This document shows positions 1-64,000 of a stretch of 64,000 bases of DNA, in pieces (positions within the stretch are counted from its first letter, which is position 1; each line of letters starts with the position of its first letter). The position numbers and the translations under genes are program-made. The notes beneath the pieces are model-generated. The model worked only from the letters and a program-made list of their open reading frames with translations. It did no database searches and was not told the origin of the DNA. Origin of the DNA: Desulfarculus baarsii DSM 2075 (GTDB taxonomy: Bacteria; Desulfobacterota; Desulfarculia; Desulfarculales; Desulfarculaceae); assembly GCF_000143965.1 (NCBI RefSeq), contig NC_014365.1:1329501-1393500 (forward strand). Reading direction: 5' to 3'.

Positions 1-2
1 CC

Positions 3-227
3 GCCCAGCATCCCACCGCGCTGGCCGCCGGCGCGACCCTGCGCGACCTGGTGCGACCGGCCAACCTGGTCGAGGAAGACGGCGCGGTGCGTTTCGCGCC
101 GCCCAGCGGCAACGATATCGCCGCCTGGGGCGATTGGCCCGCCGAGGTCACCTTGCTGATCCCGGTGCACAGCGAGTTCGGCGAGAAGGTCTATCGTTTC
201 CCGCTGGACGTGAGCCAGCCCTACTAG
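3..227 (+). CDS. C-terminal fragment of an unidentified protein
   Basis: An open frame enters from the left edge and ends at TAG 225-227, giving the last 74 residues of a protein whose start lies outside the window. The fragment has no cysteine cluster, transmembrane stretch or motif that I recognise; it ends DVSQPY. Codon use has the strong third-position GC bias seen in its neighbours, which supports it being coding. It is followed after 17 bases by the ComB-like gene on the same strand, so the two may be co-transcribed. Function unknown. Confidence 0.5.
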   Translation, partial: AQHPTALAAGATLRDLVRPANLVEEDGAVRFAPPSGNDIAAWGDWPAEVTLLIPVHSEFGEKVYRFPLDVSQPY

Positions 228-244
228 AGCCGCTGGCCGTGACC

Positions 245-922
245 ATGGAGATCGACATCGTCTCGCCGGCCGATGATCTGGAGTCGCTGGACGGCGTGGT
301 GGTGGTGCTGGATATCTTTCGCGCGTCCAACACCATCCTGGCCCTGCTGGCGGCCGGGGCGGGCAGGGTCTTTCTGGTGAATGAACTGGACGCGGCCCGC
401 CGCCTGAAGGCCGCCAGGCCCCGGGCGGCCCTGCTGGGCGAGCGCGGCGGGCTGCCGCCAGCCGACTTTGACGGCGGCAACTCGCCGGCCCAGGCCGCCC
501 GGCTCACGCGGCCGGGCCGGGAGGTCATCCTGACCACCTCGGCCGGCACCAAGGCCATCCACCGCCTGGGCGGCGCGGCGCGGGTGTTTTATGGCGCCTT
601 TGCCGGGGCCGCCGCCTTGGCGCGGGCCATCGAGGAGTGTGCGCCACGGCGGGTGAGCCTGCTGGCCATGGGCCTGGAGGCCCGCCAGCCCGCCGACGAG
701 GACGACGCGGCGGCCTGGTTCCTGGCCCAGCGCCTGCGCGGCCAGCGACCCGATTTCGCCGCCATCCGCCGCCGGCTGCTGGACTGCCCCGGCGCGCGGC
801 GTTTGCGCCGCCTGGGCCAGGCCGACGACCTGGAGTTCTGCCTGAGCCTGGACAGCCAGGCCATCGTTCCGCTGGCGCGTTTTGGCCAGCCCGCGCCCTG
901 GGCCGAGGCCTACCGCCCCTGA
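245..922 (+). CDS. comB: 2-phosphosulfolactate phosphatase family protein (ComB-like)
   Basis: Predicted 225 residues, close to the usual ComB length. Conserved ComB segments are visible: VVVLDIFRASNTI near residue 20, LLGERGG near 62, GGNSPAQ near 76, TTSAGTKAI near 98, and ADEDDAAAWF near 150. The family is Mg-dependent and removes phosphate from 2-phosphosulfolactate, a step in the coenzyme M/sulfolactate route. ATG 245 is chosen because the homology begins there; a longer open frame reaches 134 but overlaps the preceding gene. No comA, comC or other sulfolactate gene is adjacent, so the substrate here is inferred from family only. The gene converges with the aminotransferase gene, leaving only four bases between them. 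Confidence 0.78.
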   Translation: MEIDIVSPADDLESLDGVVVVLDIFRASNTILALLAAGAGRVFLVNELDAARRLKAARPRAALLGERGGLPPADFDGGNSPAQAARLTRPGREVILTTSAGTKAIHRLGGAARVFYGAFAGAAALARAIEECAPRRVSLLAMGLEARQPADEDDAAAWFLAQRLRGQRPDFAAIRRRLLDCPGARRLRRLGQADDLEFCLSLDSQAIVPLARFGQPAPWAEAYRP

Positions 923-926
923 CCCG

Positions 927-2132
927 TCAGCCGGCCAGCAGGCCGCGCACGCTGTCGATGACGTAGGCCGCGTCGTCGTCGGTCATGTCGGGGAACAGGG
1001 GCAGGCTGATCTGGCCGTCGTAGACGCGCTCGGTGGCGGGCAGATCGCCCCGTTTATAACCGAAATTCTGCTGATAATACGGATGGATGTGCACGGGAAT
1101 ATAGTGCACGCCCGCGCCGATGTTGCGCTGGGCCAGGGCGGCGATCATCGCTGTTTTGTCCAGGGGCGCGCCGGGCTCCAGGCAGATGGCGTAGAGGTGC
1201 CGGGCGTGGACGCCACGGCCCAGATCCTGGCAGACGCTCAGGTTCGTCAGGCCGCTCAGGCCCTGGTCGTAGATGGCGGCGAGCTGGCGGCGGCGCTGGT
1301 TGAAGCCCTCGACCTTGGCCAGTTGATGCAGGCCCAGCGAGGCGGCGATGTCGGTCATGTTGAACTTGAAGCCCAGCTCCACCACCGGCTGCCACCACGA
1401 ACCGCCCTTGGCGTAGCGCTTCCAGGCGTCCTTGCTCAGGCCGTGCATGCCCAGCACGCGCAGCTTGTCGGCCAGGGCTTGATCGCGGCAGATCAGCATG
1501 CCGCCCTCGGCGGTGGTCATGTTCTTGTTGGCGTAGAACGAAAAGCAGCCCACGTCGCCGATGAGGCCCAGGTGGCGGCCCTGGTAGGTGGAGCCCACGC
1601 AGTGGGCCGCGTCCTCGATGACCTTCAGGCCATATTTTTGGGCCAGCTCCATCAGCGGGGCCATGTCGGCGGCCTGGCCGGCGTAGTGCACCGGAATCAT
1701 CGCCCGCAGCCGGCCGCCCTCGGGGCCGACCATCAGGCCGGCGGCGTCCTTTTTGTAGCGCGTTTCGATGAAGCGCTCCAGCCAAACTGGGTCCATGGTC
1801 CAGGCCTGGGGGTCGATCTCGCAGAGCACCGGCCGGGCCCCCTGATGCGCCACCACCGCCGCCGTGGAGACCCAGGTGAAGCTGGGGACCAGCACGTCGT
1901 CGCCGGGGCCCAGGCCAAGTGCGGCCACGGCCAGTTGCAGCGCCGAGGTGCCCGAGTTGCAGGCCACGGCGTGGGGCGCGCCGCAAAAAGCGGCGAACGC
2001 CTCCTCGAAACGGTGGGTGCGCGGGCCGGTGGTGATCCAGCCCGAACGCAGGCATTCAATGATCTCGCGCTCTTCCTCGGGGCCAAACGACGGCCGCGAA
2101 AAGGGCAGGTAGTCTTGTCTGAGTGGCAGCAT
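927..2132 (-). CDS. DegT/DnrJ/EryC1/StrS family PLP-dependent aminotransferase
   Basis: Predicted 401 residues, normal for the sugar aminotransferase family acting on nucleotide-linked keto-sugars. Visible features are the N-terminal SGWITTGPRTHRFEEAF segment, the CNSGTSALQLA cofactor-binding loop (about 58-68), VIEDAAHCVGS (about 171-181, the PLP-contacting Asp) and SFYANKNMTTAEGGM with the Schiff-base lysine at about K203. A GAGGGG ribosome-binding site precedes the ATG. It is the last of a minus-strand pair with the Mrr-like gene. No sugar dehydratase or glycosyltransferase lies nearby, so the sugar substrate and the pathway (lipopolysaccharide, capsule or flagellin glycan) cannot be assigned. 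Confidence 0.88.
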   Translation of the reverse strand: MLPLRQDYLPFSRPSFGPEEEREIIECLRSGWITTGPRTHRFEEAFAAFCGAPHAVACNSGTSALQLAVAALGLGPGDDVLVPSFTWVSTAAVVAHQGARPVLCEIDPQAWTMDPVWLERFIETRYKKDAAGLMVGPEGGRLRAMIPVHYAGQAADMAPLMELAQKYGLKVIEDAAHCVGSTYQGRHLGLIGDVGCFSFYANKNMTTAEGGMLICRDQALADKLRVLGMHGLSKDAWKRYAKGGSWWQPVVELGFKFNMTDIAASLGLHQLAKVEGFNQRRRQLAAIYDQGLSGLTNLSVCQDLGRGVHARHLYAICLEPGAPLDKTAMIAALAQRNIGAGVHYIPVHIHPYYQQNFGYKRGDLPATERVYDGQISLPLFPDMTDDDAAYVIDSVRGLLAG

Positions 2133-2159
2133 GATTTGTCCCCTCGGCTGTGTTGCGCG

Positions 2160-2729
2160 TCAGTTGCGCCTGATGGTTTTGCGTCCGGTGGCCACCGCTT
2201 GCAGCACGGCGCGGTCCCAGAGCTGGACGCCGTTGCTCTGGGCCAACAGTCGGGCCTGGCGCGAAAAACGGCTGCTGGCCACGACCATGGCCTGATCGGC
2301 GCCGTAATGCTGGCGGGCGGCGGCGGCCTGCTGCACGGCGGCCAGGCCGACCACGCCTTGATGGCGCTTGGCCTGGACGACGATGCTCTGGCCGTCGCGC
2401 CACAGCAATAGATCAGCCCCATAGTCGCCGCTTTTGGCCGTGGTTTTTACCTTGAATCCGTTGCGACGAAAGATGGCGGCCAGATAGCGCTCGAAGGTCT
2501 GGCCATCCATGGCGTCGATGAGATGCACGCCCGAGCGGTGGAGGCGCTGGGTTTTGATGTGCTGGATGACAAACGGCACGGCCACGGCCAAAAACAACGC
2601 CGCGGCCACGGCCAAGCCGTCGCGCCACTGGACGGGCAGGCCGCCGTGCTGGGCCGCCAGACGCGCGGCAAGCGCCAGCCCCGCCGCCCAAAGGGCCCAC
2701 AACATTGATTTGACAAGCAATCCAGCCAT
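2160..2729 (-). CDS. Membrane-anchored Mrr-type restriction endonuclease domain protein
   Basis: Predicted 189 residues from ATG 2729. The first 65 residues hold two hydrophobic segments (about 5-22 and 36-58). A DUF2034/Mrr-like nuclease domain follows: FERYLAAIFRRNGFKV, then GDYGADLLL and VVQAKRH, which supply the D...QxK catalytic set of the Mrr branch of PD-(D/E)xK nucleases, then a glutamine-rich helix and VVASSRFS. Such two-helix plus Mrr proteins are widespread and mostly uncharacterised; they are usually not part of classical restriction-modification systems, and no methylase is present here. An open frame continues upstream to 2975 but overlaps the next gene and lacks homology. Confidence 0.75.
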   Translation of the reverse strand: MAGLLVKSMLWALWAAGLALAARLAAQHGGLPVQWRDGLAVAAALFLAVAVPFVIQHIKTQRLHRSGVHLIDAMDGQTFERYLAAIFRRNGFKVKTTAKSGDYGADLLLWRDGQSIVVQAKRHQGVVGLAAVQQAAAARQHYGADQAMVVASSRFSRQARLLAQSNGVQLWDRAVLQAVATGRKTIRRN

Positions 2730-2743
2730 CTTGGCCGAATAGT

Positions 2744-3373
2744 TTACCAGTCTTCCTGGATGCCGAACAGCAGATTGCTGAAACGACGCTTGCAGGCGCG
2801 GTCGGCCTCGATCTTGGCCCCCAGCCGGGCCATGAAGAGGTTTTCCGGCCGCAGGGCCACGTTGGGCTCGTTGGTGGGGTATTCGCGCAGGCCCAGACCC
2901 TCGACCAGGCTCTTGAGCGTCTGGCGATATTGGGCCATGGTCTTGCCGGTGTCGTCCAGATCCCACGTCCAGCAATAAGCCACCAGGTAGACGATACGCT
3001 CGTCGTTTTCCGGGCGCTGGACGACCATGGCCACCAGGGGCTTCATCAGCCCGCCGCCGCGTCGATTGCGCGCCGCCTCTACGATCAGCTCCATCATCGG
3101 CGGATCGGCCAGTTGGGTCCAGCGCTCATCGGCCATGGCCGGCCGCAGCAGGGCGTAGGCCACGATGGCCCGCCCCAGCAGGGCCACGGCCAACAGCGCC
3201 CCCGGCCGGGCCAACTGGCGTTGCAGGCTGGCCATATCCGGGAAAAACGAGCGATAGCGCTCGAACTGGCCAAAGCCTTCGTCCAAGCTCAGGCCTTCGA
3301 GCTGCTCGGGCGCGTCCAACAGGCGCAGGCTCACTTGGCCAAAGGGGGTGTCGATGATCTGGCCCTGGTCCAT
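2744..3373 (-). CDS. Putative GNAT-like acyltransferase (AcuA-like)
   Basis: Predicted 209 residues. It starts MDQGQIIDTPFGQVSLRLLD and has an acyltransferase-like alternation of strands and helices. The stretch TNEPNVALRPENLFMARLGAK near the C-terminus resembles the motif I associate with AcuA-type N-acetyltransferases linked to acetyl-CoA synthetase control, but no unambiguous acetyl-CoA loop (Q/RxxGxG/A) is visible, so the call is tentative. It lies 80 bases downstream of sucD on the same strand, so a role in regulating an acyl-CoA enzyme is possible. A conserved hypothetical protein is the alternative description. Confidence 0.45.
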   Translation of the reverse strand: MDQGQIIDTPFGQVSLRLLDAPEQLEGLSLDEGFGQFERYRSFFPDMASLQRQLARPGALLAVALLGRAIVAYALLRPAMADERWTQLADPPMMELIVEAARNRRGGGLMKPLVAMVVQRPENDERIVYLVAYCWTWDLDDTGKTMAQYRQTLKSLVEGLGLREYPTNEPNVALRPENLFMARLGAKIEADRACKRRFSNLLFGIQEDW

Positions 3374-3453
3374 CCTGGCCGCCCCCGTTTCGCGTTAGGC
3401 CGGTCGGCCCGGGCTCGTCACCCGCGCCGACCGGCCCGTTGAGTCTTATGGCC

Positions 3454-4323
3454 CTAGCCCAGAACCTTGGCCACGGTCGCGCCGAAATCGCCCAGGCGGC
3501 GCACCACCGTGATGCCGGCGTCCTCCATGGCCGCCAGCTTGTCGGCGGCCTTGCCCTTGCCGCCGCTGATGATGGCCCCGGCGTGGCCCATGCGCTTGCC
3601 CGGCGGGGCGGTCAGGCCGGCCACGAAGCCAAACACCGGCTTGGGATAGCCGGCCTTGACCAGGGCCGCGGCCCGTTCCTCGGCGTCGCCGCCGATCTCG
3701 CCGATGGTGCAGACGGCCTCGGTCTGGTCGTCCGCGGCGAACAGCTTCAGCAGCTCCACGAAGCCCAGGCCGATGATCGGATCGCCGCCGATGCCGATGC
3801 AGGTGCTCTGGCCCAGACCGGCCTGGGTCAGTTGATGCACCACCTCGTAGGTCAGCGTGCCCGAGCGGCTGATCAGGCCCACCTTGCCGGGCTTGTGGAT
3901 GTAGCCGGGCATGATGCCCAGTTTGCACTCGCCGGGGGTGATCACGCCGGGGCAGTTGGGCCCGACCATCAGCACGCCTCTGGCCCGCAGATAGGCCTTG
4001 GCCATGATCATGTCCTTGGCCGGGATGTGCTCGGTGATGACCACCACCAGCTTGATCCCGGCGTCGGCGGCCTCGCAGGCGGCGTCGGCGGCGAAGGCGG
4101 CCGGCACGAAAACGACGCTGACGTCCGCGCCGGTCTGGGCCACGGCCTGGGCCACGGTGTCAAAGACCGGCGCGCCCAAAACCGTGCTCCCGCCCTTGCC
4201 CGGCGTCACGCCGGCCACCACGTTGGTGCCGTATTCGATCATCTTTTCGGTGTGGAACATGCCCTCGCGGCCGGTGACGCCCTGCACCACCACCCGGGAA
4301 TTTTTGTTGACCAGGATGCTCAT
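3454..4323 (-). CDS. sucD: Succinyl-CoA ligase (ADP-forming) alpha subunit
   Basis: Predicted 289 residues, the standard SucD length. It catalyses the reversible interconversion of succinyl-CoA and succinate with ATP or GTP, in the TCA cycle and in succinate or propionate metabolism. Seen directly: the CoA-binding Rossmann segment [11 protein letters not shown] (about 11-21), [18 protein letters not shown] (about 121-138) and the phosphohistidine loop [12 protein letters not shown] with the active His at about 247. ATG 4323 is fixed by the ATGA overlap with the sucC stop, indicating translational coupling; a longer in-frame extension would run through sucC. Confidence 0.96.
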
Positions 4324-5489
4324 TTGGACCCTCCCGCCACCTTGGCGATCTTTTCGGCCGCCTCGGAAAGTGACGCGGCCACTTCGAAGGCCAGGTCGCT
4401 TTCGGCCAGGATGCGCCGTCCTTCCTCGACGTTGGTGCCTTCCAGGCGCACCACCAGCGGCAGTTTCAGATCGACCTTGCGCGCGGCGGCCACCACGCCG
4501 GCGGCCAGCACGTCGCAACGCAAAATGCCGCCGAAAATGTTGATCAAAATCGCCTGGACATTCTGGTCTTCCAAGATGATCTCAAAGGCCTTGGTGATCA
4601 TCTCCTCGGAGGCGCCGCCGCCCACGTCGAGGAAGTTGGCCGGCTCGGCTCCGGCCATCTTGATCACGTCCATGGTGGCCATGGCCAGGCCCGCGCCGTT
4701 GACCATGGTGCCCACGTTGCCGTTTAGGCGGATATAGTTCAGGCCCTGCTCGGTGGCGGCCAGCTCCAGGGGGTCGGTCTCCAGGGGATCCTTGAGGGCG
4801 GCCACGTCGGGCTGGCGCTTGAGGGCGCTGTCGTCAAAGTTGATCTTGGCGTCGACGGCCAGCAGATCGCCGGCGGCGGTGACCACCAGGGGGTTGATCT
4901 CCACCAGGGTGGCTTCTTTTTCCCAGGCCAGGCGCGCCAGGTTTTTCAATAGCGTTTCGCCCTGGCGCACCTGGGCGGCGTTCAGGCCGCAGCCGAACAG
5001 CAGCTTGCGCGCCTGGAAAGCCCACAGGCTCTGGCCGGGGTCGATGCGCGTGGCAAAGATGCGCTCCGGGGTCTTGGCGGCCACTTCCTCGATATCCATG
5101 CCGCCATCGGGCGAGGCCATCACGGCCAGGCACTCGGAGGCGCGGTCGAGCACCACGGCCAGGTAAAGCTCCTTGGCGATGGCCGTGGCCTGTTCGATCC
5201 ACACCTTGCGCACCTTTTTGCCCTCGGGCCCGGTCTGGTGGGTGACCAGATGCATGCCCAGCATCTTGGCCGCGGCCTCGGCGGCCTCGGCGGCCGTCTT
5301 GACCACCTTGACACCGCCGCCCTTGCCCCGGCCGCCGGCGTGGATCTGGGCCTTGACCACGTAGCCCTCGGCGGCCAAGCCATTGGCCACGTCCTGGGCC
5401 TGGGCGGCCGATTCGGCCAAGCCGCCCTTGGGCACGGGCACGCCAAAGGCCGCGAGCATCTGTTTGGCCTGATATTCGTGTACGTTCAT
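4320..5489 (-). CDS. sucC: Succinyl-CoA ligase (ADP-forming) beta subunit
   Basis: Predicted 389 residues, normal for SucC. It starts [20 protein letters not shown] and has an ATP-grasp fold with the [13 protein letters not shown] nucleotide loop (about 48-60), EINPLVVT (about 197, metal ligands), and the C-terminal CoA-ligase domain with [18 protein letters not shown] and ILINIFGGI. Together with SucD it forms the heterodimer or heterotetramer. It is the first gene of the sucCD pair, transcribed away from the divergent tRNA-fMet gene. There is a GGAC-like weak ribosome-binding site before the ATG. Confidence 0.96.
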
Positions 5490-5579
5490 GGTGGGCGTCC
5501 TTCCAAAACTTGTACCGGTGAACGTTGATCACCCATCCTAACCCAAGCGGCCATGGCGCACAAGAGTTTGGCGCGGCGG

Positions 5580-5608
5580 TTGACAGGGGGGGCATCTGCC
5601 TATATAGT
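5580..5608 (+). promoter_or_regulatory. Promoter of the tRNA-fMet gene
   Basis: A perfect -35 hexamer TTGACA (5580-5585) and a -10 hexamer TATAGT (5603-5608) are separated by 17 bases and end 12 bases before the mature tRNA 5' end. This is a textbook sigma-70-type arrangement for a strong stable-RNA promoter. The spacer contains a run of seven G. Confidence 0.75.
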
Positions 5609-5620
5609 TCGATCACTTGA

Positions 5621-5737
<117 letters not shown>

Positions 5738-5824
5738 GTTTACTGGCCTAATCCCGCCCAGGAGTGGGGAAAACGGGCCTGGGAGCCATGCGAAAAGAGG
5801 CGTCCCCGGCGCAAAGCCGCCTGG

Positions 5825-6415
5825 TCAGGACGATGGTTTTGCGAACAACGCCAGGTACAAGTATCCCATGTCTTGCACGCCGAGGGACATGAAGCCGCAC
5901 GCCTCCAAGGCGTTGGTGATCCGCGTCGCCGTTGGTCGCATGGACCGTGGCGGCCCACAAGGGGAGTGCGGATTGCATTCGATGACGCCGAGCCTGCCTC
6001 CTGGCCGCAACACCCGGCCCATCTCCATGATCACCTCCTTCATGGCCTGGGCCACCGGCGGAATGTGCAGCACCGTGCCCAACAGTCCGGCCGTTATGGA
6101 TTCATCCGGCAAGGGCAGCGGCCTGGTGATGTCGACCACCGCGGCGCGCACCTGGGTCAGGCCATGCATGGCGGCCTGGCGCGACAAATCCTCGATGCAG
6201 CCGGGCGTGATGTCGAAGGCGTGGACCATGCCCGTGGGCCCGACGATGCGCGCGGCCTCCAGGGCGTACTCGCCCAGGCCGCAGCCGGCGTCCAGGAAGG
6301 CGTCTCCCGGTTCGAGCCCCAGGGCGTCAAAAATGATTTGTGGATCCTGCATCCCGTAGCTCGACGGATGGCGGCGTTTTCCGGCGGGCGGATCGCTATG
6401 ACGCCAAGTCTGCAT
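5825..6415 (-). CDS. SAM-dependent class I methyltransferase
   Basis: Predicted 196 residues. Motif I FLDAGCGLGEYALEAA (about 39-54) is followed by VHAFDITPGCIEDL (SAM ribose acidic residue), AAVVDITRPLPLPDES and the post-motif LRPGGRLGVIECNPHS, typical of the UbiE/Methyltransf_11 group acting on small molecules or lipids. ATG 6415 has a GGGAG ribosome-binding site; an internal ATG at residue 22 also precedes the homology. It is the last gene of the minus-strand cassette that begins with MarR, 83 bases after the barrel gene. A role in modifying the substrate exported by the RND system is inference from context only. Confidence 0.85.
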   Translation of the reverse strand: MQTWRHSDPPAGKRRHPSSYGMQDPQIIFDALGLEPGDAFLDAGCGLGEYALEAARIVGPTGMVHAFDITPGCIEDLSRQAAMHGLTQVRAAVVDITRPLPLPDESITAGLLGTVLHIPPVAQAMKEVIMEMGRVLRPGGRLGVIECNPHSPCGPPRSMRPTATRITNALEACGFMSLGVQDMGYLYLALFAKPSS

Positions 6416-6498
6416 GGCGAAATTCTCCCAGCATGGGGCAGCGTTGCAAGGCTGCCGGTTGTTGGCCGCGTCTCGTGCGCAACCTCGCGTTTGCCGCG

Positions 6499-7791
6499 CT
6501 AAAAACTATAGCGCAGGGACATATAGATATTCGTGTCGGCCTTGTATTGGCCGAACATGGTGTCGTCCCGTCGCCCGAGGAAGATGTTGGCGCCGATCTC
6601 CTGGTTGATGTTGTCGGTCCATTTATAGAGAATTTTCGGGCGCAGATAGGCGTCGCGGTCGCTTGGCGACCAGTAGCCGGAAAGGGACAGTTCCAGATTC
6701 TGGTTCATGAGCAGCTTGGTGAGCTGCAATGTCAGCACATGCCGCAACTCGTCCCGGGGCTGCTCACCCGTGAAGGTTTTTCGATATTGCTGATAATCCA
6801 GTTGCTGTTCCACATAGTATTGCACGCTGGCGTTGCAATCCCGGCCGATCTCCCGGGCGAAGCCGACGAGATAGCGCATTTCGGAGTTGTTGATGCGCGG
6901 ATCGCGCCCGTCGGGGTCGTCGACGGAATCGTAGTAGGCCACCTCGATGTTGCCGATCCCTCCGGCCAGCGGTCCCCGGACGCTGGCGCCATGGACGCGC
7001 AGGCGCGGAAAGATGGCTTCTCCGGAAGCGGCGACGCCGCCAGGATTCTTCCAGAAGCCGCAATAGCCATAGAGGGCGAGTTCATAGGCCCCGACGGTCT
7101 GGTACAAACGAGCCGCGTACTCGGCGTCGGTAAACCACTGGTTGGGTTTTTCGAAATCCAATTCCGACTCGTTGCCGGCCAGGCGTCCCAGTGCGCCGTT
7201 CCAATACGAGATATATTGCCCCGTGATGAAACGGTCGCTGGCGAAAAGCGGCGTGAACACGAAATCCGCGTTGAGGAAATCCCAAAACAGGCTGGCTTTG
7301 ACGCTGTCGGATGGCGTCTTGAGGTACTCGGCGTCCCGGCCGATGAAAAAGGACTGCCAGTCCTTGGGGAACAGGTCGTTGAGGAAGACCAGATCACCGG
7401 TGCCCCAGGTCAGCACCTGCCGCCCGATCTTGATGTCGAGGATTTCGGAGGGGCGCAGAAACATCCAGGCCTCGCGGGTGTCATAGCGGGCCCTTTCGAG
7501 GACGCCGTCGTACCAGACATCTCCTTTGAACTTGAACTGCGCCCAGTCGGTCTGCGTGGACGCCTCCGCCTGTAGCCGCGTCTCCAGGACGGAGGCGTCT
7601 TTCTCGTGGGGATCGGACTGGGTGCGGCAGCCGGTCCGGAGCTCCAGGAAACCGTGCACTTCCGGCGTGCTGAAGTGGTCTGGCAAGGACGCGGCCAGGC
7701 AGTCGCCCGCGACGGCCAGGACCAGGGCCGCCAGGGCCAGGCGGGAGACGATTCCCCGCCAGGCCCCGGCCGGAATGGTCGCGCCCATCAT
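6499..7791 (-). CDS. Outer-membrane beta-barrel protein (DUF1302-like)
   Basis: Predicted 430 residues. A signal peptide runs from residue 1 to about 33 (hydrophobic stretch, cut near CLAAS). The remainder alternates amphipathic strands and ends in SLRYSF, the terminal aromatic signature recognised by the BAM machinery. The segment IGRQVLTWGTGDLVFLNDLFPKD (given here as residues about 122-144) is characteristic of DUF1302/alginate-export-like barrels. Its ATGATG start overlaps the TGA of the LolA-like gene, so the two are translationally coupled. Barrel, LolA-like protein and MMPL exporter together suggest a cell-envelope lipid or hydrophobic-compound export route. Confidence 0.8.
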   Translation of the reverse strand: MMGATIPAGAWRGIVSRLALAALVLAVAGDCLAASLPDHFSTPEVHGFLELRTGCRTQSDPHEKDASVLETRLQAEASTQTDWAQFKFKGDVWYDGVLERARYDTREAWMFLRPSEILDIKIGRQVLTWGTGDLVFLNDLFPKDWQSFFIGRDAEYLKTPSDSVKASLFWDFLNADFVFTPLFASDRFITGQYISYWNGALGRLAGNESELDFEKPNQWFTDAEYAARLYQTVGAYELALYGYCGFWKNPGGVAASGEAIFPRLRVHGASVRGPLAGGIGNIEVAYYDSVDDPDGRDPRINNSEMRYLVGFAREIGRDCNASVQYYVEQQLDYQQYRKTFTGEQPRDELRHVLTLQLTKLLMNQNLELSLSGYWSPSDRDAYLRPKILYKWTDNINQEIGANIFLGRRDDTMFGQYKADTNIYMSLRYSF

Positions 7792-8621
7792 TGCATGACC
7801 TCTTTGGGCGCGCGCCGCAGATAGCGCTCGGTGAAAAGGTCGTCCGTCAACCCGGCGTTGTAGCGAATTCTGGTGAACACCATTTCCGTCTGGCCGCCGC
7901 TTTCCAGGTCTCTGGCCACCGAGCGGACAACCGTGGGGTAGACGACCCGCTGGCCATTTTCCGTGGCCTCGACGGGCTCCACGGCCATGACTTCGATCAC
8001 CCGATACGGCCTGTTGTCGTCCTTGAAATATTCGATCTTCATGGGAAGGAAGGTGGTCTTGTCGATATGGGCGACGTACGAGGCGAACTCCACGGCGTCC
8101 GGGTTTTTCGGAGTATTTTTCACGACAAAATAGCTGTCCGTGGTTTCCAGAAGCTCATGGGCGTCCTCCTCGGGGCCGCGGCCGGAGATGTCCTCGTAGA
8201 GGAAATCCGACCCGACGAAACTCGTGCGCTTATCGCTGGCCGCGATACGCTTGACGAGGTCGAGGCTCGGCATATAGAGCCAGCGGTCGTCGTCTTTTCC
8301 CTCGCCGACGTGTTTGTGCACCATGAACACCATTCTGCGCACGTCCGATGGCTCAATGAAGTAGACGAAGTACTTCTGTTCGGCGTCCTTGGCGTCGGTG
8401 TTTTTGCGCATCATGTTGAATTGGCGCTTGCGCGTCCGGCCCTGCTTGTCGGTGATCGTCATGGTCGTCGTCCCCTGGGCGTCCGCCCCCTGGTACAGCG
8501 AGGCATGATTCGACCTGGCGATGATGGTTTCAACGGGCGGGGCGTCCTCGCCCGCGCCGCATTGGCCCGCGACGCTAAAGACGCCCAGCGCCATCAGGAT
8601 AAGCCCGCATATTTTTTTCAT
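7788..8621 (-). CDS. Outer-membrane lipoprotein-sorting (LolA-like) protein
   Basis: Predicted 277 residues. The signal peptide is MKKICGLILMALGVFSVAGQ with a probable cut before the CGAGEDAPP region; a lipobox (VAGQC) is possible, so it may be a lipoprotein. The body matches the LolA-like superfamily (PF17131-type) found beside MMPL exporters: QFNMMRKN, KYFVYFIEPSDVRRMVFMVH, DDRWLYMPSLDLVKRIAASDKRTSFVGSDFLYEDI, and the final strand containing FTRIRYNAGL and DLFTERYLRR. ATG 8621 has a GGAG site; the upstream open extension has no homology. It probably binds lipid in the periplasm between the RND pump and the outer membrane. Confidence 0.85.
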   Translation of the reverse strand: MKKICGLILMALGVFSVAGQCGAGEDAPPVETIIARSNHASLYQGADAQGTTTMTITDKQGRTRKRQFNMMRKNTDAKDAEQKYFVYFIEPSDVRRMVFMVHKHVGEGKDDDRWLYMPSLDLVKRIAASDKRTSFVGSDFLYEDISGRGPEEDAHELLETTDSYFVVKNTPKNPDAVEFASYVAHIDKTTFLPMKIEYFKDDNRPYRVIEVMAVEPVEATENGQRVVYPTVVRSVARDLESGGQTEMVFTRIRYNAGLTDDLFTERYLRRAPKEVMQ

Positions 8622-8691
8622 TGCGCGTCTCCTTGCCGTTTTTTGTGTTCCAAGCGTTTCTTGCGAGATTTTCGCCCGCTTTGAGCGCGGC

Positions 8692-11157
8692 CTATTCCCT
8701 CCCGGCGTCATCGGCCGCGCCGCCTTTGGCTGCGCCGATCCCGACCGTGACCAGCGCCGGCCTGTCATGCGACGCCCCGGCATCCCCCTGGGTCGAGAAA
8801 CGCCTGGCCCGGAAGAACCACCTCCTTCCCACCGTCAGGAGGGCCGGCAGCAGAACCAGCGTGACCACGCCGGAGATGATCAGAATGGAGAAAAGGAGGA
8901 TGCCGGTCGTCTTGTAGGGGACCAGCGCGGCGACCAGCATGGGCAGAAAACCGAAAGCGATGATGATGACGTTGCGGCTGATGGCTCGGGCTGGTTCGCC
9001 GAACATCCGGGGGGCGGCCTTCTCCCAGGAGCCCGTTTGCGAAGTGATCTGCCGGCTGCGTTCCAGGAAGTGGATGGCGAAATCCACGGCGATGCCCAGG
9101 GAAATGGCCCCGAGGACGGCGACGGGCATGTCGTAATCAAGCCCGAGGAACCCAAGCGCGCCGTACATGAACATGATGGTCAGCGTCATGGGGATCATGC
9201 ACAAAAATCCCCATGCGACCGACCGGAAAAGCACGGTCATCATGACCAGCACGATGATATAGCTTCCGGCCAGGGAACCGAGCATCCCCCAGAACATTTT
9301 TCCTTGAAAAATGTAGTTGATGTAATGCAGTCCGGCGAACTGGCACGACAATGCGACGGGCGGCTTGTTATTTTCGATATAGGACTGGATGGCCTTTACC
9401 GCCGCCTCGGTGCGCGTGCTGTCGCCGCTTTGAAACTGCATGAAGATGTTGGCCGAATCGAATTCCGGGGTTACGAAATGCCAGATGTCGTGCGGCTTGT
9501 GGCTTTGCTGGTATTGCATGACGCACTCGGCGACGGCCCCTTCCGTTGGCGGGATCCGATAATTCTCGGGCCTGCCGTCAACGAGTTCCTGGTGCACCTT
9601 GCGCACGATGTCGGCCAGGGACGTGCTTTTGCCGATGTATCGGTTCCTTTCCAGCCAAGTCTGCATGGCCGCCATGTAGTTGAGGACGTCCGGCCGCTTG
9701 AAGACCTCTTCCCCCTTTTTTGCATCCAAAACCAGCGACGCCGTATACGTGCCGCCGAAATGCCTGTTGAGCGCCGTGTCCGCCTCGCGAATGGGATGGC
9801 CCACGGCAAACCGCTTGGCATAGTTGTCGTTGATGGCAATCTGCGACATGCCCCAGACGGAAAGGGCGGTGCAAGCCAGGAACACGGCCAGAACCACCTT
9901 TGAGCGCTGGCAGGCGATTTCCCCCAAACGATGCAGCAGCCGCGTCAGCCAGGAATCCCGCCCCCCCCGGTGCGCCGCCATGCCGAAATCGCGCAACGTC
10001 CGCTCCGGCAGAAGCATGATGTAGGCGGGAACGAAGAGGATGGTGATGATCCAGGCGAACATGACGCCCACCCCGACAAACGCGCCGAACACCCTGGCCG
10101 GGGGAATGTCGGTGGTGACGAAGGAGAAAAATCCGGCGGCGGTGGTGAGCGAGGTATAGAACATGGGCATGAAAAGCGTGTTCATGACCTCTTTGATGCT
10201 TTCCTTGCGCCCTTTCTCCGCGGTGTAGACATCAAAAAACTCCGAGAGGACATGGATGGCGTCGCAGATGGAGATGGACATGAGAAAGATGGGCAGCATG
10301 GAACTGAGGATATGGACCGGCAAGCCCAGGGCGATCATGGCCCCCAGGGTGGCGACCACGGTCGCCGTGGCGATGAGCATGGGCAGGATGACCATGCTCC
10401 ATCTGCGGAACATCGCGTAGAGCATGCCGAAGATCAGAACCATGGCCAGGGGCGAGGCAATGACCATCTCGCTGAACATCTCGACGCCGATGGCCCCTTC
10501 GGCCACGGGCAGCCCGGCGATGTGCCAGTCCTCGGCGTCGCCGAACTCCCTTATCTTTTCCCGCAGCGCCGTATAGACATCGTAGCTGAGGAGTTTGTCC
10601 GTCAGGGGCAGGTACAGGCACAGGGCCTTGCCGTCAGCCGAGACCATCTGACCCACGAGGAGCGGGTTTGACAGGGCCTTGTCGCGCACGGCCAGGGCCT
10701 CGGCCTCGGTGGTCGGCGGTCGACGCATGAGCCACTCGAAGGCGATGGTCCCCGGCCCGGCCTGGCGCATGTGATCCACCATCGAGGGGGCAACCATGTC
10801 CACCTCGATGACGCCCGTTGTTTTCCCCGGGTGCTTGGGGTCTTCGTAGCGCAGGGTTTTGGCGAAGCGGGTCAGTTCGAAGACATGGGCCAGGGTCCGC
10901 GGATTGAACACGCCATGGGGGTCGTTGTCCTTGATGACGCCGACGACGATGGTGTCGCTCAGGTCGAACCGTTTTTTGGCGGCGTTGTGAAAAACCCGCA
11001 CGGGCTCGGTGGGCTCCAGCATGTTTTCCGGATCGGTATCCATGGTCATGTTCGGGAAAAACATCGCGAAAAAGACCATGATCGCCAAAAGCCCGAACGC
11101 GACCCACTTGGAGCGGTTGACCGCAAAGTCAATGAGCGAGGTCTTGGGTGTTTTCAT
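8692..11157 (-). CDS. RND superfamily (MMPL/HAE3-type) exporter
   Basis: Predicted 821 residues from ATG 11157, which has a GGAG site seven bases upstream; a TTG twelve bases earlier is the alternative. Topology is the duplicated RND plan: TM1 near 18-38, a large periplasmic loop, a six-helix bundle with the SSD/MMPL core (about 225-400), then a second half with TM near 415-435, a second periplasmic loop and a final bundle with GAISLGIAVDFAIHFLERSR. This length and the lack of a tripartite adaptor gene fit the HAE3/MMPL lipid exporters rather than AcrB-type pumps. It is the first structural gene of the MarR-linked cassette, with a predicted MarR operator just upstream. Confidence 0.9.
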   Translation of the reverse strand: MKTPKTSLIDFAVNRSKWVAFGLLAIMVFFAMFFPNMTMDTDPENMLEPTEPVRVFHNAAKKRFDLSDTIVVGVIKDNDPHGVFNPRTLAHVFELTRFAKTLRYEDPKHPGKTTGVIEVDMVAPSMVDHMRQAGPGTIAFEWLMRRPPTTEAEALAVRDKALSNPLLVGQMVSADGKALCLYLPLTDKLLSYDVYTALREKIREFGDAEDWHIAGLPVAEGAIGVEMFSEMVIASPLAMVLIFGMLYAMFRRWSMVILPMLIATATVVATLGAMIALGLPVHILSSMLPIFLMSISICDAIHVLSEFFDVYTAEKGRKESIKEVMNTLFMPMFYTSLTTAAGFFSFVTTDIPPARVFGAFVGVGVMFAWIITILFVPAYIMLLPERTLRDFGMAAHRGGRDSWLTRLLHRLGEIACQRSKVVLAVFLACTALSVWGMSQIAINDNYAKRFAVGHPIREADTALNRHFGGTYTASLVLDAKKGEEVFKRPDVLNYMAAMQTWLERNRYIGKSTSLADIVRKVHQELVDGRPENYRIPPTEGAVAECVMQYQQSHKPHDIWHFVTPEFDSANIFMQFQSGDSTRTEAAVKAIQSYIENNKPPVALSCQFAGLHYINYIFQGKMFWGMLGSLAGSYIIVLVMMTVLFRSVAWGFLCMIPMTLTIMFMYGALGFLGLDYDMPVAVLGAISLGIAVDFAIHFLERSRQITSQTGSWEKAAPRMFGEPARAISRNVIIIAFGFLPMLVAALVPYKTTGILLFSILIISGVVTLVLLPALLTVGRRWFFRARRFSTQGDAGASHDRPALVTVGIGAAKGGAADDAGRE

Positions 11158-11176
11158 GGGGCTCTCCAACCCTATT

Positions 11177-11195
11177 TAGTTAATTAGCTTAACCA
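11177..11195 (-). promoter_or_regulatory. Candidate MarR operator upstream of the RND operon
   Basis: The 19-bp sequence TAGTTAATTAGCTTAACCA is an imperfect palindrome (GTTAA-N5-TTAAC core) located 20-38 bases upstream of the exporter ATG, between it and the marR stop. It matches the 19-bp element in the marR promoter at 15 of 19 positions. It is AT-rich in a GC-rich surrounding, as expected of an operator-promoter region. Confidence 0.55.
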
Positions 11196-11222
11196 TTAGG
11201 TGAAAAAAAAGGGCCGCGCTGG

Positions 11223-11687
11223 CTAGCGCGAGAGACGATTGTCCATCACTTCTCCGATGGCTTCGAGCATCACGGAAATCGTGGCGATATGAGACAGGGA
11301 AAACCCGCGCAGACGCTCTATCAGGGCCGCCCTGTCCTGGCCATGGAATCGCTCGTGGGCATCAAACGCCTTTTGCCCAAGCGGCGTCAGCGTCAACTGG
11401 AATTCCTTATTGCTGTGCGGGGCCTGCTTTTTTTCGAGAAACCCCTTTCTGCACAGCCTGGACACCATCTGGGACGCCGCGCTTTTAGTGATGCCAAAGG
11501 CGTTGGCCACATCGGTGACGCTCATCTGCTTCTGGTTGCCCACGGCCTCGATGGTATGCGCCTCCCGGGTCGTGACCTCGACGCCCTCCTCGACAGGGAT
11601 CGGCATTTCCTCGGTTCGGGCGTATTTGACGACCACAACCCGAAGTTGCCGCACCGTGGCCATGATGAGATCATCTTTTGTTTCCAT
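11223..11687 (-). CDS. MarR family transcriptional regulator
   Basis: Predicted 154 residues, normal for MarR. The winged helix-turn-helix is clear: EAHTIEAVGNQKQMSVTDVANAFGITKSAASQMVSRLCRKGFLEKKQAPHSNKEFQLTLTPLGQKAF, with the recognition helix near residues 66-82 and the wing near 85-100. MarR proteins bind as dimers and release DNA on binding ligands. It is encoded immediately upstream of and in the same direction as the RND/LolA/barrel/methyltransferase genes. A 6-bp hairpin and eight T residues after its stop (about 11210-11228) may partly terminate transcription, which would separate autoregulation from operon control. Confidence 0.92.
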   Translation of the reverse strand: METKDDLIMATVRQLRVVVVKYARTEEMPIPVEEGVEVTTREAHTIEAVGNQKQMSVTDVANAFGITKSAASQMVSRLCRKGFLEKKQAPHSNKEFQLTLTPLGQKAFDAHERFHGQDRAALIERLRGFSLSHIATISVMLEAIGEVMDNRLSR

Positions 11688-11742
11688 ACGTCCTCACGCT
11701 CCACCCGGCCGCCATGCCTTTTCCGTGGATGCCTTTTTTGCA

Positions 11743-11771
11743 ATGGTAAATCTAATAAACCAAGTTGTCAA
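11743..11771 (-). promoter_or_regulatory. marR promoter with overlapping operator
   Basis: On the minus strand TTGACA (11771-11766) and TACCAT (11748-11743) are separated by 17 bases. The 19-bp imperfect palindrome TGGTTTATTAGATTTACCA (11762-11744) lies across the spacer and -10, so a bound dimer would block RNA polymerase. It shares 15 of 19 positions with the element before the RND gene, which supports autoregulation by MarR. Confidence 0.65.
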
Positions 11772-11978
11772 GCCCCCTCGTGGCCGTTCCGTTCGCCGGC
11801 CGTTCTCTGGTTGGAGGGCTGGTGTCCGCGTCGCCGTGGCCAGAGTTGGCGTTTTCGGCCCCCAGGGCAATACGGGAAGGAGACAGTTTTGGTCCGGTCA
11901 TTGTCATTGCTCGCGCCGTCAGATGACAACTCACGTTTTTTGCTTGCCAGACTCTACCCCAAGCGCGCACCAGAAAGC

Positions 11979-12047
11979 CACAGTTTCAAATCCTGTCCCC
12001 GCCACCAGAACAAGCCAAGGGCCTGGGAGAAAACCCGGGCATTTTTT
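11979..12047 (+). repeat. Right att-like direct repeat (partial tRNA-fMet 3' end plus terminator)
   Basis: This copy begins in the T-arm of tRNA-fMet and continues through the CCA, spacer, terminator hairpin (GGGCCTGGGAG...CCCGGGC) and T run, with 63 of 69 identical bases to 5669-5737. No D-arm or anticodon arm precedes it, so it is not a tRNA gene. The 200 bases between the marR promoter and this repeat (11772-11978) show no other gene or signal. The distance between repeats is 6310 bp. Confidence 0.65.
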
Positions 12048-12087
12048 TGTGGCGCTGGGGCGGCGAAAAATGCGGTTGGCTGGCCCT

Positions 12088-12612
12088 TCACGGCTCCAGG
12101 TGCGCGCCCAGGATCTTTTGCATGCGCTGGAGGGCGTAGGCGTGGGCTTGCTGGTCGAAGTCGGCCACGGCCTGGCTGTGCACCACGGCCTTGATGTCGC
12201 GGTTGCGCAGGTCGGAACAGGTCTCCATCACGCAGATGGATGTGCAGACGCCGCACAGATGCACCTCGTTGATCTGGCGGCGGCGCAGGATGTCGTCCAA
12301 CTCGGTGCCGTAAAAGGCGCTGTAACGGCTCTTGCTCAGCCAATATTCGCCGGGCAACGGCTCGAAGCCGGGCAGCGGCGCGGCCCCTGGCGTGCCGGTC
12401 AGGCAGTGGGGCGGAAAAAGCCGAAACTCCAGGTCGTCGACGGGGTGGCTGTCGGCCACGAAGATGATCAACGAGCCTTCTTGGCGGTGTTGCTGGAGCA
12501 AGCGCCGCACCTCGGGCACGATGGCGGCGGCGTGGTCGCCGCAATAGAGCGCGCCGGCGGCATCAATAAAATCGTGCAACATGTCTATCACCAACAGCGC
12601 GCGGCCGTTCAT
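12088..12612 (-). CDS. Isochorismatase/nicotinamidase-like cysteine hydrolase
   Basis: Predicted 174 residues, normal for the family. The catalytic triad is visible: Asp in LLVIDMLHDF (about residue 10), Lys in WLSKSRYSAF (about 94) and Cys in LCGVCTSICVMET (about 124-128), with the cis-peptide region after HLCGV. ATG 12612 is preceded by a GGAGG site at good spacing; an upstream in-frame ATG at 12723 gives an unrelated extension. Members hydrolyse isochorismate, nicotinamide or N-carbamoyl amides; no NAD or siderophore gene lies nearby to choose between them. A nicotinamidase-type role is possible. Confidence 0.85.
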   Translation of the reverse strand: MNGRALLVIDMLHDFIDAAGALYCGDHAAAIVPEVRRLLQQHRQEGSLIIFVADSHPVDDLEFRLFPPHCLTGTPGAAPLPGFEPLPGEYWLSKSRYSAFYGTELDDILRRRQINEVHLCGVCTSICVMETCSDLRNRDIKAVVHSQAVADFDQQAHAYALQRMQKILGAHLEP

Positions 12613-12847
12613 GCCGAAACCTCCAGCGGGTTGACGGGCAATGGGTCGATGAATCGGGTTACCCTGGGCAAAGGTGGCACGGACGGCCCGGTTGGTCAAG
12701 GGGATCGATGCCCATGAGGCCAAGCTCGCGGGCGTCGGCGGCTAAGTCGGCGATGATTTTTGGTTTGCGCCGCGATGGGCGCGGCGTGCTATCCTCGCCG
12801 CCAGGAGCGCGAGGCCGCCGAGGAATAAACCATTCGGGAGCGTCACG

Positions 12848-14074
12848 ATGAAAAAAACCTTCGCAATAGTTTTGTTGGCCTGTTTGGCGCTGTTGCGCGC
12901 CGTGGCTTTGGCGGCCGACCTCCCGGTCGCCTCGGCGGGCCTTGTGCGTAGCGAAAGCATGGGTGTCTACGACGTTGAGCGGCTCAACAAAATCCTGACC
13001 GAGGAACTCGGTCAGTTCACCACGACAAAAAACACGGTTGTCATGCCACCGGCGCGAAACGCCGTGAAGCTATATAGGATCGTTTATCGGACCGTGACGC
13101 CCGAGCAAGGCAATCGCCCGGTGTTGGCTTCGGGCTTGCTGGCCGTCCCCGTGGTGGGGCAGAAAAAACTGCCCGTGGTGTCCTATCAGCATGGCACGGT
13201 TTTTTCTAAAAACGAAGTCCCCTCGCACCCCGAACAATCCATGGAAACTCGCCTGATGATCGCCCAATTCGCCGGCAACGGCTACGTGGTCATCGGCGCG
13301 GACTACATCGGCAAGGGCCTGTCCCCCGAGCCGGACAGCTACATGGTGCGGGAAAGCACGGCGCAGGCCTGTCTGGACATGCTGTTGGCCGCCCGTCAGG
13401 CCATGGCCGGTTTGGGCCTGGAGGCCGCCGAGTTGTTCCTCAGTGGTTGGTCGCAGGGCGCGTGGAGCACGATGGTCTTTCGCAACAAGCTGGAGTCGTT
13501 GGGCGTTGCGGTGCGCGCCGCCGCCACGGCTTCGACCCCAAGCGACCTCTACCTGGTGGTGGCGCGCTGGATCAACAACCCATCGCCGCTGGACGCCGAT
13601 TGGCTGGTCGGCGCGGTGGCGTTGCTGATCAACTCCTACGAAAACTATTACGGTTTGCCGGGCCTGAGCCAGGCGGCCATAAAAGAGCCGTATCGGCAAA
13701 CAGCTCGCGACTTTTACGAAAATAAAATCGATTGGGCCACGGCCGAAAAGGCCCTGCCGGCCAAGGTGGCCCAACTGCTCGACGACGACTTCGCCAAGGC
13801 CAGTTCGTTGGTCGCCAACAGGTTCTTCCGGCTGCTGGGAGACAATCAGGCCTACCGTTGGCGCTACCTGACCCCCACGCGTTACTATTATGGCAAAAGT
13901 GACGAAGTGTTGCCGCCCTACGTGGCCACCGCGCCCGTGGAGTTCCAGAAAACGCTGGGCGGCGCGCCGGCTTTGGCCGTGTGCGCCGGCGACGCGGCCG
14001 ATCACCGGGGGACTTTTGTGTTTGGCGTGGCCGATCAGAAGGCGTGGTTCGACCAGTTGCGCCAAGCGAAATGA
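12848..14074 (+). CDS. Secreted alpha/beta hydrolase (secretory lipase-like)
   Basis: Predicted 408 residues with a clear Sec signal peptide (MKKTFAIVLLACLALLRAVALAA, cut near residue 23). The nucleophile elbow is GWSQG with Ser at about 202, the oxyanion region is SYQHGTVF near 112-120, and the C-terminal AVCAGDAADHRG carries the probable catalytic His. The organisation resembles bacterial secretory lipases/prolyl-peptidase-like esterases (LIP family). The ATG has a CGGGAG site seven bases upstream. The substrate is not predictable from sequence; periplasmic or extracellular location is inferred from the signal peptide. It converges with the chemoreceptor gene 40 bases downstream. Confidence 0.82.
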   Translation: MKKTFAIVLLACLALLRAVALAADLPVASAGLVRSESMGVYDVERLNKILTEELGQFTTTKNTVVMPPARNAVKLYRIVYRTVTPEQGNRPVLASGLLAVPVVGQKKLPVVSYQHGTVFSKNEVPSHPEQSMETRLMIAQFAGNGYVVIGADYIGKGLSPEPDSYMVRESTAQACLDMLLAARQAMAGLGLEAAELFLSGWSQGAWSTMVFRNKLESLGVAVRAAATASTPSDLYLVVARWINNPSPLDADWLVGAVALLINSYENYYGLPGLSQAAIKEPYRQTARDFYENKIDWATAEKALPAKVAQLLDDDFAKASSLVANRFFRLLGDNQAYRWRYLTPTRYYYGKSDEVLPPYVATAPVEFQKTLGGAPALAVCAGDAADHRGTFVFGVADQKAWFDQLRQAK

Positions 14075-14114
14075 CGACCGCCAGGCGCGTTATGCGGACG
14101 CCAGTCTCCGGCGG

Positions 14115-15911
14115 CTAAGTCGACGACGGCAAGGCCTTGACGGCCGCCGACGACTCGGCGGAGGCCGGCGCGTCGTGGCGACCGCCCAGGACCATCTCTT
14201 GCAGGCCTTGGGCCAGTTCGGCCATCTGCCCGGCGCGGTCTTTCAGGCCATGGCTCAGTTCGGCGCTGTCCTGGGCCTGGCCGGCATTGGCCTGCACGGC
14301 GTTTTCCAGGCTGGCGACGGCCCTGGTGACTTGGTCGACGCCCGCGGCCTGCTCCTGGGCCGCCGAGGCCAGGGCCTCCACCAACTCGGCCATTTCCCGG
14401 TTGTGCCGGTCGGCTTGCTGGAAGGTCTGGCCGGCGGAGCTGGCCAGGGTCACGCCTTGGTTGATTTCCTCTTGGGACTGGGTCAACAGGCGCTGGGTGT
14501 CGCCGGCGGCCTGGGCCGCGCGGTGGGCCAGGCCGCGCACCTCGTCGGCCACGACGGCAAAACCCGCGCCGGCTTCGCCCGCCCTGGCTGCCTCCACCGC
14601 CGCGTTGAGGGCCAACAGGTTGGTCTGGAAGGCTATTTCGTCGATGGCCTTGACGATCTGGGATGTCTGATCGCCAGTGGTTTTGATGCGCTCCATGGCG
14701 GCCACGGTCTGTTCGATCATCGTTCCGGCCCGAGCCAGGGCCTGGGCGGCTTGTTGGCAAGACTCGGCGGCTTGGCCGGTGCGCTGGGCGTTGGCCCGGC
14801 CCTGGCCGGCGACCTGCTCCAGGGCGGCCGCGGCCTGTTCCAGCTCGGCGGCCTGCAGGCTGGTTTGGCTGGCCAACTGGCGGCTGGAGTCGCCCAGTCG
14901 CCAGGCGGCGCTGGTGACAGCCTGGGCCGATTCGCCGAGCCGCCCGGCCACCTTGCGCAGGGCGTTGCCGATGGCCCTGGCCGTCAGCAGGCTGATCGTC
15001 GCCAGCAGCAGCACCAGAAGCGCAGCCGCGCCCCAGCCGGCCCAGATCTCGCGGCGGGCCTGGGCCAGGGCCTGGCTTTGATCCAGGGGTAGGCCGAGCA
15101 CCGCCACCGGCCGCCCTTGGTAATCTTTCAGCGCCGCCAGGTAGACCAACGTCTCGCGGCCATCTTGGACGACATGCCGCCAAGCGGGTAGACCCGTCCG
15201 CAAGACCGCGCGTAGGGCGTCGTCGCCATCCTCGCCCAGGCTGGGCTGATAGGTCTTGGCCCAGGGCTTGAATCCGCCTTGCCCATCCGGGGCCAATACC
15301 GCCAGGTCAAAACCGTGGCCGGCCTTGATCTCGGCCAGCAGGCCATCGTCCAGCGCCGCGCCGAACTCCACGCTGCCCAGGTGTTTGCCGGCCTCTTCGA
15401 TGGGGGCCACGCCCCTGATGCCGGCCCCGCCCACGCCCACCTCCAGGCCGACCACGGCCCGGCGCTCGCGGTTGGCCTGGACGACGGTCTGGCGGAAAGA
15501 CGACAGGTCGTCGCCATGTTTTTTGGGCTGGTGCGCCCGGAACAGGCTGGTGGCCGGCGGCAGGTGAAACTGGAGCTGGGCCATGCCCAACTGGCCCCGG
15601 CTTTCCTGGAAGGCGCTCAGGGTCAGGCGGCTCAAGGCCTCGGGGTCGCGGGCGGCCACGGCCTGGCGAGCCGCCGGCTGGGCGGCCAGGAACTGGGCCA
15701 GGGCCAAGGCTTGACGCCCACGGGCGGCGATGGCTTCGCTGACCGAAACCGCTCGCCCGGCCAGGCCATCCATGGCCGCCTGTTCCAACGCGCCCATGCG
15801 CTGCCAATAGATATACGCGCCGCCCAAAACGGCCATCAGCAGGCTGGACAGGACCAGTGGCGCGGCGATGCGCCATTTTATGGGCCAAGCGGAAAAACCG
15901 GACGAACTCAT
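14115..15911 (-). CDS. Methyl-accepting chemotaxis protein with periplasmic sensor domain
   Basis: Predicted 598 residues. The N-terminal TM is at about 14-34, followed by a large periplasmic domain of about 240 residues (Cache-like, with [17 protein letters not shown] typical of this receptor class), a second TM (about 285-307), a HAMP-like linker and a cytoplasmic coiled coil. The hairpin tip [19 protein letters not shown]...[10 protein letters not shown] near residues 420-460 is the conserved CheA/CheW-contact region. No pentapeptide CheR tether is seen at the C-terminus (ALPSST). It lies 33 kb from the chemosensory operon in this window; whether it feeds that array is unknown. Confidence 0.93.
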
Positions 15912-16200
15912 GCTATCCTCGACATGGTCACGGTATTGGATCGATTAAGATTTATTATGGCTGATAAGCTTCGGCGATGGCATGTTGACATCGGCGTCGG
16001 CGCCAAATTTCCAGATTTTGCCACGCTGTTTGACGCTCGGCGCGGCGTTTGGAGGCCGTAGCCAACGAAACCCAACTCGCCGGCGGTTGCGCTTGGCGCG
16101 GGCGATCGTGGACGAGAAGCGCAATCGCACCATATACCGCCATGTTACAGGCGTGTTACGGCCCCGTCAAGCCGGACCATGCCCCGCCGATGGAGCGATG

Positions 16201-17022
16201 ATGAGTGACGCCGAGGCATATCTGGCCACGGGCTTCAAAGACGTCGACGCCAACCAAGACGCCGCCAAGCTCATCTCTTGTCTGTCTTTTTTGCGTTCCT
16301 TGCCCGCGGTGTCGGCGTACAAAAAGCGCGCATTGGCCGGCCTGCGGTTGGAGCCGGGAGGCGTGGCCGCCGATATTGGCTGCGGCCTGGGCCACGACCT
16401 GCCAGAGCTGGCCCAGGGCGTGGGGCCGGGCGGGGTGGTCGTCGGTGTCGACAGCAGCGGCAAGCTGCTGGCCGAGGCCCGGCGGACGGCGCGGCATCCC
16501 GCCGTTTGGCTGCTGCGTTGCGACGCGCACCGCCTGGCCCTGGCCGACGCCAGCCTGGACGCCGTCCGCGCCGACCGCACCTTGCAACACGTGGCCGACC
16601 CGGACCGCGTCATCGCCGAAATGATCCGCGCATTACGGCCCGGCGGCCGGCTGTGTTGCGCCGAGCCGGATTGGCCCTCTTTCGCCATCGACTGCGACGA
16701 CGTGGCCACCGCCGCATTGGTCGCCGCCAGATGGCGCGGCGGCTTTCGCAACCCCGACATCGGCCACAAGCTGGCGGGCAAACTGCGCGCCGCGGGCCTG
16801 CAAGGCGTCTGGGTAGAGGGTTACGACCTGCTCGCCCAAGGGTTGGAGGCCGTTGACGCGGTCTATGACATCGGCGCCACCGCCCGGCTCCTGGCGGCCG
16901 ATGATCCGCCCGCGGCGCGACGGCTGACCTCCTGGCTGGAGGGCCTGGCGCGCCGCGACCGCGCCGTCAGCGCCTCGGTCACCGTATTCGTGGTCGGCGG
17001 CCGCAAGCCGCCCACGCCATAG
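16201..17022 (+). CDS. SAM-dependent methyltransferase (UbiE/Methyltransf_11 type)
   Basis: Predicted 273 residues. Motif I VAADIGCGLGHDLPELA (about 56-72), the acidic VVGVDSSGKLL, DAHRLALADASLDAVRADRTLQHVADP (motif II) and LRPGGRLCCAEPDWPSF are all present, as in ubiquinone/menaquinone and small-molecule methyltransferases. ATG 16201 is favoured over the adjacent ATG 16198 because GGAG at 16192-16195 then has a five-base spacing. It stands alone between the divergent chemoreceptor and the metal-type operon; the substrate is not evident. Confidence 0.85.
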   Translation: MSDAEAYLATGFKDVDANQDAAKLISCLSFLRSLPAVSAYKKRALAGLRLEPGGVAADIGCGLGHDLPELAQGVGPGGVVVGVDSSGKLLAEARRTARHPAVWLLRCDAHRLALADASLDAVRADRTLQHVADPDRVIAEMIRALRPGGRLCCAEPDWPSFAIDCDDVATAALVAARWRGGFRNPDIGHKLAGKLRAAGLQGVWVEGYDLLAQGLEAVDAVYDIGATARLLAADDPPAARRLTSWLEGLARRDRAVSASVTVFVVGGRKPPTP

Positions 17023-17161
17023 CCCCGCGCCGCCTGCCCCCGGGCAGCCCTCGTGAAGTCTCGTCCAGCGCTTTGACGCCATCGTTCCCTTGCCGCCAGC
17101 GCCAGGCGCGTCCGTCCTTGGTCAGTCAAAAATAAGATCGATCACATTTTATTAGATAGCT

Positions 17162-17203
17162 TTAATTTTTATTTGACTTAGAAATTAATTTTGTTTACCT
17201 AAT
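17162..17203 (+). promoter_or_regulatory. AT-rich promoter/operator region of the GTPase-TonB-ABC operon
   Basis: The gap 17130-17205 is strikingly AT-rich. An inverted repeat TTAATTT (17162-17168) and AAATTAA (17182-17188), 13 bases apart, brackets a -35-like TTGACT (17173-17178); a weak -10 (TACCTA, 17196-17201) follows at 17 bases. The operon start codon is about 100 bases further. A metalloregulator operator is plausible, but no Fur, NikR or Zur consensus is recognisable. The rest of 17023-17305 shows nothing else. Confidence 0.35.
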
Positions 17204-17305
17204 CCAGACGCGGCCAGCGCCGTGGCAAACCTGGCAAGCCCCCGCTCGGGGCGTCGCGCCACCGCTCAACGCGGCTCGGCGATAACCAAATCAGCGAGAA
17301 GAATC

Positions 17306-18013
17306 ATGAAGTTAATCATCGTAGCCGGCCCGCCAAGCGTGGGCAAAACAGCGGTGACAACCCACGTTGCGCGCCTGTGGCGGGCCAAGGGCGCACGGGT
17401 GTTGGCGGCCAAGTTCGACACCCAGAGCTCGGCCGACCCGGAGCGCTATCGCCAAAACCTGGGCGCGCCGTCCCTGGGCGGCCTCAGCGGTTACCTCTGC
17501 CCGGACCACTACTTCATTTCCAACCTGGAAGAAGTGGTCGAGTGGGGCCTCGGCCAGCGGGCCGACGTTTTGTTCGTGGAGACGGCCGGCCTGTGCCTGC
17601 GCTGCGCGCCCCATGTGGAGGGCGTGCCGGCGGTGACGGTCATCGACGCCTTGGGCGGCCTGGACGCGCCGGTCAAGGTGGGGCCCATGCTTTCGCTGGC
17701 CGACGTGGTGGTGTTGACCAAGGGCGACCTGGTCTCGCAGGCCGAGCGCGAGGTGCTGATGCTGGGCGTGCGGCGGGTCAATCCCACGGCCCTGGTCTTG
17801 TCGGTCAACGGCTTGACCGGCACGGGCGGCCTGTTGTTGCTGCGCTGGTTGATGGGGCAACCGGCCGTGGACCAGGTCGGCGAGCGCAGTCTGCGCCACG
17901 ACATGCCGGCCTCGATCTGTTCGTATTGCACCGGCGAGCGCCGTGTGGGCCGCGTCTATCAGACGGGCAACGTGGAAAAGATAACGTGGGAGGCGGCCGA
18001 ACCATGCGCGTGA
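17306..18013 (+). CDS. HypB/UreG-like GTP-binding protein with two CxxC motifs
   Basis: Predicted 235 residues. It starts MKLIIVAGPPSVGKTAVTTH with a P-loop at 8-15, has ETAGLCLRCAPH (C97 and C100) in the switch region and VVLTKGD at 135-141 as the guanine-specificity motif, and ends with SICSYCTGERRVGRVY (C205 and C208). The fold is that of the SIMIBI metallochaperone GTPases HypB/UreG/CooC, which deliver nickel or other metals. The paired cysteine motifs could form a metal site. ATG 17306 begins exactly at the fold; upstream in-frame sequence is noncoding-like. It is the first gene of a seven-gene operon and overlaps the next by 10 bases. No hydrogenase, urease or CODH gene is adjacent, so the metal and client are unknown. 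Confidence 0.72.
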   Translation: MKLIIVAGPPSVGKTAVTTHVARLWRAKGARVLAAKFDTQSSADPERYRQNLGAPSLGGLSGYLCPDHYFISNLEEVVEWGLGQRADVLFVETAGLCLRCAPHVEGVPAVTVIDALGGLDAPVKVGPMLSLADVVVLTKGDLVSQAEREVLMLGVRRVNPTALVLSVNGLTGTGGLLLLRWLMGQPAVDQVGERSLRHDMPASICSYCTGERRVGRVYQTGNVEKITWEAAEPCA

Positions 18014-18756
18014 ATCAACTGGAGATTCTGGGAGGCCAAGACCGCGACGGCCGGCCTGAGCCCCTGGCCAGCCTACGCCTACGGCCTGGGCTGACCGTGG
18101 CCGTGGTTGGCCCCACCGGCTCGGGCAAAAGCCAACTTTTATCCGACATCGAACAACTGGCCAGGGGCGACACGCCGTCGGGCCGGCGGGTGCTGCTGGA
18201 CGGCGCGCAGATAGACGCGCCGCCCACCGGCCTGGTGGCCACGCTCTCCCAGCGCACCAACTTCGTCATGGACGCCTCCGTGGCCAAGTTCATCGAGCTG
18301 CACGCCGCCTGCTTGGACAAGAGCGGCGGTGATTGGGCCGAGCGCGTCTTGAGCCTGGCCAACACCCTCTGCGGCGAGGCCTTTGGCGGCGACAGCCCCT
18401 TGCAGGGGCTTAGCGGCGGCCAGACCCGCGCCTTGATGATCGCCGATCTGGCCCTGATCTCCGACGCGCCGGTGGTGCTCATCGACGAGGTGGAAAACGC
18501 CGGCATCGACAAGCACCGCGCCCTGGCCGCCCTGGCCGGTCACGGCAAGATCGTCCTCACCGCCACCCACGACCCGGTCTTGATGCTCATGAACGATCTG
18601 CGCGTGGTCATGGCCGGCGGGGCCATGCAACAGGCCATCGCCATCGACGACGACGAACGCCTGGCGCGCCAACGCCTGGCCGAACTTGACGCCACCCTCC
18701 TGCGGGCCCGCGACCTGTTGCGCCAGGGCGCGCGCCTGGAAAAGGACAGCCTGTGA
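18004..18756 (+). CDS. ABC-type ATPase without a membrane partner domain
   Basis: Predicted 250 residues. Walker A is GPTGSGKS (36-43), a Q-loop-like segment follows (LVATLSQRTNFVM), the signature is LSGGQTRAL (about 137) and Walker B is VVLIDEVENAGID. The ending IDEVENAG differs from the transporter-type LLLDEP and suggests a non-transport or divergent ABC subfamily. The C-terminal 40 residues form an Arg/Leu-rich helix. ATG 18004 overlaps the GTPase gene by 10 bases, and its TGA overlaps the next start as GTGA. With the GTPase it looks like a two-NTPase module; partner and substrate unknown. Confidence 0.72.
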   Translation: MRVNQLEILGGQDRDGRPEPLASLRLRPGLTVAVVGPTGSGKSQLLSDIEQLARGDTPSGRRVLLDGAQIDAPPTGLVATLSQRTNFVMDASVAKFIELHAACLDKSGGDWAERVLSLANTLCGEAFGGDSPLQGLSGGQTRALMIADLALISDAPVVLIDEVENAGIDKHRALAALAGHGKIVLTATHDPVLMLMNDLRVVMAGGAMQQAIAIDDDERLARQRLAELDATLLRARDLLRQGARLEKDSL

Positions 18757-19664
18757 GCACCAGCTACCGCGTTCATTTGTCCGTTCCGCCCAACATCGCC
18801 CGCCATCTGCGCCAGGAGATCGCCGCGCGCTTTCCCGGCGCGCGGATCGACGGGCCACCCCTGCACGCCGAGATGCACGCCTTTGCCCGCGGCCTAGCCC
18901 GGGAAGAGCCGCCGGCCCTGGCCATCTCGCCATACCCCCAGTTGGCCGCGTCGGTGCTGGCCGCCGCGTCGGGGACGTTCGTCCCGCTGGCGCGGGATGT
19001 CGCGCCGCTGGCCCCGGAACTGGACGCCCTCGGACTGACGCCGCCCGCGCCGGAGCTGACGCTGATCTCGGTCTCGCCGGTGGCGCTGATCGCCAACAAC
19101 CGCCATCTGCCCGAGCTGAGCGATTGGGCGGACCTCTGCCGGCCGGATCTGCCCGCGCCCCTGGGTTGCCCGCCGTCGGACACGCCCTTGCCCTACCTGC
19201 TGGAGATATTCTTCAGCGACCGTTTCGGCCGGGCCGCCCGGCCTTTGCTGGACACGCTCGACACCCAGAGCAACCCCCTGGACATCAACAAGCGGGTGGA
19301 TTCGGGCGAACTGGCCGCCGGCGTGATTCTGCCGGCTCTGGGCCGCACCTTTCGCCTGGGCGGCGGCCGGCTGGTCTGGCCGCGTAGCGGGGCCTTGGCC
19401 ATCCCCATGCTGGCCTGCCTAAGCGCCCAGGCCCCCGACGAGGCCCACGACATCGTGGCCTATCTGCTCTCGGAACAATGCCAAGCGTTTCTTTCGATCT
19501 CCGGCGGCCTGGCCCCATCGCGGGCCGGCGTCCCCGCCTTCGCCGAGCTGGCGGCCTGTGAGTGGGCGCTCATCTGGCCTGGATGGCAAACCCTCCTCGA
19601 AGTGGCGCGGATCATGGACGCCGCGCAGGGATCAACGATCGATCAACGGGAGAAAGGGAAATGA
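18753..19664 (+). CDS. Solute-binding-protein-like protein lacking a signal peptide
   Basis: Predicted 303 residues, starting at a GTG coupled to the previous stop. The segments LAISPYPQLAASVLAAASGTFVPL, WADLCRPDLPAPLGCPPSD, GELAAGVILPALGRTFRLGG and AHDIVAYLLSEQCQAFLSISGGLAPSRAG resemble a type-II periplasmic-binding fold of the molybdate/Fe(III)/spermidine kind. However, the N-terminus (MSTSYRVHLSVPPNIARHLR) is charged and has no hydrophobic segment, so the protein should stay in the cytoplasm. This, with its position between an orphan ABC ATPase and a TonB receptor, is unusual. It may bind the imported ligand inside the cell. The domain assignment is by pattern only. Confidence 0.55.
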   Translation: MSTSYRVHLSVPPNIARHLRQEIAARFPGARIDGPPLHAEMHAFARGLAREEPPALAISPYPQLAASVLAAASGTFVPLARDVAPLAPELDALGLTPPAPELTLISVSPVALIANNRHLPELSDWADLCRPDLPAPLGCPPSDTPLPYLLEIFFSDRFGRAARPLLDTLDTQSNPLDINKRVDSGELAAGVILPALGRTFRLGGGRLVWPRSGALAIPMLACLSAQAPDEAHDIVAYLLSEQCQAFLSISGGLAPSRAGVPAFAELAACEWALIWPGWQTLLEVARIMDAAQGSTIDQREKGK

Positions 19665-21658
19665 AACTGAAACGCAGCCTGCTTTTGGCGGCCGTGCTGG
19701 CCCTGGGCCTGGGCGTCCCGGCGGCCCACGGCGACGACACGACCCAACTGGACCCGATCATCGTCACGGCCCGTGGCCGGGCCTCGCAGCTTTCGGCCAC
19801 GCCCGGCGGCGCGGCGGTGGCCGATTCCGACGAAATCGCCCTGCACCCCAAGGCCTCGGCGGCCTACGCCCTGGAGGACATCCCCGGTCTCAGCCTCACC
19901 GGCGACTCGGTCTGGGGCCGCGACATCGCCATCCGTGGCCTCACCGGAAACTCGGTGGTCGTGCTTGTCGATGGCCATCGCATCAACTCGGCCATCGACA
20001 TGAACGCCCGCCTCAGTTTTGTCAACGCCATGGACATCGAACGCATCGAGGTGCTAAAGGGCCCCGTCAGCTCGCTCTATGGCTCGGGCTCCACCGGCGG
20101 CGTGGTCAACATCATCACCCGCAAGGGCGCTTTCAGCGACAAATGCCAAGCCCACGGCCGCGTGAGCCTGGCGGCCAGCAGCAACCCCCAGGGCGGCGAC
20201 GCCTACGCCAGCGCCCATTTCGATTCGCCGAGCCTGTGGCTGTTCGCCTCGGCCGCCGGCCAGGATCATGACGATCTGCGCGGCGGCGACGACGAAAGAA
20301 TTGCCAACAGCCAGTTCCGCGACGGCCAGGGTCGCGTGGCCTCGGGCTTCAAGCTGGGCCAGTTGACCACCCAGGTGCAGGTCATGCGCATGGAGGCCAA
20401 CGACGTGGGCCTGCCCGGCGGCCCCTCGACCCTGCCGGCCGTGGCCCGCGTCAGCTATCCGCGCACTTCCAGCACCCTGGCCAGCCTGGATCTGACCTGG
20501 GATCGTGAGGGCCAGGCCCTGGGCCAGGTGGCTGGCTCGATCTACATCAACCAAAACGAACGCCGCGTGCGTGTCGACCGGACCGGCAACGCCGCCGTCA
20601 GCGCCATCGAGCCGGGGGCCGACCACGAGACCTTGGGCGGACAACTGCGCGCCAACCTCGACCTGGGCGCCCACGCCATCGTCGGCGGCGTCGACGCCTG
20701 GCAGTGGACCATGGACTCGTGGCGCAGACGCTTTCTGACCGTGGGCCGCGTACTCTACGACAACCCCGTGCCCCACGCCGTGCAGACCTCGGCCGGCGTC
20801 TTCGCCGAGGACGACTGGACCCTCAGCGATGCCTTCACCCTCAACCTGGGCGCGCGCCTCGACCGCCTCCAGACCAAAAACGACGCCGGCAACGGCTTCG
20901 CCTCCGGCGACGAAAGCGACCTGGGCTGGAACGTTCACGCCGGCCTGACCCATAAGATCAGCCAGGCCTGGTCGCAGACGGCCATCATCGCCTCCAGCTA
21001 CCGCGCCGCCGACGTCCTCGAGCGCTACAAATACATCGACCTGGGCGGTGGCCAGGTGCTCTACGGCAATCCCGACCTCAACCCCGAGACCTCGCTCTTT
21101 GGCGAATACGGCCTGCATTATCAGGCCAAGCCCTTCAAGGGCGACCTGCGTTTGTTCGCCAACCAACTCCACGACTATATTTCGCAAAAACGCATCAGCG
21201 CCACCCGCCTGGAGATGTGCAACGTCGGCCAGGCCCGCATCTTTGGCGCCGAGTTGGAGGGCCGCCTCGATCTGGGCCACGGCCTGGCCCTGTTCGCCAA
21301 CGCCACCGCCCTGGACGGCCGCGACGAAAACGCCGACGAGCCCCTGCGCTACATCGCCCCCATCTCGGGCATGGCCGGCGTGGACTTCGTCACCGGGCCG
21401 TTCTGGGCGCGCCTCGACACGCGCTGGGCCCTGGATCAGAACGAAACGCCCGCCGACGTGGAGGAGACCGGCGGTTACGCCACCCTCAACCTGGCCGGAC
21501 GCTATCGTTTCGCGGCGCTGGGGCTCAACCACGAATTGCTGTTGACCGTGGACAACATCCTCGACACCCGCTACGAGAGCTATCTCTCCAACGCCCGGGG
21601 CATTGAACTGCTGGAGCCGGGCGTGGCGGCGGCGTTGACCTACACCCTGGAGTTCTGA
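19661..21658 (+). CDS. TonB-dependent outer-membrane receptor
   Basis: Predicted 665 residues. The signal peptide is MKLKRSLLLAAVLALGLG..AHG (cut about residue 24), then a TonB box DPIIVTA (about 31-37), a plug domain with VWGRDIAIRGLTGNSVVVLVDGHRI and IERIEVLKGPVSSLYGSGSTGGVVNIITR, and a 22-strand barrel ending in ALTYTLEF with the terminal Phe. Size and plug resemble BtuB/CirA-type receptors. Its ATGA start overlaps the preceding gene, and it is four bases before the SBP gene. It moves a scarce ligand (metal complex, cobamide or metallophore) across the outer membrane using TonB energy; exact ligand unknown. No tonB-exbBD genes are in the window. Confidence 0.92.
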   Translation: MKLKRSLLLAAVLALGLGVPAAHGDDTTQLDPIIVTARGRASQLSATPGGAAVADSDEIALHPKASAAYALEDIPGLSLTGDSVWGRDIAIRGLTGNSVVVLVDGHRINSAIDMNARLSFVNAMDIERIEVLKGPVSSLYGSGSTGGVVNIITRKGAFSDKCQAHGRVSLAASSNPQGGDAYASAHFDSPSLWLFASAAGQDHDDLRGGDDERIANSQFRDGQGRVASGFKLGQLTTQVQVMRMEANDVGLPGGPSTLPAVARVSYPRTSSTLASLDLTWDREGQALGQVAGSIYINQNERRVRVDRTGNAAVSAIEPGADHETLGGQLRANLDLGAHAIVGGVDAWQWTMDSWRRRFLTVGRVLYDNPVPHAVQTSAGVFAEDDWTLSDAFTLNLGARLDRLQTKNDAGNGFASGDESDLGWNVHAGLTHKISQAWSQTAIIASSYRAADVLERYKYIDLGGGQVLYGNPDLNPETSLFGEYGLHYQAKPFKGDLRLFANQLHDYISQKRISATRLEMCNVGQARIFGAELEGRLDLGHGLALFANATALDGRDENADEPLRYIAPISGMAGVDFVTGPFWARLDTRWALDQNETPADVEETGGYATLNLAGRYRFAALGLNHELLLTVDNILDTRYESYLSNARGIELLEPGVAAALTYTLEF

Positions 21659-21662
21659 AACC

Positions 21663-22679
21663 ATGCGCCGAGCCGTCTTCAGCGTGATCGTCATCTTGGC
21701 CGTGGGCGGACTCGGCGCGTTTTACCTTTTCTCCGACCGCGCGGCGTCTCCGACGGCGGAGCAGGGCCCCGACGCGCCGCCAAGGCTGGTTTTTTACACA
21801 TCCTTTGGCGCCACCACGCCGCAGATTCCCTTCTGGGGCGCGGTGAAGGCCGGCTGGCCCGGCGGGGCAGGGCTGGAGACGCGCCTCTGGAAGGACTTGG
21901 ACGACCTGCGTGGGGTGATCATGGCCGGCCGCGGCGATATCTGGCTGGGCCACAGCGAGGGCCTGGCCCAGGCCGCCCTGCGCGGCGCGCCGGTGTGCTT
22001 TTTGGCCGTCACGGGCTGGCGCAAGTTTTACTTCCTGAGCGCCGACCCCGCGGCCGTCGATCTGGCCAGCCTGGCCACGCTCAGCCAGGCCCAGAACAGC
22101 CCGCTGATGGTCACCCCGCCCGACAGCCCGGCCATGGCCATCCTCGACGATGTCGCCGCCCGGGGCGGGCCGCGCTTTGTCACCGCGCCCCATGCGCCGC
22201 GCCAACTGGCCCTGCTGGCCCTGCGCGGCCAGGCCCGGCACATCCTGGCCCCGGAGCCGCTGGTTTCGCTGCTGCTGACCAAGGCCCCCGGCCTGCGGGT
22301 GGTGGCCAGCCTGGAGGACGAGCACGCCAAGCTCACCGGCGGTCCGGCCCGGCTGCCCATAGCCGGCCTGGCCATGCACGGCGAGCTGGCGCGCCGCCGG
22401 CCGGAGCTGGCGCGCCAACTGCTGGCGGCCATGGAGCGGGTGGCCGCCGATCTGGCCGATGATCCGGCCGCCGGCTTGGCCCTGTTGCCGCCGGAGGTGG
22501 CTGGTGAGCTTGGCCCGGATGTTTTGCGCCTTTCGCTATCGCGCGACATGATCATGACCCGGCCGACCGCCCAGGTCCGCCAGGAGGTTTTGGCCTATCT
22601 GCGCCTGGTCATGTCGCCGGCCGATCGCCAGCGTCTGGATCAACTGCCCGAGGGCTTTTGGGGACCGCCCGCGCCATGA
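21663..22679 (+). CDS. ABC transporter substrate-binding protein (SsuA/NMT1-like)
   Basis: Predicted 338 residues. An N-terminal hydrophobic signal or anchor spans residues 5-25. The mature part starts near APPRLVFYTSFGATTPQIPFWGAVKAGW, the usual opening of NitT/TauT-type binding proteins, and includes DLRGVIMAGRGDIWLGHSEGLAQAALRGAPV and PPDSPAMAILDDVAARGG. These proteins bind sulfonates, nitrate, pyrimidines or other small anions and hand them to an SsuBC-type permease, which is encoded directly downstream. Stop and next start overlap (ATGA). Confidence 0.8.
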   Translation: MRRAVFSVIVILAVGGLGAFYLFSDRAASPTAEQGPDAPPRLVFYTSFGATTPQIPFWGAVKAGWPGGAGLETRLWKDLDDLRGVIMAGRGDIWLGHSEGLAQAALRGAPVCFLAVTGWRKFYFLSADPAAVDLASLATLSQAQNSPLMVTPPDSPAMAILDDVAARGGPRFVTAPHAPRQLALLALRGQARHILAPEPLVSLLLTKAPGLRVVASLEDEHAKLTGGPARLPIAGLAMHGELARRRPELARQLLAAMERVAADLADDPAAGLALLPPEVAGELGPDVLRLSLSRDMIMTRPTAQVRQEVLAYLRLVMSPADRQRLDQLPEGFWGPPAP

Positions 22680-23434
22680 AACGTCTTTGGCCTTTCGCGG
22701 TTTCGCTGGCGGTGATGCTGGCCTTGGGTTGGCTGGCCACCTGGCTGCTTGGCCCGGAGCTGGCCCCGCCGCCGCCGTTGGTTTGCGCCGAGATGTGGCG
22801 GCTGTGCCTGGACGGCCAGATGTTTGGCGAAATGGGCGCGACGGTGGTCCGCGCCCTGGCCGGGGTGGCGGCGGCCAACCTGCTGGGCCTGGGCCTGGGC
22901 CTGGCCGCTGGGCTCTGGCCGGCGGCGCTGCGGGCGCTGGCCCCGTTGGTGGCGGCGTTGCAGGCCTGTCCGCCGGTGGTCTGGATCTCGTTGGCCATGA
23001 TCTGGGCCGGCACTGGTTCGCTGGTGCCGATGCTGGCCGTTTTCGCCGCCACTCTGCCGCCGCTGTTTTTGAACGTGGCCCAGGGCGTGCTGGCCCTGGA
23101 CCGCCGCCTGTTCGACATGAGCCGGCTCTACGACGTGCCCGCCGCCACGCGCCTGCGACGCTTTTGGTTGCCGGGCGTGCGGCCCTATTGGCTGGCCGCC
23201 TTTTCGCAAACCCTGGCCTCGGGCTGGAAGGTGGCGGCGGTGGCCGAGTTTCTGGGCAGCCATCAGGGGGCCGGCGCGCGGATTTTCTGGGCCTATCGCC
23301 GCATGGATCTGGTGGATCTCTACGCCTGGACGGGCGCGCTGGTGCTGCTGGGCGTGGTGTTGGAGTACGGCCTGGTGGCCCCCTTGCGCCAGGCCGCCGG
23401 CCGCAACGGCCGAAAAAAGGAGGCCGTCTCGTGA
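22676..23434 (+). CDS. ABC transporter permease (SsuC/TauC-like)
   Basis: Predicted 252 residues from ATG 22676, which overlaps the SBP stop. About six transmembrane segments are visible (about 6-26, 55-80, 85-105, 110-130, 165-185, 220-240). The EAA-like cytoplasmic loop contains LYDVPAATRLRRFWLPGVRPYWLAAFSQTLASGWKVAAVAEF, characteristic of the NitT/TauT permease branch. It forms the membrane channel with the ATPase downstream. A short upstream in-frame ATG (22658) would extend the N-terminus by six residues but lacks a ribosome-binding site. Confidence 0.88.
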   Translation: MKRLWPFAVSLAVMLALGWLATWLLGPELAPPPPLVCAEMWRLCLDGQMFGEMGATVVRALAGVAAANLLGLGLGLAAGLWPAALRALAPLVAALQACPPVVWISLAMIWAGTGSLVPMLAVFAATLPPLFLNVAQGVLALDRRLFDMSRLYDVPAATRLRRFWLPGVRPYWLAAFSQTLASGWKVAAVAEFLGSHQGAGARIFWAYRRMDLVDLYAWTGALVLLGVVLEYGLVAPLRQAAGRNGRKKEAVS

Positions 23435-24033
23435 TCGAACTGCGCGGCGTGAGCAAGCGCCTGGGCCGCAAACTGGTGATCCGCCGGGCCGACCTCGTCG
23501 TTCGTCCCGGCCAGATCGTCTGCCTGAGCGGGCCCTCGGGCGTGGGCAAAACGACCCTGTTGGAGATCATGGCCGGCCTGACCAAACCCGACGCCGGCCT
23601 GGCCCGTCGCCAGGGGGCCGTGGCCCTGGCCTTTCAAGACGACGCCCTGCTGCCCTGGTTGGACGCGGCCGGCAACATGGACTACGCCCTGGCCGCCTTG
23701 CCGCCAGACCAGCGCCGGGAGCGCCGGCGCTTTTGGCTGGAGCGCTTTGAACTGCCGCCGACCCTGCGGCCGGAGGCCATGAGCGGCGGCATGCGCCGCA
23801 GGCTCAACCTGGCCCGGGCCCTGGCCAGCCAACGACCCATCTTGCTGCTGGACGAACCCTTCGCCTTTTTGGACCTGCCGTGGCAGGCGAAAGTGGCCGC
23901 CGAACTGGCCGCCGCCGCCCATGTCGGCGCGGCGGTGGCTCTGGTCAGCCACCAACTGGAGCCCCTGGACGGCCTGCCTTGCCGGACCATCGCCGTGTCC
24001 GCAAGCCCCGTGGACATCGTCGCCGACGCCTGA
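23431..24033 (+). CDS. ABC transporter ATP-binding protein (SsuB/TauB-like)
   Basis: Predicted 200 residues, short for the family (about 240-260). It starts at GTG 23431, overlapping the permease stop, with an AAGGAGG site. Walker A GPSGVGKTT (about 37-45), Q-loop FQDDALLPWLDAAGNM, signature MSGGMRRRLNLARAL, Walker B ILLLDEPFAFLDL and the H-switch LVSHQ are all present, so it should be active. The shortness is due to compact linkers and a truncated C-terminus. It is the last gene of the operon; no terminator is obvious in 24034-24222, which otherwise appears empty. Confidence 0.88.
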   Translation: MIELRGVSKRLGRKLVIRRADLVVRPGQIVCLSGPSGVGKTTLLEIMAGLTKPDAGLARRQGAVALAFQDDALLPWLDAAGNMDYALAALPPDQRRERRRFWLERFELPPTLRPEAMSGGMRRRLNLARALASQRPILLLDEPFAFLDLPWQAKVAAELAAAAHVGAAVALVSHQLEPLDGLPCRTIAVSASPVDIVADA

Positions 24034-24222
24034 ACGCCGCGCTCATCATCAGCCAAAAGCGCGGCAGGTGTTGACACCGTGGCGGCGGCGCGGCATGTTT
24101 GAAACGTGCACTGCATCATGCCCGGCGTGTCGGCGCGGCGGGCGCGCGGCACTTTTCAACGCGTCGCCGCCGGCAGATCGCCCGGCGACCCCCGGCCACC
24201 ACACCGACAAAGGCGTACTCCC

Positions 24223-25719
24223 GTGGATTTCACCCTTGCCCTGGGCGTCACCGGTTTTCTGCTGCTCTTGAGCGTTTTCGCCAGCAAGCTCTCCGAGCGG
24301 GTGGGCGTGCCGGCGCTGCTGCTTTTCTTGGGCCTGGGCATGCTGGCCGGCGTGGATGGCCCCGGCGGCATCCAGTTCGACGACGCCCAACTGACCAACG
24401 CCGTGGGCGCCCTGGCCCTGACCTTCATCCTTTTTGACGGCGGTTTCAACACCCGCTGGTCATCGGCCAGGCCGGTGCTGCTCACCGGGACGATCCTCTC
24501 GACCCTGGGCGTGATGCTCACCTGCGGCTTCATGGCCGCCTTCGCCCATTGGGCGATGGGCTTGCCCTTGGAGACGGCGCTGCTGCTGGGGGCCATCGTC
24601 TCTTCCACCGACGCGCCGGCGGTCTTCGCCATCCTGGGCGGCAAGAGCCTGGGCCTGAAAGGCCGGCTCAAACCGCTGCTGGAGTTTGAATCGGGCAGCA
24701 ACGACCCCACGGCGGTTTTTCTGACCCTGGGCGTGCTGGAAGTGCTGATCAACCCCCAACCGGCGGCGCATTGGGGCGTTTTGTTGGGCAAGTTCGTGGC
24801 CCAGATGGTCTTGGGCGCGGCGTTGGGCCTGGCCATGGGCTGGCTGGCCACCAGGGCGTTAAGAAAGGTGCGCCTGGATTACGAGGGGCTTTATCCGGTC
24901 TTTGGCGTCTGCGTGGCGCTGATCTGCTACAGCCTGACCGCCTACGCCCACGGCAATGGCTTTTTGGCCGTCTACATCTGCGGCATGGTCATGGGCAATG
25001 GCGACTACCTCTATAAGCGCAGCCTGAACAAGTTCCTCGACGCACTGTCGTGGATCATGCAGATCGGCATGTTTTTGGTGCTGGGGCTGTTGGTCAACCC
25101 GCGCGATCTGGGCGAGGTGGCCCTGACCGGGCTATCGGCGTCGTTGTTTTTGATGCTGGCGGCCAGGCCGGCGGCGGTGCTGCTGGCCATGCTTGGCAGC
25201 GGCTATTCACTGCGCGAGCAGCTTTTCGTGGCCTGGACCGGCCTGAAAGGGGCCGCGCCGATCATCCTGGCCACCTATCCGCTGATGGCCGGCTACGACC
25301 AGGGCCACTTTTTGTTCAACCTGATCTTTTTTTTGGTGCTCACCTCGGTGCTGTTACAAGGCAAGACCTTGCCCCTGGCGGCCCGGCTGCTCAAGGTCGA
25401 CCGGCCCTTCCAGCCCGACCCCAGCTATCCGCTGGAGTTCAACCGCACCTTCATGGGCAGCGACAACACCCAGGACGTGGCCATCGAACCAGGCGCGGCG
25501 ATCATCGGCCGCCAGGTGCGGGAGCTGGGCCTGCCCAAGGGCGTGCTGATATTGTTGATCCACCGCGACGGCAACTTTCTGGTGGCCACCGGCGAAACCG
25601 CGTTGGAGGCGGGCGACAACCTGCTTTTGTACGGCCCTAAAAACGATCTGCGCGCGGCCCAGGCGATATTGCTGCGCGCCTGCCGTTCGGGCCAAGACGG
25701 CGTCTGCCCGGAAGATTAG
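24223..25719 (+). CDS. nhaP2: K+/H+ antiporter, CPA1 family with RCK_C domain (NhaP2/CvrA type)
   Basis: Predicted 498 residues. About 12-13 transmembrane helices fill residues 1-385; the CPA1 core motif LLGAIVSSTDAPAVFAIL (about 122-139, with the conserved ASP of the ion-binding pair) and LEFESGSNDPTAVFLT are present. The C-terminal TrkA_C/RCK_C domain (QDVAIEPGAAIIGRQVREL...LLLYGPKNDL) begins near 415, typical of NhaP2/CvrA. It exports K+ (or Na+) for protons. GTG 24223 is chosen because the first helix follows directly; the open frame extends to 24106 with low-quality sequence, and the ribosome-binding site is weak, so the start is uncertain. Confidence 0.88.
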   Translation: MDFTLALGVTGFLLLLSVFASKLSERVGVPALLLFLGLGMLAGVDGPGGIQFDDAQLTNAVGALALTFILFDGGFNTRWSSARPVLLTGTILSTLGVMLTCGFMAAFAHWAMGLPLETALLLGAIVSSTDAPAVFAILGGKSLGLKGRLKPLLEFESGSNDPTAVFLTLGVLEVLINPQPAAHWGVLLGKFVAQMVLGAALGLAMGWLATRALRKVRLDYEGLYPVFGVCVALICYSLTAYAHGNGFLAVYICGMVMGNGDYLYKRSLNKFLDALSWIMQIGMFLVLGLLVNPRDLGEVALTGLSASLFLMLAARPAAVLLAMLGSGYSLREQLFVAWTGLKGAAPIILATYPLMAGYDQGHFLFNLIFFLVLTSVLLQGKTLPLAARLLKVDRPFQPDPSYPLEFNRTFMGSDNTQDVAIEPGAAIIGRQVRELGLPKGVLILLIHRDGNFLVATGETALEAGDNLLLYGPKNDLRAAQAILLRACRSGQDGVCPED

Positions 25720-25814
25720 GCGAAAAAACATGGGCGCAATCGGGCGAGACGGCGCGCCCTGTCAGAGGCCAGACGCGCCCGCGCGGCGGCAAGAATAACC
25801 GCCGCGACGACATC

Positions 25815-25856
25815 GAGAGTGCTGCACGGGGGCGTCCTGCCCCGTGCAGCACTCTC
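25815..25856. repeat. Perfect 42-bp palindrome related to the 41.5-kb element
   Basis: A 17-bp perfect inverted repeat (25815-25831 with 25840-25856, arm beginning GAGAGTGCTGCACGGGG) encloses the 8-base loop GCGTCCTG. Its complement matches the right end of the hairpin-rich element at 41691-41727 at 34 of 37 positions. Five T residues (25858-25862) follow, so it could also end transcription of the antiporter gene. The surrounding 25720-26040 has no gene. Confidence 0.75.
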
Positions 25857-25878
25857 ATTTTTGCTGTGGGGGATGTTG

Positions 25879-25911
25879 AAAAAGAAAAGGCCGCCTGGCG
25901 GGGGGCGGCCT
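25879..25911 (-). terminator. Minus-strand Rho-independent terminator
   Basis: On the minus strand an 8-bp perfect stem AGGCCGCC/GGCGGCCT (25911-25904 with 25895-25888) is followed by TTTTCTTTTT-like sequence (25888-25879). It lies 130 bases downstream of the DUF169-like gene and is the likely end of that transcript. Confidence 0.7.
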
Positions 25912-26040
25912 GAGTCAGGTGAATACTATATCTGCATATCTGCACAATCTAACACCTCGATTAAGCAAATAATCGCTTAATTGAATGTCCGCTTAACTGA
26001 CCTGGATCGCATCGTTATGATTCACATAATTAAGCATATA

Positions 26041-26862
26041 TCAGTGCCCAAACAATTTTTTCCATGACGGGATTTGGAAAAGGCAGTCGCCCGCCTCCTG
26101 TTCCATCTTCAGGAAGAGGGGTGCAGGTAAGGTTAGCGTCAGGATGTCTTTCCGGAAGCGTCTGTGCATAACCTCTCGACCATCGGCGCCCATCATGCCC
26201 AACACCGCTCTGGGAACTGCCGATTCTGACTCGGCATAGGCAAAAGCGGCAATACTGCAACAATCTGTACCTTGGGGGGCTCGGACAGGGTCGGTCCCTT
26301 GCATAACCGAGCCCGCAAGCGTCACGAGACCTGAAAGCTCATCCGGATTCACCGGGAAAATAATAGCGCGGACATTCTCATCGGAATCGGTGCTGCTCAA
26401 TGGCTTAAAAAGAACGTATTTGGATGGAATGTCGTAGCGCGGAAACTCATGAAGAATCCATTCCCGGGCTAACTCCGCGCTACAGTGCCTGCGCTCCCCA
26501 TACTCGTACATGGATCGCCAGTTCTTAGGTACAGCGTCCATTTCGGCTTGATATGCCGTCCGATTATATGCGGATTTGATCCCTTTGCTGAACAAGGCGG
26601 CATGCAGATCCAACTGTTCATCCGACGCGTCGAAATCAGTCCCAAATCCCAACGCCGCACGGCCACCTGTGCAGATGATGCTCTCGCGACTACCTCCGGC
26701 AATTCTGCCGCACGTGCTGGCCTCTGCGAATAAATACAGGACACAACCGAATTTTCCATTTTTATACTGGAAGGCATCGGCGGGAATGGTGTCACTCCAA
26801 ACGACTGCGACCGGATCGAACTCCGGGTTAAGACTGTTCACAATCACGCTATCCATGCTCAA
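26041..26862 (-). CDS. DUF169-like protein of unknown function
   Basis: Predicted 273 residues, no signal peptide or membrane segment. Features fit DUF169: CVLYLFAEASTCGRIAGGSRESIICTGGRAALGFG near the N-terminus (a Cys/Gly-rich loop), YVLFKPLSS and PDELSGLVTLAG in the middle, and GTDCCSIAAFAYAES, where the family has a conserved Cys pair. DUF169 proteins occur in anaerobes, often near metal or cofactor genes; their activity is not established. Base composition is clearly lower in GC than its neighbours, and the gene sits in a patch with transposase debris, pointing to horizontal acquisition. Confidence 0.65.
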   Translation of the reverse strand: MSMDSVIVNSLNPEFDPVAVVWSDTIPADAFQYKNGKFGCVLYLFAEASTCGRIAGGSRESIICTGGRAALGFGTDFDASDEQLDLHAALFSKGIKSAYNRTAYQAEMDAVPKNWRSMYEYGERRHCSAELAREWILHEFPRYDIPSKYVLFKPLSSTDSDENVRAIIFPVNPDELSGLVTLAGSVMQGTDPVRAPQGTDCCSIAAFAYAESESAVPRAVLGMMGADGREVMHRRFRKDILTLTLPAPLFLKMEQEAGDCLFQIPSWKKLFGH

Positions 26863-26941
26863 TTCCTACTATTCAACAGTCTGAATTTAAAACGAGTAAC
26901 CTACAGTCGTTGTGCTTCATGGTGAAGGGTAAGTGAAAGAT

Positions 26942-27271
26942 TCAACGGCTAACGGTTTTCGAGAAAACGTTTATTATAACCACCCCGGACATTATCATTA
27001 ACATTCCGATTATAGCGGGAATATCAGGAATTTGATTAAACCATATGGCGCCTATCATTGTAATTAACGTAATCCCAATTCCAGACCAGATTGCATATGC
27101 AATTCCAACGGGCATTATTCCTAACACAAGCGACAAAAAATATAATGATGCCCCATAGCCTACAATGGCTATGATGCTCGGGACCAATATAGTAAAACCT
27201 TGCGACGTTTTTAAAGCACTAGTTCCTACAATTTCTGCAAATATTGCTATGGAAAGATACACATATCCCAT
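26942..27271 (-). CDS. Small multidrug resistance (SMR) family transporter
   Basis: Predicted 109 residues with four transmembrane helices covering nearly the whole protein. It starts MGYVYLSIAIFAEIVGTSALK with the essential membrane-embedded Glu at residue 13 and has PVGIAYAIWSGIGITLITMIGAIWF, the SMR signature region of EmrE/QacE/SugE. SMR proteins work as dimers exchanging protons for quaternary or guanidinium cations; which of these applies is not visible. Composition is strongly AT-rich compared with the genome, so this is a recent import. It is 80 bases upstream of, and co-oriented with, the DUF169-like gene. Confidence 0.92.
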   Translation of the reverse strand: MGYVYLSIAIFAEIVGTSALKTSQGFTILVPSIIAIVGYGASLYFLSLVLGIMPVGIAYAIWSGIGITLITMIGAIWFNQIPDIPAIIGMLMIMSGVVIINVFSKTVSR

Positions 27272-27284
27272 ATGGTTTCCCGAT

Positions 27285-27520
27285 TCAAAGTGGCGTCCAC
27301 GCTGGAGCCGGTGCGCACTAGAATGCCTTGCTGATCAAGCTGCCGATTGATCATGTCAAACAGCTTATCCTGCAGGCCACGCTCTTGCAAATGATTTCGA
27401 AGGCGGCCATCCAAATGAGAGTGACGACTTCGCCGCTGCTGCTTCATCTGCGTGTCGAGACGCCAACCAGCTATGCGAAAGAATGAAGAAGTTAAGCTGA
27501 AAGCCAGCAGACTTCATTCG
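27285..27520 (-). pseudogene. IS5-like transposase remnants
   Basis: On the minus strand, 27285-27410 reads RNHLQERGLQDKLFDMINRQ followed by LDQQGILVRTGSSVDATL, the central part of IS5-family DDE transposases, cut at both ends. Just upstream in another frame (about 27435-27505) lies QLNFFILSHSWLASRHADEA, resembling the C-terminal end of the same family. The order (C-terminus before middle) and frame change mean these are separate debris pieces, not one gene. No complete inverted repeats were found. The rest of 27272-27746 holds no gene I can support. Confidence 0.55.
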
Positions 27521-27692
27521 CCACCGCGCCCAGGTTGGCGCCCGCAAGGTTCCGGCATGGGCGTTCGTGTCGCGCCCAACATATTGGCCATGTTGACCCA
27601 GCAAGAGCGCGACATGGCTAAGCTGCCTGGCAGGATAGTCAGCCAGCGGGCGTGACCCGCAAGCTGCGTGGCGACTGAGTGCGATCTCCCCC

Positions 27693-27737
27693 AAAAAGTC
27701 ATCAGCCGGTTGGCCCTCGTCAGGCTAACCGGCTGAT
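27693..27737 (-). terminator. Rho-independent terminator after tRNA-Val
   Basis: On the minus strand an 11-bp perfect stem ATCAGCCGGTT/AACCGGCTGAT (27737-27727 with 27711-27701) with a partly paired loop is followed by GACTTTTT (T run complementary to 27697-27693). It starts 10 bases after the tRNA-Val CCA end. Confidence 0.85.
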
Positions 27738-27746
27738 ATTATTTGG

Positions 27747-27821
27747 TGGTAGGGCGGAGGGGATTTGAACCCCTGACTTCCACCGTGTGAGGATGGCACT
27801 CTCCCGCTGAGTTACCGCCCT
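27747..27821 (-). tRNA. tRNA-Val (CAC)
   Basis: A 75-nt cloverleaf with encoded CCA: acceptor AGGGCGG/CCGCCCT (seven perfect pairs), D-arm ACTCAGCGGGAGAGT, anticodon stem CCATC/GGTGG with loop CTCACAC (anticodon CAC, reading GUG), T-arm AGGGGTTCAAATCCCCT. Its first ten bases overlap the last ten bases of the rluB reading frame. No separate promoter is visible, so it is probably cut from the scpB-rluB transcript. The neighbouring low-GC patch begins just 3' of it. Confidence 0.95.
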
Positions 27822-28627
27822 GTGCTTTTCTTGGAGGGCGCGTTACGTGCGCCGCGCGCCGATTTTTGTACACCATCGGCAGAATCTTTGCAACCAGATA
27901 ATGCATGGCACTGCCTGCGCAGGGCCTGGATTTCGGCCGGGCTCAGCCGTCGCACCGCGCCCGGCGGCAGGTCACCCAGGCGCAGCGGCCCCAGGCCCAC
28001 CCGCACCAGGCGGATGACGTTCAGGCCGCGGGCCTTCCACATCAGCTTGATCTCGCGTTTGCGGCCCTCGCGCAAGACCATCGAGACCTTGCTGTGGCCG
28101 TCGGCGGCCGCTTTGACCGTGATCATGGCCGGCGCGGTTTGCCTGCCTTCGATCTCCACGCCGGCGCGCAGGGCCTCCAGATCGGCGCGGTTGGGCCGGC
28201 CGGAAAGCCACACGCGGTAGGTCTTGGGCACGCCGTAGCGGGGGTGGGTCAGGCGCAGGGCCAGGTCGCCGTCGTTGGTCAGGAGCATCAGGCCTTCGGA
28301 ATCCAGGTCCAGGCGGCCCACGGGGTAGAGCCGGGCGCGGATTTCGGGCGGCAGCAGATCGAGCACGCGCGGCCGGCCTTGGGGGTCGTGGACGGTGCTG
28401 ACGTAGCCGGCCGGCTTGTGGGCCAGCCAATACTCCTTGGCCTCGGCGCGGGCGATGGGCTTGCCGTCGATGGCGATGGATTGCGTGTCCGGATCGGCTT
28501 TGTGGCCGGGTTGTCGCACGATCTGGCCGTCGACGGCCACGCGTCCGGCGGCGATGAGCTCCTCGGCGGCGCGGCGGCTGGCCACGCCGGCGCGGGCCAG
28601 GATTTTCTGCAGGCGTTCCTCGGCCAT
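27812..28627 (-). CDS. rluB: 23S rRNA pseudouridine synthase B-type (RluB/RsuA family)
   Basis: Predicted 271 residues. The S4-like RNA-binding domain comes first (MAEERLQKILARAGVASRRAAEELI), followed by the pseudouridine synthase core with the catalytic Asp in VGRLDLDSEGLMLLTNDGDLA (about 107) and the RsuA-type motifs KTYRVWLSG and REGRKREIKLMW. The C-terminal 30 residues are a basic tail. ATG 28627 lies two bases after the scpB stop, so the genes are coupled; adjacency to scpB is common in bacteria. Its stop codon falls inside the tRNA-Val gene. Confidence 0.92.
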   Translation of the reverse strand: MAEERLQKILARAGVASRRAAEELIAAGRVAVDGQIVRQPGHKADPDTQSIAIDGKPIARAEAKEYWLAHKPAGYVSTVHDPQGRPRVLDLLPPEIRARLYPVGRLDLDSEGLMLLTNDGDLALRLTHPRYGVPKTYRVWLSGRPNRADLEALRAGVEIEGRQTAPAMITVKAAADGHSKVSMVLREGRKREIKLMWKARGLNVIRLVRVGLGPLRLGDLPPGAVRRLSPAEIQALRRQCHALSGCKDSADGVQKSARGARNAPSKKSTGR

Positions 28628-28629
28628 GG

Positions 28630-29253
28630 TCAATCTTCCCGGGGCTCGGCGGAGCCGTCGTGTTCGCCGGTGGGCGTTGGGTTGGGGAACTCCAGCGAGC
28701 GCTGGGCGGCCTCGACGGCCTGATCGGGCTCGGCGGAGAGCTTATCGATTTCTTCGAGGGTGGGCAGTTCGCTCAGGTCTTTGAGGTCGAAAAACTCCAG
28801 AAAGCGCTTGGTGGTGGCGTAGACCAACGGCCGGCCGGGCAGGTCGCGTCGGCCGGCCACCCGCACCAGGTTGCGCTCCATGAGCATGCGCAGCACCCCG
28901 CCTACCTCCACGCCACGAATGCGCTCTATCTCCACCTTCATCACCGGCTGCTTGTAGGCCACGATGGCCAGCGTTTCCAGGGCGGCGCGGGAGAGGCGGC
29001 TGGCTTGGGTGCGGCGCAGGCGGCCCAGCCAGGGGGCCAACTCGGGGCGGGTGCGGAAGATGTGACCGCCGGCCACCTGGGCCAAGTCGAAGGCGCGGCC
29101 CATGGCCTGATATTCGGCGCGCAGTTGGTCGATGGCTGTCTGAATGTCCTCGCGGCTGGTCGGTTCCAGGGCTTGGGCCAGTTGCTCCAGGCTCAGCGGG
29201 GCCTCGGCCACGAAGAGCATGCCTTCGATGATGCATTTGAGGCTTGGGGTCAC
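28630..29253 (-). CDS. scpB: Segregation and condensation protein B
   Basis: Predicted 207 residues starting at GTG 29253, which overlaps the scpA stop as GTGA. Two winged-helix domains are recognisable: LKCIIEGMLFVAEAPLSLEQLAQAL at the start, and LSRAALETLAIVAYKQPVMKVEIERIRGVEVGGVLRMLMERNLVRVAGRRDLPGRPLVYATTKRFLEFF in the second half, which is diagnostic for ScpB. ScpB binds ScpA and SMC to form the bacterial condensin. The last 30 residues are an acidic unstructured tail. Confidence 0.94.
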   Translation of the reverse strand: MTPSLKCIIEGMLFVAEAPLSLEQLAQALEPTSREDIQTAIDQLRAEYQAMGRAFDLAQVAGGHIFRTRPELAPWLGRLRRTQASRLSRAALETLAIVAYKQPVMKVEIERIRGVEVGGVLRMLMERNLVRVAGRRDLPGRPLVYATTKRFLEFFDLKDLSELPTLEEIDKLSAEPDQAVEAAQRSLEFPNPTPTGEHDGSAEPRED

Positions 29254-30029
29254 GGGGCGGCCTCCTCGGCTTCTTCGTCGATGTCGCGGGCGAACACGCG
29301 CAGGGCGCTCCAGGCGGCCGGTTGTTCGTCCGGCTGGGGCGCGCGGCTTTGGTAGACCCGCAACAGCCCCATGCGGGTCAGCTCCAGTATGGCCAAGAAT
29401 GTAACCACCATGTGTGATTTGTCCAGATCGCCGGCGAAGCATTCCTCGAAGGTCAGGCTCTGGCGGCGGCGCAACATCGACAGCAGATCGGACATGCGAT
29501 CTTCCAGCGAGACGCGAGCCAGGGGCAGGTCCAACACCAGCTGGCGGCCGCGGGCGGCGATCAGTTGCCGAAAGGCCTCGATCAGGTCGAAGACGCCGGC
29601 GGCCACTAAGTCCTGGGGCCGCGCCTTGGCGGCGGCGTCCAGTTCCTGGCTGGCGGCGGCCCGTTGAAACACATCGCGGTCGAGCCAGTTGCGGCCTTGC
29701 AAAGTCTCGGCGGCCAACTTGATGGACATGTGTTGGCGCAATTGTTGGACCAGGTCTTGGCGCGGGTCATCGGGGTCTTCCTCGTCGGGCTGGTCGCGCA
29801 GGGCCGGCAGGAGCATGCGGCTTTTGATGTGTGTGAGGGTGCTGGCCATGACCAGGAACTCGCCGGCCACGGCAATGTTGAGCTCGCGCATCAGGCCCAG
29901 GTATTCCAGGTATTGCCTGGTGATCATGGCCACGGGGATGTCGTGGATGTCCACCTCGTTTTTGCGGATAAGGTGCAGCAACAGATCGATGGGCCCCTCG
30001 AATATTTCCAGCCGCACCGCCACGTCCAT
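29250..30029 (-). CDS. scpA: Segregation and condensation protein A
   Basis: Predicted 259 residues from ATG 30029. The kleisin N-terminus VRLEIFEGPIDLLLHLIRKNEVDIHDIPVAMITRQYLEYL and the central VAGEFLVMASTLTHIKSRMLLP are diagnostic; the C-terminal winged helix contains FEECFAGDLDKSHMVVTFLAILELTRMGLLRVYQ. It bridges SMC heads with ScpB in chromosome segregation. It lies eight bases downstream of the M50 protease gene and is coupled to scpB. Confidence 0.94.
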   Translation of the reverse strand: MDVAVRLEIFEGPIDLLLHLIRKNEVDIHDIPVAMITRQYLEYLGLMRELNIAVAGEFLVMASTLTHIKSRMLLPALRDQPDEEDPDDPRQDLVQQLRQHMSIKLAAETLQGRNWLDRDVFQRAAASQELDAAAKARPQDLVAAGVFDLIEAFRQLIAARGRQLVLDLPLARVSLEDRMSDLLSMLRRRQSLTFEECFAGDLDKSHMVVTFLAILELTRMGLLRVYQSRAPQPDEQPAAWSALRVFARDIDEEAEEAAP

Positions 30030-30037
30030 CGGGCGCC

Positions 30038-30709
30038 TCAGAAGCCCAGCAGCAGATCGGTCAGCCAGGCCGCGGCCGGCACGATCAGCGAGCCGATCAA
30101 GTCTGGGAAACCGGGGATCAGCGCCGGCAGAAACAACAACGCCAAAAGTATGGCGAAGCCGTAGCGCCCCAGGCGGCGCTGATACTCGGCGGCGGCCCGT
30201 GGCGGCAGCAGGCCGCCCAACACGCCCGAGCCGTCCAGGGGCGGCAGGGGGATCATGTTGAACAGGGCCAGGATCACGTTGATGAACACGCCATAGACCA
30301 GCATGCGCAAGACCAGACCTTGGGCGAGGCTTTCTTGGCTCAGGCCCAGAGCCAGCATGGCCCTGAGCGCCGCGGCGCAGGCGACGGCGAAGAGCAGGTT
30401 GGCCGCCGGGCCGGCCGCCGAGACCCACATCATGTCTTGGCGCGGGCGCTTGAAGCGGCCGGGGTCCACCGGCACCGGCTTGGCCCAGCCGAAACCCGAG
30501 CCCAGCATGGCGGTGACGAAGAAAAACAGCGTGCCGGCCGGGTCCAGGTGGCGCAACGGGTTGAGGGTCAGGCGTCCCAGGCGCTTGGCCGTGGGGTCGC
30601 CGAAGTGATAGGCCGCGTAGCCGTGGGAGGCCTCGTGCACGGTCAGGGCCATCAGGATCGGCGGGGCCAGCACGATGACCTTCAGGATGAAATCAAGGGC
30701 GGTGTCCAT
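30038..30709 (-). CDS. Site-2 protease family (M50) membrane metalloprotease
   Basis: Predicted 223 residues from ATG 30709, which overlaps the stop of the upstream gene (ATGA). Several transmembrane segments are present; the zinc site is HEASH (about residues 25-29) with the second ligand in FNMIPLPPLDGSG (about 158-170). This is the short, PDZ-less YwhC/FpvI-like S2P subgroup commonly found next to scpAB. Substrates of this subgroup are mostly unknown. Confidence 0.9.
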   Translation of the reverse strand: MDTALDFILKVIVLAPPILMALTVHEASHGYAAYHFGDPTAKRLGRLTLNPLRHLDPAGTLFFFVTAMLGSGFGWAKPVPVDPGRFKRPRQDMMWVSAAGPAANLLFAVACAAALRAMLALGLSQESLAQGLVLRMLVYGVFINVILALFNMIPLPPLDGSGVLGGLLPPRAAAEYQRRLGRYGFAILLALLFLPALIPGFPDLIGSLIVPAAAWLTDLLLGF

Positions 30710-33390
30710 CAATACGAAAGCTCTCCCTTGCGCTGGCCGAACCGGTTTTCGACCAAGTCGATTTCGTCTTGGCGGGTCTGGACCTGGCCATCCAGGCGGG
30801 CGGCCAGCAGGGTGTCGAGGATCTGCTTGTAGAGGGGCCCGGGCAGGTAGCCCATGGCCTTGAGATCCTGGCCGCCCAGTTCCGGCCGCACGCGGACCAT
30901 GGTCGTGAGGTATTGGCTGACGGCCTTTTTGGCGTAGTCCTTTGAGGTCTTGGCCATGACCAGAAGCTGGAACTCCAGGCCCAAGGGCCGCAGGAGCTCG
31001 AATGTTTGCGAGGGCCGGGCTGCGCGGCGCTGGAGGACGTTGACGCAGCGCAGGGCCTTGGCGCGCATCTCGGTGATCTCCTCGCGCAGCTTGGGCGCGA
31101 AGCCCAGCCGCTGGCACAGCTCGGTCATTTGCTGTTCGTCCAGGCCGTCGGCCAGGGCCAGGAAGTAGAGCAGCCAGCGGCGCAATGGTTTGTCGATGAA
31201 CGACAGGCGATACCAGGCCAAGGTTTCCTCGGCCTGGTCCAACAGCTCCAGTTGCTTGGCGGTCAGTTGCAGGGCCGGGTGAAAGACGCGCAGCAGCTTG
31301 AATTCGTTGAGCCGCTCGATGGCCGGCGTGACGCTTTCTTCTTCGAGGATATGCTTCAACTCGCCAAAGAGCCTGGAGCCGGTCAGGCGGCGGAAGGCGT
31401 CGATCTTGATGGCGTTTTTGATCAGGGCCTCGGTCAGCTTGCCGATGCGGAAACCAAAGCGTTGCTCGAAGCGGATGGCCCGAAAGACGCGGGTGGGGTC
31501 TTCGACAAAGGAAAGGTTGTGCAGGACGCGGATGACCTTTTCCTTGATGTCGCGCATGGCTTCGAAAAAGTCGATGAGCAGGCCGAACTGGCGGCCGTTG
31601 AGCCGCACGGCCATGGTGTTGATGGTGAAGTCGCGGCGATAGAGATCGAGCTTGACGCTGGAGTGTTCGACCACCGGCAGGGCGGCCGGCGACATGTAGT
31701 ATTCCAGGCGGGCGGTGGCCAAGTCCATGGTCAGGCCGCTGTCGAAGAGGAGCTTGGCGGTGTTGAATTTCTTGTGGGTGCGCAGGCGCAGATCGTCGCG
31801 GCCCTGGGCGAAGGCCCGGGCGAACTCGATGGCGTCGCCTTCGACGACGACGTCGATATCCAGGTGATCGCTGCGCAAAAACAGATCACGCACCGAGCCT
31901 CCCACCAAATAGACGTCCTCGCCCAGGTCGTCGCCCACCTTGCCCATCTGTTGCAGGATGGTCACCACCGGCTTGGGCAGGCGCTCGTGCAGGAGGTTGG
32001 CGATGTTTTTGTGGCGGATGGTCTGGGGCGCGGCTTCGCCCTCGCCGATGCTTTCGCTGATCAGCGGCCGCTCCAGCAGGGTGTTGAGCAGGTCGGTGCG
32101 GGTGATGACGCCGATCATCTCGCCGTTTTCCATCACCGGCACCAGGCGGAAGCGTTGTTCGAGCAGGGCCTTTTCGACCTCCAGCAGAGGCGCGTCGGGC
32201 GCGACGGGCTTGACGCCGGGGGTCATGTACTCGCGCACGGCCAGGTCGCCCAGGCCGTGGTAGACGGCCTTTTCCACGTCCTGCCTGGTGATCACGCCCA
32301 GGATGTCCTGGCCGTCGACGACGGGCATGACGTTGATGTCGTAGCGCGTGAAGCGCTCGGGCAGTTCGCGCAGCAGCAATTGCGGCGGCGCCGAGATCAC
32401 CGGGCTGGTCATCAACTCGCGGGCGCTGATGCTGGGGTTGATGTGGGTGTGCAGGGCCATTTCCAGCTTGGCCCGGGCCTCGACCAGGGTCATGTCGCGC
32501 AGGGTGGCGCTGGCCGCCGAGGGATGGCCGCCGCCGCCCAGGGCCTTGGCGATAACTCCGGCGTCGACCTCGTGCAGGCGCGAGCGGGCCACCAGATAGA
32601 CCCGCCCCTCCATGCGGGCCAGGGCGAAGACGGCGTCGTGGTTTTCCATCTCCATGAATTTGTGCACCAGGGCGGCCAACTCGGGAAAGTAGCCCTCGCG
32701 GCTGACCTCGGTGACGATCACCTGCACGCCGCTGATGTTCAGCGGCTCGGCCCCGTGGATCAGGTCGTTGAGCAGGCCCACTTCCTCGGCGGTCAGCTCG
32801 CGGGTGATCAGTTCGCTGACCACGCTGAGGTTGGCCCCCTGGCCCAGCAGCCAGGCGGCGGCGTGGTAGTCCTCGGGCGTGGTCGAGACAAAAGTGAAGC
32901 TGCCGGTGTCTTCGTAGATGCCAAGGGCCAGGATGGTGGCCTCGTCGTCGCTCAGCTCGACATTATTTTCGCGCAGATGCTCGCAGAGCAAACTCACCGT
33001 GGCCCCGATCTTGCGCACCTGCTGCCAGTGGGCCCTGACGTCCTGGTCGCTGTCGGGATGATGGTCGTAGGCGATGATCTCCACCTCGGGATCCTCGGCC
33101 AACTTGGCAAAGGGTCCGATGCGGTCCAGGCGTCTTGTGTCGACCAGGATCAAGCGTTTGACCCGCTCGAAGGGCACCTGCTTGACCTTGACGAAGTTGA
33201 ACATGAAACACACCGACTCGACATAAAAATTGCGCAGATTGCGCTCCTGCGCGCCGGGCAGGGCCAGCATGGCTTCGGGGTAGAGCTTGGCCGCGGCCAG
33301 CATGCTGGCCAGGGCGTCGAAATCGGCGTTGACGTGGGTGGTGATGACTTCCACGTCGCGTTGGATGGCGCTGGCGTTTTGCTGGTCCAT
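30709..33390 (-). CDS. DHH-CBS-CCA tRNA nucleotidyltransferase fusion
   Basis: Predicted 893 residues with three modules. Residues about 10-300 are a DHH/DHHA1 phosphoesterase (ITTHVNADFDALASML, LILVDTRRLDRIG, AYDHHPDSDQD, and GGGGHPSAAS near 283). About 318-440 are two CBS repeats with an ITRQDVEKA and ITRTDLLNTLL ending. From about 480 is the class II nucleotidyltransferase (YLVGGSVRDLFL, DIDVVVEG) and RNA-binding domains (FVEDPTRVFRAIRFEQRFGF). Known relatives in deltaproteobacteria and Aquificae add A or CCA to tRNA ends; the N-terminal DHH half may hydrolyse nucleotides or RNA ends. The upstream frame to 33801 is not supported because it overlaps xerD. Confidence 0.9.
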   Translation of the reverse strand: MDQQNASAIQRDVEVITTHVNADFDALASMLAAAKLYPEAMLALPGAQERNLRNFYVESVCFMFNFVKVKQVPFERVKRLILVDTRRLDRIGPFAKLAEDPEVEIIAYDHHPDSDQDVRAHWQQVRKIGATVSLLCEHLRENNVELSDDEATILALGIYEDTGSFTFVSTTPEDYHAAAWLLGQGANLSVVSELITRELTAEEVGLLNDLIHGAEPLNISGVQVIVTEVSREGYFPELAALVHKFMEMENHDAVFALARMEGRVYLVARSRLHEVDAGVIAKALGGGGHPSAASATLRDMTLVEARAKLEMALHTHINPSISARELMTSPVISAPPQLLLRELPERFTRYDINVMPVVDGQDILGVITRQDVEKAVYHGLGDLAVREYMTPGVKPVAPDAPLLEVEKALLEQRFRLVPVMENGEMIGVITRTDLLNTLLERPLISESIGEGEAAPQTIRHKNIANLLHERLPKPVVTILQQMGKVGDDLGEDVYLVGGSVRDLFLRSDHLDIDVVVEGDAIEFARAFAQGRDDLRLRTHKKFNTAKLLFDSGLTMDLATARLEYYMSPAALPVVEHSSVKLDLYRRDFTINTMAVRLNGRQFGLLIDFFEAMRDIKEKVIRVLHNLSFVEDPTRVFRAIRFEQRFGFRIGKLTEALIKNAIKIDAFRRLTGSRLFGELKHILEEESVTPAIERLNEFKLLRVFHPALQLTAKQLELLDQAEETLAWYRLSFIDKPLRRWLLYFLALADGLDEQQMTELCQRLGFAPKLREEITEMRAKALRCVNVLQRRAARPSQTFELLRPLGLEFQLLVMAKTSKDYAKKAVSQYLTTMVRVRPELGGQDLKAMGYLPGPLYKQILDTLLAARLDGQVQTRQDEIDLVENRFGQRKGELSY

Positions 33391-33398
33391 GGCTCCCT

Positions 33399-34334
33399 TC
33401 AGCCGCGGGGGTGGCATTGGCGGTGAACATCCACCAGCCGTTTCATGCCCAGATGGGTGTAGATTTGCGTGGTGCCGATGTCGGCGTGGCCCAGCATGAG
33501 TTGGACGCTGCGCAGGTCGGCCCCGCCCTCCAGCAGATGGGTGGCGAAGGTGTGGCGCAGGGTGTGCGGGCTGACGTGGTGGTCGATGCCGGCGGCCGCC
33601 ACGTGCTTGGCCAGGATCTTCCACACGCCCATGCGGCTGAGCTTGCCGCCGCGGGCGTTCAAAAACACCGTGTCGCTGGCTTTTTGGCCGCGCAGCAGGT
33701 TTTGCCTGGGCCCGCGCAGATAGTCCTCCAGGCGTTGGATGGCCACTTGGTGCAGGGGGACCAGGCGCTCCTTGGCGCCCTTGCCGCGCACCAGCAGGCA
33801 ACCGATCTGGAATTGGATCTGGCCCACGCCCAGGTCGATGACCTCGCTGACCCGCAGGCCCGCGCCATACATCGCCTCCAGCATGGCCCGGTCGCGTCGG
33901 CCCAGGTCGCTGTCGGCCGCGGGCGTCTCCAGCAGGCGCAGCATCTCTTCCTGGCTCAGAAAATGCGGCAGCCCCGCCGTTTTTTTGGGCCCGCGCAACG
34001 TGGCCAGCGGGTCGGCCGAGAGCTTTTCGCGGCGCAGTAGATAGCCCACCAGCCCCCGCGCCGCCGAAAGCCGCCTGGCCCGGCTGTTGGCGGCCAGGCC
34101 TTCCTTGGCCGCGTGGGCCAGATAGGCCACCATGTGCAGTTCGTCCACCTGCTCCCAGCCTTGCACGCCGTTATCGTGCAAAAAGCCGCAGATATCGGCC
34201 AAATCGTCGGCGTATGCCGCCAGGGTGTTGCGGGCCAGGCCCCGTTCGCCGGCCAGATGGTCCAGATAGACATCGACCATGCCGTGCAGGGGCAGGGCGG
34301 CCGGCGGCTGGCTGCTGGGCCTGGCTTGGCTCAC
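33399..34334 (-). CDS. xerD: Tyrosine recombinase XerD/XerC
   Basis: Predicted 311 residues. The SAM-like N-terminal core-binding domain (VDVYLDHLAGERGLARNTLAAYADDL) is followed by the catalytic domain with AGLRVSEVIDL (Arg), a KGAKERLVPL beta-hairpin (Lys), HTLRHTFATHLLEGG (His-x-x-Arg), LGHADIGTTQIYTHL (His and nucleophile Tyr). It resolves chromosome dimers at dif. GTG 34334 overlaps the M24 peptidase stop (GTGA); an internal ATG at 34280 is the alternative. Proximity to scpAB suggests a chromosome-segregation neighbourhood. It is not near the att-like repeats, so it is probably the housekeeping enzyme. Confidence 0.92.
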   Translation of the reverse strand: MSQARPSSQPPAALPLHGMVDVYLDHLAGERGLARNTLAAYADDLADICGFLHDNGVQGWEQVDELHMVAYLAHAAKEGLAANSRARRLSAARGLVGYLLRREKLSADPLATLRGPKKTAGLPHFLSQEEMLRLLETPAADSDLGRRDRAMLEAMYGAGLRVSEVIDLGVGQIQFQIGCLLVRGKGAKERLVPLHQVAIQRLEDYLRGPRQNLLRGQKASDTVFLNARGGKLSRMGVWKILAKHVAAAGIDHHVSPHTLRHTFATHLLEGGADLRSVQLMLGHADIGTTQIYTHLGMKRLVDVHRQCHPRG

Positions 34335-35431
34335 GGCTGGAGGAATCCCTCCGAAGCGCCCAGCAGCCGGCAGCCGGTGGCCTCCATCACGGCCATCACC
34401 TCCAGGCGCACGCCGCCCCAACCCGACAAGTATATGCCCGGCTCGATGGTGAAGACCATGCCTTCCTCCAGCATGTCGTCTGAATTGGGGCCCAGCGAGG
34501 GGGCCTCGTGGGTGGCCAGGCCCACGCCGTGGCCCAGCGAGTGGCCGAACTTGCCCTTGAAGCCGGCCCGGTCGATGATTCGCCGGGCGATGGCGTCGGC
34601 CTCGTGGCCCAGCATGCCGGGCAAAATGCCATCCAGGGCTTCGAGTTGGGCTTGGCGCACCGTCGCGTAGACGCGGCGGAACTGTTCGTCGTCCGCCGCC
34701 CGGCCGCCGGCGACGATCGTGCGCGAGATATCCGAGCAGTAGCCGTCAACCTTGGCCCCCACGTCGAAAAGCACCGTTTCGCCGTGGGCGATGACGCGGG
34801 GGCCGGGCTCGGCGTGGGGCTCGGCGGCGTTGGGCCCGCTGGCCACGATGGGCGGGAAGGCCGGGCCTTCGCCGCCGGCGTCCTCGATGCGTCGAACGAT
34901 TTCCAGGGCCACCTCGCGCTCGCTACGGCCGACCAACGGCCCGGCCATGACCTGGGCCAGCACGGCCTCCATCAGGGCCAGGCTGGCCTCGGTGGCCTTG
35001 ATTTCGCTGGCGTCCTTGAACTTGCGCAGCTCCGAGACAAAGCCAAGCGTCGGTTGCCAGCTCACCCCGGGCAGGGCTTCGCTCAGGCGTTGGTGCTGGC
35101 CAAACAGCAGCGCCTCGGCCTCGAAGCCCAGGCGTTTGACGCGCAGTTCATTCAGCAGCACGCCCAGCGAATGGGCCAGGCCACGGGAATAGACCACCAC
35201 CTCGAAGCAGGGCGCTTGGGCCTGGGCGGTCAGGCGATAGCGAAAGTCGGTCAACAACACGGCGGCGGCCGGGGCGATCAGCAGCGCGCCGGAAGATTCG
35301 CCCAGTTGGGTGTCGTCGGGTGAAAAACCGGACAGATACCGGCGGTTGGCCGGCAGGGTGATCAGCATCGCGTCCAGGCCTTGTCGGGCCATCAGGGCTC
35401 GCAGCTTGGACAACCGCTTTTTGATCATCAT
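34331..35431 (-). CDS. M24 family Xaa-Pro peptidase
   Basis: Predicted 366 residues. A creatinase-like N-terminal domain (residues 1-130, ANRRYLSGFSPDDTQLGESSG) is followed by the pita-bread metallopeptidase domain: VLFDVGAKVDGYCSDISRT (two Asp ligands), FGHSLGHGVGLATHEAPSL (His), VFTIEPGIYLSGWGGVRLE (two Glu). It removes the residue before proline from peptide N-termini in the cytoplasm. The annotated start uses the first of two consecutive ATG codons. It is the first gene of this minus-strand cluster, facing away from the sigma-54 regulator. Confidence 0.9.
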   Translation of the reverse strand: MMIKKRLSKLRALMARQGLDAMLITLPANRRYLSGFSPDDTQLGESSGALLIAPAAAVLLTDFRYRLTAQAQAPCFEVVVYSRGLAHSLGVLLNELRVKRLGFEAEALLFGQHQRLSEALPGVSWQPTLGFVSELRKFKDASEIKATEASLALMEAVLAQVMAGPLVGRSEREVALEIVRRIEDAGGEGPAFPPIVASGPNAAEPHAEPGPRVIAHGETVLFDVGAKVDGYCSDISRTIVAGGRAADDEQFRRVYATVRQAQLEALDGILPGMLGHEADAIARRIIDRAGFKGKFGHSLGHGVGLATHEAPSLGPNSDDMLEEGMVFTIEPGIYLSGWGGVRLEVMAVMEATGCRLLGASEGFLQP

Positions 35432-35580
35432 GACTCCATGGGCTGGAGAAGCGATTTATCACGTCTTTAGAAAGTGTTATAACATCCAGCGTGCTTTCAG
35501 GCAACACCTCTCGCCGGCCGCGCGGCGGGTAACTGTCTTGCCAGGCGGCGTTTTTCTGGGTATGAAGAAACGCCGGAGGT

Positions 35581-37020
35581 ATGATTATCGTGGATCGTCG
35601 CCAGCTTTTCCGCCAAGCCGCCGCCGACATGCTGGCCCTGGACTTGGCCGGTCGGCCGCGCGCGCGCCGCGCCGGCGTGGCCGAGGCCGTGCGGCCCGAG
35701 GATCACGCCGGCCAAGTCGCGCCCGAGACGGCCCAGGCCCTGCGGGTCTTGGCGCGGGCGGTGGTCGACGCCGTCCTGGCCACGCCGCGCCAGGGCCTGG
35801 ACGCGGCCGAGGCGGCGCGCATCATCGAGGCGGCGGCGCGCGAACATCTGCCAACCCAGGCCGGGCCGGCCCAGGCCTGGCGGGCCAAGCTGGCCGGTCG
35901 CATCCCCACGTTGCTGGACCTGCCGCGCCTGGCCGAGTTGGCCGCCAGTGGCCTGTGCCTGCCGCCCCTGGCCGTGGTGCGCCAGACCGCCGCCGATGTG
36001 GCCATGGTCGGCGGCCGCAGCCCGGAGTTCGCCGAGCTTCTGGCCAAGGTCGAGCGCCTGGCCGGCATCGACCTGCCCGTGGCCCTGGAGGGCGAGACCG
36101 GCACGGGCAAGGAGCTGATCGCCCGGCGGCTGCATCAGCTTTCGCCGCGCCGCCAGGGGCCGTTCCTGGCCGTCAACTGCGCGGCCGTGCCCGAGGCCTT
36201 GGTCGAAAGCGAGCTGTTCGGCCACGAAAAAGGCGCCTTCACCGGCGCGGACAAGCCCCGCCTGGGCCACATGCGCGCGGCCAAGGGCGGCACGCTCTTT
36301 CTCGACGAGATCAACGAGGCCTCGCCGGTTTTTCAGCGCAAGCTCCTGCGGGCCCTGGACCAGATGGCCGTCCTGCCCCTGGGGGCCAGCCGGACTGAAG
36401 CGCTGGATTTTCGCCTGATCACCGCCTCTTCGGAGAATCTGGCCCAGGCGGTGGAGGATGGCCGTTTCAGCCGGCCGCTGTTTTATCGATTGCAGGTGTT
36501 GTGGCTGGAGCTGCCGCCGCTGCGCCGCCGGCTCGAGGACTTGCCGGCGCTGATCGAGCATTTTCGCGGCCAGGCCTGCCTGGCGGCCAAATGCACCCGT
36601 CGCCTGGGCCCCGAGGCCCTGGCGGCCCTTTTGGCCCACGATTGGCCGGGCAACGTGCGCCAGTTGCGCAACGTCGTCATGCGGGCCGTGGCCCTGGCCC
36701 CGCGCTTCGAGATCGGCCTGGACGACCTGCCGCCCGATCTGCGGCCGGCGCGGGCCCCGCGCCAGGCGGCCGGCCTGCAACGGCGCTTGAGCCAACTGGG
36801 CGGCTCGTTGGCGGCCAAGGCCCCGGTGCTGGCCACGCTGCTGCACGCCAGGCGGGGCGACTTTTTGTTCAACAAAGACCTGCGCGAGGCCCTGGATGTC
36901 TCCGACTCCACGGCCAAGGGCCTGCTGCGCGAATTGGCCGAGGCCGGCCTGGTCCAGGCCAGCGGCCAGCGTGGCGGTAGGCGCTATCTGGTTGATTTTT
37001 CCGAAGATAAAGAGGAGTAA
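35581..37020 (+). CDS. Sigma-54-dependent activator with non-Fis C-terminal domain
   Basis: Predicted 479 residues. Residues 1-140 are an uncharacterised helical domain rich in Ala. The AAA+ core has Walker A GETGTGKE (about 170), ESELFGHEKGAFTGAD with the intact GAFTGA sigma-54 loop, Walker B GGTLFLDEI and R-finger region. Instead of a Fis-type helix-turn-helix, the end reads FLFNKDLREALDVSDSTAKGLLRELAEAGLVQASGQRGGRRYLVDF, a winged-helix-like pattern. The upstream 35432-35580 has a TATAAC -10-like box (about 35477-35482). It is three bases before proC, so it may control that gene or a distant sigma-54 promoter. Confidence 0.85.
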   Translation: MIIVDRRQLFRQAAADMLALDLAGRPRARRAGVAEAVRPEDHAGQVAPETAQALRVLARAVVDAVLATPRQGLDAAEAARIIEAAAREHLPTQAGPAQAWRAKLAGRIPTLLDLPRLAELAASGLCLPPLAVVRQTAADVAMVGGRSPEFAELLAKVERLAGIDLPVALEGETGTGKELIARRLHQLSPRRQGPFLAVNCAAVPEALVESELFGHEKGAFTGADKPRLGHMRAAKGGTLFLDEINEASPVFQRKLLRALDQMAVLPLGASRTEALDFRLITASSENLAQAVEDGRFSRPLFYRLQVLWLELPPLRRRLEDLPALIEHFRGQACLAAKCTRRLGPEALAALLAHDWPGNVRQLRNVVMRAVALAPRFEIGLDDLPPDLRPARAPRQAAGLQRRLSQLGGSLAAKAPVLATLLHARRGDFLFNKDLREALDVSDSTAKGLLRELAEAGLVQASGQRGGRRYLVDFSEDKEE

Positions 37021-37022
37021 TC

Positions 37023-37835
37023 ATGGCCATTGAAGGACGTTTGGGCCTGGTGGGCGGCGGCAACATGGGCGCGGCCCTGCTGGGCGGCCTGCTGGCCAAG
37101 GCCGTGATCGAGCCCGGCCGGGTGGTGGTCGTGGAAAAGGACGCCGCCAAGGCCGCCGCGCTGGGCGAGCGCTTTGGCGTGGAGACCCGCGCCGAGCTTG
37201 CCGCCATGGGCCGGGTGAACGTGGCGATCCTGGCGATCAAGCCGGCCGACGTGGCCGCCTGCGCCAAGGCCCTCGGCCCGCTGGTCGGCGAGGGCGGGTT
37301 GGTGATCAGCCTGGCCGCTGGAGTAAGCTCCCAGACCGTGGCGGCGGAGCTGCCGCCAAACCTGGCCGTGGTGCGGGCCATGCCCAACACGCCGGCCCTG
37401 ATCGGCCGCGGGGCCACGGCCATCTGCCCCGGCCGCGGGGCCGACGCGGCGGCCATGCAAACGGCGGCGACGATTTTTGAAGCGGCGGGCCGGGTGGTGG
37501 TGGTGGCCGAACGGCAGATGGAGGCGGTGACCGGTCTTTCGGGCTCGGGGCCGGGCTATGTTTATCTGATCATCGAGGCCCTGGCCGACGCCGGCGTGCG
37601 CCTGGGCCTGGATCGACCCACGGCCCTGAGCCTGGCCGCGGCCACGGTGGGCGGCTCGGCCGAGATGGTTATGCGCAGCGGCCAGCATCCGGCGGCGCTG
37701 AAGGATCAGGTCACCTCGCCGGGCGGCACGACCATGGCCGGCCTGGCCGTGTTGGAGCGGGCCGGCCTGCGTGGCCTGCTGATGGACGCCGTGGCCGCCG
37801 CCGCCGCGCGCGGCGCCGAGCTTGCGGGCAAGTAA
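37023..37835 (+). CDS. proC: Pyrroline-5-carboxylate reductase
   Basis: Predicted 270 residues, standard length. The Rossmann fold starts GRLGLVGGGNMGAALLGGLL, followed by VAILAIKPADV, VISLAAGVS, VVRAMPNTPALIGRGATAICPG and the C-terminal dimer region TGLSGSGPGYVYLIIEALADAGVRLGL...QVTSPGGTT. It makes proline from P5C with NAD(P)H. It is coupled to the sigma-54 activator gene (three-base gap, AAAGAGGAG site). Confidence 0.95.
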   Translation: MAIEGRLGLVGGGNMGAALLGGLLAKAVIEPGRVVVVEKDAAKAAALGERFGVETRAELAAMGRVNVAILAIKPADVAACAKALGPLVGEGGLVISLAAGVSSQTVAAELPPNLAVVRAMPNTPALIGRGATAICPGRGADAAAMQTAATIFEAAGRVVVVAERQMEAVTGLSGSGPGYVYLIIEALADAGVRLGLDRPTALSLAAATVGGSAEMVMRSGQHPAALKDQVTSPGGTTMAGLAVLERAGLRGLLMDAVAAAAARGAELAGK

Positions 37836-37857
37836 GCGCCGAGCACAAAAAAAGTCG

Positions 37858-37906
37858 ATCGGCCCGCGCCCCAGCCAGACAGCGAGGAGGCGCGGGCCGA
37901 TTTTTT
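37858..37906. terminator. Bidirectional terminator between proC and the peptide ABC operon
   Basis: A 13-bp perfect stem ATCGGCCCGCGCC/GGCGCGGGCCGAT (37858-37870 with 37889-37901) is followed by T6 on the plus strand and preceded by A7 (37847-37853), so it can terminate both proC and the convergent permease gene that ends at 37921. Confidence 0.85.
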
Positions 37907-37920
37907 GTTTTGGGGCCGCC

Positions 37921-38790
37921 TCAGCGGCGCAGGCGCGGGTCCAGGGCGTCGCGCACGCCCTCGCCCAGCAGGTTGTAGCCCAGCACGGTGATCAGGATGG
38001 CCAGTCCCGGAAAGGCCGACAGCCACCAGCCCAGTTCGATGTAGCTCTTGCCCTGGCCCAGGATGTTGCCCCAGGATGGATCGGGCGGTTGCACGCCCAG
38101 GCCCAGGAAGCTCAGGCCGCTTTCGGTGAGGATGGCCCCGGCCACGCCCAGGGTGGCGGCCACCAGCACGGGGGCCATGGCGTTTGGCAATATGTGCCGG
38201 AAAATAATGCGCATGTCGCCTGCGCCCATGGCTTTGGCCGCCAGGACAAACTCGCGCTCCTTGAGCGTGAGAAACTCGGCGCGCACCATCCGGGCCACGC
38301 CCATCCAACTGGTCAGGCCGATGACGGCCATGATGTTGGCGATGGACGGGTCGAGGATGGCGATGACGGCCAGGATCAAAAAAAACGTGGGGAAGCAGAG
38401 CATCATGTCGGTCAGGCGCATGATCAGCCCGTCCACCCAGCCGCCATAATAGCCGGCCAGCGCCCCCAGCGCCGCGCCCAAAAGCGTGGCGATGCCCGCC
38501 GAAACCAAGCCCACCTGCAAGCTGACGCGGCTGCCCATGATCATGCGGCTGAGCACGTCGCGGCCCAGGTCGTCGGTGCCAAAGGGGTGGCTCCAACTGG
38601 GCGGCAGCAGCACGGCGTCCACGTCGATGCGAAAGGGGTCGTGGGGCGTCAGCAGCGGCGCGGCCGCCGCCACGAAAAGCAGCGTCAGCACCACCAAAAG
38701 CCCGGCCATGGCCAGGCGGTTGGCCCGGATGGCCCGCCAGAACGAGCCCCAGGCGCTTTCGCGGTCGTGGTTGCCAGGCGGGGGCGTCAT
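37921..38790 (-). CDS. Peptide/nickel ABC transporter permease (DppC/OppC type)
   Basis: Predicted 289 residues. The OppC N-terminal segment [31 protein letters not shown] precedes [31 protein letters not shown] and the EAA loop [32 protein letters not shown]. Six transmembrane helices. ATG 38790 overlaps the stop of the DppB-type gene. Together with the upstream permease and binding protein it imports oligopeptides, or possibly nickel complexes; the ATPase genes (DppD/F) are absent from this locus. Confidence 0.93.
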
Positions 38791-39764
38791 TTTTCGGTCC
38801 TCACGCGGGGGTCGACCAGGGCGTAGCCCAGATCGGCCAAGAGATTGCCCACCAGGGTCAGGGCCGCGCCGATGACCAGACCGCCCATGACCAGGGGGTA
38901 GTCGCGGGCCATGACCGCGTCGTAGAACAGTTTGCCCAGGCCGGGGATGGCGAAGATCGACTCGAAGATCACCGAGCCGCCGATCAGGCCCGGCAGCGAC
39001 AGGCCCAGGATCGTCACCAGGGGCATCAGGGCGTTGCGCAGGGCGTGGCGATAGATCACCACCCGCTCGGCCAGGCCCTTGGCCCGGGCGGTGGTGATGT
39101 AGTCTTGGCCGATGACCTCGAGCATGTTGCCGCGCATGTAGCGGCTCATGCCGGCCAGCCCGCCAAAGGCCGAAAGGATCACCGGCATGGCCAAATGCCG
39201 GGCGTAGTCGGCCAGGCGGCCCCAAAAATCAAGCTGATCGTGGTTGATGCTTTCGACGCCGCTGATGGGCAGCCAACCCAGGTTGACGCCGAAGAGGATC
39301 ATGCACAGCAGCGCCAACCAGAACGTCGGCGTGGCGAAACCCACGAAGACGAAGACCGTGGTGGCCTGATCGAACAGCGAGCCGCGATGGGTGGCGCTGT
39401 AGACGCCGATGGGCACAGCCAGGACGATGATGAAAAGCATGCTGAGCAAATTGATGCCGATCGTCACCGGCAGGCGCTCGGCGATTTTATCGAGCACGGG
39501 CCGACCGTCCGGGGCGAAGCTCTGGCCGAAGTCCAGTACGGCCAGGCGCTTGAGCCATGTCCAATATTGCTCGGCGATGGGCTTGTCCAGGCCGTAAAGC
39601 TCGATCAGCCGCTGTTGGGCGATCTGGCTGAGCTTGGGGTTGAGGTCGCTGGCCAGATCGGTGGGCGAGCCCGGGGCCAGATGCATGACCACGAAGCTGA
39701 GGAAAGTTATGCCGATCAGCAACGGGATCATGCCCAGGAGGCGTTTAAGCAGAAACAAGGCCAT
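38787..39764 (-). CDS. Peptide/nickel ABC transporter permease (DppB/OppB type)
   Basis: Predicted 325 residues. The N-terminus [33 protein letters not shown] and the mid segment [28 protein letters not shown] are characteristic of DppB. Six transmembrane helices and the EAA loop [36 protein letters not shown] are visible. It is coupled to the DppC-type gene through an ATGA overlap and lies four bases after the binding-protein gene. Confidence 0.94.
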
Positions 39765-39768
39765 GGCC

Positions 39769-41367
39769 CTAGCGCTCCATGGTCGGCCGCTGAAGGTTCT
39801 TGGGCACCCACCAGCGGATGAAATTGTAGGAGATGCCGGCCGGGGCCGGCTCGATGCCGTGGAAGCGCGACTGCACCACGGGCAGGGCGTCGGGCACGTA
39901 GAGGAAGGTGTAGGGCTGGTCTTCGGCCAGGATTTCCTGGGCGCGGTCGTAGATTTGCTTGCGCTTGGCGCGGTCGAAGGTCTGGCGGCCCTGTTCCAGG
40001 AGCTTGTCCAGTTCGGCGTTTTTGTAGAAAGTGAAGTTTAGCTTGCCGATCTGGTCGGAGTGCCAGACGTCGTAAAGATCGGGGTCGGGGGTCATGGTCC
40101 AGGCCAGCAACACGGCCTCGAAACGGCCTTTGTTGATGAAATCGTTGATGAAGGCCGCCCACTCAATGGTGCGCGGCGTGACCTTGACGCCGATCTGGGC
40201 CAGGCGGTGCTGGATGATCACCGCGCTGTTTTCGCGGTTTTTGTTGCCCTGGTTGGTCAGCAGGGCAAACTCGAAGCGCTCTCCGCCCTTGTCCAGCCAG
40301 CCGTCGCCGTCGGAGTCGCGCCAGCCGGCCTGGGCCAGCAACTGGCGGGCCTTGGCCGGGTCGAAGGGATAGCGCCGCACGTTGGGGTTGTGCCAATAGG
40401 TGCCGGGCTTGTAGGGCCCGGTGGCCGGCTGGCCCAGGCCCAGCAGCACGCCCTTGATGATCTCTTCGACATCGATGGCGTGGGCCAGGGCGCGGCGCAC
40501 GCGAACGTCCTGGAAACGCGGGTCTTTGAGGTTATAGGCGACGTAGGTGTATGACGACGACAGGTATTTGTATTTGCGGAAGTTTTTCTGAAAAAACGGC
40601 GTGTCGGTCTGGCGTTGATACTTCAGCGGCGAAAGGACCATCCAGTCGATCCCGCCCGACATCAGCTCCAGAAACAGCGTGGAGTCGTCGGGGATGACGC
40701 GGAAGATCAGGCCGTCGAGGTAGGGACGGCCCTCGAAATAGTCGGCGAAATAGTTCAGCTCGACCCGCGCGCCGGGCAGCCAGCGGCCGAAGCGATATGG
40801 CCCCGTGCCCACCGGGGCGCGGCCCAGGGGCGAGGTGCGGGGGTCTTGGCCCTCCAGCAGATGGGCCGGCATCTGCGACAGCGACCACGAGGCCAGGGCC
40901 GGGGCGAAAGGCTCCTTGTAGCTGACGCGGAAGGTGTAGGGGTCGGGGGCCTCGGCCTTGACGACCTTGAGGTAATCGCCGCCGTAGGGCGTGGGCGTCT
41001 TGGGGTCAACCATGAACTGATAGTTGAACAGGGCGTCGCGGGAGGTGTACTCGTGGCCGTCGTGGAACTTGACGCCGCGGCGCAGGTGGAAGGTGATGGT
41101 CAGGCCGTCGGGGCTGATGTCCCATGACTGGGCCAGGTCGCCGACGATATTCAAGTCTTTGTCGTATTTTATCAGGCCGTTGTAGCAATAGGCCGACATC
41201 TCGTGGCTGGCCGAATCGGAGGTGATCATGGGGATCATGCTGGTGGCGTCGCCGATGGTCCCGATGACGATGCGGTCGCCGTATGACGGGGTCTGGCCGC
41301 TCCAGGCGTTTAGGCCTAGGAAGAACAGGGCGATCAGGGCCGCCAGGCCCAAGAGCAGGCGTTTCAT
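39769..41367 (-). CDS. Peptide-binding protein of ABC transporter (SBP_bac_5, DppA/OppA type)
   Basis: Predicted 532 residues. The N-terminal hydrophobic segment [22 protein letters not shown] is a signal or anchor; no lipobox Cys follows. The family core is clear: [70 protein letters not shown], and [12 protein letters not shown] near the C-terminal lobe. ATG 41367 has only a weak ribosome-binding site; an in-frame extension to 41421 lacks signal-like features. It binds peptides or related ligands in the periplasm for the permease pair. Confidence 0.93.
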
Positions 41368-41517
41368 GGGCTTATGTTTCGGCTGGGGTTGACGTTCGAC
41401 GGGCCGGCACGGCCGGCGCACTGGCTAAGTGTATGCGCTAAGCGCTGGACCTGGCAAGCCCTTTGGCCGCCTTGACGCTAAGTTGGCGTGCTGTTACTAT
41501 GCCTGCATGAACAATGG

Positions 41518-41726
41518 GAGGCCGCTGCACGGTGAAACATAACAAATGTTGTAAAAACAGATAATAACCTGTGAAACATGAAATCTACCGTGCAGCAGCC
41601 GAAGCGCGCCATGGACGGCGCGCCAAATCGCGAGCCTGATTAGGCGAGCGATTTGCGAGGCTTGGCAAAACCGCGCTTTTGCCAAGCCGATGCTGCGAGG
41701 GGCAGGACGCCCCCGTGCAGCGCTCT
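41518..41726. mobile_element. MITE-like hairpin element with 6-bp flanking duplication
   Basis: The element is 209 bp and bracketed by the direct repeat CAATGG (41512-41517 and 41727-41732). Its ends are imperfect inverted repeats (left 41518-41532, right 41713-41726 complement, sharing GCTGCACGG exactly). Inside are successive hairpins: 14-bp arms 41520-41533/41587-41600 (one mismatch), GCGCGCC/GGCGCGC at 41604-41623, CAAATCGC/GCGATTTG at 41624-41655 with a nested GCCT/AGGC, a 12-bp perfect stem 41659-41670/41677-41688, and GGGGC/GCCCC at 41699-41713. It has no coding potential. The remainder of 41368-41745 is empty. Confidence 0.6.
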
Positions 41727-41745
41727 CAATGGTGGAGAAGCGCCC

Positions 41746-42270
41746 TTGGACGCCGACCAGTTGCTGGAGCTGATCAAAACCCGCCGTAGCGTGCGCCGTT
41801 TCGCCGCCGAGGCGCCCGAGGCGGGCCAGGTCGCGATGATCCTGGAGGCCGGACGTTGGGCGCCCAGCGGCCAGAACAACCAGCCGTGGCGTTTCGTGGT
41901 CGTCGCCGACGCCCAGACGCGCGGCCGGCTGGCCCAGTTAACCCACTATGGCAAGATTATCGAAAACGCGCCGCTGTGCATCGGCGTTTTTTCGCACAAG
42001 CCTTCGCAATACCACCAGATCAAGGACGCCCAGGCGGTGGGGGCTTGCCTACAGAACATGCTCTTGATGGCCCACGCCCTGGGCCTGGGCGCGGTCTGGC
42101 TGGGCGAGATCCTCAAAAACGCCGAACAGGCGCGCCAAGTCCTCGGGCTTTCGGATGACTTGGAGCTGATGGCCGTGGTGGCCCTGGGCCGACCGGCCGG
42201 CCCAGCCAAGGCCACCGAGCGCCTGGAGTTGTCGGAACTGGTGGCGGAGAGTTATCCTGCCCAACCCTAG
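41746..42270 (+). CDS. Nitroreductase family FMN-dependent oxidoreductase
   Basis: Predicted 174 residues from TTG 41746 with GGAG eight bases before it (41734-41737), just outside the hairpin element. It begins LDADQLLELIKTRRSVRRF, with the FMN-binding Arg and Ser in RRSVRRF, then ILEAGRWAPSGQNNQPWRFVVV and AVGACLQNMLLMAHALGLGAVWLGEI. This short form is common in anaerobes; substrates include nitroaromatics, quinones or flavins. The inserted element lies between any upstream promoter and this ribosome-binding site, so its expression may depend on the element. Confidence 0.9.
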   Translation: MDADQLLELIKTRRSVRRFAAEAPEAGQVAMILEAGRWAPSGQNNQPWRFVVVADAQTRGRLAQLTHYGKIIENAPLCIGVFSHKPSQYHQIKDAQAVGACLQNMLLMAHALGLGAVWLGEILKNAEQARQVLGLSDDLELMAVVALGRPAGPAKATERLELSELVAESYPAQP

Positions 42271-42287
42271 CCGCGCGGAGACTGCCG

Positions 42288-42713
42288 ATGAAACCGTCCA
42301 AACTGATGATGATGGGCCTGATCGTGCTGACCATGGCCTTTGGCTCGGCCTGCAGCCTGACCAGCCAAAACGCCGGCGCGAATGATGCGTCCGGCGAATC
42401 CATGAGCCGTTACTACGATTTCGACGACGTGCAGGTGCCCTCCGAGCTCAAGCTCGACACAGGCCGCTCCAACGTGGTGCGCGTGGCCGATTTCAAGGCC
42501 GGCCAGTTGGTGCTCTCGGGCAACCTGGAGCGCGAAAGCCTGACCAACTATTTTCTGGAGTCGATGGCCAAGGACAACTGGTCGCTCAAGGGATCGGTCA
42601 AGTACCCTCTGGTGCAGTTGTTTTTCGCCAAGACCGGCAAGGCGGCGATGGTCCGCATCACCGAAAAAACCTTCAGCACCGAGGTGGAGATCTGGGTTCT
42701 GCCCTCGCTCTAA
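42288..42713 (+). CDS. Small outer-envelope lipoprotein, unknown function
   Basis: Predicted 141 residues. A lipoprotein signal peptide (MKPSKLMMMGLIVLTMAFGSAC) has a plausible lipobox ending at Cys22. The mature domain has the recurring pattern YYDFDDVQVPSELKLDTGRSNVVRV, GQLVLSGNLERESLTNYFLESMAKDNWSLKG and AMVRITEKTFSTEVEIWVLP, seen in conserved deltaproteobacterial lipoproteins of unknown role. It lies 17 bases after the nitroreductase and 10 bases before coaBC on the same strand. Confidence 0.8.
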   Translation: MKPSKLMMMGLIVLTMAFGSACSLTSQNAGANDASGESMSRYYDFDDVQVPSELKLDTGRSNVVRVADFKAGQLVLSGNLERESLTNYFLESMAKDNWSLKGSVKYPLVQLFFAKTGKAAMVRITEKTFSTEVEIWVLPSL

Positions 42714-42723
42714 GGACGGCTTC

Positions 42724-43935
42724 ATGGCGGAAAAACGGCGCGTGCTGTTGGGCGTCAGCGGCGGCATCGCGGCCTACAAGGCGGCCGAGGTGGCCAGCAC
42801 GCTGACCAAAAAAGGCCACCCCGTGCGGGTGCTGATGACCAAAAACGCCCGCCAATTCGTGGGTCCGCTGACCTTCGCGGCCCTGACCGGCTTTCCGGTG
42901 AGCCTGGACGAGGCCTTGTTCGACCCCGGCCAGGAAAGCGCCATCGGCCACATCGAGCTGGCCCGCTGGGCCGACCTGATCGTCCTGGCCCCGGCCACGG
43001 CCAACCTCATCGCCAAGGCCGCCCTGGGCCTGGCCGATGATTTTCTCTCGACCACGCTCCTGGCCAGCGACGCGCCCCTGCTCATCGCGCCGGCCATGAA
43101 CCCCCACATGTTCGCCCATCCGGCGGTGGGTGAAAACCTGGCCCGCTTGACGGCCAGGGGCGCGAGCGTGATCGGTCCGGGCCTTGGCCCCACCGCCTGC
43201 GGCGAGGAAGGTCGTGGCCGCATGGCCGAGCCGGCCCAGATCGTCGAGGCGGCCTTGGGCCTGCTGGGCCCCCGCGACCTGGCCGGCGCGCGGGTGCTGA
43301 TCAGCGCCGGGCCGACCAGGGAGCATCTGGACCCGGTGCGTTTCCTCAGCAACCCCAGCACCGGCCGCATGGGCCTGGAGGTGGCCAGGGCCGCCCTGCG
43401 CCGCGGCGCGGCGGTGACGGTGGTCTTGGGGCCGTGCCAACTGCCCCGGCCCGACGGCGCGCGGATCATCGACGTGGTCAGCGCCGAGCAGATGGCCCAG
43501 GCCGTGCTGGGCGAGGCCCCAGGCCACGACGTGATCATCAAGTCCGCCGCGGTCAGCGATTATCGGCCACTGGAATGTCACGCCCACAAGGTCAAAAAAG
43601 GCGAGCTGCCCGAGGAGCTCTGCCGTCTGGCCGGCACCGTGGACATCCTGGCCGAACTGGGCCGGCGCAAGTCCGGCCAGATCCTGGTCGGGTTCGCCGC
43701 CGAGACCCAAGACCTGCTGGCCAACGGCCGCGAAAAGCTCCGGCGCAAAAACCTCGACCTGCTCTTGGCCAACGACGTCTCGGCCAAGGACGCCGGCTTT
43801 GCCGTCAGCACCAACCGGGCCCATCTGCTCCACGCCGACGGCCAGGTGGAAAGCCTGCCGCTGATGAGCAAGGAGGACATGGCCCATCGCCTGCTCGACA
43901 GCGTGGCCGACCTGTGGCGGCGGGGCGCGGCGTGA
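42724..43935 (+). CDS. coaBC: Bifunctional phosphopantothenoylcysteine decarboxylase/synthetase
   Basis: Predicted 403 residues, usual for CoaBC (Dfp). The CoaC flavoprotein half carries LLGVSGGIAAYKAAEVASTL, IVLAPATANLIAK, LLIAPAMNPHMF and the Cys-flap TACGEEGRGRMAEP; the CoaB half has LISAGPTREHLDPVRFLSNPSTGRMG, SAAVSDYRP and the KIKK-type PEELCRLAGTVDILAEL region near the end. It makes 4'-phosphopantetheine from phosphopantothenate and cysteine in CoA synthesis. Stop overlaps the UDG start. Confidence 0.95.
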   Translation: MAEKRRVLLGVSGGIAAYKAAEVASTLTKKGHPVRVLMTKNARQFVGPLTFAALTGFPVSLDEALFDPGQESAIGHIELARWADLIVLAPATANLIAKAALGLADDFLSTTLLASDAPLLIAPAMNPHMFAHPAVGENLARLTARGASVIGPGLGPTACGEEGRGRMAEPAQIVEAALGLLGPRDLAGARVLISAGPTREHLDPVRFLSNPSTGRMGLEVARAALRRGAAVTVVLGPCQLPRPDGARIIDVVSAEQMAQAVLGEAPGHDVIIKSAAVSDYRPLECHAHKVKKGELPEELCRLAGTVDILAELGRRKSGQILVGFAAETQDLLANGREKLRRKNLDLLLANDVSAKDAGFAVSTNRAHLLHADGQVESLPLMSKEDMAHRLLDSVADLWRRGAA

Positions 43936-44642
43936 GCCAGGCCCTGGGCCAGCTTGCCGAGAACTTGCGCTGCCGGCGGCGGTTGGGCCTGGCCTTGACG
44001 CGGGGCTCGGCCGACGATCTGGCCCGCCTGCTGGCCTTGGCTGGCGCGGCGCCGTCGCCGGTCGCCTCGGTCGCCGCGCCGCCGCCGGATTTGCCGCTGG
44101 AGCTTGAATCCATGGCCCTGGCCGTGGGACAATGTAAAAGGTGCCCCTTGGCCCACGGCCGCAACAAGGCCGTCTTCGGCCAGGGGCCGGACGATGCGCG
44201 GCTGATGTTCATCGGCGAAGCGCCCGGGGCGCAAGAGGATCAGCAGGGCCTGCCCTTTGTCGGGCCGGCCGGCCGCCTGCTGGACAACATGCTGGCGGCG
44301 GTGGGCCTGCGGCGCGAGGCGGTCTATGTCACCAACATCGTTAAATGCCGCCCGCCCAACAACCGCGATCCCCGGCCCGAGGAGGTCGCGGCCTGCCGGC
44401 CCTGGCTGGAGGCTCAGGCTCGGGCCGTGGGGCCCAAGGTCATCTGCACGCTGGGCCGGCCGGCGGCGCTGGCCGTGCTGGGCTCGGACGCGCCGATCAG
44501 CGCCTTGCGCGGCAACTGGCATGAGGCCCTGGGCGCGCGGGTGCTGCCCACGTTTCATCCGGCCTATCTGCTACGCTCGCCCCAGCGCAAGGGCCAGGCC
44601 TACCAGGATATGAAGGCCCTGGCCTTGGCCCTGAAGGACTGA
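43932..44642 (+). CDS. Family 4 uracil-DNA glycosylase (Fe-S)
   Basis: Predicted 236 residues from GTG 43932 (GTGA overlap with coaBC). Fe-S cysteines appear in QCKRCPL (C68, C71) and further along (about C155 and C171 within IVKCRPP and AACRPW), the active-site motif is GEAPGAQEDQQGLPFVGPAGRLLD, and HPAYLLRSPQRK near the end holds the second uracil-binding motif. This UDGa family removes uracil from DNA in base excision repair. The N-terminal 60 residues are a variable Ala/Pro-rich extension. Confidence 0.93.
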   Translation: MSQALGQLAENLRCRRRLGLALTRGSADDLARLLALAGAAPSPVASVAAPPPDLPLELESMALAVGQCKRCPLAHGRNKAVFGQGPDDARLMFIGEAPGAQEDQQGLPFVGPAGRLLDNMLAAVGLRREAVYVTNIVKCRPPNNRDPRPEEVAACRPWLEAQARAVGPKVICTLGRPAALAVLGSDAPISALRGNWHEALGARVLPTFHPAYLLRSPQRKGQAYQDMKALALALKD

Positions 44643-44672
44643 CGGCCAACCCCAAACGCGCGGAGGAGGCCC

Positions 44673-45998
44673 TTGCCCAGGCATTGGTTGACCATCGGGC
44701 TGCTGGCGCTGACGCTGCTGGCGGCGACGTCTGGCCGGGCCGATCGGGCGGCCGAAGACCCGCCCACGGCCGCGCCGGTCTGGATCATCGCGCTCGACGA
44801 CACCGTCAATCCCGCCACGGCCGAGTTCGTGCGCCGCAGCCTGGAGCAAGCCGCTGCCCATGGCGCGCCGCTGGTGGTGCTGATCGTCGACACCCCCGGT
44901 GGTCTGGTCGAGAGTATGCGGGCGATGGTGCGGGCCATCCTGGCCAGCCCCACGCCGGTGGCGGTGTGGGTGGGGCCTTCCGGGGCCAGGGCGACCAGCG
45001 CCGGGGCCTTTTTGGTTTTGGCTGGCCACGTGGCGGCCATGGCCCCGGCCAGCCATCTGGGCGCGGCCGCGCCGGTGGCCGGAGGCGGCCAGGAGATCGA
45101 AGGCGTCATGGCCAAAAAGGCCGCCAGCGACCTGAGCGCCTTGGCCGCCAGCCTGGCCAAGGACCGGGGCCGCGACGCCAAGGCCGCCCAACTGATGGTC
45201 ACCGAGGCCAAAAGCTACGACGCGGCCCAGGCCCAGGAGTTGGGCTTGATCGACCTGCGGGCCGACGACCTGGCCGAACTGCTGCAAAAGCTTGACGGCC
45301 GCAAGGCGCGCACCGCCACCGGCGAGAAAACCATCCAGACCGCCGGCCGCCCGCAACGCCACGAGCAACCGACCTGGTTGGACAAAGTGCTGAGTTTTCT
45401 GGCCAATCCCAATATGGCCTATCTTTTGTTGATGATCGGCTTGGCCGGGGTTTACCTGGAGTTCAGCCATCCCGGGGCCGTATTGCCTGGCGTGGTGGGG
45501 GCGTTGTGCCTGCTGTTCGCCTTTTTCGCCATGAGCGTGCTGCCGGTTTCCAGCCTGGGCCTGGCGCTGATCGCCCTGGCGGTGGTGCTGTTCATCGTCG
45601 AAATAAAAGTGACCAGCTTCGGCCTGCTTTCGCTGGCCGGGGCGTTGTGCCTGGTGTTCGGCTCGCTGATGCTTTTCGATTTCGAGGGTGATTTCGTCGA
45701 GCTTTCGCTGGGCGTGATGACGCCGGTGGTGGCGGCGGTGATCGCCTTTTTCGCCGGCGTGGCCTATTTGGCCGGCCGGGCCCAGATGGCCACGAGCGCC
45801 ACCGGCGCCGAGGGCCTGATCGGCGCGCGCGGCCGGGTTTCGCGGCGGGCGGGCTGGGTTGTGGTGCGGGGCGAACTGTGGCGGGCCCGTGGGGCCGAGG
45901 GGTTGGCGGCCGACGCGGCGGTTGTGGTGCGCCGGCTCGACGGCCTGGAACTGGTGGTGGAGCCGTTGGCCGACGAAACGCGGGCCGACGAAACGTAA
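44673..45998 (+). CDS. NfeD family membrane serine protease
   Basis: Predicted 441 residues from TTG 44673 with a GGAGG site. A signal peptide (to about residue 23) is followed by a ClpP-like protease domain (VVLIVDTPGGLVESMR, RATSAGAFLVLAGHVAAMAPASHLGAAAPV with the nucleophile Ser, and catalytic Lys in GVMAKKAASDLS), about four transmembrane helices (240-360) and a C-terminal OB-fold (TGAEGLIGARGRVSRRAGWVVVRGELWRARG). It is 15 bases upstream of the slipin gene; this pairing is the classic NfeD-STOMATIN operon for membrane quality control. Confidence 0.93.
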   Translation: MPRHWLTIGLLALTLLAATSGRADRAAEDPPTAAPVWIIALDDTVNPATAEFVRRSLEQAAAHGAPLVVLIVDTPGGLVESMRAMVRAILASPTPVAVWVGPSGARATSAGAFLVLAGHVAAMAPASHLGAAAPVAGGGQEIEGVMAKKAASDLSALAASLAKDRGRDAKAAQLMVTEAKSYDAAQAQELGLIDLRADDLAELLQKLDGRKARTATGEKTIQTAGRPQRHEQPTWLDKVLSFLANPNMAYLLLMIGLAGVYLEFSHPGAVLPGVVGALCLLFAFFAMSVLPVSSLGLALIALAVVLFIVEIKVTSFGLLSLAGALCLVFGSLMLFDFEGDFVELSLGVMTPVVAAVIAFFAGVAYLAGRAQMATSATGAEGLIGARGRVSRRAGWVVVRGELWRARGAEGLAADAAVVVRRLDGLELVVEPLADETRADET

Positions 45999-46013
45999 GG
46001 GGAGGTCAGGGCG

Positions 46014-46820
46014 ATGTCGGATTTTTGGGGCGGTCTGTTGGATTTTTTTGGCGCGGCGCTGGGCGGGGTGCTGCCGGTGCTGGTGCTGGTGATTTTATTT
46101 TTGATCTCGGCGCTGAAGGTGCTGCGCGAATACGAGCGCGGGGTGATCTTCCGCCTGGGCCGGGTGATCGCGGCCAAGGGGCCGGGCCTGATCATCTTGA
46201 TCCCCTTGATCGATCGGATGATGAAGGTCAGCCTGCGCACGGTGGCCATGGACGTTGCCCCGCAAGACGTCATCACCCGTGACAACGTCTCGGTCAAGGT
46301 CAACGCGGTGGTCTATTTTCGGGTGATGGACCCGGTCAAGGCGATCATCCAGGTGGAGGATTACCTCTACGCCACCGGCCAACTGGCCCAGACCACCTTG
46401 CGTAGCGTCTGCGGCCAGATGGAGTTGGACGAGCTGCTTTCCGAACGCGAAAAAATCAACGGCGAGTTGCAGCAGATCCTGGACCAGCAGACCGACGCCT
46501 GGGGCATCAAGGTCAGCATCGTCGAGTTGAAGCACATCGACCTGCCCAGCGAGATGCAGCGGGCCATGGCCCGCCAGGCCGAGGCCGAGCGCGAGCGGCG
46601 GGCCAAGATCATCAACTCCGAGGGTGAGTATCAGGCCGCCGAAAAGCTGGCCGAAGCGGCGGCCATCATCGCCATGCATCCCGAGGCCCTGCAACTGCGC
46701 TATCTGCAAACCCTGCGCGAGGTGGCCTCGGAAAACAACTCGACGACCCTGTTCCCGCTGCCCATCGATTTGTTCCGGCCGTTTTTGAAAATGGTTGATA
46801 AATTGGATGATGGCAAGTAA
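46014..46820 (+). CDS. Slipin (SPFH/stomatin family) membrane protein
   Basis: Predicted 268 residues. One N-terminal transmembrane helix (about 18-38), then the SPFH domain [42 protein letters not shown] with [27 protein letters not shown], and a coiled-coil tail ([33 protein letters not shown]). It oligomerises in the inner membrane and partners with the upstream NfeD protease, which in archaea cleaves stomatin. Confidence 0.95.
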
Positions 46821-46886
46821 ACTCGTCCATTCGAGAACCTATCCGGCCCTCGGCGGCCGCCTACTTTTTGGGAGGAACGTTAAGTC

Positions 46887-47216
46887 ATGGCGGATGATCA
46901 GATTTTTGCCAAACCGCTGGAAAAAATGACCGTCAAGGAGTTGCGCGACCTGGCCCTGACCATCAACGGCATCGTCGGCGTGCACAGCATGAAAAAAGAA
47001 GAGCTGATGGCGGCCATCAAGGAAGCCAAGGGCATCGTCGACGAGGAAGGCGAAAAGAAATTCGCTCGTCAGATTCGCCAGATCAAGGCCGACATCCGCA
47101 CCCTACGGGAAAAGCGCGACCAGGCCCGCGAAAAAGACGACAAGAACGCCGTGGCCATCCTGCGCCGGCGCATCAGCCGCCTGAAGAAGCAGACCCGCAA
47201 TCTGGCCACCGCCTAG
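46887..47216 (+). CDS. Small Rho-N/SAP-like domain protein with basic coiled coil
   Basis: Predicted 109 residues. The first half KMTVKELRDLALTINGIVGVHSMKKEELMAAIKEA fits the Rho N-terminal/SAP-like helix-extended-loop-helix fold (KxLR...L..M.K.EL). The second half is a highly charged coiled coil ending in basic residues (RRRISRLKKQTRNLATA). Nucleic-acid binding is a reasonable inference; exact role unknown. The ATG has a GGGAGG site. A strong terminator follows directly. Confidence 0.8.
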   Translation: MADDQIFAKPLEKMTVKELRDLALTINGIVGVHSMKKEELMAAIKEAKGIVDEEGEKKFARQIRQIKADIRTLREKRDQAREKDDKNAVAILRRRISRLKKQTRNLATA

Positions 47217-47239
47217 CCGCCGCCCTTTGAGTCAAAACG

Positions 47240-47289
47240 CGGCGCGCGCCCAACCGGTCATGCCGGTGCGGGGCGCGCGCCGTTTTTTT
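47240..47289. terminator. Terminator between the Rho-N-like gene and hisD
   Basis: A 12-bp perfect stem CGGCGCGCGCCC/GGGCGCGCGCCG (47240-47251 with 47271-47282) encloses a nested ACCGG/CCGGT hairpin, followed by T7 (47283-47289). It sits between convergent genes, and AAAA (47235-47238) precedes it on the other side, so weak bidirectional use is possible. Confidence 0.85.
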
Positions 47290-47297
47290 GCGTGCGT

Positions 47298-48590
47298 TCA
47301 GTCGTTGAAGCGTTCGCGCACGGTCATGGCGTGGATGGGCAAGCCTTCGGCCTCGGCCAGGGTGGTCACGGTCTGGCGCAGGCTGGCCAGGCCGTCCTTG
47401 GTGAGGTATTGGAAGGTCGGCTTCTTGAGGAAGTCATCGACGCTGAGGCCGCTGAACATCTTGGCGCCCTGGCCGGTAGGCAGGGTGTGATTGGTGCCCG
47501 AGGCGTAGTCGCCAACCGGCACGGGGGCCCAGGGGCCCATGAAGATGGAGCCGGCGTGGCGGATGCGCTGGAGGGTCACGAATGGCTCGGCGGTGACGAT
47601 CTGCAGGTGCTCCGGGGCGTAATCGTTGGTGAATTCGATGGCTTGATCCATATCATCGGCCACCAGCACCGCGCAGTAGGCCCCGCCCTGGTCCATGATC
47701 TGGCGGCGGGGCATGCCGGGGTAGATGTCGTTGATCCGCTGGCAGACGGCCTGGGCCAACTGGGCGTCGTCGGTGACCAGCACGGCGGCCGAGGCCGGGT
47801 CGTGTTCGACCTGCGAGAGGAAATCAAGGGCCAGGTGCCTGGGGTTGGCCGTGCGGTCGGCCAGGAGCAGGGCCTCGGACGGCCCGGCCGGCGAGTCGAT
47901 GTCGACCACGCCGAAGACCTGCATCTTGGCGGCGGTGACGTATTTGTTGCCCGGGCCGACGATCTTGGCCACCTTGGGCACGACGCCCGTGCCATAGGCC
48001 ATGGCCCCGATGGCCCAGGGCCCGCCCAACTTGTAGATTTCGCTGGCGCCGGCGATGTGGCAGGCCGCCAGGGTCAGGGGATTGACCTGTAGGCCCTCGC
48101 CGGGCGGGGTGCAGACGACCACGCGGCCCACGCCGGCCACCACCGCCGGCAGGATGGTCATCAGGGCCGTGGACGGATAGGCCGCCCGGCCGCCGGGCAC
48201 GTAGCAGCCGGCCGAATCCAGGGGCGTGGTCTTACGGCCGGCGATGATGCCCGGGGCCACTTCCATCTGCCACATGGGCCGCTCCATCTGGGCGGCGTGA
48301 AAGGCGCGGATGTTGACGGCGGCCTTTTCCAGGCAGCCCAGGAGATCCTTGGGCGTCTGGCCGAGGGCCTTTGTCATCTCGGCGTGGTCGACGCGAAAAT
48401 CATCGGGCGTGAGGTCGGCTTTCAGTTCCTTGTGCCAATCGACGCTGGCCTGATCGCCGCGGGCGCGGATATCGGCCAGGATGCCCCGGACGTGGTCGAA
48501 GACCGAGGAGATGTCCTCGTTGGAGCGCGCCATGAGGCGCTCCCGGCGCTGGGGGCTCAGGTCGCCAAGTTTCTCGGGTGTCAGCTGCAT
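47298..48590 (-). CDS. hisD: Histidinol dehydrogenase (HisD) family
   Basis: Predicted 430 residues, standard for HisD. Motifs are [75 protein letters not shown]-like [12 protein letters not shown], and the catalytic YAPEHLQI. The enzyme oxidises L-histidinol to histidine with two NAD+. No other his gene is present. Some HisD-family members act instead on sulfopropanediol or other substrates, so a non-histidine role is possible but not supported by any nearby sulfonate gene. Confidence 0.88.
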
Positions 48591-48681
48591 TTGTCGCGTT
48601 CTCCGCCAGCGGGCAAGTCAAAAAAACCACACGGGCGGCTACATACCACGGCGGGCGGCTGGTGGCAAGCCGCGGCCGGCT

Positions 48682-49548
48682 TTAAGCCTGTTCGACGGCC
48701 TTGCCCGGATTGCCCTTGACCATGGTCACCTCGTTGCCGCGTTGGTTGTAGGTGATTTCGTCCATGATCGCGCGCATCAGGAACACGCCGCGGCCGCGTT
48801 CGGCCAACAGTTGCTCGGGCGAGGTGGGGTCGGGCAGCTTGTCGGGGTCGAAGCCTGGCCCCTCATCGGCGATGACGATCTTGAACATATCGGCGCCGAT
48901 GGTTACGGTCAGGTGGATTTTTTTGTTTTCGTCCCACTTGTTGCCGTGTTCCATGGCGTTCATGATCGCTTCGACCAGGGCCAGCTTGAGGTTGTTGTCC
49001 AGGTCGTGGCTGACGTAGCCCACCGCCGCCGCCGAGGCGGCGATGAGGTAGATGATGTCGTTGATGTAGCATTGCTGGCTGGGCGTATCGATCTGGGTCT
49101 GCTGGGTCACGTTGGGGAAGTGATCCGCGCGCCGCTCGCTGCGCGCGCTCAGGCTCAGCGACTGGCTAACCACCCGCCGCAGCATGTCGATACGGATGGG
49201 CTTGGCCAGAAAGTTCTCCGCGCCGGCCTTGAGGGCGGTGACCACGGTCTCGATGTCGCCGTAACCGCTGATCAGCACCACCGGCGTGCGCGGGTTGATG
49301 TCCTTGACCGCCGCCAGCAGTTGCAGGCCATCCAGGCCGGGCATGCGCACGTCGCTGAGCACCAGGTCGAAGGGCTGCTCGCGGAAAAGCTTCAGCGCTT
49401 CGCGGCCGTCCTGGGCCAGAACGACCTGATGGCCCTTGGTCTCCAGAAAGCGTTTGAGCAACTCGCGCAGGGCGTCTTCGTCATCGGCGACCAGGATGCG
49501 CGACGGCCGGACCGGTAGTTTCTCGTCGTTGGGTTTGTCGCAGCTCAT
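48682..49548 (-). CDS. Response regulator fused to RsbW-type anti-sigma kinase domain
   Basis: Predicted 288 residues. Receiver domain at about 17-130 with phospho-acceptor Asp66 (LVLSDVRMPGLDG) and Lys in AKPI. A HATPase_c_2/RsbW-like domain spans about 150-285: N-box VEAIMNAMEHGNK, G1 DEGPGFDPDKL, G2 ERGRGVFLMRAIMDEI. Such domains phosphorylate STAS antagonists and are usually anti-sigma factors. It is the last gene of the chemosensory operon, two bases after the REC-PP2C gene, with two STAS proteins encoded upstream, so a phosphorylation-gated partner switch is the likely role. Confidence 0.9.
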   Translation of the reverse strand: MSCDKPNDEKLPVRPSRILVADDEDALRELLKRFLETKGHQVVLAQDGREALKLFREQPFDLVLSDVRMPGLDGLQLLAAVKDINPRTPVVLISGYGDIETVVTALKAGAENFLAKPIRIDMLRRVVSQSLSLSARSERRADHFPNVTQQTQIDTPSQQCYINDIIYLIAASAAAVGYVSHDLDNNLKLALVEAIMNAMEHGNKWDENKKIHLTVTIGADMFKIVIADEGPGFDPDKLPDPTSPEQLLAERGRGVFLMRAIMDEITYNQRGNEVTMVKGNPGKAVEQA

Positions 49549-49550
49549 GC

Positions 49551-50735
49551 TTAAAAATCCAATACGATAATGGCGACGTCATCGTTGATCGGGCCCCCGA
49601 CGAAGCGAAACAGCTCTTGGCAGATCATGTCCTTGAGCGCTTCGGTCGCCACTCCGCCACCCGAACCGACGAGGTGGGTCAGGCGGTTGACGCCGAACAT
49701 GACGTCCGCTTGGTTTTTGGCCTCGATCAGGCCATCGGTGTAGAGGACCAACCGATCGCCGGGCAGAATGTCGATCAATTGGTCGCAGAGTTTCATGGTA
49801 GCATCGTTGGATGCGAAAAATCCCAAGATAGGCGATTCCTCGCCCAAAAGGCTGGCCGGCCTGTCCTTGCGGGCCAGGATCGGCGAGGGGTGCCCGGCCG
49901 TGGACCAAATCAGCTGGCGGCTGGCCGGGCGATAGACGCCCGCGAAGGCGGTGACGAAGACATCGTCGGGGGTGAGCTTGAGCAGGTCGTCGTTGAGGGC
50001 CAGCAGGGCGGCGCTGGGCGCTTTGTAGATTTCCAGGTAGCGTGGGATCAGGGCCTTGATGATGGTGGCGGTCATGGCCGATGCCACGCCGTGGCCCGAA
50101 ACGTCGGCCACGACCATGCCCACTTCGTCACGCGAAAGCTCGAAAAAGTCGAAATAGTCGCCGCCCACGCCACTGCACGGCTCGAACTGGTAGGCCACCT
50201 TGACGCCTTGGATGTTGACGTCGCGGGGCAGCAAGAACTGTTGGTAGCGGGCGGCCATCTCCAGTTCGTAATTGAGCAACTCGTTCTGCCGCCTGGTCTG
50301 GAGCATCAGCCGGCGGGTGGCCACGGCGTTGGTGATCTTCAGCGGCAGGGTCACTTCCATGTCCCGCTCGGTGAGGGGCTTGGTGAAGTAGTCGTAGCTG
50401 TTCATGGACAGGGCGATGGTGATGGCGTCGAAGTCGTCCAGCGAGCTGCTGACGATGACCGGTATCAGGTTGACCTCGGGGCGTTCGGCGCGCCACTGCA
50501 AAAACTCGAAGCCGTTCATCACCGGCATGACCAGGTCCAGGATGATCAGATCGATGTCGGGCGCGGCCGTCAGGGCCTCGATGGCCGCGCGGCCGTGCTG
50601 GGCGGTGACGACCTTGTAGCCGAACTTGAGCATCACCGCCCGCAGCATCTCGCGGGTCAGTTTGGAGTCGTCAACGATCAGGATTTTCGCGGGGTTCTGA
50701 CGCAGGTCAGGATCGTACCCGCAGAGGTTGATCAT
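49551..50735 (-). CDS. Response regulator fused to PP2C-type (RsbU/SpoIIE) phosphatase
   Basis: Predicted 394 residues from ATG 50735. The receiver (about 16-135) has Asp67 in LIILDLVMPVMNG and Lys in YFTKPL. A short coiled coil (NELLNYELEMAARYQQFLLPRD, about 175-196) leads to the SpoIIE/RsbU phosphatase with EPCSGVGGDYFDFFEL, MVVADVSGHGVASAM and LVLYTDGLIEAKN metal-binding motifs. It should dephosphorylate a STAS antagonist when its receiver is phosphorylated. The preceding cheB stop overlaps its start, so both belong to the chemosensory operon. Confidence 0.92.
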   Translation of the reverse strand: MINLCGYDPDLRQNPAKILIVDDSKLTREMLRAVMLKFGYKVVTAQHGRAAIEALTAAPDIDLIILDLVMPVMNGFEFLQWRAERPEVNLIPVIVSSSLDDFDAITIALSMNSYDYFTKPLTERDMEVTLPLKITNAVATRRLMLQTRRQNELLNYELEMAARYQQFLLPRDVNIQGVKVAYQFEPCSGVGGDYFDFFELSRDEVGMVVADVSGHGVASAMTATIIKALIPRYLEIYKAPSAALLALNDDLLKLTPDDVFVTAFAGVYRPASRQLIWSTAGHPSPILARKDRPASLLGEESPILGFFASNDATMKLCDQLIDILPGDRLVLYTDGLIEAKNQADVMFGVNRLTHLVGSGGGVATEALKDMICQELFRFVGGPINDDVAIIVLDF

Positions 50736-51829
50736 CCCACGGTCCTTCCGGTGGCCTGACTCCACAGCCCCACCACCAGGGGCGCGATGCGCTCCAACGG
50801 CACGATGCGGTCGGCCGCGCCAAGCTCCACGGCGGCCTTGGGCATGCCGTAGACCACGCATGATTCTTCGTTTTGGGCCACGGTGAAGGCGCCGCAATCG
50901 TGTAGATCTTTGAGGCCCTTGGCCCCATCGTCGCCCATGCCGGTCATGATGATGGCCACGGCGTTGGGCCCGGCGCTGTTGACGCCCGAGCGAAACAGCA
51001 CGTCCACCGATGGTTTGTGGCGGTTGACCGGCGGGCCGTCCTTGACGTTGGCGTAATAACCGTTGGCGTTGCGCTCGACGAGCATGTGCTTGCCGCCGGG
51101 GGCGATCAGGCAGACGCCGGAGGTGATCGGTTGGCCGTCCTGGGCCTCGGCGATGGTGATGTGGGCTTTTTCGTTGAGCCGCTGGGCAAAGGCCAGGGTG
51201 AAGTGTTCGGGCATGTGCTGGACCACGGCGATGGGCGGGCTGTCGGCCGGCAGGCGACAGAGCACGTCCTCCAAGGCCACTGTGCCGCCGGTGGAGGCGC
51301 CGATGAGCACGATCATCGGGCCGCCGGGCCGCGGCGGCGTCTTGGTCAGGCTGACCACCTCGTCGACCTCGACCTTGCGCGGCACCTGCATATTGGCCGG
51401 GCTGACCCGCCGGGCCTTGGCCTTGACCCCGGCGGCGGAGCGCACCTTGGCCACGATCTCCTGGGCCAGGTCGGGCAGGTTTTCGCGCATGTTGACCACG
51501 GGCTTGGCCACGAAATCCACCGCGCCCAGGGCCAGGGCCTTGATGGTGGCCTCGGCCCCGTGCTGGGTCAGGCTGGAAAACATCACCACCGGCGTGGGGT
51601 GAGCCTTCATCAGCTTTTCCAGGAAGGTCAACCCGTCCATGCGCGGCATTTCGATGTCGAGGGTGATCACCGTGGGCCGCAGCTTGAGGAACTTGTCACG
51701 GGCGATATAGGGGTCGGCGGCGGTGGCCACCACTTCGATGTCGGGTTGAGCGTCCAGGGTCGCGCGCAAAAATTCGCGGATCATGGCCGAGTCGTCGACC
51801 ACCATGGCCTTGATGGGCTTGTCCGGCAT
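50732..51829 (-). CDS. cheB: Chemotaxis glutamate methylesterase CheB
   Basis: Predicted 365 residues. Receiver domain with Asp58 in VITLDIEMPRMDG; a linker; then the methylesterase domain with the catalytic Ser179 in LIGASTGGTVAL, the His in AVVQHMPEHFT and Asp in MTGMGDDGAKG. It demethylates and deamidates receptor glutamates, opposing CheR. It follows cheD by 62 bases. Confidence 0.96.
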   Translation of the reverse strand: MPDKPIKAMVVDDSAMIREFLRATLDAQPDIEVVATAADPYIARDKFLKLRPTVITLDIEMPRMDGLTFLEKLMKAHPTPVVMFSSLTQHGAEATIKALALGAVDFVAKPVVNMRENLPDLAQEIVAKVRSAAGVKAKARRVSPANMQVPRKVEVDEVVSLTKTPPRPGGPMIVLIGASTGGTVALEDVLCRLPADSPPIAVVQHMPEHFTLAFAQRLNEKAHITIAEAQDGQPITSGVCLIAPGGKHMLVERNANGYYANVKDGPPVNRHKPSVDVLFRSGVNSAGPNAVAIIMTGMGDDGAKGLKDLHDCGAFTVAQNEESCVVYGMPKAAVELGAADRIVPLERIAPLVVGLWSQATGRTVG

Positions 51830-51891
51830 AACTCATCCAAATTATTCGATGGACGCGCCCAAGGGCCATGCGGCCAAGCGGCGCGCCAAAA

Positions 51892-52476
51892 TCAAAAGAG
51901 CGTGAGGTCTTCGCTTTTGGTTTCTTTGCGCAAATGCTTTTCGTATTTGACCTCGCGGTCGGCCAGCTTGCGGTTGTCCTCGGGCACGAGGCTGCGCACG
52001 TAGGCCTTGCCGGTGCTGGGCAGGTACAAAACCTTGCGGCCGTAGCGCCCGCCCACGTCGGAGTTGACCACGGGGATGCCTTCCATCGACAAAAAGGCCT
52101 TGACGAAATCGATGTTGGCCTGGGGCACGTTTTTGGCCGTCTGGGGGACGGAGTTGAGCACGTGGCCGCCGCCAAAGACCTTGGCCGAGAGGTTGGTCTT
52201 GCCGCCGCCGAGCTTGAGCAGGTCGCCGATCAGCAACTCCATGGCGTACATGCCGTAGCGTCCGCTGTTGCTGGAGAAGACTTCCTCGGCGCGAAAATCG
52301 CCGGGCAGCATGAAGTGGTTCATGCCGCCGATGCGGTTGTCGTTGTCGCGCAGGCACACGCTGATGCAAGAGCCCAGCACGGTGGCGATGACCTCGTCTT
52401 TTTTGGTGACGTAATATTCACCAGGCTGGATCAGGATCATGTCCCGTTTTAGCTGGTTGTGATAGCGTTTGACCAT
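51892..52476 (-). CDS. cheD: Chemoreceptor glutamine deamidase CheD
   Basis: Predicted 194 residues. The active Cys37 is in VLGSCISVCL and His54 in GGMNHFMLP, with a conserved Ser-type residue in YAMELLIGDLLKLGG. CheD deamidates receptor glutamines and, in many species, interacts with CheC; no cheC is seen here. Four bases separate it from cheR. Confidence 0.95.
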   Translation of the reverse strand: MVKRYHNQLKRDMILIQPGEYYVTKKDEVIATVLGSCISVCLRDNDNRIGGMNHFMLPGDFRAEEVFSSNSGRYGMYAMELLIGDLLKLGGGKTNLSAKVFGGGHVLNSVPQTAKNVPQANIDFVKAFLSMEGIPVVNSDVGGRYGRKVLYLPSTGKAYVRSLVPEDNRKLADREVKYEKHLRKETKSEDLTLF

Positions 52477-52480
52477 GCCG

Positions 52481-53359
52481 TTATATCTTTTGGTAAACCG
52501 TCGTGCCGACGTATTGAAACAAGTGCTTGACCATCATCAATGATTCGGAATGGCCCACGAACAGATGGCCGCCGGGCTTGATGACCTTGTGTATTTTTTC
52601 CAGGATGCGTTTTTTGTCGTCGTTATCGAAGTATATCAACACGTTGCGACAAAAGACCACGTCCAGGTCCGGCCGCAGGGGATAGGTTTCGTTCATGAAA
52701 TTGAACTTGCGGAAGGTGATCATCCCGCGCAACTCGGGCTTGACCTGGTAGCGAAAACCCGCCCCATCGCGCATGCGCGAGAAATATCGGCCCAAGAGGT
52801 TGCGCGGCACCGGCTCCAGCAAGGCCTCGTCGTATTGACCGCGGCTGGCGGTGGTCAGCATGCCGGTGTCGATATCGGTGGCCAGGATCTTGATGTCCCA
52901 GCCGGGCTTTTTGTCGAAAAACGCCGCCACGGTCATGGCGATGGTGTAGGGCTCCTCGCCCGACGAACAGCCGGCCGACCAGATGCGCAACTTGCGCCTG
53001 CCGCTGGCCTCGCCGGCGGCGTGCAACGCCGGCAGGACTTTCCCCGCCAAAAACTCGAAGTGATGCTTTTCCCTGAAGAAGTCGGTCTTGTTGGTGGTGA
53101 TGCGATTGACCATCTGCACCACTTCGTCCTCGTCGCCGGCTTCCTCCAGGTATTGGATATATTCGCGGAACGAGGACAGGCCCAGCGCGCGCAGGCGTTT
53201 GCTCAGGCGGCTGATGACCAGGTCGCGCTTGTGCAGACCCAGGCTGATGCCGGTCTGGCCCTTGACGATCACGCGGATCTGTTCGAACTCGTCGGCCGAA
53301 AGATCGTACGGCGTCACCGAGATGGTCGCGTGCGGTTCTCGCTTGCTCTTAAGCGGCAT
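52481..53359 (-). CDS. cheR: Chemotaxis methyltransferase CheR
   Basis: Predicted 292 residues from ATG 53359. The N-terminal helical domain is YDLSADEFEQIRVIVKGQTGISLGLHKRDLVISRLSKRLR; the SAM domain has IWSAGCSSGEEPYTIAM, ILATDIDTGML, YDVVFCRNVLIYF-like LDVVFCRNVLIYFD. It methylates receptor glutamates. The start overlaps the preceding CheW-containing gene by 11 bases. Confidence 0.95.
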   Translation of the reverse strand: MPLKSKREPHATISVTPYDLSADEFEQIRVIVKGQTGISLGLHKRDLVISRLSKRLRALGLSSFREYIQYLEEAGDEDEVVQMVNRITTNKTDFFREKHHFEFLAGKVLPALHAAGEASGRRKLRIWSAGCSSGEEPYTIAMTVAAFFDKKPGWDIKILATDIDTGMLTTASRGQYDEALLEPVPRNLLGRYFSRMRDGAGFRYQVKPELRGMITFRKFNFMNETYPLRPDLDVVFCRNVLIYFDNDDKKRILEKIHKVIKPGGHLFVGHSESLMMVKHLFQYVGTTVYQKI

Positions 53360-54731
53360 TGCCCAGGGCCTCCGGCGCCAAAAGCCTGTCGATGGCCAGC
53401 AAGATGACCATGTCGTCGTCGTGGCGGATGAGGCCGGAAAGGTAGTCACGCTTGATGGCGCCGGAAAAATCCGGGGCTTCCTGCACCAACTCGGGCTCGA
53501 TCTGGATCACGTCGTTGACGCCGTCGACCACCGCGCCCATGATCTTTTCGCCCACGCGCACCACCACCACCACCGGGTCGGTGACCGTTTCGGCCAGGCG
53601 TAGTTTCAGGCGCAGGTCGATCACCGGCACGACCATGCCCCGCAAGTTCATCACGCCCAGCACGTGGTTGGGCGAGCGGGGCAGTTTGGTCAGGTCGGGC
53701 AGGCCGATGATCTCCTGCACCGAGAGGATGTCCACGCCATAGACCTCGCTGCCCAGGGTCAGGGTGAGGAACTCGCTGGGCTCGGGCGGCGCGGGCGGCT
53801 CCACGGCCGGCGTTGGTTGTTCGCGGCGGGCCGGCGGCTGGGCTTCGGCCTTGGCCGCCGGCGGTTGGTTGCGGCGCTGGGGTTTGGCCTCCGCTTGCGG
53901 CTGGGCTTGGGGTTGGGCTTGGGGCGGCGGCGCGCTTGGCTCCTCGGGCGGCGCGGGTTCACCAAGGCCGTTTTGGGCGAAGTCGCCCTCGCTCACCAGG
54001 CGAAACTCGCTTTCCTCCAGGCGCAGGGCCGCCGACAACAGGTCGGCGTCGAGCACGGTGGAGTAGAGCACGTCGAAGCTGACCTCGGCCACCTCGTAGG
54101 TGTGGGGGTTGCCGGCGTCGGGCAGGTCGACGATGGAGTCGAGCAACTCGCCCATGGAGAGCATCTCGTTGATGAGTTGCGTCGGCGTCAGGCCGCGCTT
54201 TTCGATCAGGCGCAGATTGAGGTGGATCCAGAACAGATTGCCCTGGCCCAGTTTGGCGCGCAACACGTAGTTGCTGACCTGGAAGTTGGGCAGGCCGCTT
54301 TTGGGGTTGGGCGAGTCCTTGGCGTCGTACTGGGCCTTGACCTCCTGCTCGACGCCGGCCGACAAAGCCGCCTCCAAGGCCCGGATGGGGCCGTCGACAT
54401 CGATGGCGGCGTGTTCGTCCACCCGCTGGAACAGGGCCGTGAGCACGTCCAGCGATTGCAGCAGGGCGTCGGTCACCGGCTGGCTGGGTTGCAGGTCGCC
54501 GCCGCGGATGAGGTTGAGCAGGTCTTCCATCTTGTGGGCCAGGCGTTCGATTTTGGTCAGGCCCACGAAACCCGCGCCACCCTTGATGGAGTGGATGGCC
54601 CGGAAAACGGTGTTGATGGTCTCCTGGTCGAAGTTGCCCTGCTCCAGGCGCAGCAGGCCGTTTTCCACCTCCTCGAGCAACTCGGTGGATTCGGCTATGA
54701 ATTCTGGAACGATGTCGTCGAACTCGCCCAT
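53349..54731 (-). CDS. Hpt-CheW fusion scaffold protein
   Basis: Predicted 460 residues. The first 110 residues are a histidine phosphotransfer domain with the phospho-acceptor His47 in FRAIHSIKGGAGF. Residues about 150-250 resemble the second CheA-type alpha/beta segment (NLFWIHLNLRLIEKRGLTPTQLINEM), also found at the start of the neighbouring CheA. A Pro/Gln/Ala-rich linker (about 265-325) then leads to a full CheW domain (FLTLTLGSEVYGVDILSVQEIIGLPDLTKLP to GAVVDGVNDVIQI). There is no HATPase kinase domain. It may couple receptors to CheA and relay phosphate, an atypical arrangement. Confidence 0.88.
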   Translation of the reverse strand: MGEFDDIVPEFIAESTELLEEVENGLLRLEQGNFDQETINTVFRAIHSIKGGAGFVGLTKIERLAHKMEDLLNLIRGGDLQPSQPVTDALLQSLDVLTALFQRVDEHAAIDVDGPIRALEAALSAGVEQEVKAQYDAKDSPNPKSGLPNFQVSNYVLRAKLGQGNLFWIHLNLRLIEKRGLTPTQLINEMLSMGELLDSIVDLPDAGNPHTYEVAEVSFDVLYSTVLDADLLSAALRLEESEFRLVSEGDFAQNGLGEPAPPEEPSAPPPQAQPQAQPQAEAKPQRRNQPPAAKAEAQPPARREQPTPAVEPPAPPEPSEFLTLTLGSEVYGVDILSVQEIIGLPDLTKLPRSPNHVLGVMNLRGMVVPVIDLRLKLRLAETVTDPVVVVVRVGEKIMGAVVDGVNDVIQIEPELVQEAPDFSGAIKRDYLSGLIRHDDDMVILLAIDRLLAPEALGNAA

Positions 54732-54753
54732 GGCGTTCTCCGGAGGTCGTTAA

Positions 54754-56817
54754 TCAGGCAAAGGCGATTTTTTCGAGGCCGTGGATATCGAGGATCAGGC
54801 TGACCCTGCCGTCGCCGAGGATGGTGGCGCCAGCCACGCCCTCGATCTTGTGATAATTGTGTTCCAGGCTCTTGATCACCGCCTGCTGTTCGCCCAAAAT
54901 GTCGTCGACCAAGATGCCGAAGCGCCTGGAAACGCTCTCGATGATCACCACCAGGGCCTTGGTGGGGTCGGTGCGTTCGGTGGGCAGGTCCAGCACGTGG
55001 TGCAGACGCACCAGCGGCAGATACTCGCCGCGCACGCTGACCAGCTCGCCCTGGCCCTCCAGGGTCTTTAGCTCGCTGGCCTTGGGCCGCAGCGACTCCA
55101 AAATGCTCAGCACCGGCAGCGTCAGGATCTCGTGGCCCACCCGCACCATCATGCCCTCGATGATCGCCAGCGTCAGCGGCAGCTTGATGCGAAAGATCGT
55201 GCCCCGGCCCGGCGTGGACTCCACCTCCACCGAGCCGCGCAACGACTCGATGTTCTGCCGCACCACGTCCAGGCCCACCCCCCGGCCCGAGACCTCCGTC
55301 ACCTGTTTGGCCGTGGAGAACCCGGCCTGGAACATGAAGCCGAAGACCTCGGCGTCGCTGAGGCTCACGCCCGGCGCGGCCAGGCCCCGCTCGATGGCCT
55401 TGGCCAAGACGGCCTCGCGGTCGATGCCCCGGCCGTCGTCGATGACCTCGATGATGATGCGGCCCTCTTGCTGATAGGCCCGCAGGTGGATCAGGCCCGC
55501 TTCGGGCTTGCCGGCGCGCAGCCGCTCGTCGGGCTGCTCCAGGCCGTGGTCGGCGCTGTTGCGCACCAGATGCTTGAGCGGGTCGGCGATCTGCTCGATG
55601 ACGTTTTTGTCCAGTTCGGTCTCGGTGCCGCTCATGCGCAGGGTGATCTGCTTGCCCAACTCCGAGGCCAGGTCGCGCACCACCCGCTGGAAACGGTTGA
55701 AGGTGGCCTCCACCGGCACCATGCGCACGCGCATGACCTGCTCCTGCAGGTCGCGGCTGATGTGCTCCAGGGCGTCCACCGCCGCCGAAAGCTCGGGCAT
55801 GGCGTCGTCGCCGGCGATCTGCATCACCCGCGCCACCCCGATCACAAGCTCGCCAACAAGGTTGACAAGCTTGTCCAGCTTGTCGGTGTCCACGCGGATC
55901 GTCGGCGCCGGCTGCATCGCCGCGGGAGGGTTGGCCACGGTCGGCGCGGCCGCCCGGGGCGCGGATTGGGCCGCGCTTACCGGGGCCGGCTGGGGCGCGG
56001 GCCTTGGCTGCTCGACGGGGGCCGGTTTGGGCGGTTCGGGTTTGGGCGCGGCGCGTTTGGGGCCGGGCTTGGGCTCGGCGTCCGGTTTGGGCCTTGAGGC
56101 GGCCGGCTTGTATGGCTCGATGCTGATGTCGTTTTCATCCATCACGAAGATAAAGACGTTTTCCACCGTGCTCGGGGGCTCTTCGGTGGCCAGGACCAAC
56201 TCCCACCACAGGTAGAGCATGCCTGGGTCCATCTGGCTCAGCTTGGGCAATGTATCGTAATGACAGATTATTTCTTCTATGCTGCCAAGTTCGCCCAACT
56301 CCAGCAGGAGCATCAGTGGGTCGGTGCCGGTGTTGAAAAGCTCGGGCTGGAAGCGCAAGGTGATTTTGAAGCGGCTCGGCCCGGACGGCGCTTGTTCCTC
56401 TTGGCGGTCGGCTTCCGGCGGCTGGCCAGCCGTGGCCGGTGGCGCGTCGTCTTCCAACAGCCGGCCCAGGGCGGCGATGACCTCCACCGGCGGCGGTGGG
56501 TCGCCGCCGGCCAAGCGTTCATTGACCAACGACTTGAGGGCGTCCACCGACGACAACAGCAGCCCCACCGTATCGGAGTCGGGTTGGCGCTTGCCCTGGC
56601 GCATCTCGTCGAGCACGCCCTCCATGAGGTGGGTCAGGTCCAGCACGTCGTTGAAACCGACGATGCCGGCGTTGCCCTTCATGGTGTGGGCGGCCCGGAA
56701 GATGGCGTTGATCTTTTCGGGATCGGAGGCGCCTTCCAGGTTGACCAGGCCTTCTTCGAGAGACTCGATCAGGTCCTGGGACTCCTCGGCGAAGATTTTG
56801 AGCAGCTTGTCATCCAT
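54754..56817 (-). CDS. cheA: Chemotaxis histidine kinase CheA
   Basis: Predicted 687 residues. Hpt domain with the phospho-acceptor His44 in FRAAHTMKGNAGI; a segment shared with the Hpt-CheW protein (SRFKITLRFQPELFNTGTDPLMLLLELGELG); a Pro/Ala-rich linker; dimerisation domain; HATPase with LVRNSADHGLEQPDER (N-box), VIDDGRGIDREAV (G1) and TEVSGRGVGLDVVR (G2); then the CheW-like P5 domain. It senses receptor state and phosphorylates CheY and CheB. The STAS and CheY genes lie upstream. Confidence 0.96.
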   Translation of the reverse strand: MDDKLLKIFAEESQDLIESLEEGLVNLEGASDPEKINAIFRAAHTMKGNAGIVGFNDVLDLTHLMEGVLDEMRQGKRQPDSDTVGLLLSSVDALKSLVNERLAGGDPPPPVEVIAALGRLLEDDAPPATAGQPPEADRQEEQAPSGPSRFKITLRFQPELFNTGTDPLMLLLELGELGSIEEIICHYDTLPKLSQMDPGMLYLWWELVLATEEPPSTVENVFIFVMDENDISIEPYKPAASRPKPDAEPKPGPKRAAPKPEPPKPAPVEQPRPAPQPAPVSAAQSAPRAAAPTVANPPAAMQPAPTIRVDTDKLDKLVNLVGELVIGVARVMQIAGDDAMPELSAAVDALEHISRDLQEQVMRVRMVPVEATFNRFQRVVRDLASELGKQITLRMSGTETELDKNVIEQIADPLKHLVRNSADHGLEQPDERLRAGKPEAGLIHLRAYQQEGRIIIEVIDDGRGIDREAVLAKAIERGLAAPGVSLSDAEVFGFMFQAGFSTAKQVTEVSGRGVGLDVVRQNIESLRGSVEVESTPGRGTIFRIKLPLTLAIIEGMMVRVGHEILTLPVLSILESLRPKASELKTLEGQGELVSVRGEYLPLVRLHHVLDLPTERTDPTKALVVIIESVSRRFGILVDDILGEQQAVIKSLEHNYHKIEGVAGATILGDGRVSLILDIHGLEKIAFA

Positions 56818-56827
56818 CGGCGACGCC

Positions 56828-57214
56828 TCAGGCCAAGGAGCGCGTGAACTTGCGGACCACCGTCAGAAGCGTGTCGGGCTTGAAGGGCTTGACCAGCCAG
56901 CCCGAGGCCCCCGCCTGTTTGCCCTCGAGCTTTTTGCTGTCTTCCCTCTCGGTTGTCAGCACCAGGATGGGCACGAACTTGAAGCTGGTCTTTTTGACTT
57001 CCTTGATGAAGGCGATACCGTCCATGATCGGCATGTTGATGTCGCTGATGATCATGTCCGGCTGCGTGCGCTGCTGCTCCATCTTTTTCAGGGCCTGGAG
57101 GCCCTCGCTGCCATTGGTGGCCTGAACCACCGTGAAGCCGGCGGGCGAAAGCGTCATCTCCACTGACATTCTGAGCGTGGCCGAATCGTCGACCACAAGG
57201 ATGGTTTTACTCAT
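56828..57214 (-). CDS. cheY: CheY-like single-domain response regulator
   Basis: Predicted 128 residues. Acidic pair at DD9-10 in LVVDDSATLRMSVEMTL, phospho-acceptor Asp58 in MIISDINMPIMDGIAF, Thr in VLTTERED and Lys in WLVKPFKPDTLL. It has no output domain, so it acts on the flagellar switch or another partner. It sits 10 bases before cheA and 27 bases after the second STAS gene. Confidence 0.93.
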   Translation of the reverse strand: MSKTILVVDDSATLRMSVEMTLSPAGFTVVQATNGSEGLQALKKMEQQRTQPDMIISDINMPIMDGIAFIKEVKKTSFKFVPILVLTTEREDSKKLEGKQAGASGWLVKPFKPDTLLTVVRKFTRSLA

Positions 57215-57241
57215 GCCGGCTCCGTCGCATGCCTTTTGGGT

Positions 57242-57535
57242 CTATCCCGCAAAGGCGCTGAAGGCTTGTTTCAGGCCGGTCAACTCCAGCGCCCTCTCGA
57301 CGACCGGAGAAGAATCGATGATGTTAACCGGCCCGATTTCCTTGCGTGTCAACAAAAACGAAAGCAGCGCCTGCAATCCGGCCGTGTCGATCTCGGTGAC
57401 CTGGGCCAGGCTCAGGCGCACGGCGCTTTCGGAATCCAGCCCACGCTGCAGGCAATCGCCCAGCGATTCGAGGTATTGAACCTTGGCCTCGCCCGAGATC
57501 GTTATGACGTCGTTGTCGAGCACGCAGTTGAGCAT
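57242..57535 (-). CDS. STAS-domain protein (MlaB-like), possible partner-switch component
   Basis: Predicted 97 residues. The STAS core LSLAQVTEIDTAGLQALLSFLLTRKEIG carries Thr51 where antagonists have the phosphorylated Ser, so it could be modified by a threonine-capable kinase or act as a non-phosphorylated binding partner. Small STAS proteins in chemosensory operons (as in CheX/STAS pairs) have been seen but roles vary. It lies between the other STAS gene and cheY on the same strand. Confidence 0.82.
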   Translation of the reverse strand: MLNCVLDNDVITISGEAKVQYLESLGDCLQRGLDSESAVRLSLAQVTEIDTAGLQALLSFLLTRKEIGPVNIIDSSPVVERALELTGLKQAFSAFAG

Positions 57536-57549
57536 GCTGGCCCGCCTCG

Positions 57550-57858
57550 CTAGCTGGCTGAAATGTTGAAAATCTTGTCCAGCTTGACCACCTTGAACAT
57601 AGTGTAGATGTCGTTGGACATGTTTTCAATTCTAATGCTGCCGCCGCCGGCCGCCAGATTTTTGTAAAACAACAACAGTTTGCCGATGCCGGCGCTGCCC
57701 ACGAAAGTCACGCCGCTGAAGTCGAACACGACTTCCTTGATGCTGGAGACGTCCAGTTCCAGGAAACGCCTTTTCATTTCCTCGGCGCCGCGCTCGTCGA
57801 TGCTGCCCACTACCTCGATGCGAACCTGGTCTCCACGCTGAGTGACGGTCAATTCCAT
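57550..57858 (-). CDS. STAS-domain anti-sigma factor antagonist-like protein
   Basis: Predicted 102 residues. The fold is EVVGSIDERGAEEMKRRFLE then VVFDFSGVTFVGSAGIGKLLLFYKNL with Ser55 at the usual phosphorylation site (the FVGSAGIG segment). Such proteins bind their RsbW-type kinase when unphosphorylated. The likely kinase and phosphatase are the REC-RsbW and REC-PP2C proteins at the far end of the same operon. It is the first gene of the operon; a possible -10-like TATGGCATAAT region (complement of about 57943-57952) lies in the 149-base gap upstream. Confidence 0.88.
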   Translation of the reverse strand: MELTVTQRGDQVRIEVVGSIDERGAEEMKRRFLELDVSSIKEVVFDFSGVTFVGSAGIGKLLLFYKNLAAGGGSIRIENMSNDIYTMFKVVKLDKIFNISAS

Positions 57859-58007
57859 GATTTCGATGGCTCCCCTACTGCGCGTTACGTGGCCCTTGGC
57901 GGGCCGAGGCCGGCCAGGGGCGAAAATGACGTGTTTCTCGATATTATGCCATAGCCCGCCGGCCGTGTTCGGCTAATCTCGTCGGCGCGGTCACGCTGGG
58001 CGGTGGT

Positions 58008-58436
58008 TCAGATGCGCTTTTTTTGCTGGGCCAGGGCCTGGGCCTTGCGTTTCCTGGCCATTTCTTCCTTTTGCAGATCCAGCACGAACTGGTGGATGCG
58101 CTCTTGGTCGCGTTCGCGGATTTTGTCGAAACGCAGCCGCACCACGCCCTCGCGCAACTGACCCAAGGAGCTGAGGATCATCGGGATGGGCTCTTGCGCG
58201 CCGGGCAGGACGAGGATGGCCTTCAGCGGCTTTTCCTGGGGCAGGGGCGGGCCCAGCGCGGCCGCGCCGCCGGCGCTCAGGTCCAGGGCCTTCAGCTGGC
58301 GGCCCTCCACCTTGATGACCACCGGCTTGTCGCTGGGCAGGTCCATCCTGAAATAGTTGCGACGGTCCTCTTCGTATTCGATGACTATTTCGCCGGCCTT
58401 TTTATTGGCCTTTTTGCTTTTCAAGAACAAATTCAA
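58008..58436 (-). CDS. PilZ-domain cyclic-di-GMP-binding protein
   Basis: Predicted 142 residues. The c-di-GMP motifs are RNYFR within DRRNYFRMDLPSD (RxxxR, residues 26-30) and DLSAGG (DxSxxG, about 52-57), with a beta-barrel and a long charged C-terminal helix (IRERDQERIHQFVLDLQKEEMARKRKAQ). It is encoded downstream of motB with a 35-base reading-frame overlap, so it is a good candidate for a flagellar brake like YcgR that acts on the adjacent stator. Confidence 0.9.
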   Translation of the reverse strand: MNLFLKSKKANKKAGEIVIEYEEDRRNYFRMDLPSDKPVVIKVEGRQLKALDLSAGGAAALGPPLPQEKPLKAILVLPGAQEPIPMILSSLGQLREGVVRLRFDKIRERDQERIHQFVLDLQKEEMARKRKAQALAQQKKRI

Positions 58437-59136
58437 CCCTCCGATTCCGGGCCATGTTCTCCTCGGAGCTATCGGGGACCAGCCGCTGGGTGTCGGCGTA
58501 GCCGGTGGCGGTAAGTCTGCTGGGGCTCACGCCTTGTTCTATCAGATATCGTAACACGGCCGTGGCCCTGAGGGAACTTAGCTCCCAGTTGCTGGCGAAT
58601 TTTACCGAACTGATGGGCCGCGAGTCGGTGTGGCCCTTGACGTCGAGCCGCCAGCCAGGATTGCGGTCGACCACGTCGGCGATGGCCTTGAGCACGCCCA
58701 AGGCCTGGGGGTTGATGTCCGACGAGCCCGTGTTGAACAAGAGCTGGCCCTTGACCCGCAGGATGACCTTGTCGCCCTGGTCGATGACCTCGACGACGTC
58801 GTCGAGGTTTTTCTGGTCGGTGACCTCGCGGATATCTTGCATGATGGGGTCGGTCTGGCGGCCGGTCAGCTCGGAGAGGCTCATGCGCTTGGTGTCGTGG
58901 GCGTCGATGCGCCCGATGCGTCCGCCGGGGGCCACGCTGGCCCCCAGGCTGTATTGAATGGAGGTGACGATCTGCTCGAAGCGTTCGGTGTCCAGCCGCG
59001 CCAACGAAAGCATCATCACGAAAAAAGTCAACAGCAGCGTGACCATATCGGCGTAGGTCACCAACCACTCGCGGCCTTCCTCGCCGGCGTCGTCGGTGAT
59101 CAGCGTGTCGGCGTCGTTATTGTTTTTTGGCGCCAC
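58402..59136 (-). CDS. motB: Flagellar stator protein MotB
   Basis: Predicted 244 residues. One transmembrane helix with the proton-carrying Asp30 in WLVTYADMVTLLLTFFVMM, a plug region, and an OmpA-like peptidoglycan-binding domain (VKGHTDSRPISSVKFASNWELSSLRATAVLRYLIEQGVSPSRLTATGY). It anchors the MotA complex to the wall. Its start overlaps motA by 20 bases and its end overlaps the PilZ gene. Confidence 0.94.
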   Translation of the reverse strand: MAPKNNNDADTLITDDAGEEGREWLVTYADMVTLLLTFFVMMLSLARLDTERFEQIVTSIQYSLGASVAPGGRIGRIDAHDTKRMSLSELTGRQTDPIMQDIREVTDQKNLDDVVEVIDQGDKVILRVKGQLLFNTGSSDINPQALGVLKAIADVVDRNPGWRLDVKGHTDSRPISSVKFASNWELSSLRATAVLRYLIEQGVSPSRLTATGYADTQRLVPDSSEENMARNRRVEFVLEKQKGQ

Positions 59137-59902
59137 CGGTCTTCTCCGGGTTGTAGGCTTCGCGCTGCTTGGGCGGGATGAAGGAACTGAGCTTTTCGTA
59201 AATCAGCATGGGGTTGTTGTTTTCGAGGATGCTGACGGCGCCCTCGAAGATCAGCTCCAGGTTGACCAACTCGATGTTGGTGCGGTTGCGCAGTTTGCCG
59301 GCGATAGGCAAAAAAAACAAAGAAGACAACAGCGAACCATAAAAGGTGGTGATCAAGGCCACGGCCATGGCCGGGCCGATGGTGGCCGGGTCGTCGAGTT
59401 GTCCCAGCATCTGCACCAGGCCGATGAGCGTGCCCAGCATGCCGAAAGACGGCGCGTAGGAGCCCATCTTTTTGAACACGTCCTGGGCGTCCATGTGCCG
59501 GGCGCGCAGGGCGTCGATCTCGATGCGCAGCGTCTGGCGGATAAGCTCCTCGGGCGCGCCGTCGGCGATGAGCATCAGGGCTTTTTTGAGCACCGCGTCG
59601 TTGGTCTTGACCTTGGACAGGGCCACCAGGCCTTGCCGTCGCGAGATGTTGGCCAGCGTCAGCAACAACCGCACGACCTCGTTGGGGTTGATCTTGCGCT
59701 GGCGAAAGACCTGGCTGGCCGCGCGGAAGGCGTGAACCACCTCGGGCAGGGGAAAGGTGATCAGCGTGGCCGCCAACGTCCCGCCCATGACGATCATCAT
59801 GCTGGGCAGGTTGATGAACAGATCCACCCCGCCCTGGCTGAAGATGGCCCCGGAAATCAGCGCCAAACCCGAGAAAATGCCCAATATGGTGGCGAAATCC
59901 AT
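59117..59902 (-). CDS. motA: Flagellar stator protein MotA
   Basis: Predicted 261 residues. Four transmembrane helices (about 5-22, 30-50, 150-170, 180-202) and the cytoplasmic loop between helices 2 and 3; FGMLGTLIGLVQMLGQLDDPATIGPAMAVALITTFYGSLLSSLFFLPIAGKL is diagnostic for the MotA/TolQ/ExbB family, and pairing with MotB identifies it as a stator. It generates torque from ion flux. No flagellar structural gene is present in the window. Confidence 0.94.
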   Translation of the reverse strand: MDFATILGIFSGLALISGAIFSQGGVDLFINLPSMMIVMGGTLAATLITFPLPEVVHAFRAASQVFRQRKINPNEVVRLLLTLANISRRQGLVALSKVKTNDAVLKKALMLIADGAPEELIRQTLRIEIDALRARHMDAQDVFKKMGSYAPSFGMLGTLIGLVQMLGQLDDPATIGPAMAVALITTFYGSLLSSLFFLPIAGKLRNRTNIELVNLELIFEGAVSILENNNPMLIYEKLSSFIPPKQREAYNPEKTGGAKKQ

Positions 59903-59933
59903 CCGATGCTCCCGTCAGGCGTCCGTGGGCGGC

Positions 59934-61100
59934 CTAAAGCGGCCGCGGACCGATTTCCAAACGCAAGAGGCGCTCGCCGCGGCGCACGTCAAAGACGCGT
60001 TTCCTGGCCGGGTCGGCCTTGACCGCGTCGTGAATATCCTTGGCCTGGCGCAGCCGCTTGCCGTCGACGGACTCCAGCACGTCGCCGGCCCGCAGGCCGG
60101 CCGCCTCCGCCGCCGAGCCCGGCAAGACCGCCCGCACCCCGAGCCCGCCGCCAGGCGCGGGCTCCAAGATCACGCCCAGGCGCGGCGGCCGGGGCGGCGC
60201 GGGCGTGGACACGATAAGCACATCGGCGTAATCAGCCTGGAACAAAAGCGAAATTTCATCCGCGGCGTCCGGCTCCACCGGCATTACCCGCACCATGCGC
60301 GCCCCGGGCAGGCGACGGACCAGACGCGGCGGCAGGCCCAGGCCATGGGCCATGTGCCCCACGCCCACCATCACCACGCCCACGGCGTCGCCATCGGGCC
60401 AGGGCGTGAGCCGGGCGGCCATGTTGTGGGCCATGGTTTCGTCGCGGGCCACCTGGGCGGCGAAAAAGTCATCCAGCCCGCCACCGCTCAACTGGCCGTG
60501 CATGGGCGCCTGGGCCGCCACCTGGGCGCGGTAGGCCGCATCGTCCAAATCCAGGGCCGGGGCGATGGCCGCCCGTTGGCTTGGCCCCAGCGAGGCCAGG
60601 CCCTGGCGGCCGATCTGGCGGATGACTTCCAGCGGCGCGCCCAAAGCCGCCAGGCGCAGGCCCTTGTCGCGCGCCATTTGCAAGATCGGGCGGTATAGCT
60701 CCAGGTCGTAGCCCCAGGAGCGTTCCCAGTCGACTTTTTTGGCGAATTCATCCACGTCGATCCGGCCGGCGCTCAGTTCGTCGCAGGCCGGTTGCTTGGT
60801 CTGATCCAGCCATTCCACGCCCAGCACCACCCGGCGCGGGTCGCGACCCTGGGCCACAAGCTCCAGCACCATGGCCTGGATGGCGTGGTGACCGGGGTGG
60901 CGATGGCTCTCGCCGACCAGCACCAACCGCGCCCGGGCCAGGGTTTGGGCCAGCGCGGCCTGGTCCAACGGCGCGGGCCGCGCGCGTTCGAAGATCGCGC
61001 CGGGCTGAGGCGGCGGCTGTTTGGGCGGTTGGTTCACGGTGGCGCATCCCGCCGACAAAAGCGTCAACAACGCCAACAATATGTAGCGTGGGCGGCGCAA
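59934..61100 (-). CDS. ChaN-like lipoprotein with C-terminal PDZ domain
   Basis: Predicted 388 residues. TTG 61100 with GGAGG ten bases upstream gives a short n-region and lipobox (RRPRYILLALLTLLSAGC), so it is likely an envelope lipoprotein; a longer frame to 61202 has no signal. A ChaN/TIKI-like domain follows (LVLVGESHRHPGHHAIQAMVLE, VVLGVEWLDQ, VGVGHMAHGLGLPPRL) with conserved Glu/His residues known to bind haem or form a metalloprotease site. The C-terminal 80 residues are a PDZ domain (LGVILEPAPGGGLGVRAVLPGSAAEAAGLRAGDVLESVDGKRL). A fused PDZ is unusual for ChaN. Confidence 0.8.
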   Translation of the reverse strand: MRRPRYILLALLTLLSAGCATVNQPPKQPPPQPGAIFERARPAPLDQAALAQTLARARLVLVGESHRHPGHHAIQAMVLELVAQGRDPRRVVLGVEWLDQTKQPACDELSAGRIDVDEFAKKVDWERSWGYDLELYRPILQMARDKGLRLAALGAPLEVIRQIGRQGLASLGPSQRAAIAPALDLDDAAYRAQVAAQAPMHGQLSGGGLDDFFAAQVARDETMAHNMAARLTPWPDGDAVGVVMVGVGHMAHGLGLPPRLVRRLPGARMVRVMPVEPDAADEISLLFQADYADVLIVSTPAPPRPPRLGVILEPAPGGGLGVRAVLPGSAAEAAGLRAGDVLESVDGKRLRQAKDIHDAVKADPARKRVFDVRRGERLLRLEIGPRPL

Positions 61101-61254
61101 GGGGCAAAGACCTCCATCCGTGCCATGGCCGATGCAACGATGATAGCACAAAGCCCCGGCCCGGCAAAGGCTCATGTCGGGATTGTCCAGCCATGCCGCC
61201 ATGTTGAATGCCCGGCCGCCAGCCGGTTGGTGGCTGCGGCCGGGTGAGGCACAG

Positions 61255-62664
61255 CTATTTCACAGTCGGAGCGGCTTGGGGCTGGCCCGCCGCCTTGCCG
61301 CCGGCCGGCGTGGCCAAGGGCGTGGGCAGGCCGGATTCCTCGTAATGATAGAGCACGTTGTCCTGGATCCAATGGGGATCCCACCACTCGGTGGGCACCA
61401 CGAAGATGCCGTCGACCATCACCGAAAAATGCAGGTGATCGCCCAGGGCCAGGCCCGTCGCGCCGGAAAGGCCCAGTTCCTGGCCCATTTCCACGGTTTG
61501 GCCCACGGTTACGCCCATTTGTGAGAGATGGCCGTAGAGGGTGGACAGGCCCTGGCCGTGGTCGACGATCACGCAATTGCCGTAGATGCCCAGGTTTTCG
61601 GCCAAGCGCACCACGCCGCCGGCCGCCGCCGGGACGGGGCTGCGTTCGACATCGGCCAGGTCGATGCCCAGGTGATAGCCCTGGCTGATTTCCTGGCCGT
61701 TGTGGAAATAGGTGCGGTGTTCGCCGAAACCGGCCATGGTCTTGCCCGGGGCCCGCAAAAACGTGCCGGACCAGAGCTGGTAGGGCCCCGTCTGGCTGGC
61801 GGCCTGGGCGATGCGCTGGTGATTCTGTTCACGCAGCTCCACGTTGACCCACTGGAACACGGCCAAGGGCGTGGCGGCCGCCGTCGGCGGGGCCTGCATG
61901 CCGAAACGGGCCTGGATCTCGGCCAGGAAGTTGTCGGAGGCGTTTAGCTTGTCGGCGCGGAAGTTGCGCCAGCGCAGCCGCCAGCGCAACGGCGCGTTGG
62001 CCTTGTTGCCGGCGTGGTCCGCGGCCCACAGGCTCACGCGGGATTCACGAGGCTCGTCAAAGGGGAAGGCGAACAGGCACATGGCCGCCCGCGGCTGGTC
62101 GGGCCAGGGATTGTGACCCTTGAAACGGCGCTGGCCCACCATCACGCCGTGTTCGGTGGTCCCATCGTCGATCTCGTAGACGGCCACGGCGCTGCCGCCC
62201 CGGTTGACGTAGGTGATGCCCGAACGCTGCATGATGCGCGGCGGGGTGGTGTCGATGGCCAGGGGCAGAACGATCTGGCTCAGGTTGCCCGAGCCCCAGT
62301 TGCGCAACGAATTGTCGCTGGCCTCGATCACGAGCTCTGCCGGGCCCTGGCTGAAACCCATGGCCAAAGGCGCGGCCGTGGCCTTCAGGGCCACCGACGC
62401 CGTGGGGCCTTCGGGCTTGTGCTCCAGCAGCATTGCCGTTTTCTGGCCCTGGCGCAGGTAGACCCGCACCCAGCGCAGGCCCTTGCCCTGGTCCGTGACC
62501 TGGAAGTCGATTTCATTTTTCAGGCCCAGGCCCTTGGGCGCTTTCTCCAGGGTGATGCGGGGAACATTGCCCTCGTAGTGGGGCCAAAGGAACACGGCCA
62601 GGCCGGCCAGCAAGACGATGATAATGATCGGCGCCAACAACCAGGGACGCAATTTCATGGCCAT
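61255..62664 (-). CDS. M23 family metallopeptidase, membrane-anchored
   Basis: Predicted 469 residues from ATG 62664 (AGGAG ten bases before it; ATG 62688 and 62658 are alternatives). One N-terminal transmembrane helix (about 5-28), a long all-beta periplasmic region (Ig-like, residues about 40-250) and a LytM/M23 domain with HLGIDLA (Zn His and Asp), GHLSQ and DHLHFSV (HxH). It cleaves peptidoglycan cross-links or acts as an activator. The gene faces the carbonic anhydrase gene across a 126-base AT-richer gap. Confidence 0.9.
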   Translation of the reverse strand: MAMKLRPWLLAPIIIIVLLAGLAVFLWPHYEGNVPRITLEKAPKGLGLKNEIDFQVTDQGKGLRWVRVYLRQGQKTAMLLEHKPEGPTASVALKATAAPLAMGFSQGPAELVIEASDNSLRNWGSGNLSQIVLPLAIDTTPPRIMQRSGITYVNRGGSAVAVYEIDDGTTEHGVMVGQRRFKGHNPWPDQPRAAMCLFAFPFDEPRESRVSLWAADHAGNKANAPLRWRLRWRNFRADKLNASDNFLAEIQARFGMQAPPTAAATPLAVFQWVNVELREQNHQRIAQAASQTGPYQLWSGTFLRAPGKTMAGFGEHRTYFHNGQEISQGYHLGIDLADVERSPVPAAAGGVVRLAENLGIYGNCVIVDHGQGLSTLYGHLSQMGVTVGQTVEMGQELGLSGATGLALGDHLHFSVMVDGIFVVPTEWWDPHWIQDNVLYHYEESGLPTPLATPAGGKAAGQPQAAPTVK

Positions 62665-62790
62665 CGGATCGTAACTCCTCATATTCACAAATATATGACA
62701 ACTCGCTACAGGTTATGGCACCGTGGCCCGCCTGTCAAGGAGAGTGGATAAGCTTGTGCGGGCGGGGCGATGGTGGTAGTTTTTTTGATT

Positions 62791-63330
62791 ATGATTGCCG
62801 CGATTGCAGATAAAAAGCCCAGGCTCGGCGAAGGCGTCTTCGTGGCCCCGAGCGCCCTGGTGGCCGGCGAGGTGGATCTGGCCGACGAGGTCAGCGTGTG
62901 GTACGGCTGCGTCATCCGCGGCGACGTGGGGGCCATCGCCGTGGGCGCGCGCTCCAACATCCAAGACATGAGCGTGCTGCACGTCTCGCGCGGCGGGCCG
63001 CCGTGCCTGGTGGGGCGTGACGTGCTGGTGGGCCATCGGGCGGTGTTGCACGGCTGCTCCATCGAGGACGAGGCCTTCATCGGCATCGGGGCCATCATCC
63101 TCGACGGCGCGCGGGTGGGGGCCGGGGCCATGATCGCCGCCGGCGGTTTGGTCCCGCCGGGCGCGCTGATCCCGCCGGGCGCGCTGGCCATGGGCTCGCC
63201 GGCCAAGGTCAAACGCCAGCTTTCGTCCGAGGAGATGGCGCGCAACCAGGCCCAGACGCGGGAATACCTGCAAACCGCCCGCCAACATCGGCGTCTGTGG
63301 CCCTTGCCCCAAGACGATCGCCGCCGATGA
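62791..63330 (+). CDS. Gamma-class carbonic anhydrase-like protein
   Basis: Predicted 179 residues, typical for the family. Hexapeptide repeats run through the body: VSVWYGCVIRGDVGAIAVGARSNIQDMSVLHV, VLVGHRAVLHGCSIEDEAFIGIGAIIL, GLVPPGALIPPGALAMGSPAKVKRQL; the three Zn His are within SVLHV, VGHRA and VLHGC. These proteins hydrate CO2 or bind other anions. ATG 62791 fits the family N-terminus (IADKKPRLGEGVFVAPSA); ATG 62770 would add seven hydrophobic residues. Confidence 0.9.
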   Translation: MIAAIADKKPRLGEGVFVAPSALVAGEVDLADEVSVWYGCVIRGDVGAIAVGARSNIQDMSVLHVSRGGPPCLVGRDVLVGHRAVLHGCSIEDEAFIGIGAIILDGARVGAGAMIAAGGLVPPGALIPPGALAMGSPAKVKRQLSSEEMARNQAQTREYLQTARQHRRLWPLPQDDRRR

Positions 63331-64000
63331 GCGCCGCCGGCCCCGAGCGCCTGCTGGAGGAATTGCTGCCCCAGGTGCGGGCCAATTGCCTGATGGCCGA
63401 CGCCGCCGTAGCCGGGCGTTTCGCCTTGTGTGGCCTGCTGCTGCGCCTGCGCAATCTCCACAAGTGGGAGCGCGACCTGCCGCCCTGGCAGGAGGGCGCG
63501 CCCGACGAGGTGCTGGCCTGGGTCAGCGAGCGCGAGGAGGTCTGGGACGCCCTGGGCGAGTTGACGCCCCGGCCCATTCGGCTGGCCGGCCGCGACCACG
63601 ACCCCTTTGACGCCGATGGGCTCAACGCCCATCTGGAGCCCCTGGGCCTGCACTACGGCGCGGGGCTGGTGGGGGCGTCGCTGCCGGTGTTTTTTCTGGC
63701 CAAACAGGAACGTCGCTGGCGCTGCAACGGGCTGGAGATTATCAGCCTGGGCCATGAGTTCACCCGCGACATCTTTTTTTTGCCGGGCCTGCGCCAGGAT
63801 GGCCGCATTTTTCTGCGGCGGGGGCCCTTGCCCTACCTGCTGTGGGACTTGGCCGCCGACCCCCGGCGCAGCCAGCGGCGTTTTGTCGGCTTCGGCCTGG
63901 CCGGCTACGGCCTGGATCACCAACAACTGCTGCGTCGGCCGACCTGGGAGGCCCTGGTCCCGGTCATGGAGGGCGAACTGCAAAGCGTGCTGTGGCACGA
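63327..64000 (+). CDS. Sfum_1244-like protein of unknown function (truncated by window end)
   Basis: ATG 63327 overlaps the carbonic anhydrase stop, and the frame stays open for 224 codons to the window edge. The N-terminus LLEELLPQVRANCLMADAAVAGRFALCGLLLRLRNLHKWERDLPPWQ matches my recollection of the Sfum_1244 family of deltaproteobacteria, which has no established function. Further along, a HExxH-like motif is absent, but LEIISLGHEFTRDIFFLPGL is conserved-looking. No signal peptide. C-terminus outside the window. Confidence 0.6.
   Translation, partial: MSAAGPERLLEELLPQVRANCLMADAAVAGRFALCGLLLRLRNLHKWERDLPPWQEGAPDEVLAWVSEREEVWDALGELTPRPIRLAGRDHDPFDADGLNAHLEPLGLHYGAGLVGASLPVFFLAKQERRWRCNGLEIISLGHEFTRDIFFLPGLRQDGRIFLRRGPLPYLLWDLAADPRRSQRRFVGFGLAGYGLDHQQLLRRPTWEALVPVMEGELQSVLWH

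What the first reader, a model, noticed from the sequence alone, without database searches (positions are those of the whole stretch)
48682..57858. Chemosensory array fused with an Rsb-type partner-switching module
One operon encodes CheA, CheY, CheR, CheD, CheB and an Hpt-CheW scaffold together with two STAS proteins, a receiver-PP2C phosphatase and a receiver-RsbW kinase. CheA could phosphorylate the receivers on the phosphatase and the kinase, so chemoreceptor input would set the phosphorylation state of the STAS antagonist. The output may be a sigma factor or a non-motility behaviour rather than swimming. Splitting the opposing enzymes into two receiver-fused proteins differs from single-protein designs such as SypE.
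Basis: partly seen in the sequence, partly recalled or inferred. Interest (0 to 1): 0.65.

Follow-up and report, generated by a model that had tools for sequence, protein, structure and literature searches.

The report
Chemosensory operon wired to partner switch
A bacterial operon joins a full chemotaxis-type signalling array to a protein switch that normally controls gene expression, and relatives that have lost their flagella still keep the switch and often the array, so this 'chemotaxis' system probably controls something other than swimming.

Summary
Window 48682-57858 (minus strand) is a tight ten-gene operon: STAS1, STAS2, CheY, CheA, Hpt-CheW, CheR, CheD, CheB, REC-PP2C (SpoIIE type), REC-RsbW. 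The genome is one 3.66-Mb contig, probably Desulfarculus baarsii. REC-RsbW occurs in all 20 family genomes held. Eight genomes of one genus lack FliG and FlhA, hence flagella. All eight keep STAS1 and REC-RsbW, six keep REC-PP2C, and four keep the whole che block with intact CheA motifs. The che block was lost about three times from between STAS1 and PP2C/RsbW. So the partner switch is the core, its target is not flagellar, and the array has an output that survives without flagella. Only STAS1 reliably carries the phosphorylatable Ser; STAS2 travels with the che genes and lacks it in 7 of 9 genomes. No sigma factor lies nearby. Phosphotransfer from CheA to the two receivers is inferred, not shown; receivers stay intact where CheA is gone, so CheA cannot be their only input. 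Three other Desulfobacterota families join che genes to a partner switch in different arrangements. Verdict: real; a new variant of a known kind.

The parts
57550..57858 (-). STAS1: RsbV-like antagonist, Ser55 at the phospho-site (FVGSAGIG)
   Evidence: Pfam STAS 3.7e-13; aligned with TM1442, RsbV and SpoIIAA; Ser kept in 13 of 13 orthologues
57242..57535 (-). STAS2: che-associated STAS protein, D50-T51-AGLQ; the residue at the phospho-site is Thr here and I, L or M in 7 of 9 orthologues
   Evidence: Pfam STAS_2 3e-8; absent wherever the che block is absent
56828..57214 (-). CheY (D58)
   Evidence: Pfam Response_reg 1.2e-25
54754..56817 (-). CheA: Hpt (H44), P2-like region, dimerisation, ATPase, CheW-like domain
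   Evidence: Pfam; motifs intact in 9 of 9 sequences examined, aflagellate ones included
53349..54731 (-). Hpt (H47)-CheW scaffold protein; CheA-like but without P3/P4 kinase domains
   Evidence: Pfam Hpt 7.4e-18, CheW 1.7e-33; HxxKG motif decayed in the 4 aflagellate orthologues
52481..53359 (-). CheR methyltransferase
   Evidence: Pfam CheR 8.4e-66
51892..52476 (-). CheD deamidase
   Evidence: Pfam CheD 3e-28
50732..51829 (-). CheB: REC (D58) plus methylesterase
   Evidence: Pfam CheB_methylest 3.2e-64
49551..50735 (-). REC (D67)-PP2C phosphatase (D193, D211, D334, D385/386)
   Evidence: Pfam REC 1.4e-19, SpoIIE 1.2e-40; catalytic residues conserved in relatives; overlaps cheB by 4 bp
48682..49548 (-). 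REC (D66)-RsbW-type Ser kinase/anti-factor (E193, N197, D228, RGRG)
   Evidence: Pfam REC 4.1e-31, HATPase_c_2 1.9e-26; B. subtilis RsbW 1.2e-15, SenB 9qih
59117..59902 (-). motA, flagellar stator, upstream; absent at this place in the aflagellate genus
   Evidence: Pfam MotA_ExbB 9.6e-28
58402..59136 (-). motB, flagellar stator
   Evidence: Pfam MotB_plug 1.3e-17
58008..58436 (-). PilZ-domain protein between motB and STAS1
   Evidence: Pfam PilZ 2.3e-6

Best explanation
This is a chemosensory operon with two outputs. Receptors encoded elsewhere drive CheA. CheA phosphorylates CheY, which acts on the flagellar motor in flagellated members, and CheB for adaptation. It also phosphorylates the receivers of two opposing enzymes, REC-PP2C and REC-RsbW. 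Those receivers set the balance between dephosphorylation and phosphorylation of STAS1 at Ser55. The phospho-state of STAS1 decides whether it holds the RsbW domain, releasing whatever RsbW otherwise binds, or acts on another target. Shown by sequence and comparative genomics: the operon, intact catalytic residues, STAS1 as the only consistently phosphorylatable STAS, survival of STAS1 and REC-RsbW in all eight aflagellate genomes, and survival of the whole array in four of them. Inferred: phosphotransfer from CheA to the two receivers, the sign of each receiver's effect, STAS1 as substrate of both enzymes, and the target, which is not flagellar and is probably a sigma or anti-sigma factor, or a c-di-GMP enzyme, encoded elsewhere.
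For: Ten-gene operon with tight spacing. REC-RsbW in 20 of 20 family genomes, in the same gene neighbourhood where contigs allow a check. Genus g3 has no FliG (0 of 8) and no FlhA (0 of 8, against 13 of 13 in the other genomes). There the whole operon is kept in G005, G007, G008 and G009, STAS1+PP2C+RsbW in G003 and G006, and STAS1+RsbW in G004 and G010. On the RsbW tree the fewest changes are one for flagella and three for the che block. CheA, CheY, PP2C, RsbW and STAS1 keep their active residues in aflagellates, with dN/dS of about 0.2-0.4 for CheA, close to a flagellated pair. Few MCPs remain: 1, 3, 2 and 2 in the che-positive aflagellates, and all four keep one with the C-terminal tail GFEEF, a CheR/CheD-docking type tail also found on two MCPs of this genome. 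Joined che and partner-switch genes occur in three other families: L187/L188, L140, L172. Precedents: hybrid kinases-HptB-HsbR-HsbA (PMC6482189), RsbK-RsbY (PMC4574943).
Against: The receiver Asp of REC-RsbW is intact in G003, G004 and G010, which have no detectable CheA, so another donor exists at least there. In flagellated G018 the REC of RsbW has lost one acidic-pocket Asp (VDSE). G018 also has this CheA as its only detected CheA together with flagella, so a motor role is real and the che genes could serve mainly CheY there. The che block was lost about three times within the aflagellate genus, so the array is dispensable to the switch. There is no direct biochemical evidence.
Confidence: 0.6

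Rival explanations
1. Neighbours, not partners: an ordinary flagellar che operon and an independent partner switch share a transcript. CheA signals only to CheY and CheB. The receivers on PP2C and RsbW are served by other histidine kinases, and STAS1/RsbW answers a separate stimulus.
For: motA, motB and PilZ lie directly upstream in flagellated members. The switch persists without any CheA, with receiver Asp intact. The che block was lost about three times while the switch stayed.
Against: Four aflagellate genomes keep the che block, and CheA there shows purifying selection, which a purely flagellar role does not explain. cheB and REC-PP2C overlap by 4 bp. The che block lies inside the switch, between STAS1 and PP2C. 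Different che and partner-switch joins recur in three other families.
Confidence: 0.25
2. The array serves another motility or surface apparatus in aflagellates, for example type IV pili through CheY, and the partner switch only tunes expression.
For: CheY is intact and conserved in the aflagellate members, so it still has a job. Nostoc couples che-like and partner-switch loci to type IV pilus motility (PMC6495340).
Against: No pilus genes were recognised beside the operon, though pili were not searched genome-wide. This does not explain the receivers on PP2C and RsbW.
Confidence: 0.12
3. The switch output is classical: REC-RsbW sequesters an alternative sigma factor and STAS1 releases it. This is a refinement of the output step and is compatible with the best explanation.
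For: The RsbW domain matches B. subtilis RsbW (1.2e-15) and SpoIIAB-type anti-sigma factors. HsbR and CrsR bind RpoS (PMC6482189). The genome has ten sigma-70 region 2 matches.
Against: No sigma gene was found beside the operon in the family loci or in the related loci, most of them read to about 10 kb on each side. Many Gram-negative switches act through the STAS protein on non-sigma or unknown targets (SypA, HmpV, BtrV; PMC8256260).
Confidence: 0.4

Closest known systems
Pseudomonas aeruginosa HptB-HsbR-HsbA (and Shewanella CrsR-CrsA)
   Same: Histidine-phosphorelay input to a receiver-controlled PP2C and RsbW pair that sets the phospho-state of a single STAS protein, linked to swimming against sessile life (PMC6482189).
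   Different: PP2C and RsbW are in one protein; input is from hybrid kinases through HptB, not from a CheA/MCP array with methylation-based adaptation.
Bacillus cereus RsbK-RsbM-RsbY
   Same: REC-PP2C under a histidine kinase, with a methyltransferase modifying the sensor (PMC4574943).
   Different: Dedicated sensor kinase, no CheA/CheB/CheD/CheY, RsbW without a receiver, known sigma-B target.
TciR of Vogesella indigofera
   Same: REC-RsbW architecture, described as not functionally characterised before (PMC12826045).
   Different: Partner is a dedicated kinase TciK; no RsbV in that genome; no chemosensory operon.
Nostoc punctiforme hmp locus (HmpA-F, HmpU-V-W)
   Same: A chemotaxis-like system and a partner switch serve the same developmental and motility programme (PMC6495340, PMC8256260).
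   Different: Described as two systems, with the STAS protein as output. Receiver fusions of this kind were not mentioned in the text read here.
Vibrio fischeri SypE-SypA
   Same: Receiver-governed kinase and phosphatase acting on one STAS protein with a non-sigma output (PMC8256260, PMC12826045).
   Different: Single RsbW-REC-PP2C protein; no che operon.
Chemosensory classes with a stand-alone STAS gene
   Same: STAS2 in the che block fits the recorded 'S' gene in F-class gene orders (PMC9239204).
   Different: Those gene orders are not described there with PP2C and RsbW partners.

Membership tests
Bacterial chemosensory system | CheA with Hpt, dimerisation, ATPase and CheW-like domains | tested here: met
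   all domains and H44/N-box/G-box motifs
Bacterial chemosensory system | Adaptation enzymes CheR, CheB, CheD | tested here: met
Bacterial chemosensory system | CheW coupling protein and MCP receptors | tested here: inconclusive
   CheW only as an Hpt-CheW fusion; no MCP in the operon, but about 25 MCPs elsewhere in the genome; pairing not tested
Flagellar chemotaxis system | Flagellum present to receive CheY wherever the operon occurs | tested here: not met
   Met in this genome (motAB adjacent), but not in the 8 genomes of g3, 4 of which keep the operon
Rsb-type partner switch | RsbW-type HATPase with Glu/Asn N-box | tested here: met
   E193, N197; HATPase_c_2 1.9e-26; RsbW 1.2e-15
Rsb-type partner switch | STAS antagonist with phosphorylatable Ser/Thr | tested here: met
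   STAS1 Ser in 13 of 13. Not met for STAS2 as a family (7 of 9 have I, L or M)
Rsb-type partner switch | PP2C phosphatase with metal-binding Asp residues | tested here: met
   D193, D211, D334, D385/386; PP2C gene absent at the locus in G004 and G010
Rsb-type partner switch | Cognate sigma factor encoded nearby | tested here: not met
   No sigma match in the family loci or related loci; many known switches lack one too
SypE/HsbR-type single-protein switch | Kinase, receiver and phosphatase in one protein | tested here: not met
   Two proteins, each with its own receiver
CheA-controlled partner switch | Phosphotransfer from CheA to the PP2C and RsbW receivers | not testable with these tools
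   Needs purified proteins; only receiver and kinase motifs could be checked

The most novel reading that the evidence does not exclude
Chemosensory arrays form a recurrent non-motility output class in which CheA drives a partner switch. In Desulfarculaceae both opposing enzymes carry receivers, so one kinase sets both arms of the switch. The aflagellate genus is a natural experiment in which the flagellar output was lost and the partner-switch output kept. Independent versions exist in at least three other Desulfobacterota families (hybrid CheA-REC with REC-PP2C/RsbW/STAS; CheA with RsbW/STAS/GAF-PP2C; che genes with a PP2C-RsbW-REC protein).
Probability: 0.45. Interest if true: 0.78.

Novelty: new variant of a known kind. 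Interest (0 to 1): 0.6.

Why it matters
It would connect the best-studied bacterial sensory machine, with its gain control and memory, to a protein switch that usually decides gene expression, so that receptor-cluster computation could set a slow cell-state decision. The aflagellate relatives make the question 'what do chemosensory arrays do without flagella?' directly testable, with one to three receptors instead of dozens.

Tried and rejected
A conserved sigma factor near the operon: none found. My first sigma and MCP models contained some antisense ORFs because loci were not re-oriented; they were rebuilt and the scan repeated (two of the ten sigma models are still doubtful, eight are sound), and the key MCPs were confirmed with Pfam. 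STAS2 as a second antagonist: rejected on its site residue and on its loss with the che genes. The idea that the switch is an add-on to an obligatory che system: rejected, since the switch outlives the che genes. A candidate output gene between RsbW and hisD in relatives turned out to be a NUDIX hydrolase absent here. Co-localisation of RsbW with che genes in the wider sample of 40 loci was seen in only 2, so it is rare; I count operon adjacency there, not mere proximity. Literature on SenB (PDB 9qih) and on a che plus partner-switch operon in this family was not found. Sigma-70 promoter and terminator scans were no better than chance. Structure prediction was not run, since sequence matches already fix the folds.

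Full report
WHAT IS THERE. Reading along the minus strand: STAS1 (57858-57550), STAS2 (57535-57242), CheY (57214-56828), CheA (56817-54754), Hpt-CheW (54731-53349), CheR (53359-52481), CheD (52476-51892), CheB (51829-50732), REC-PP2C (50735-49551), REC-RsbW (49548-48682). Gaps are between -11 and +62 bp. Directly upstream lie motA, motB and a PilZ protein, and hisD lies 91 bp downstream. The genome is a single contig of 3,655,731 bases. From memory that is the size of Desulfarculus baarsii, and the closest named relative found is Dethiosulfatarculus sandiegensis.

ACTIVE SITES. Receiver Asp residues are present in CheY (D58), CheB (D58), REC-PP2C (D67) and REC-RsbW (D66). CheA H44 and Hpt-CheW H47 are present, the PP2C metal-site Asp residues are present, and the RsbW domain has the Glu/Asn N-box and glycine motifs. 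The RsbW domain matches B. subtilis RsbW (1.2e-15), and the full protein matches SenB (PDB 9qih), also a REC-RsbW protein by this alignment. STAS1 aligns with TM1442, RsbV and SpoIIAA with Ser55 at the phospho-site. STAS2 has a D-x-A-G-L-Q site in which x is Thr here and in one relative, and Ile, Leu or Met in seven of nine. STAS2 is therefore better read as the STAS gene that is recorded in several chemosensory gene orders (PMC9239204) than as a second antagonist.

THE NATURAL EXPERIMENT. All 20 genomes held of the family carry REC-RsbW, at the same place near hisD where the contig allows a check. One genus (g3, eight genomes) has no FliG and no FlhA, whereas FlhA is found in all 13 other genomes of the order. 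Within that genus, G005, G007, G008 and G009 keep the entire operon without motAB; G003 and G006 keep STAS1, REC-PP2C and REC-RsbW only; G004 and G010 keep STAS1 and REC-RsbW only. These loci are contiguous within contigs, so the absences are not assembly gaps. On the REC-RsbW tree the che block needs at least three changes, the flagellum one and PP2C one (support for the genus 87/99, some branches weak). The partner-switch core is therefore STAS1 plus REC-RsbW, usually with REC-PP2C, and the che block, STAS2 to CheB, sits inside it.

WHAT THE ARRAY STILL DOES WITHOUT FLAGELLA. In the four che-positive aflagellates CheA keeps its Hpt, N-box and G-box motifs, and CheY its phosphorylation site. 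Pairwise dN/dS for CheA is about 0.24 and 0.41, against 0.28 for a flagellated pair (rough, dS is high). The Hpt of the Hpt-CheW scaffold has lost the Lys of its HxxKG motif in all four while keeping the His, so the scaffold's Hpt may belong to the flagellar branch (inference). MCP numbers fall from 10-31 in flagellated family members to 0-3. All four che-positive aflagellates keep one MCP of 725-780 residues (open frame) with the tail GFEEF; the one scanned has a CZB-like region (Pfam 1e-4, below its cut-off). This genome has two MCPs with the same tail (G000:613072 and 2153415), though their sensor domains differ. Such an aromatic pentapeptide tail is the usual docking site for CheR/CheD (own knowledge), so it is a candidate input to this array.

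LIMITS. The receivers keep their Asp in che-less genomes, including G003, G004 and G010, which have no detectable CheA at all. Another donor must serve them there, and the same may be true here. In G018, flagellated and with this CheA as its only detected one, the REC of RsbW has a damaged acidic pocket. A dual role is the simplest reading: motor control through CheY where flagella exist, and partner-switch control besides. No sigma factor was found beside any family locus.

OTHER CASES. A sample of 394 Desulfobacterota genomes gave RsbW matches in 56. In 40 loci fetched outside the family, many are stand-alone REC-RsbW proteins or the common PP2C-STAS-RsbW trio. Three other joins with che genes were found. 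L187 and L188 have REC-PP2C, RsbW, STAS, a CheA-REC hybrid and CheW, with CheR and CheB nearby. L140 has REC, GAF-PP2C, STAS, RsbW, CheA, CheW and two MCPs. L172 has CheW, CheR, CheD, CheB and a PilJ-HAMP-PP2C-RsbW-REC protein. So the joining has probably happened several times, but it is rare.

AGAINST THE LITERATURE. Each element has a precedent: a receiver-controlled PP2C/RsbW pair on a phosphorelay (HptB-HsbR-HsbA, PMC6482189), REC-PP2C under a histidine kinase with a sensor methyltransferase (RsbK-RsbM-RsbY, PMC4574943), REC-RsbW (TciR, PMC12826045), and a chemotaxis-like and a partner-switch system serving one programme (Nostoc hmp, PMC6495340). I found no description of a complete che operon containing both receiver-fused enzymes; the library holds open-access papers only. 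Hence a new variant of a known kind.

VERDICT. Observation confirmed. Interpretation partly supported: the coupling and the non-swimming output are now supported by comparative evidence, the role of the STAS pair is corrected, a local sigma factor is not found, and CheA-to-receiver phosphotransfer remains inferred (my estimate is 0.65 that CheA phosphorylates at least one of the two).

Noticed in passing
window 54761-55935; L131 7797-8971 (G000:3011797-3012971): An exact 1175-bp copy of the 3' part of this cheA (dimerisation, ATPase and CheW-like domains, no Hpt) lies 1.6 Mb away as a 412-codon ORF with its own GTG start, beside an acetyl-CoA synthetase gene and a dCache MCP. It could be a recent duplication giving an Hpt-less CheA; assembly error is not excluded.
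   Followed up: partly
window 41518-41727 and L131 7448-7657: A 210-bp stretch, 94% identical, lies just before the partial cheA copy and also in the window between genes; possibly a dispersed repeat.
   Followed up: no
L193, L194: A Wsp-like cluster (CheW, CheR-type protein, CheW, two MCPs, CheA-REC, CheB, receiver proteins) in two genomes of the aflagellate genus.
   Followed up: no
L143, L145, L146, L149, L150, L152, L155, L159-L164, L168, L169, L173, L174, L177: Stand-alone REC-RsbW proteins of about 300 residues in other Desulfobacterota families with no STAS, PP2C or che gene detected nearby, similar in architecture to TciR.
   Followed up: partly
L009 10840-11358 and equivalents: A NUDIX hydrolase gene lies between REC-RsbW and hisD in most family members but not in this genome.
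   Followed up: yes
L188 13536-15173: A HEAT-repeat protein with a C-terminal receiver next to a CheA-REC hybrid and partner-switch genes.
   Followed up: no
G000:613072-613536 (L052) and G000:2153415-2153879 (L053): Two MCPs whose C-terminus ends in GFEEF, matching the tail of the MCP retained by the che-positive aflagellate genomes; several other MCPs here end in DF-x-x-F type tails.
   Followed up: partly
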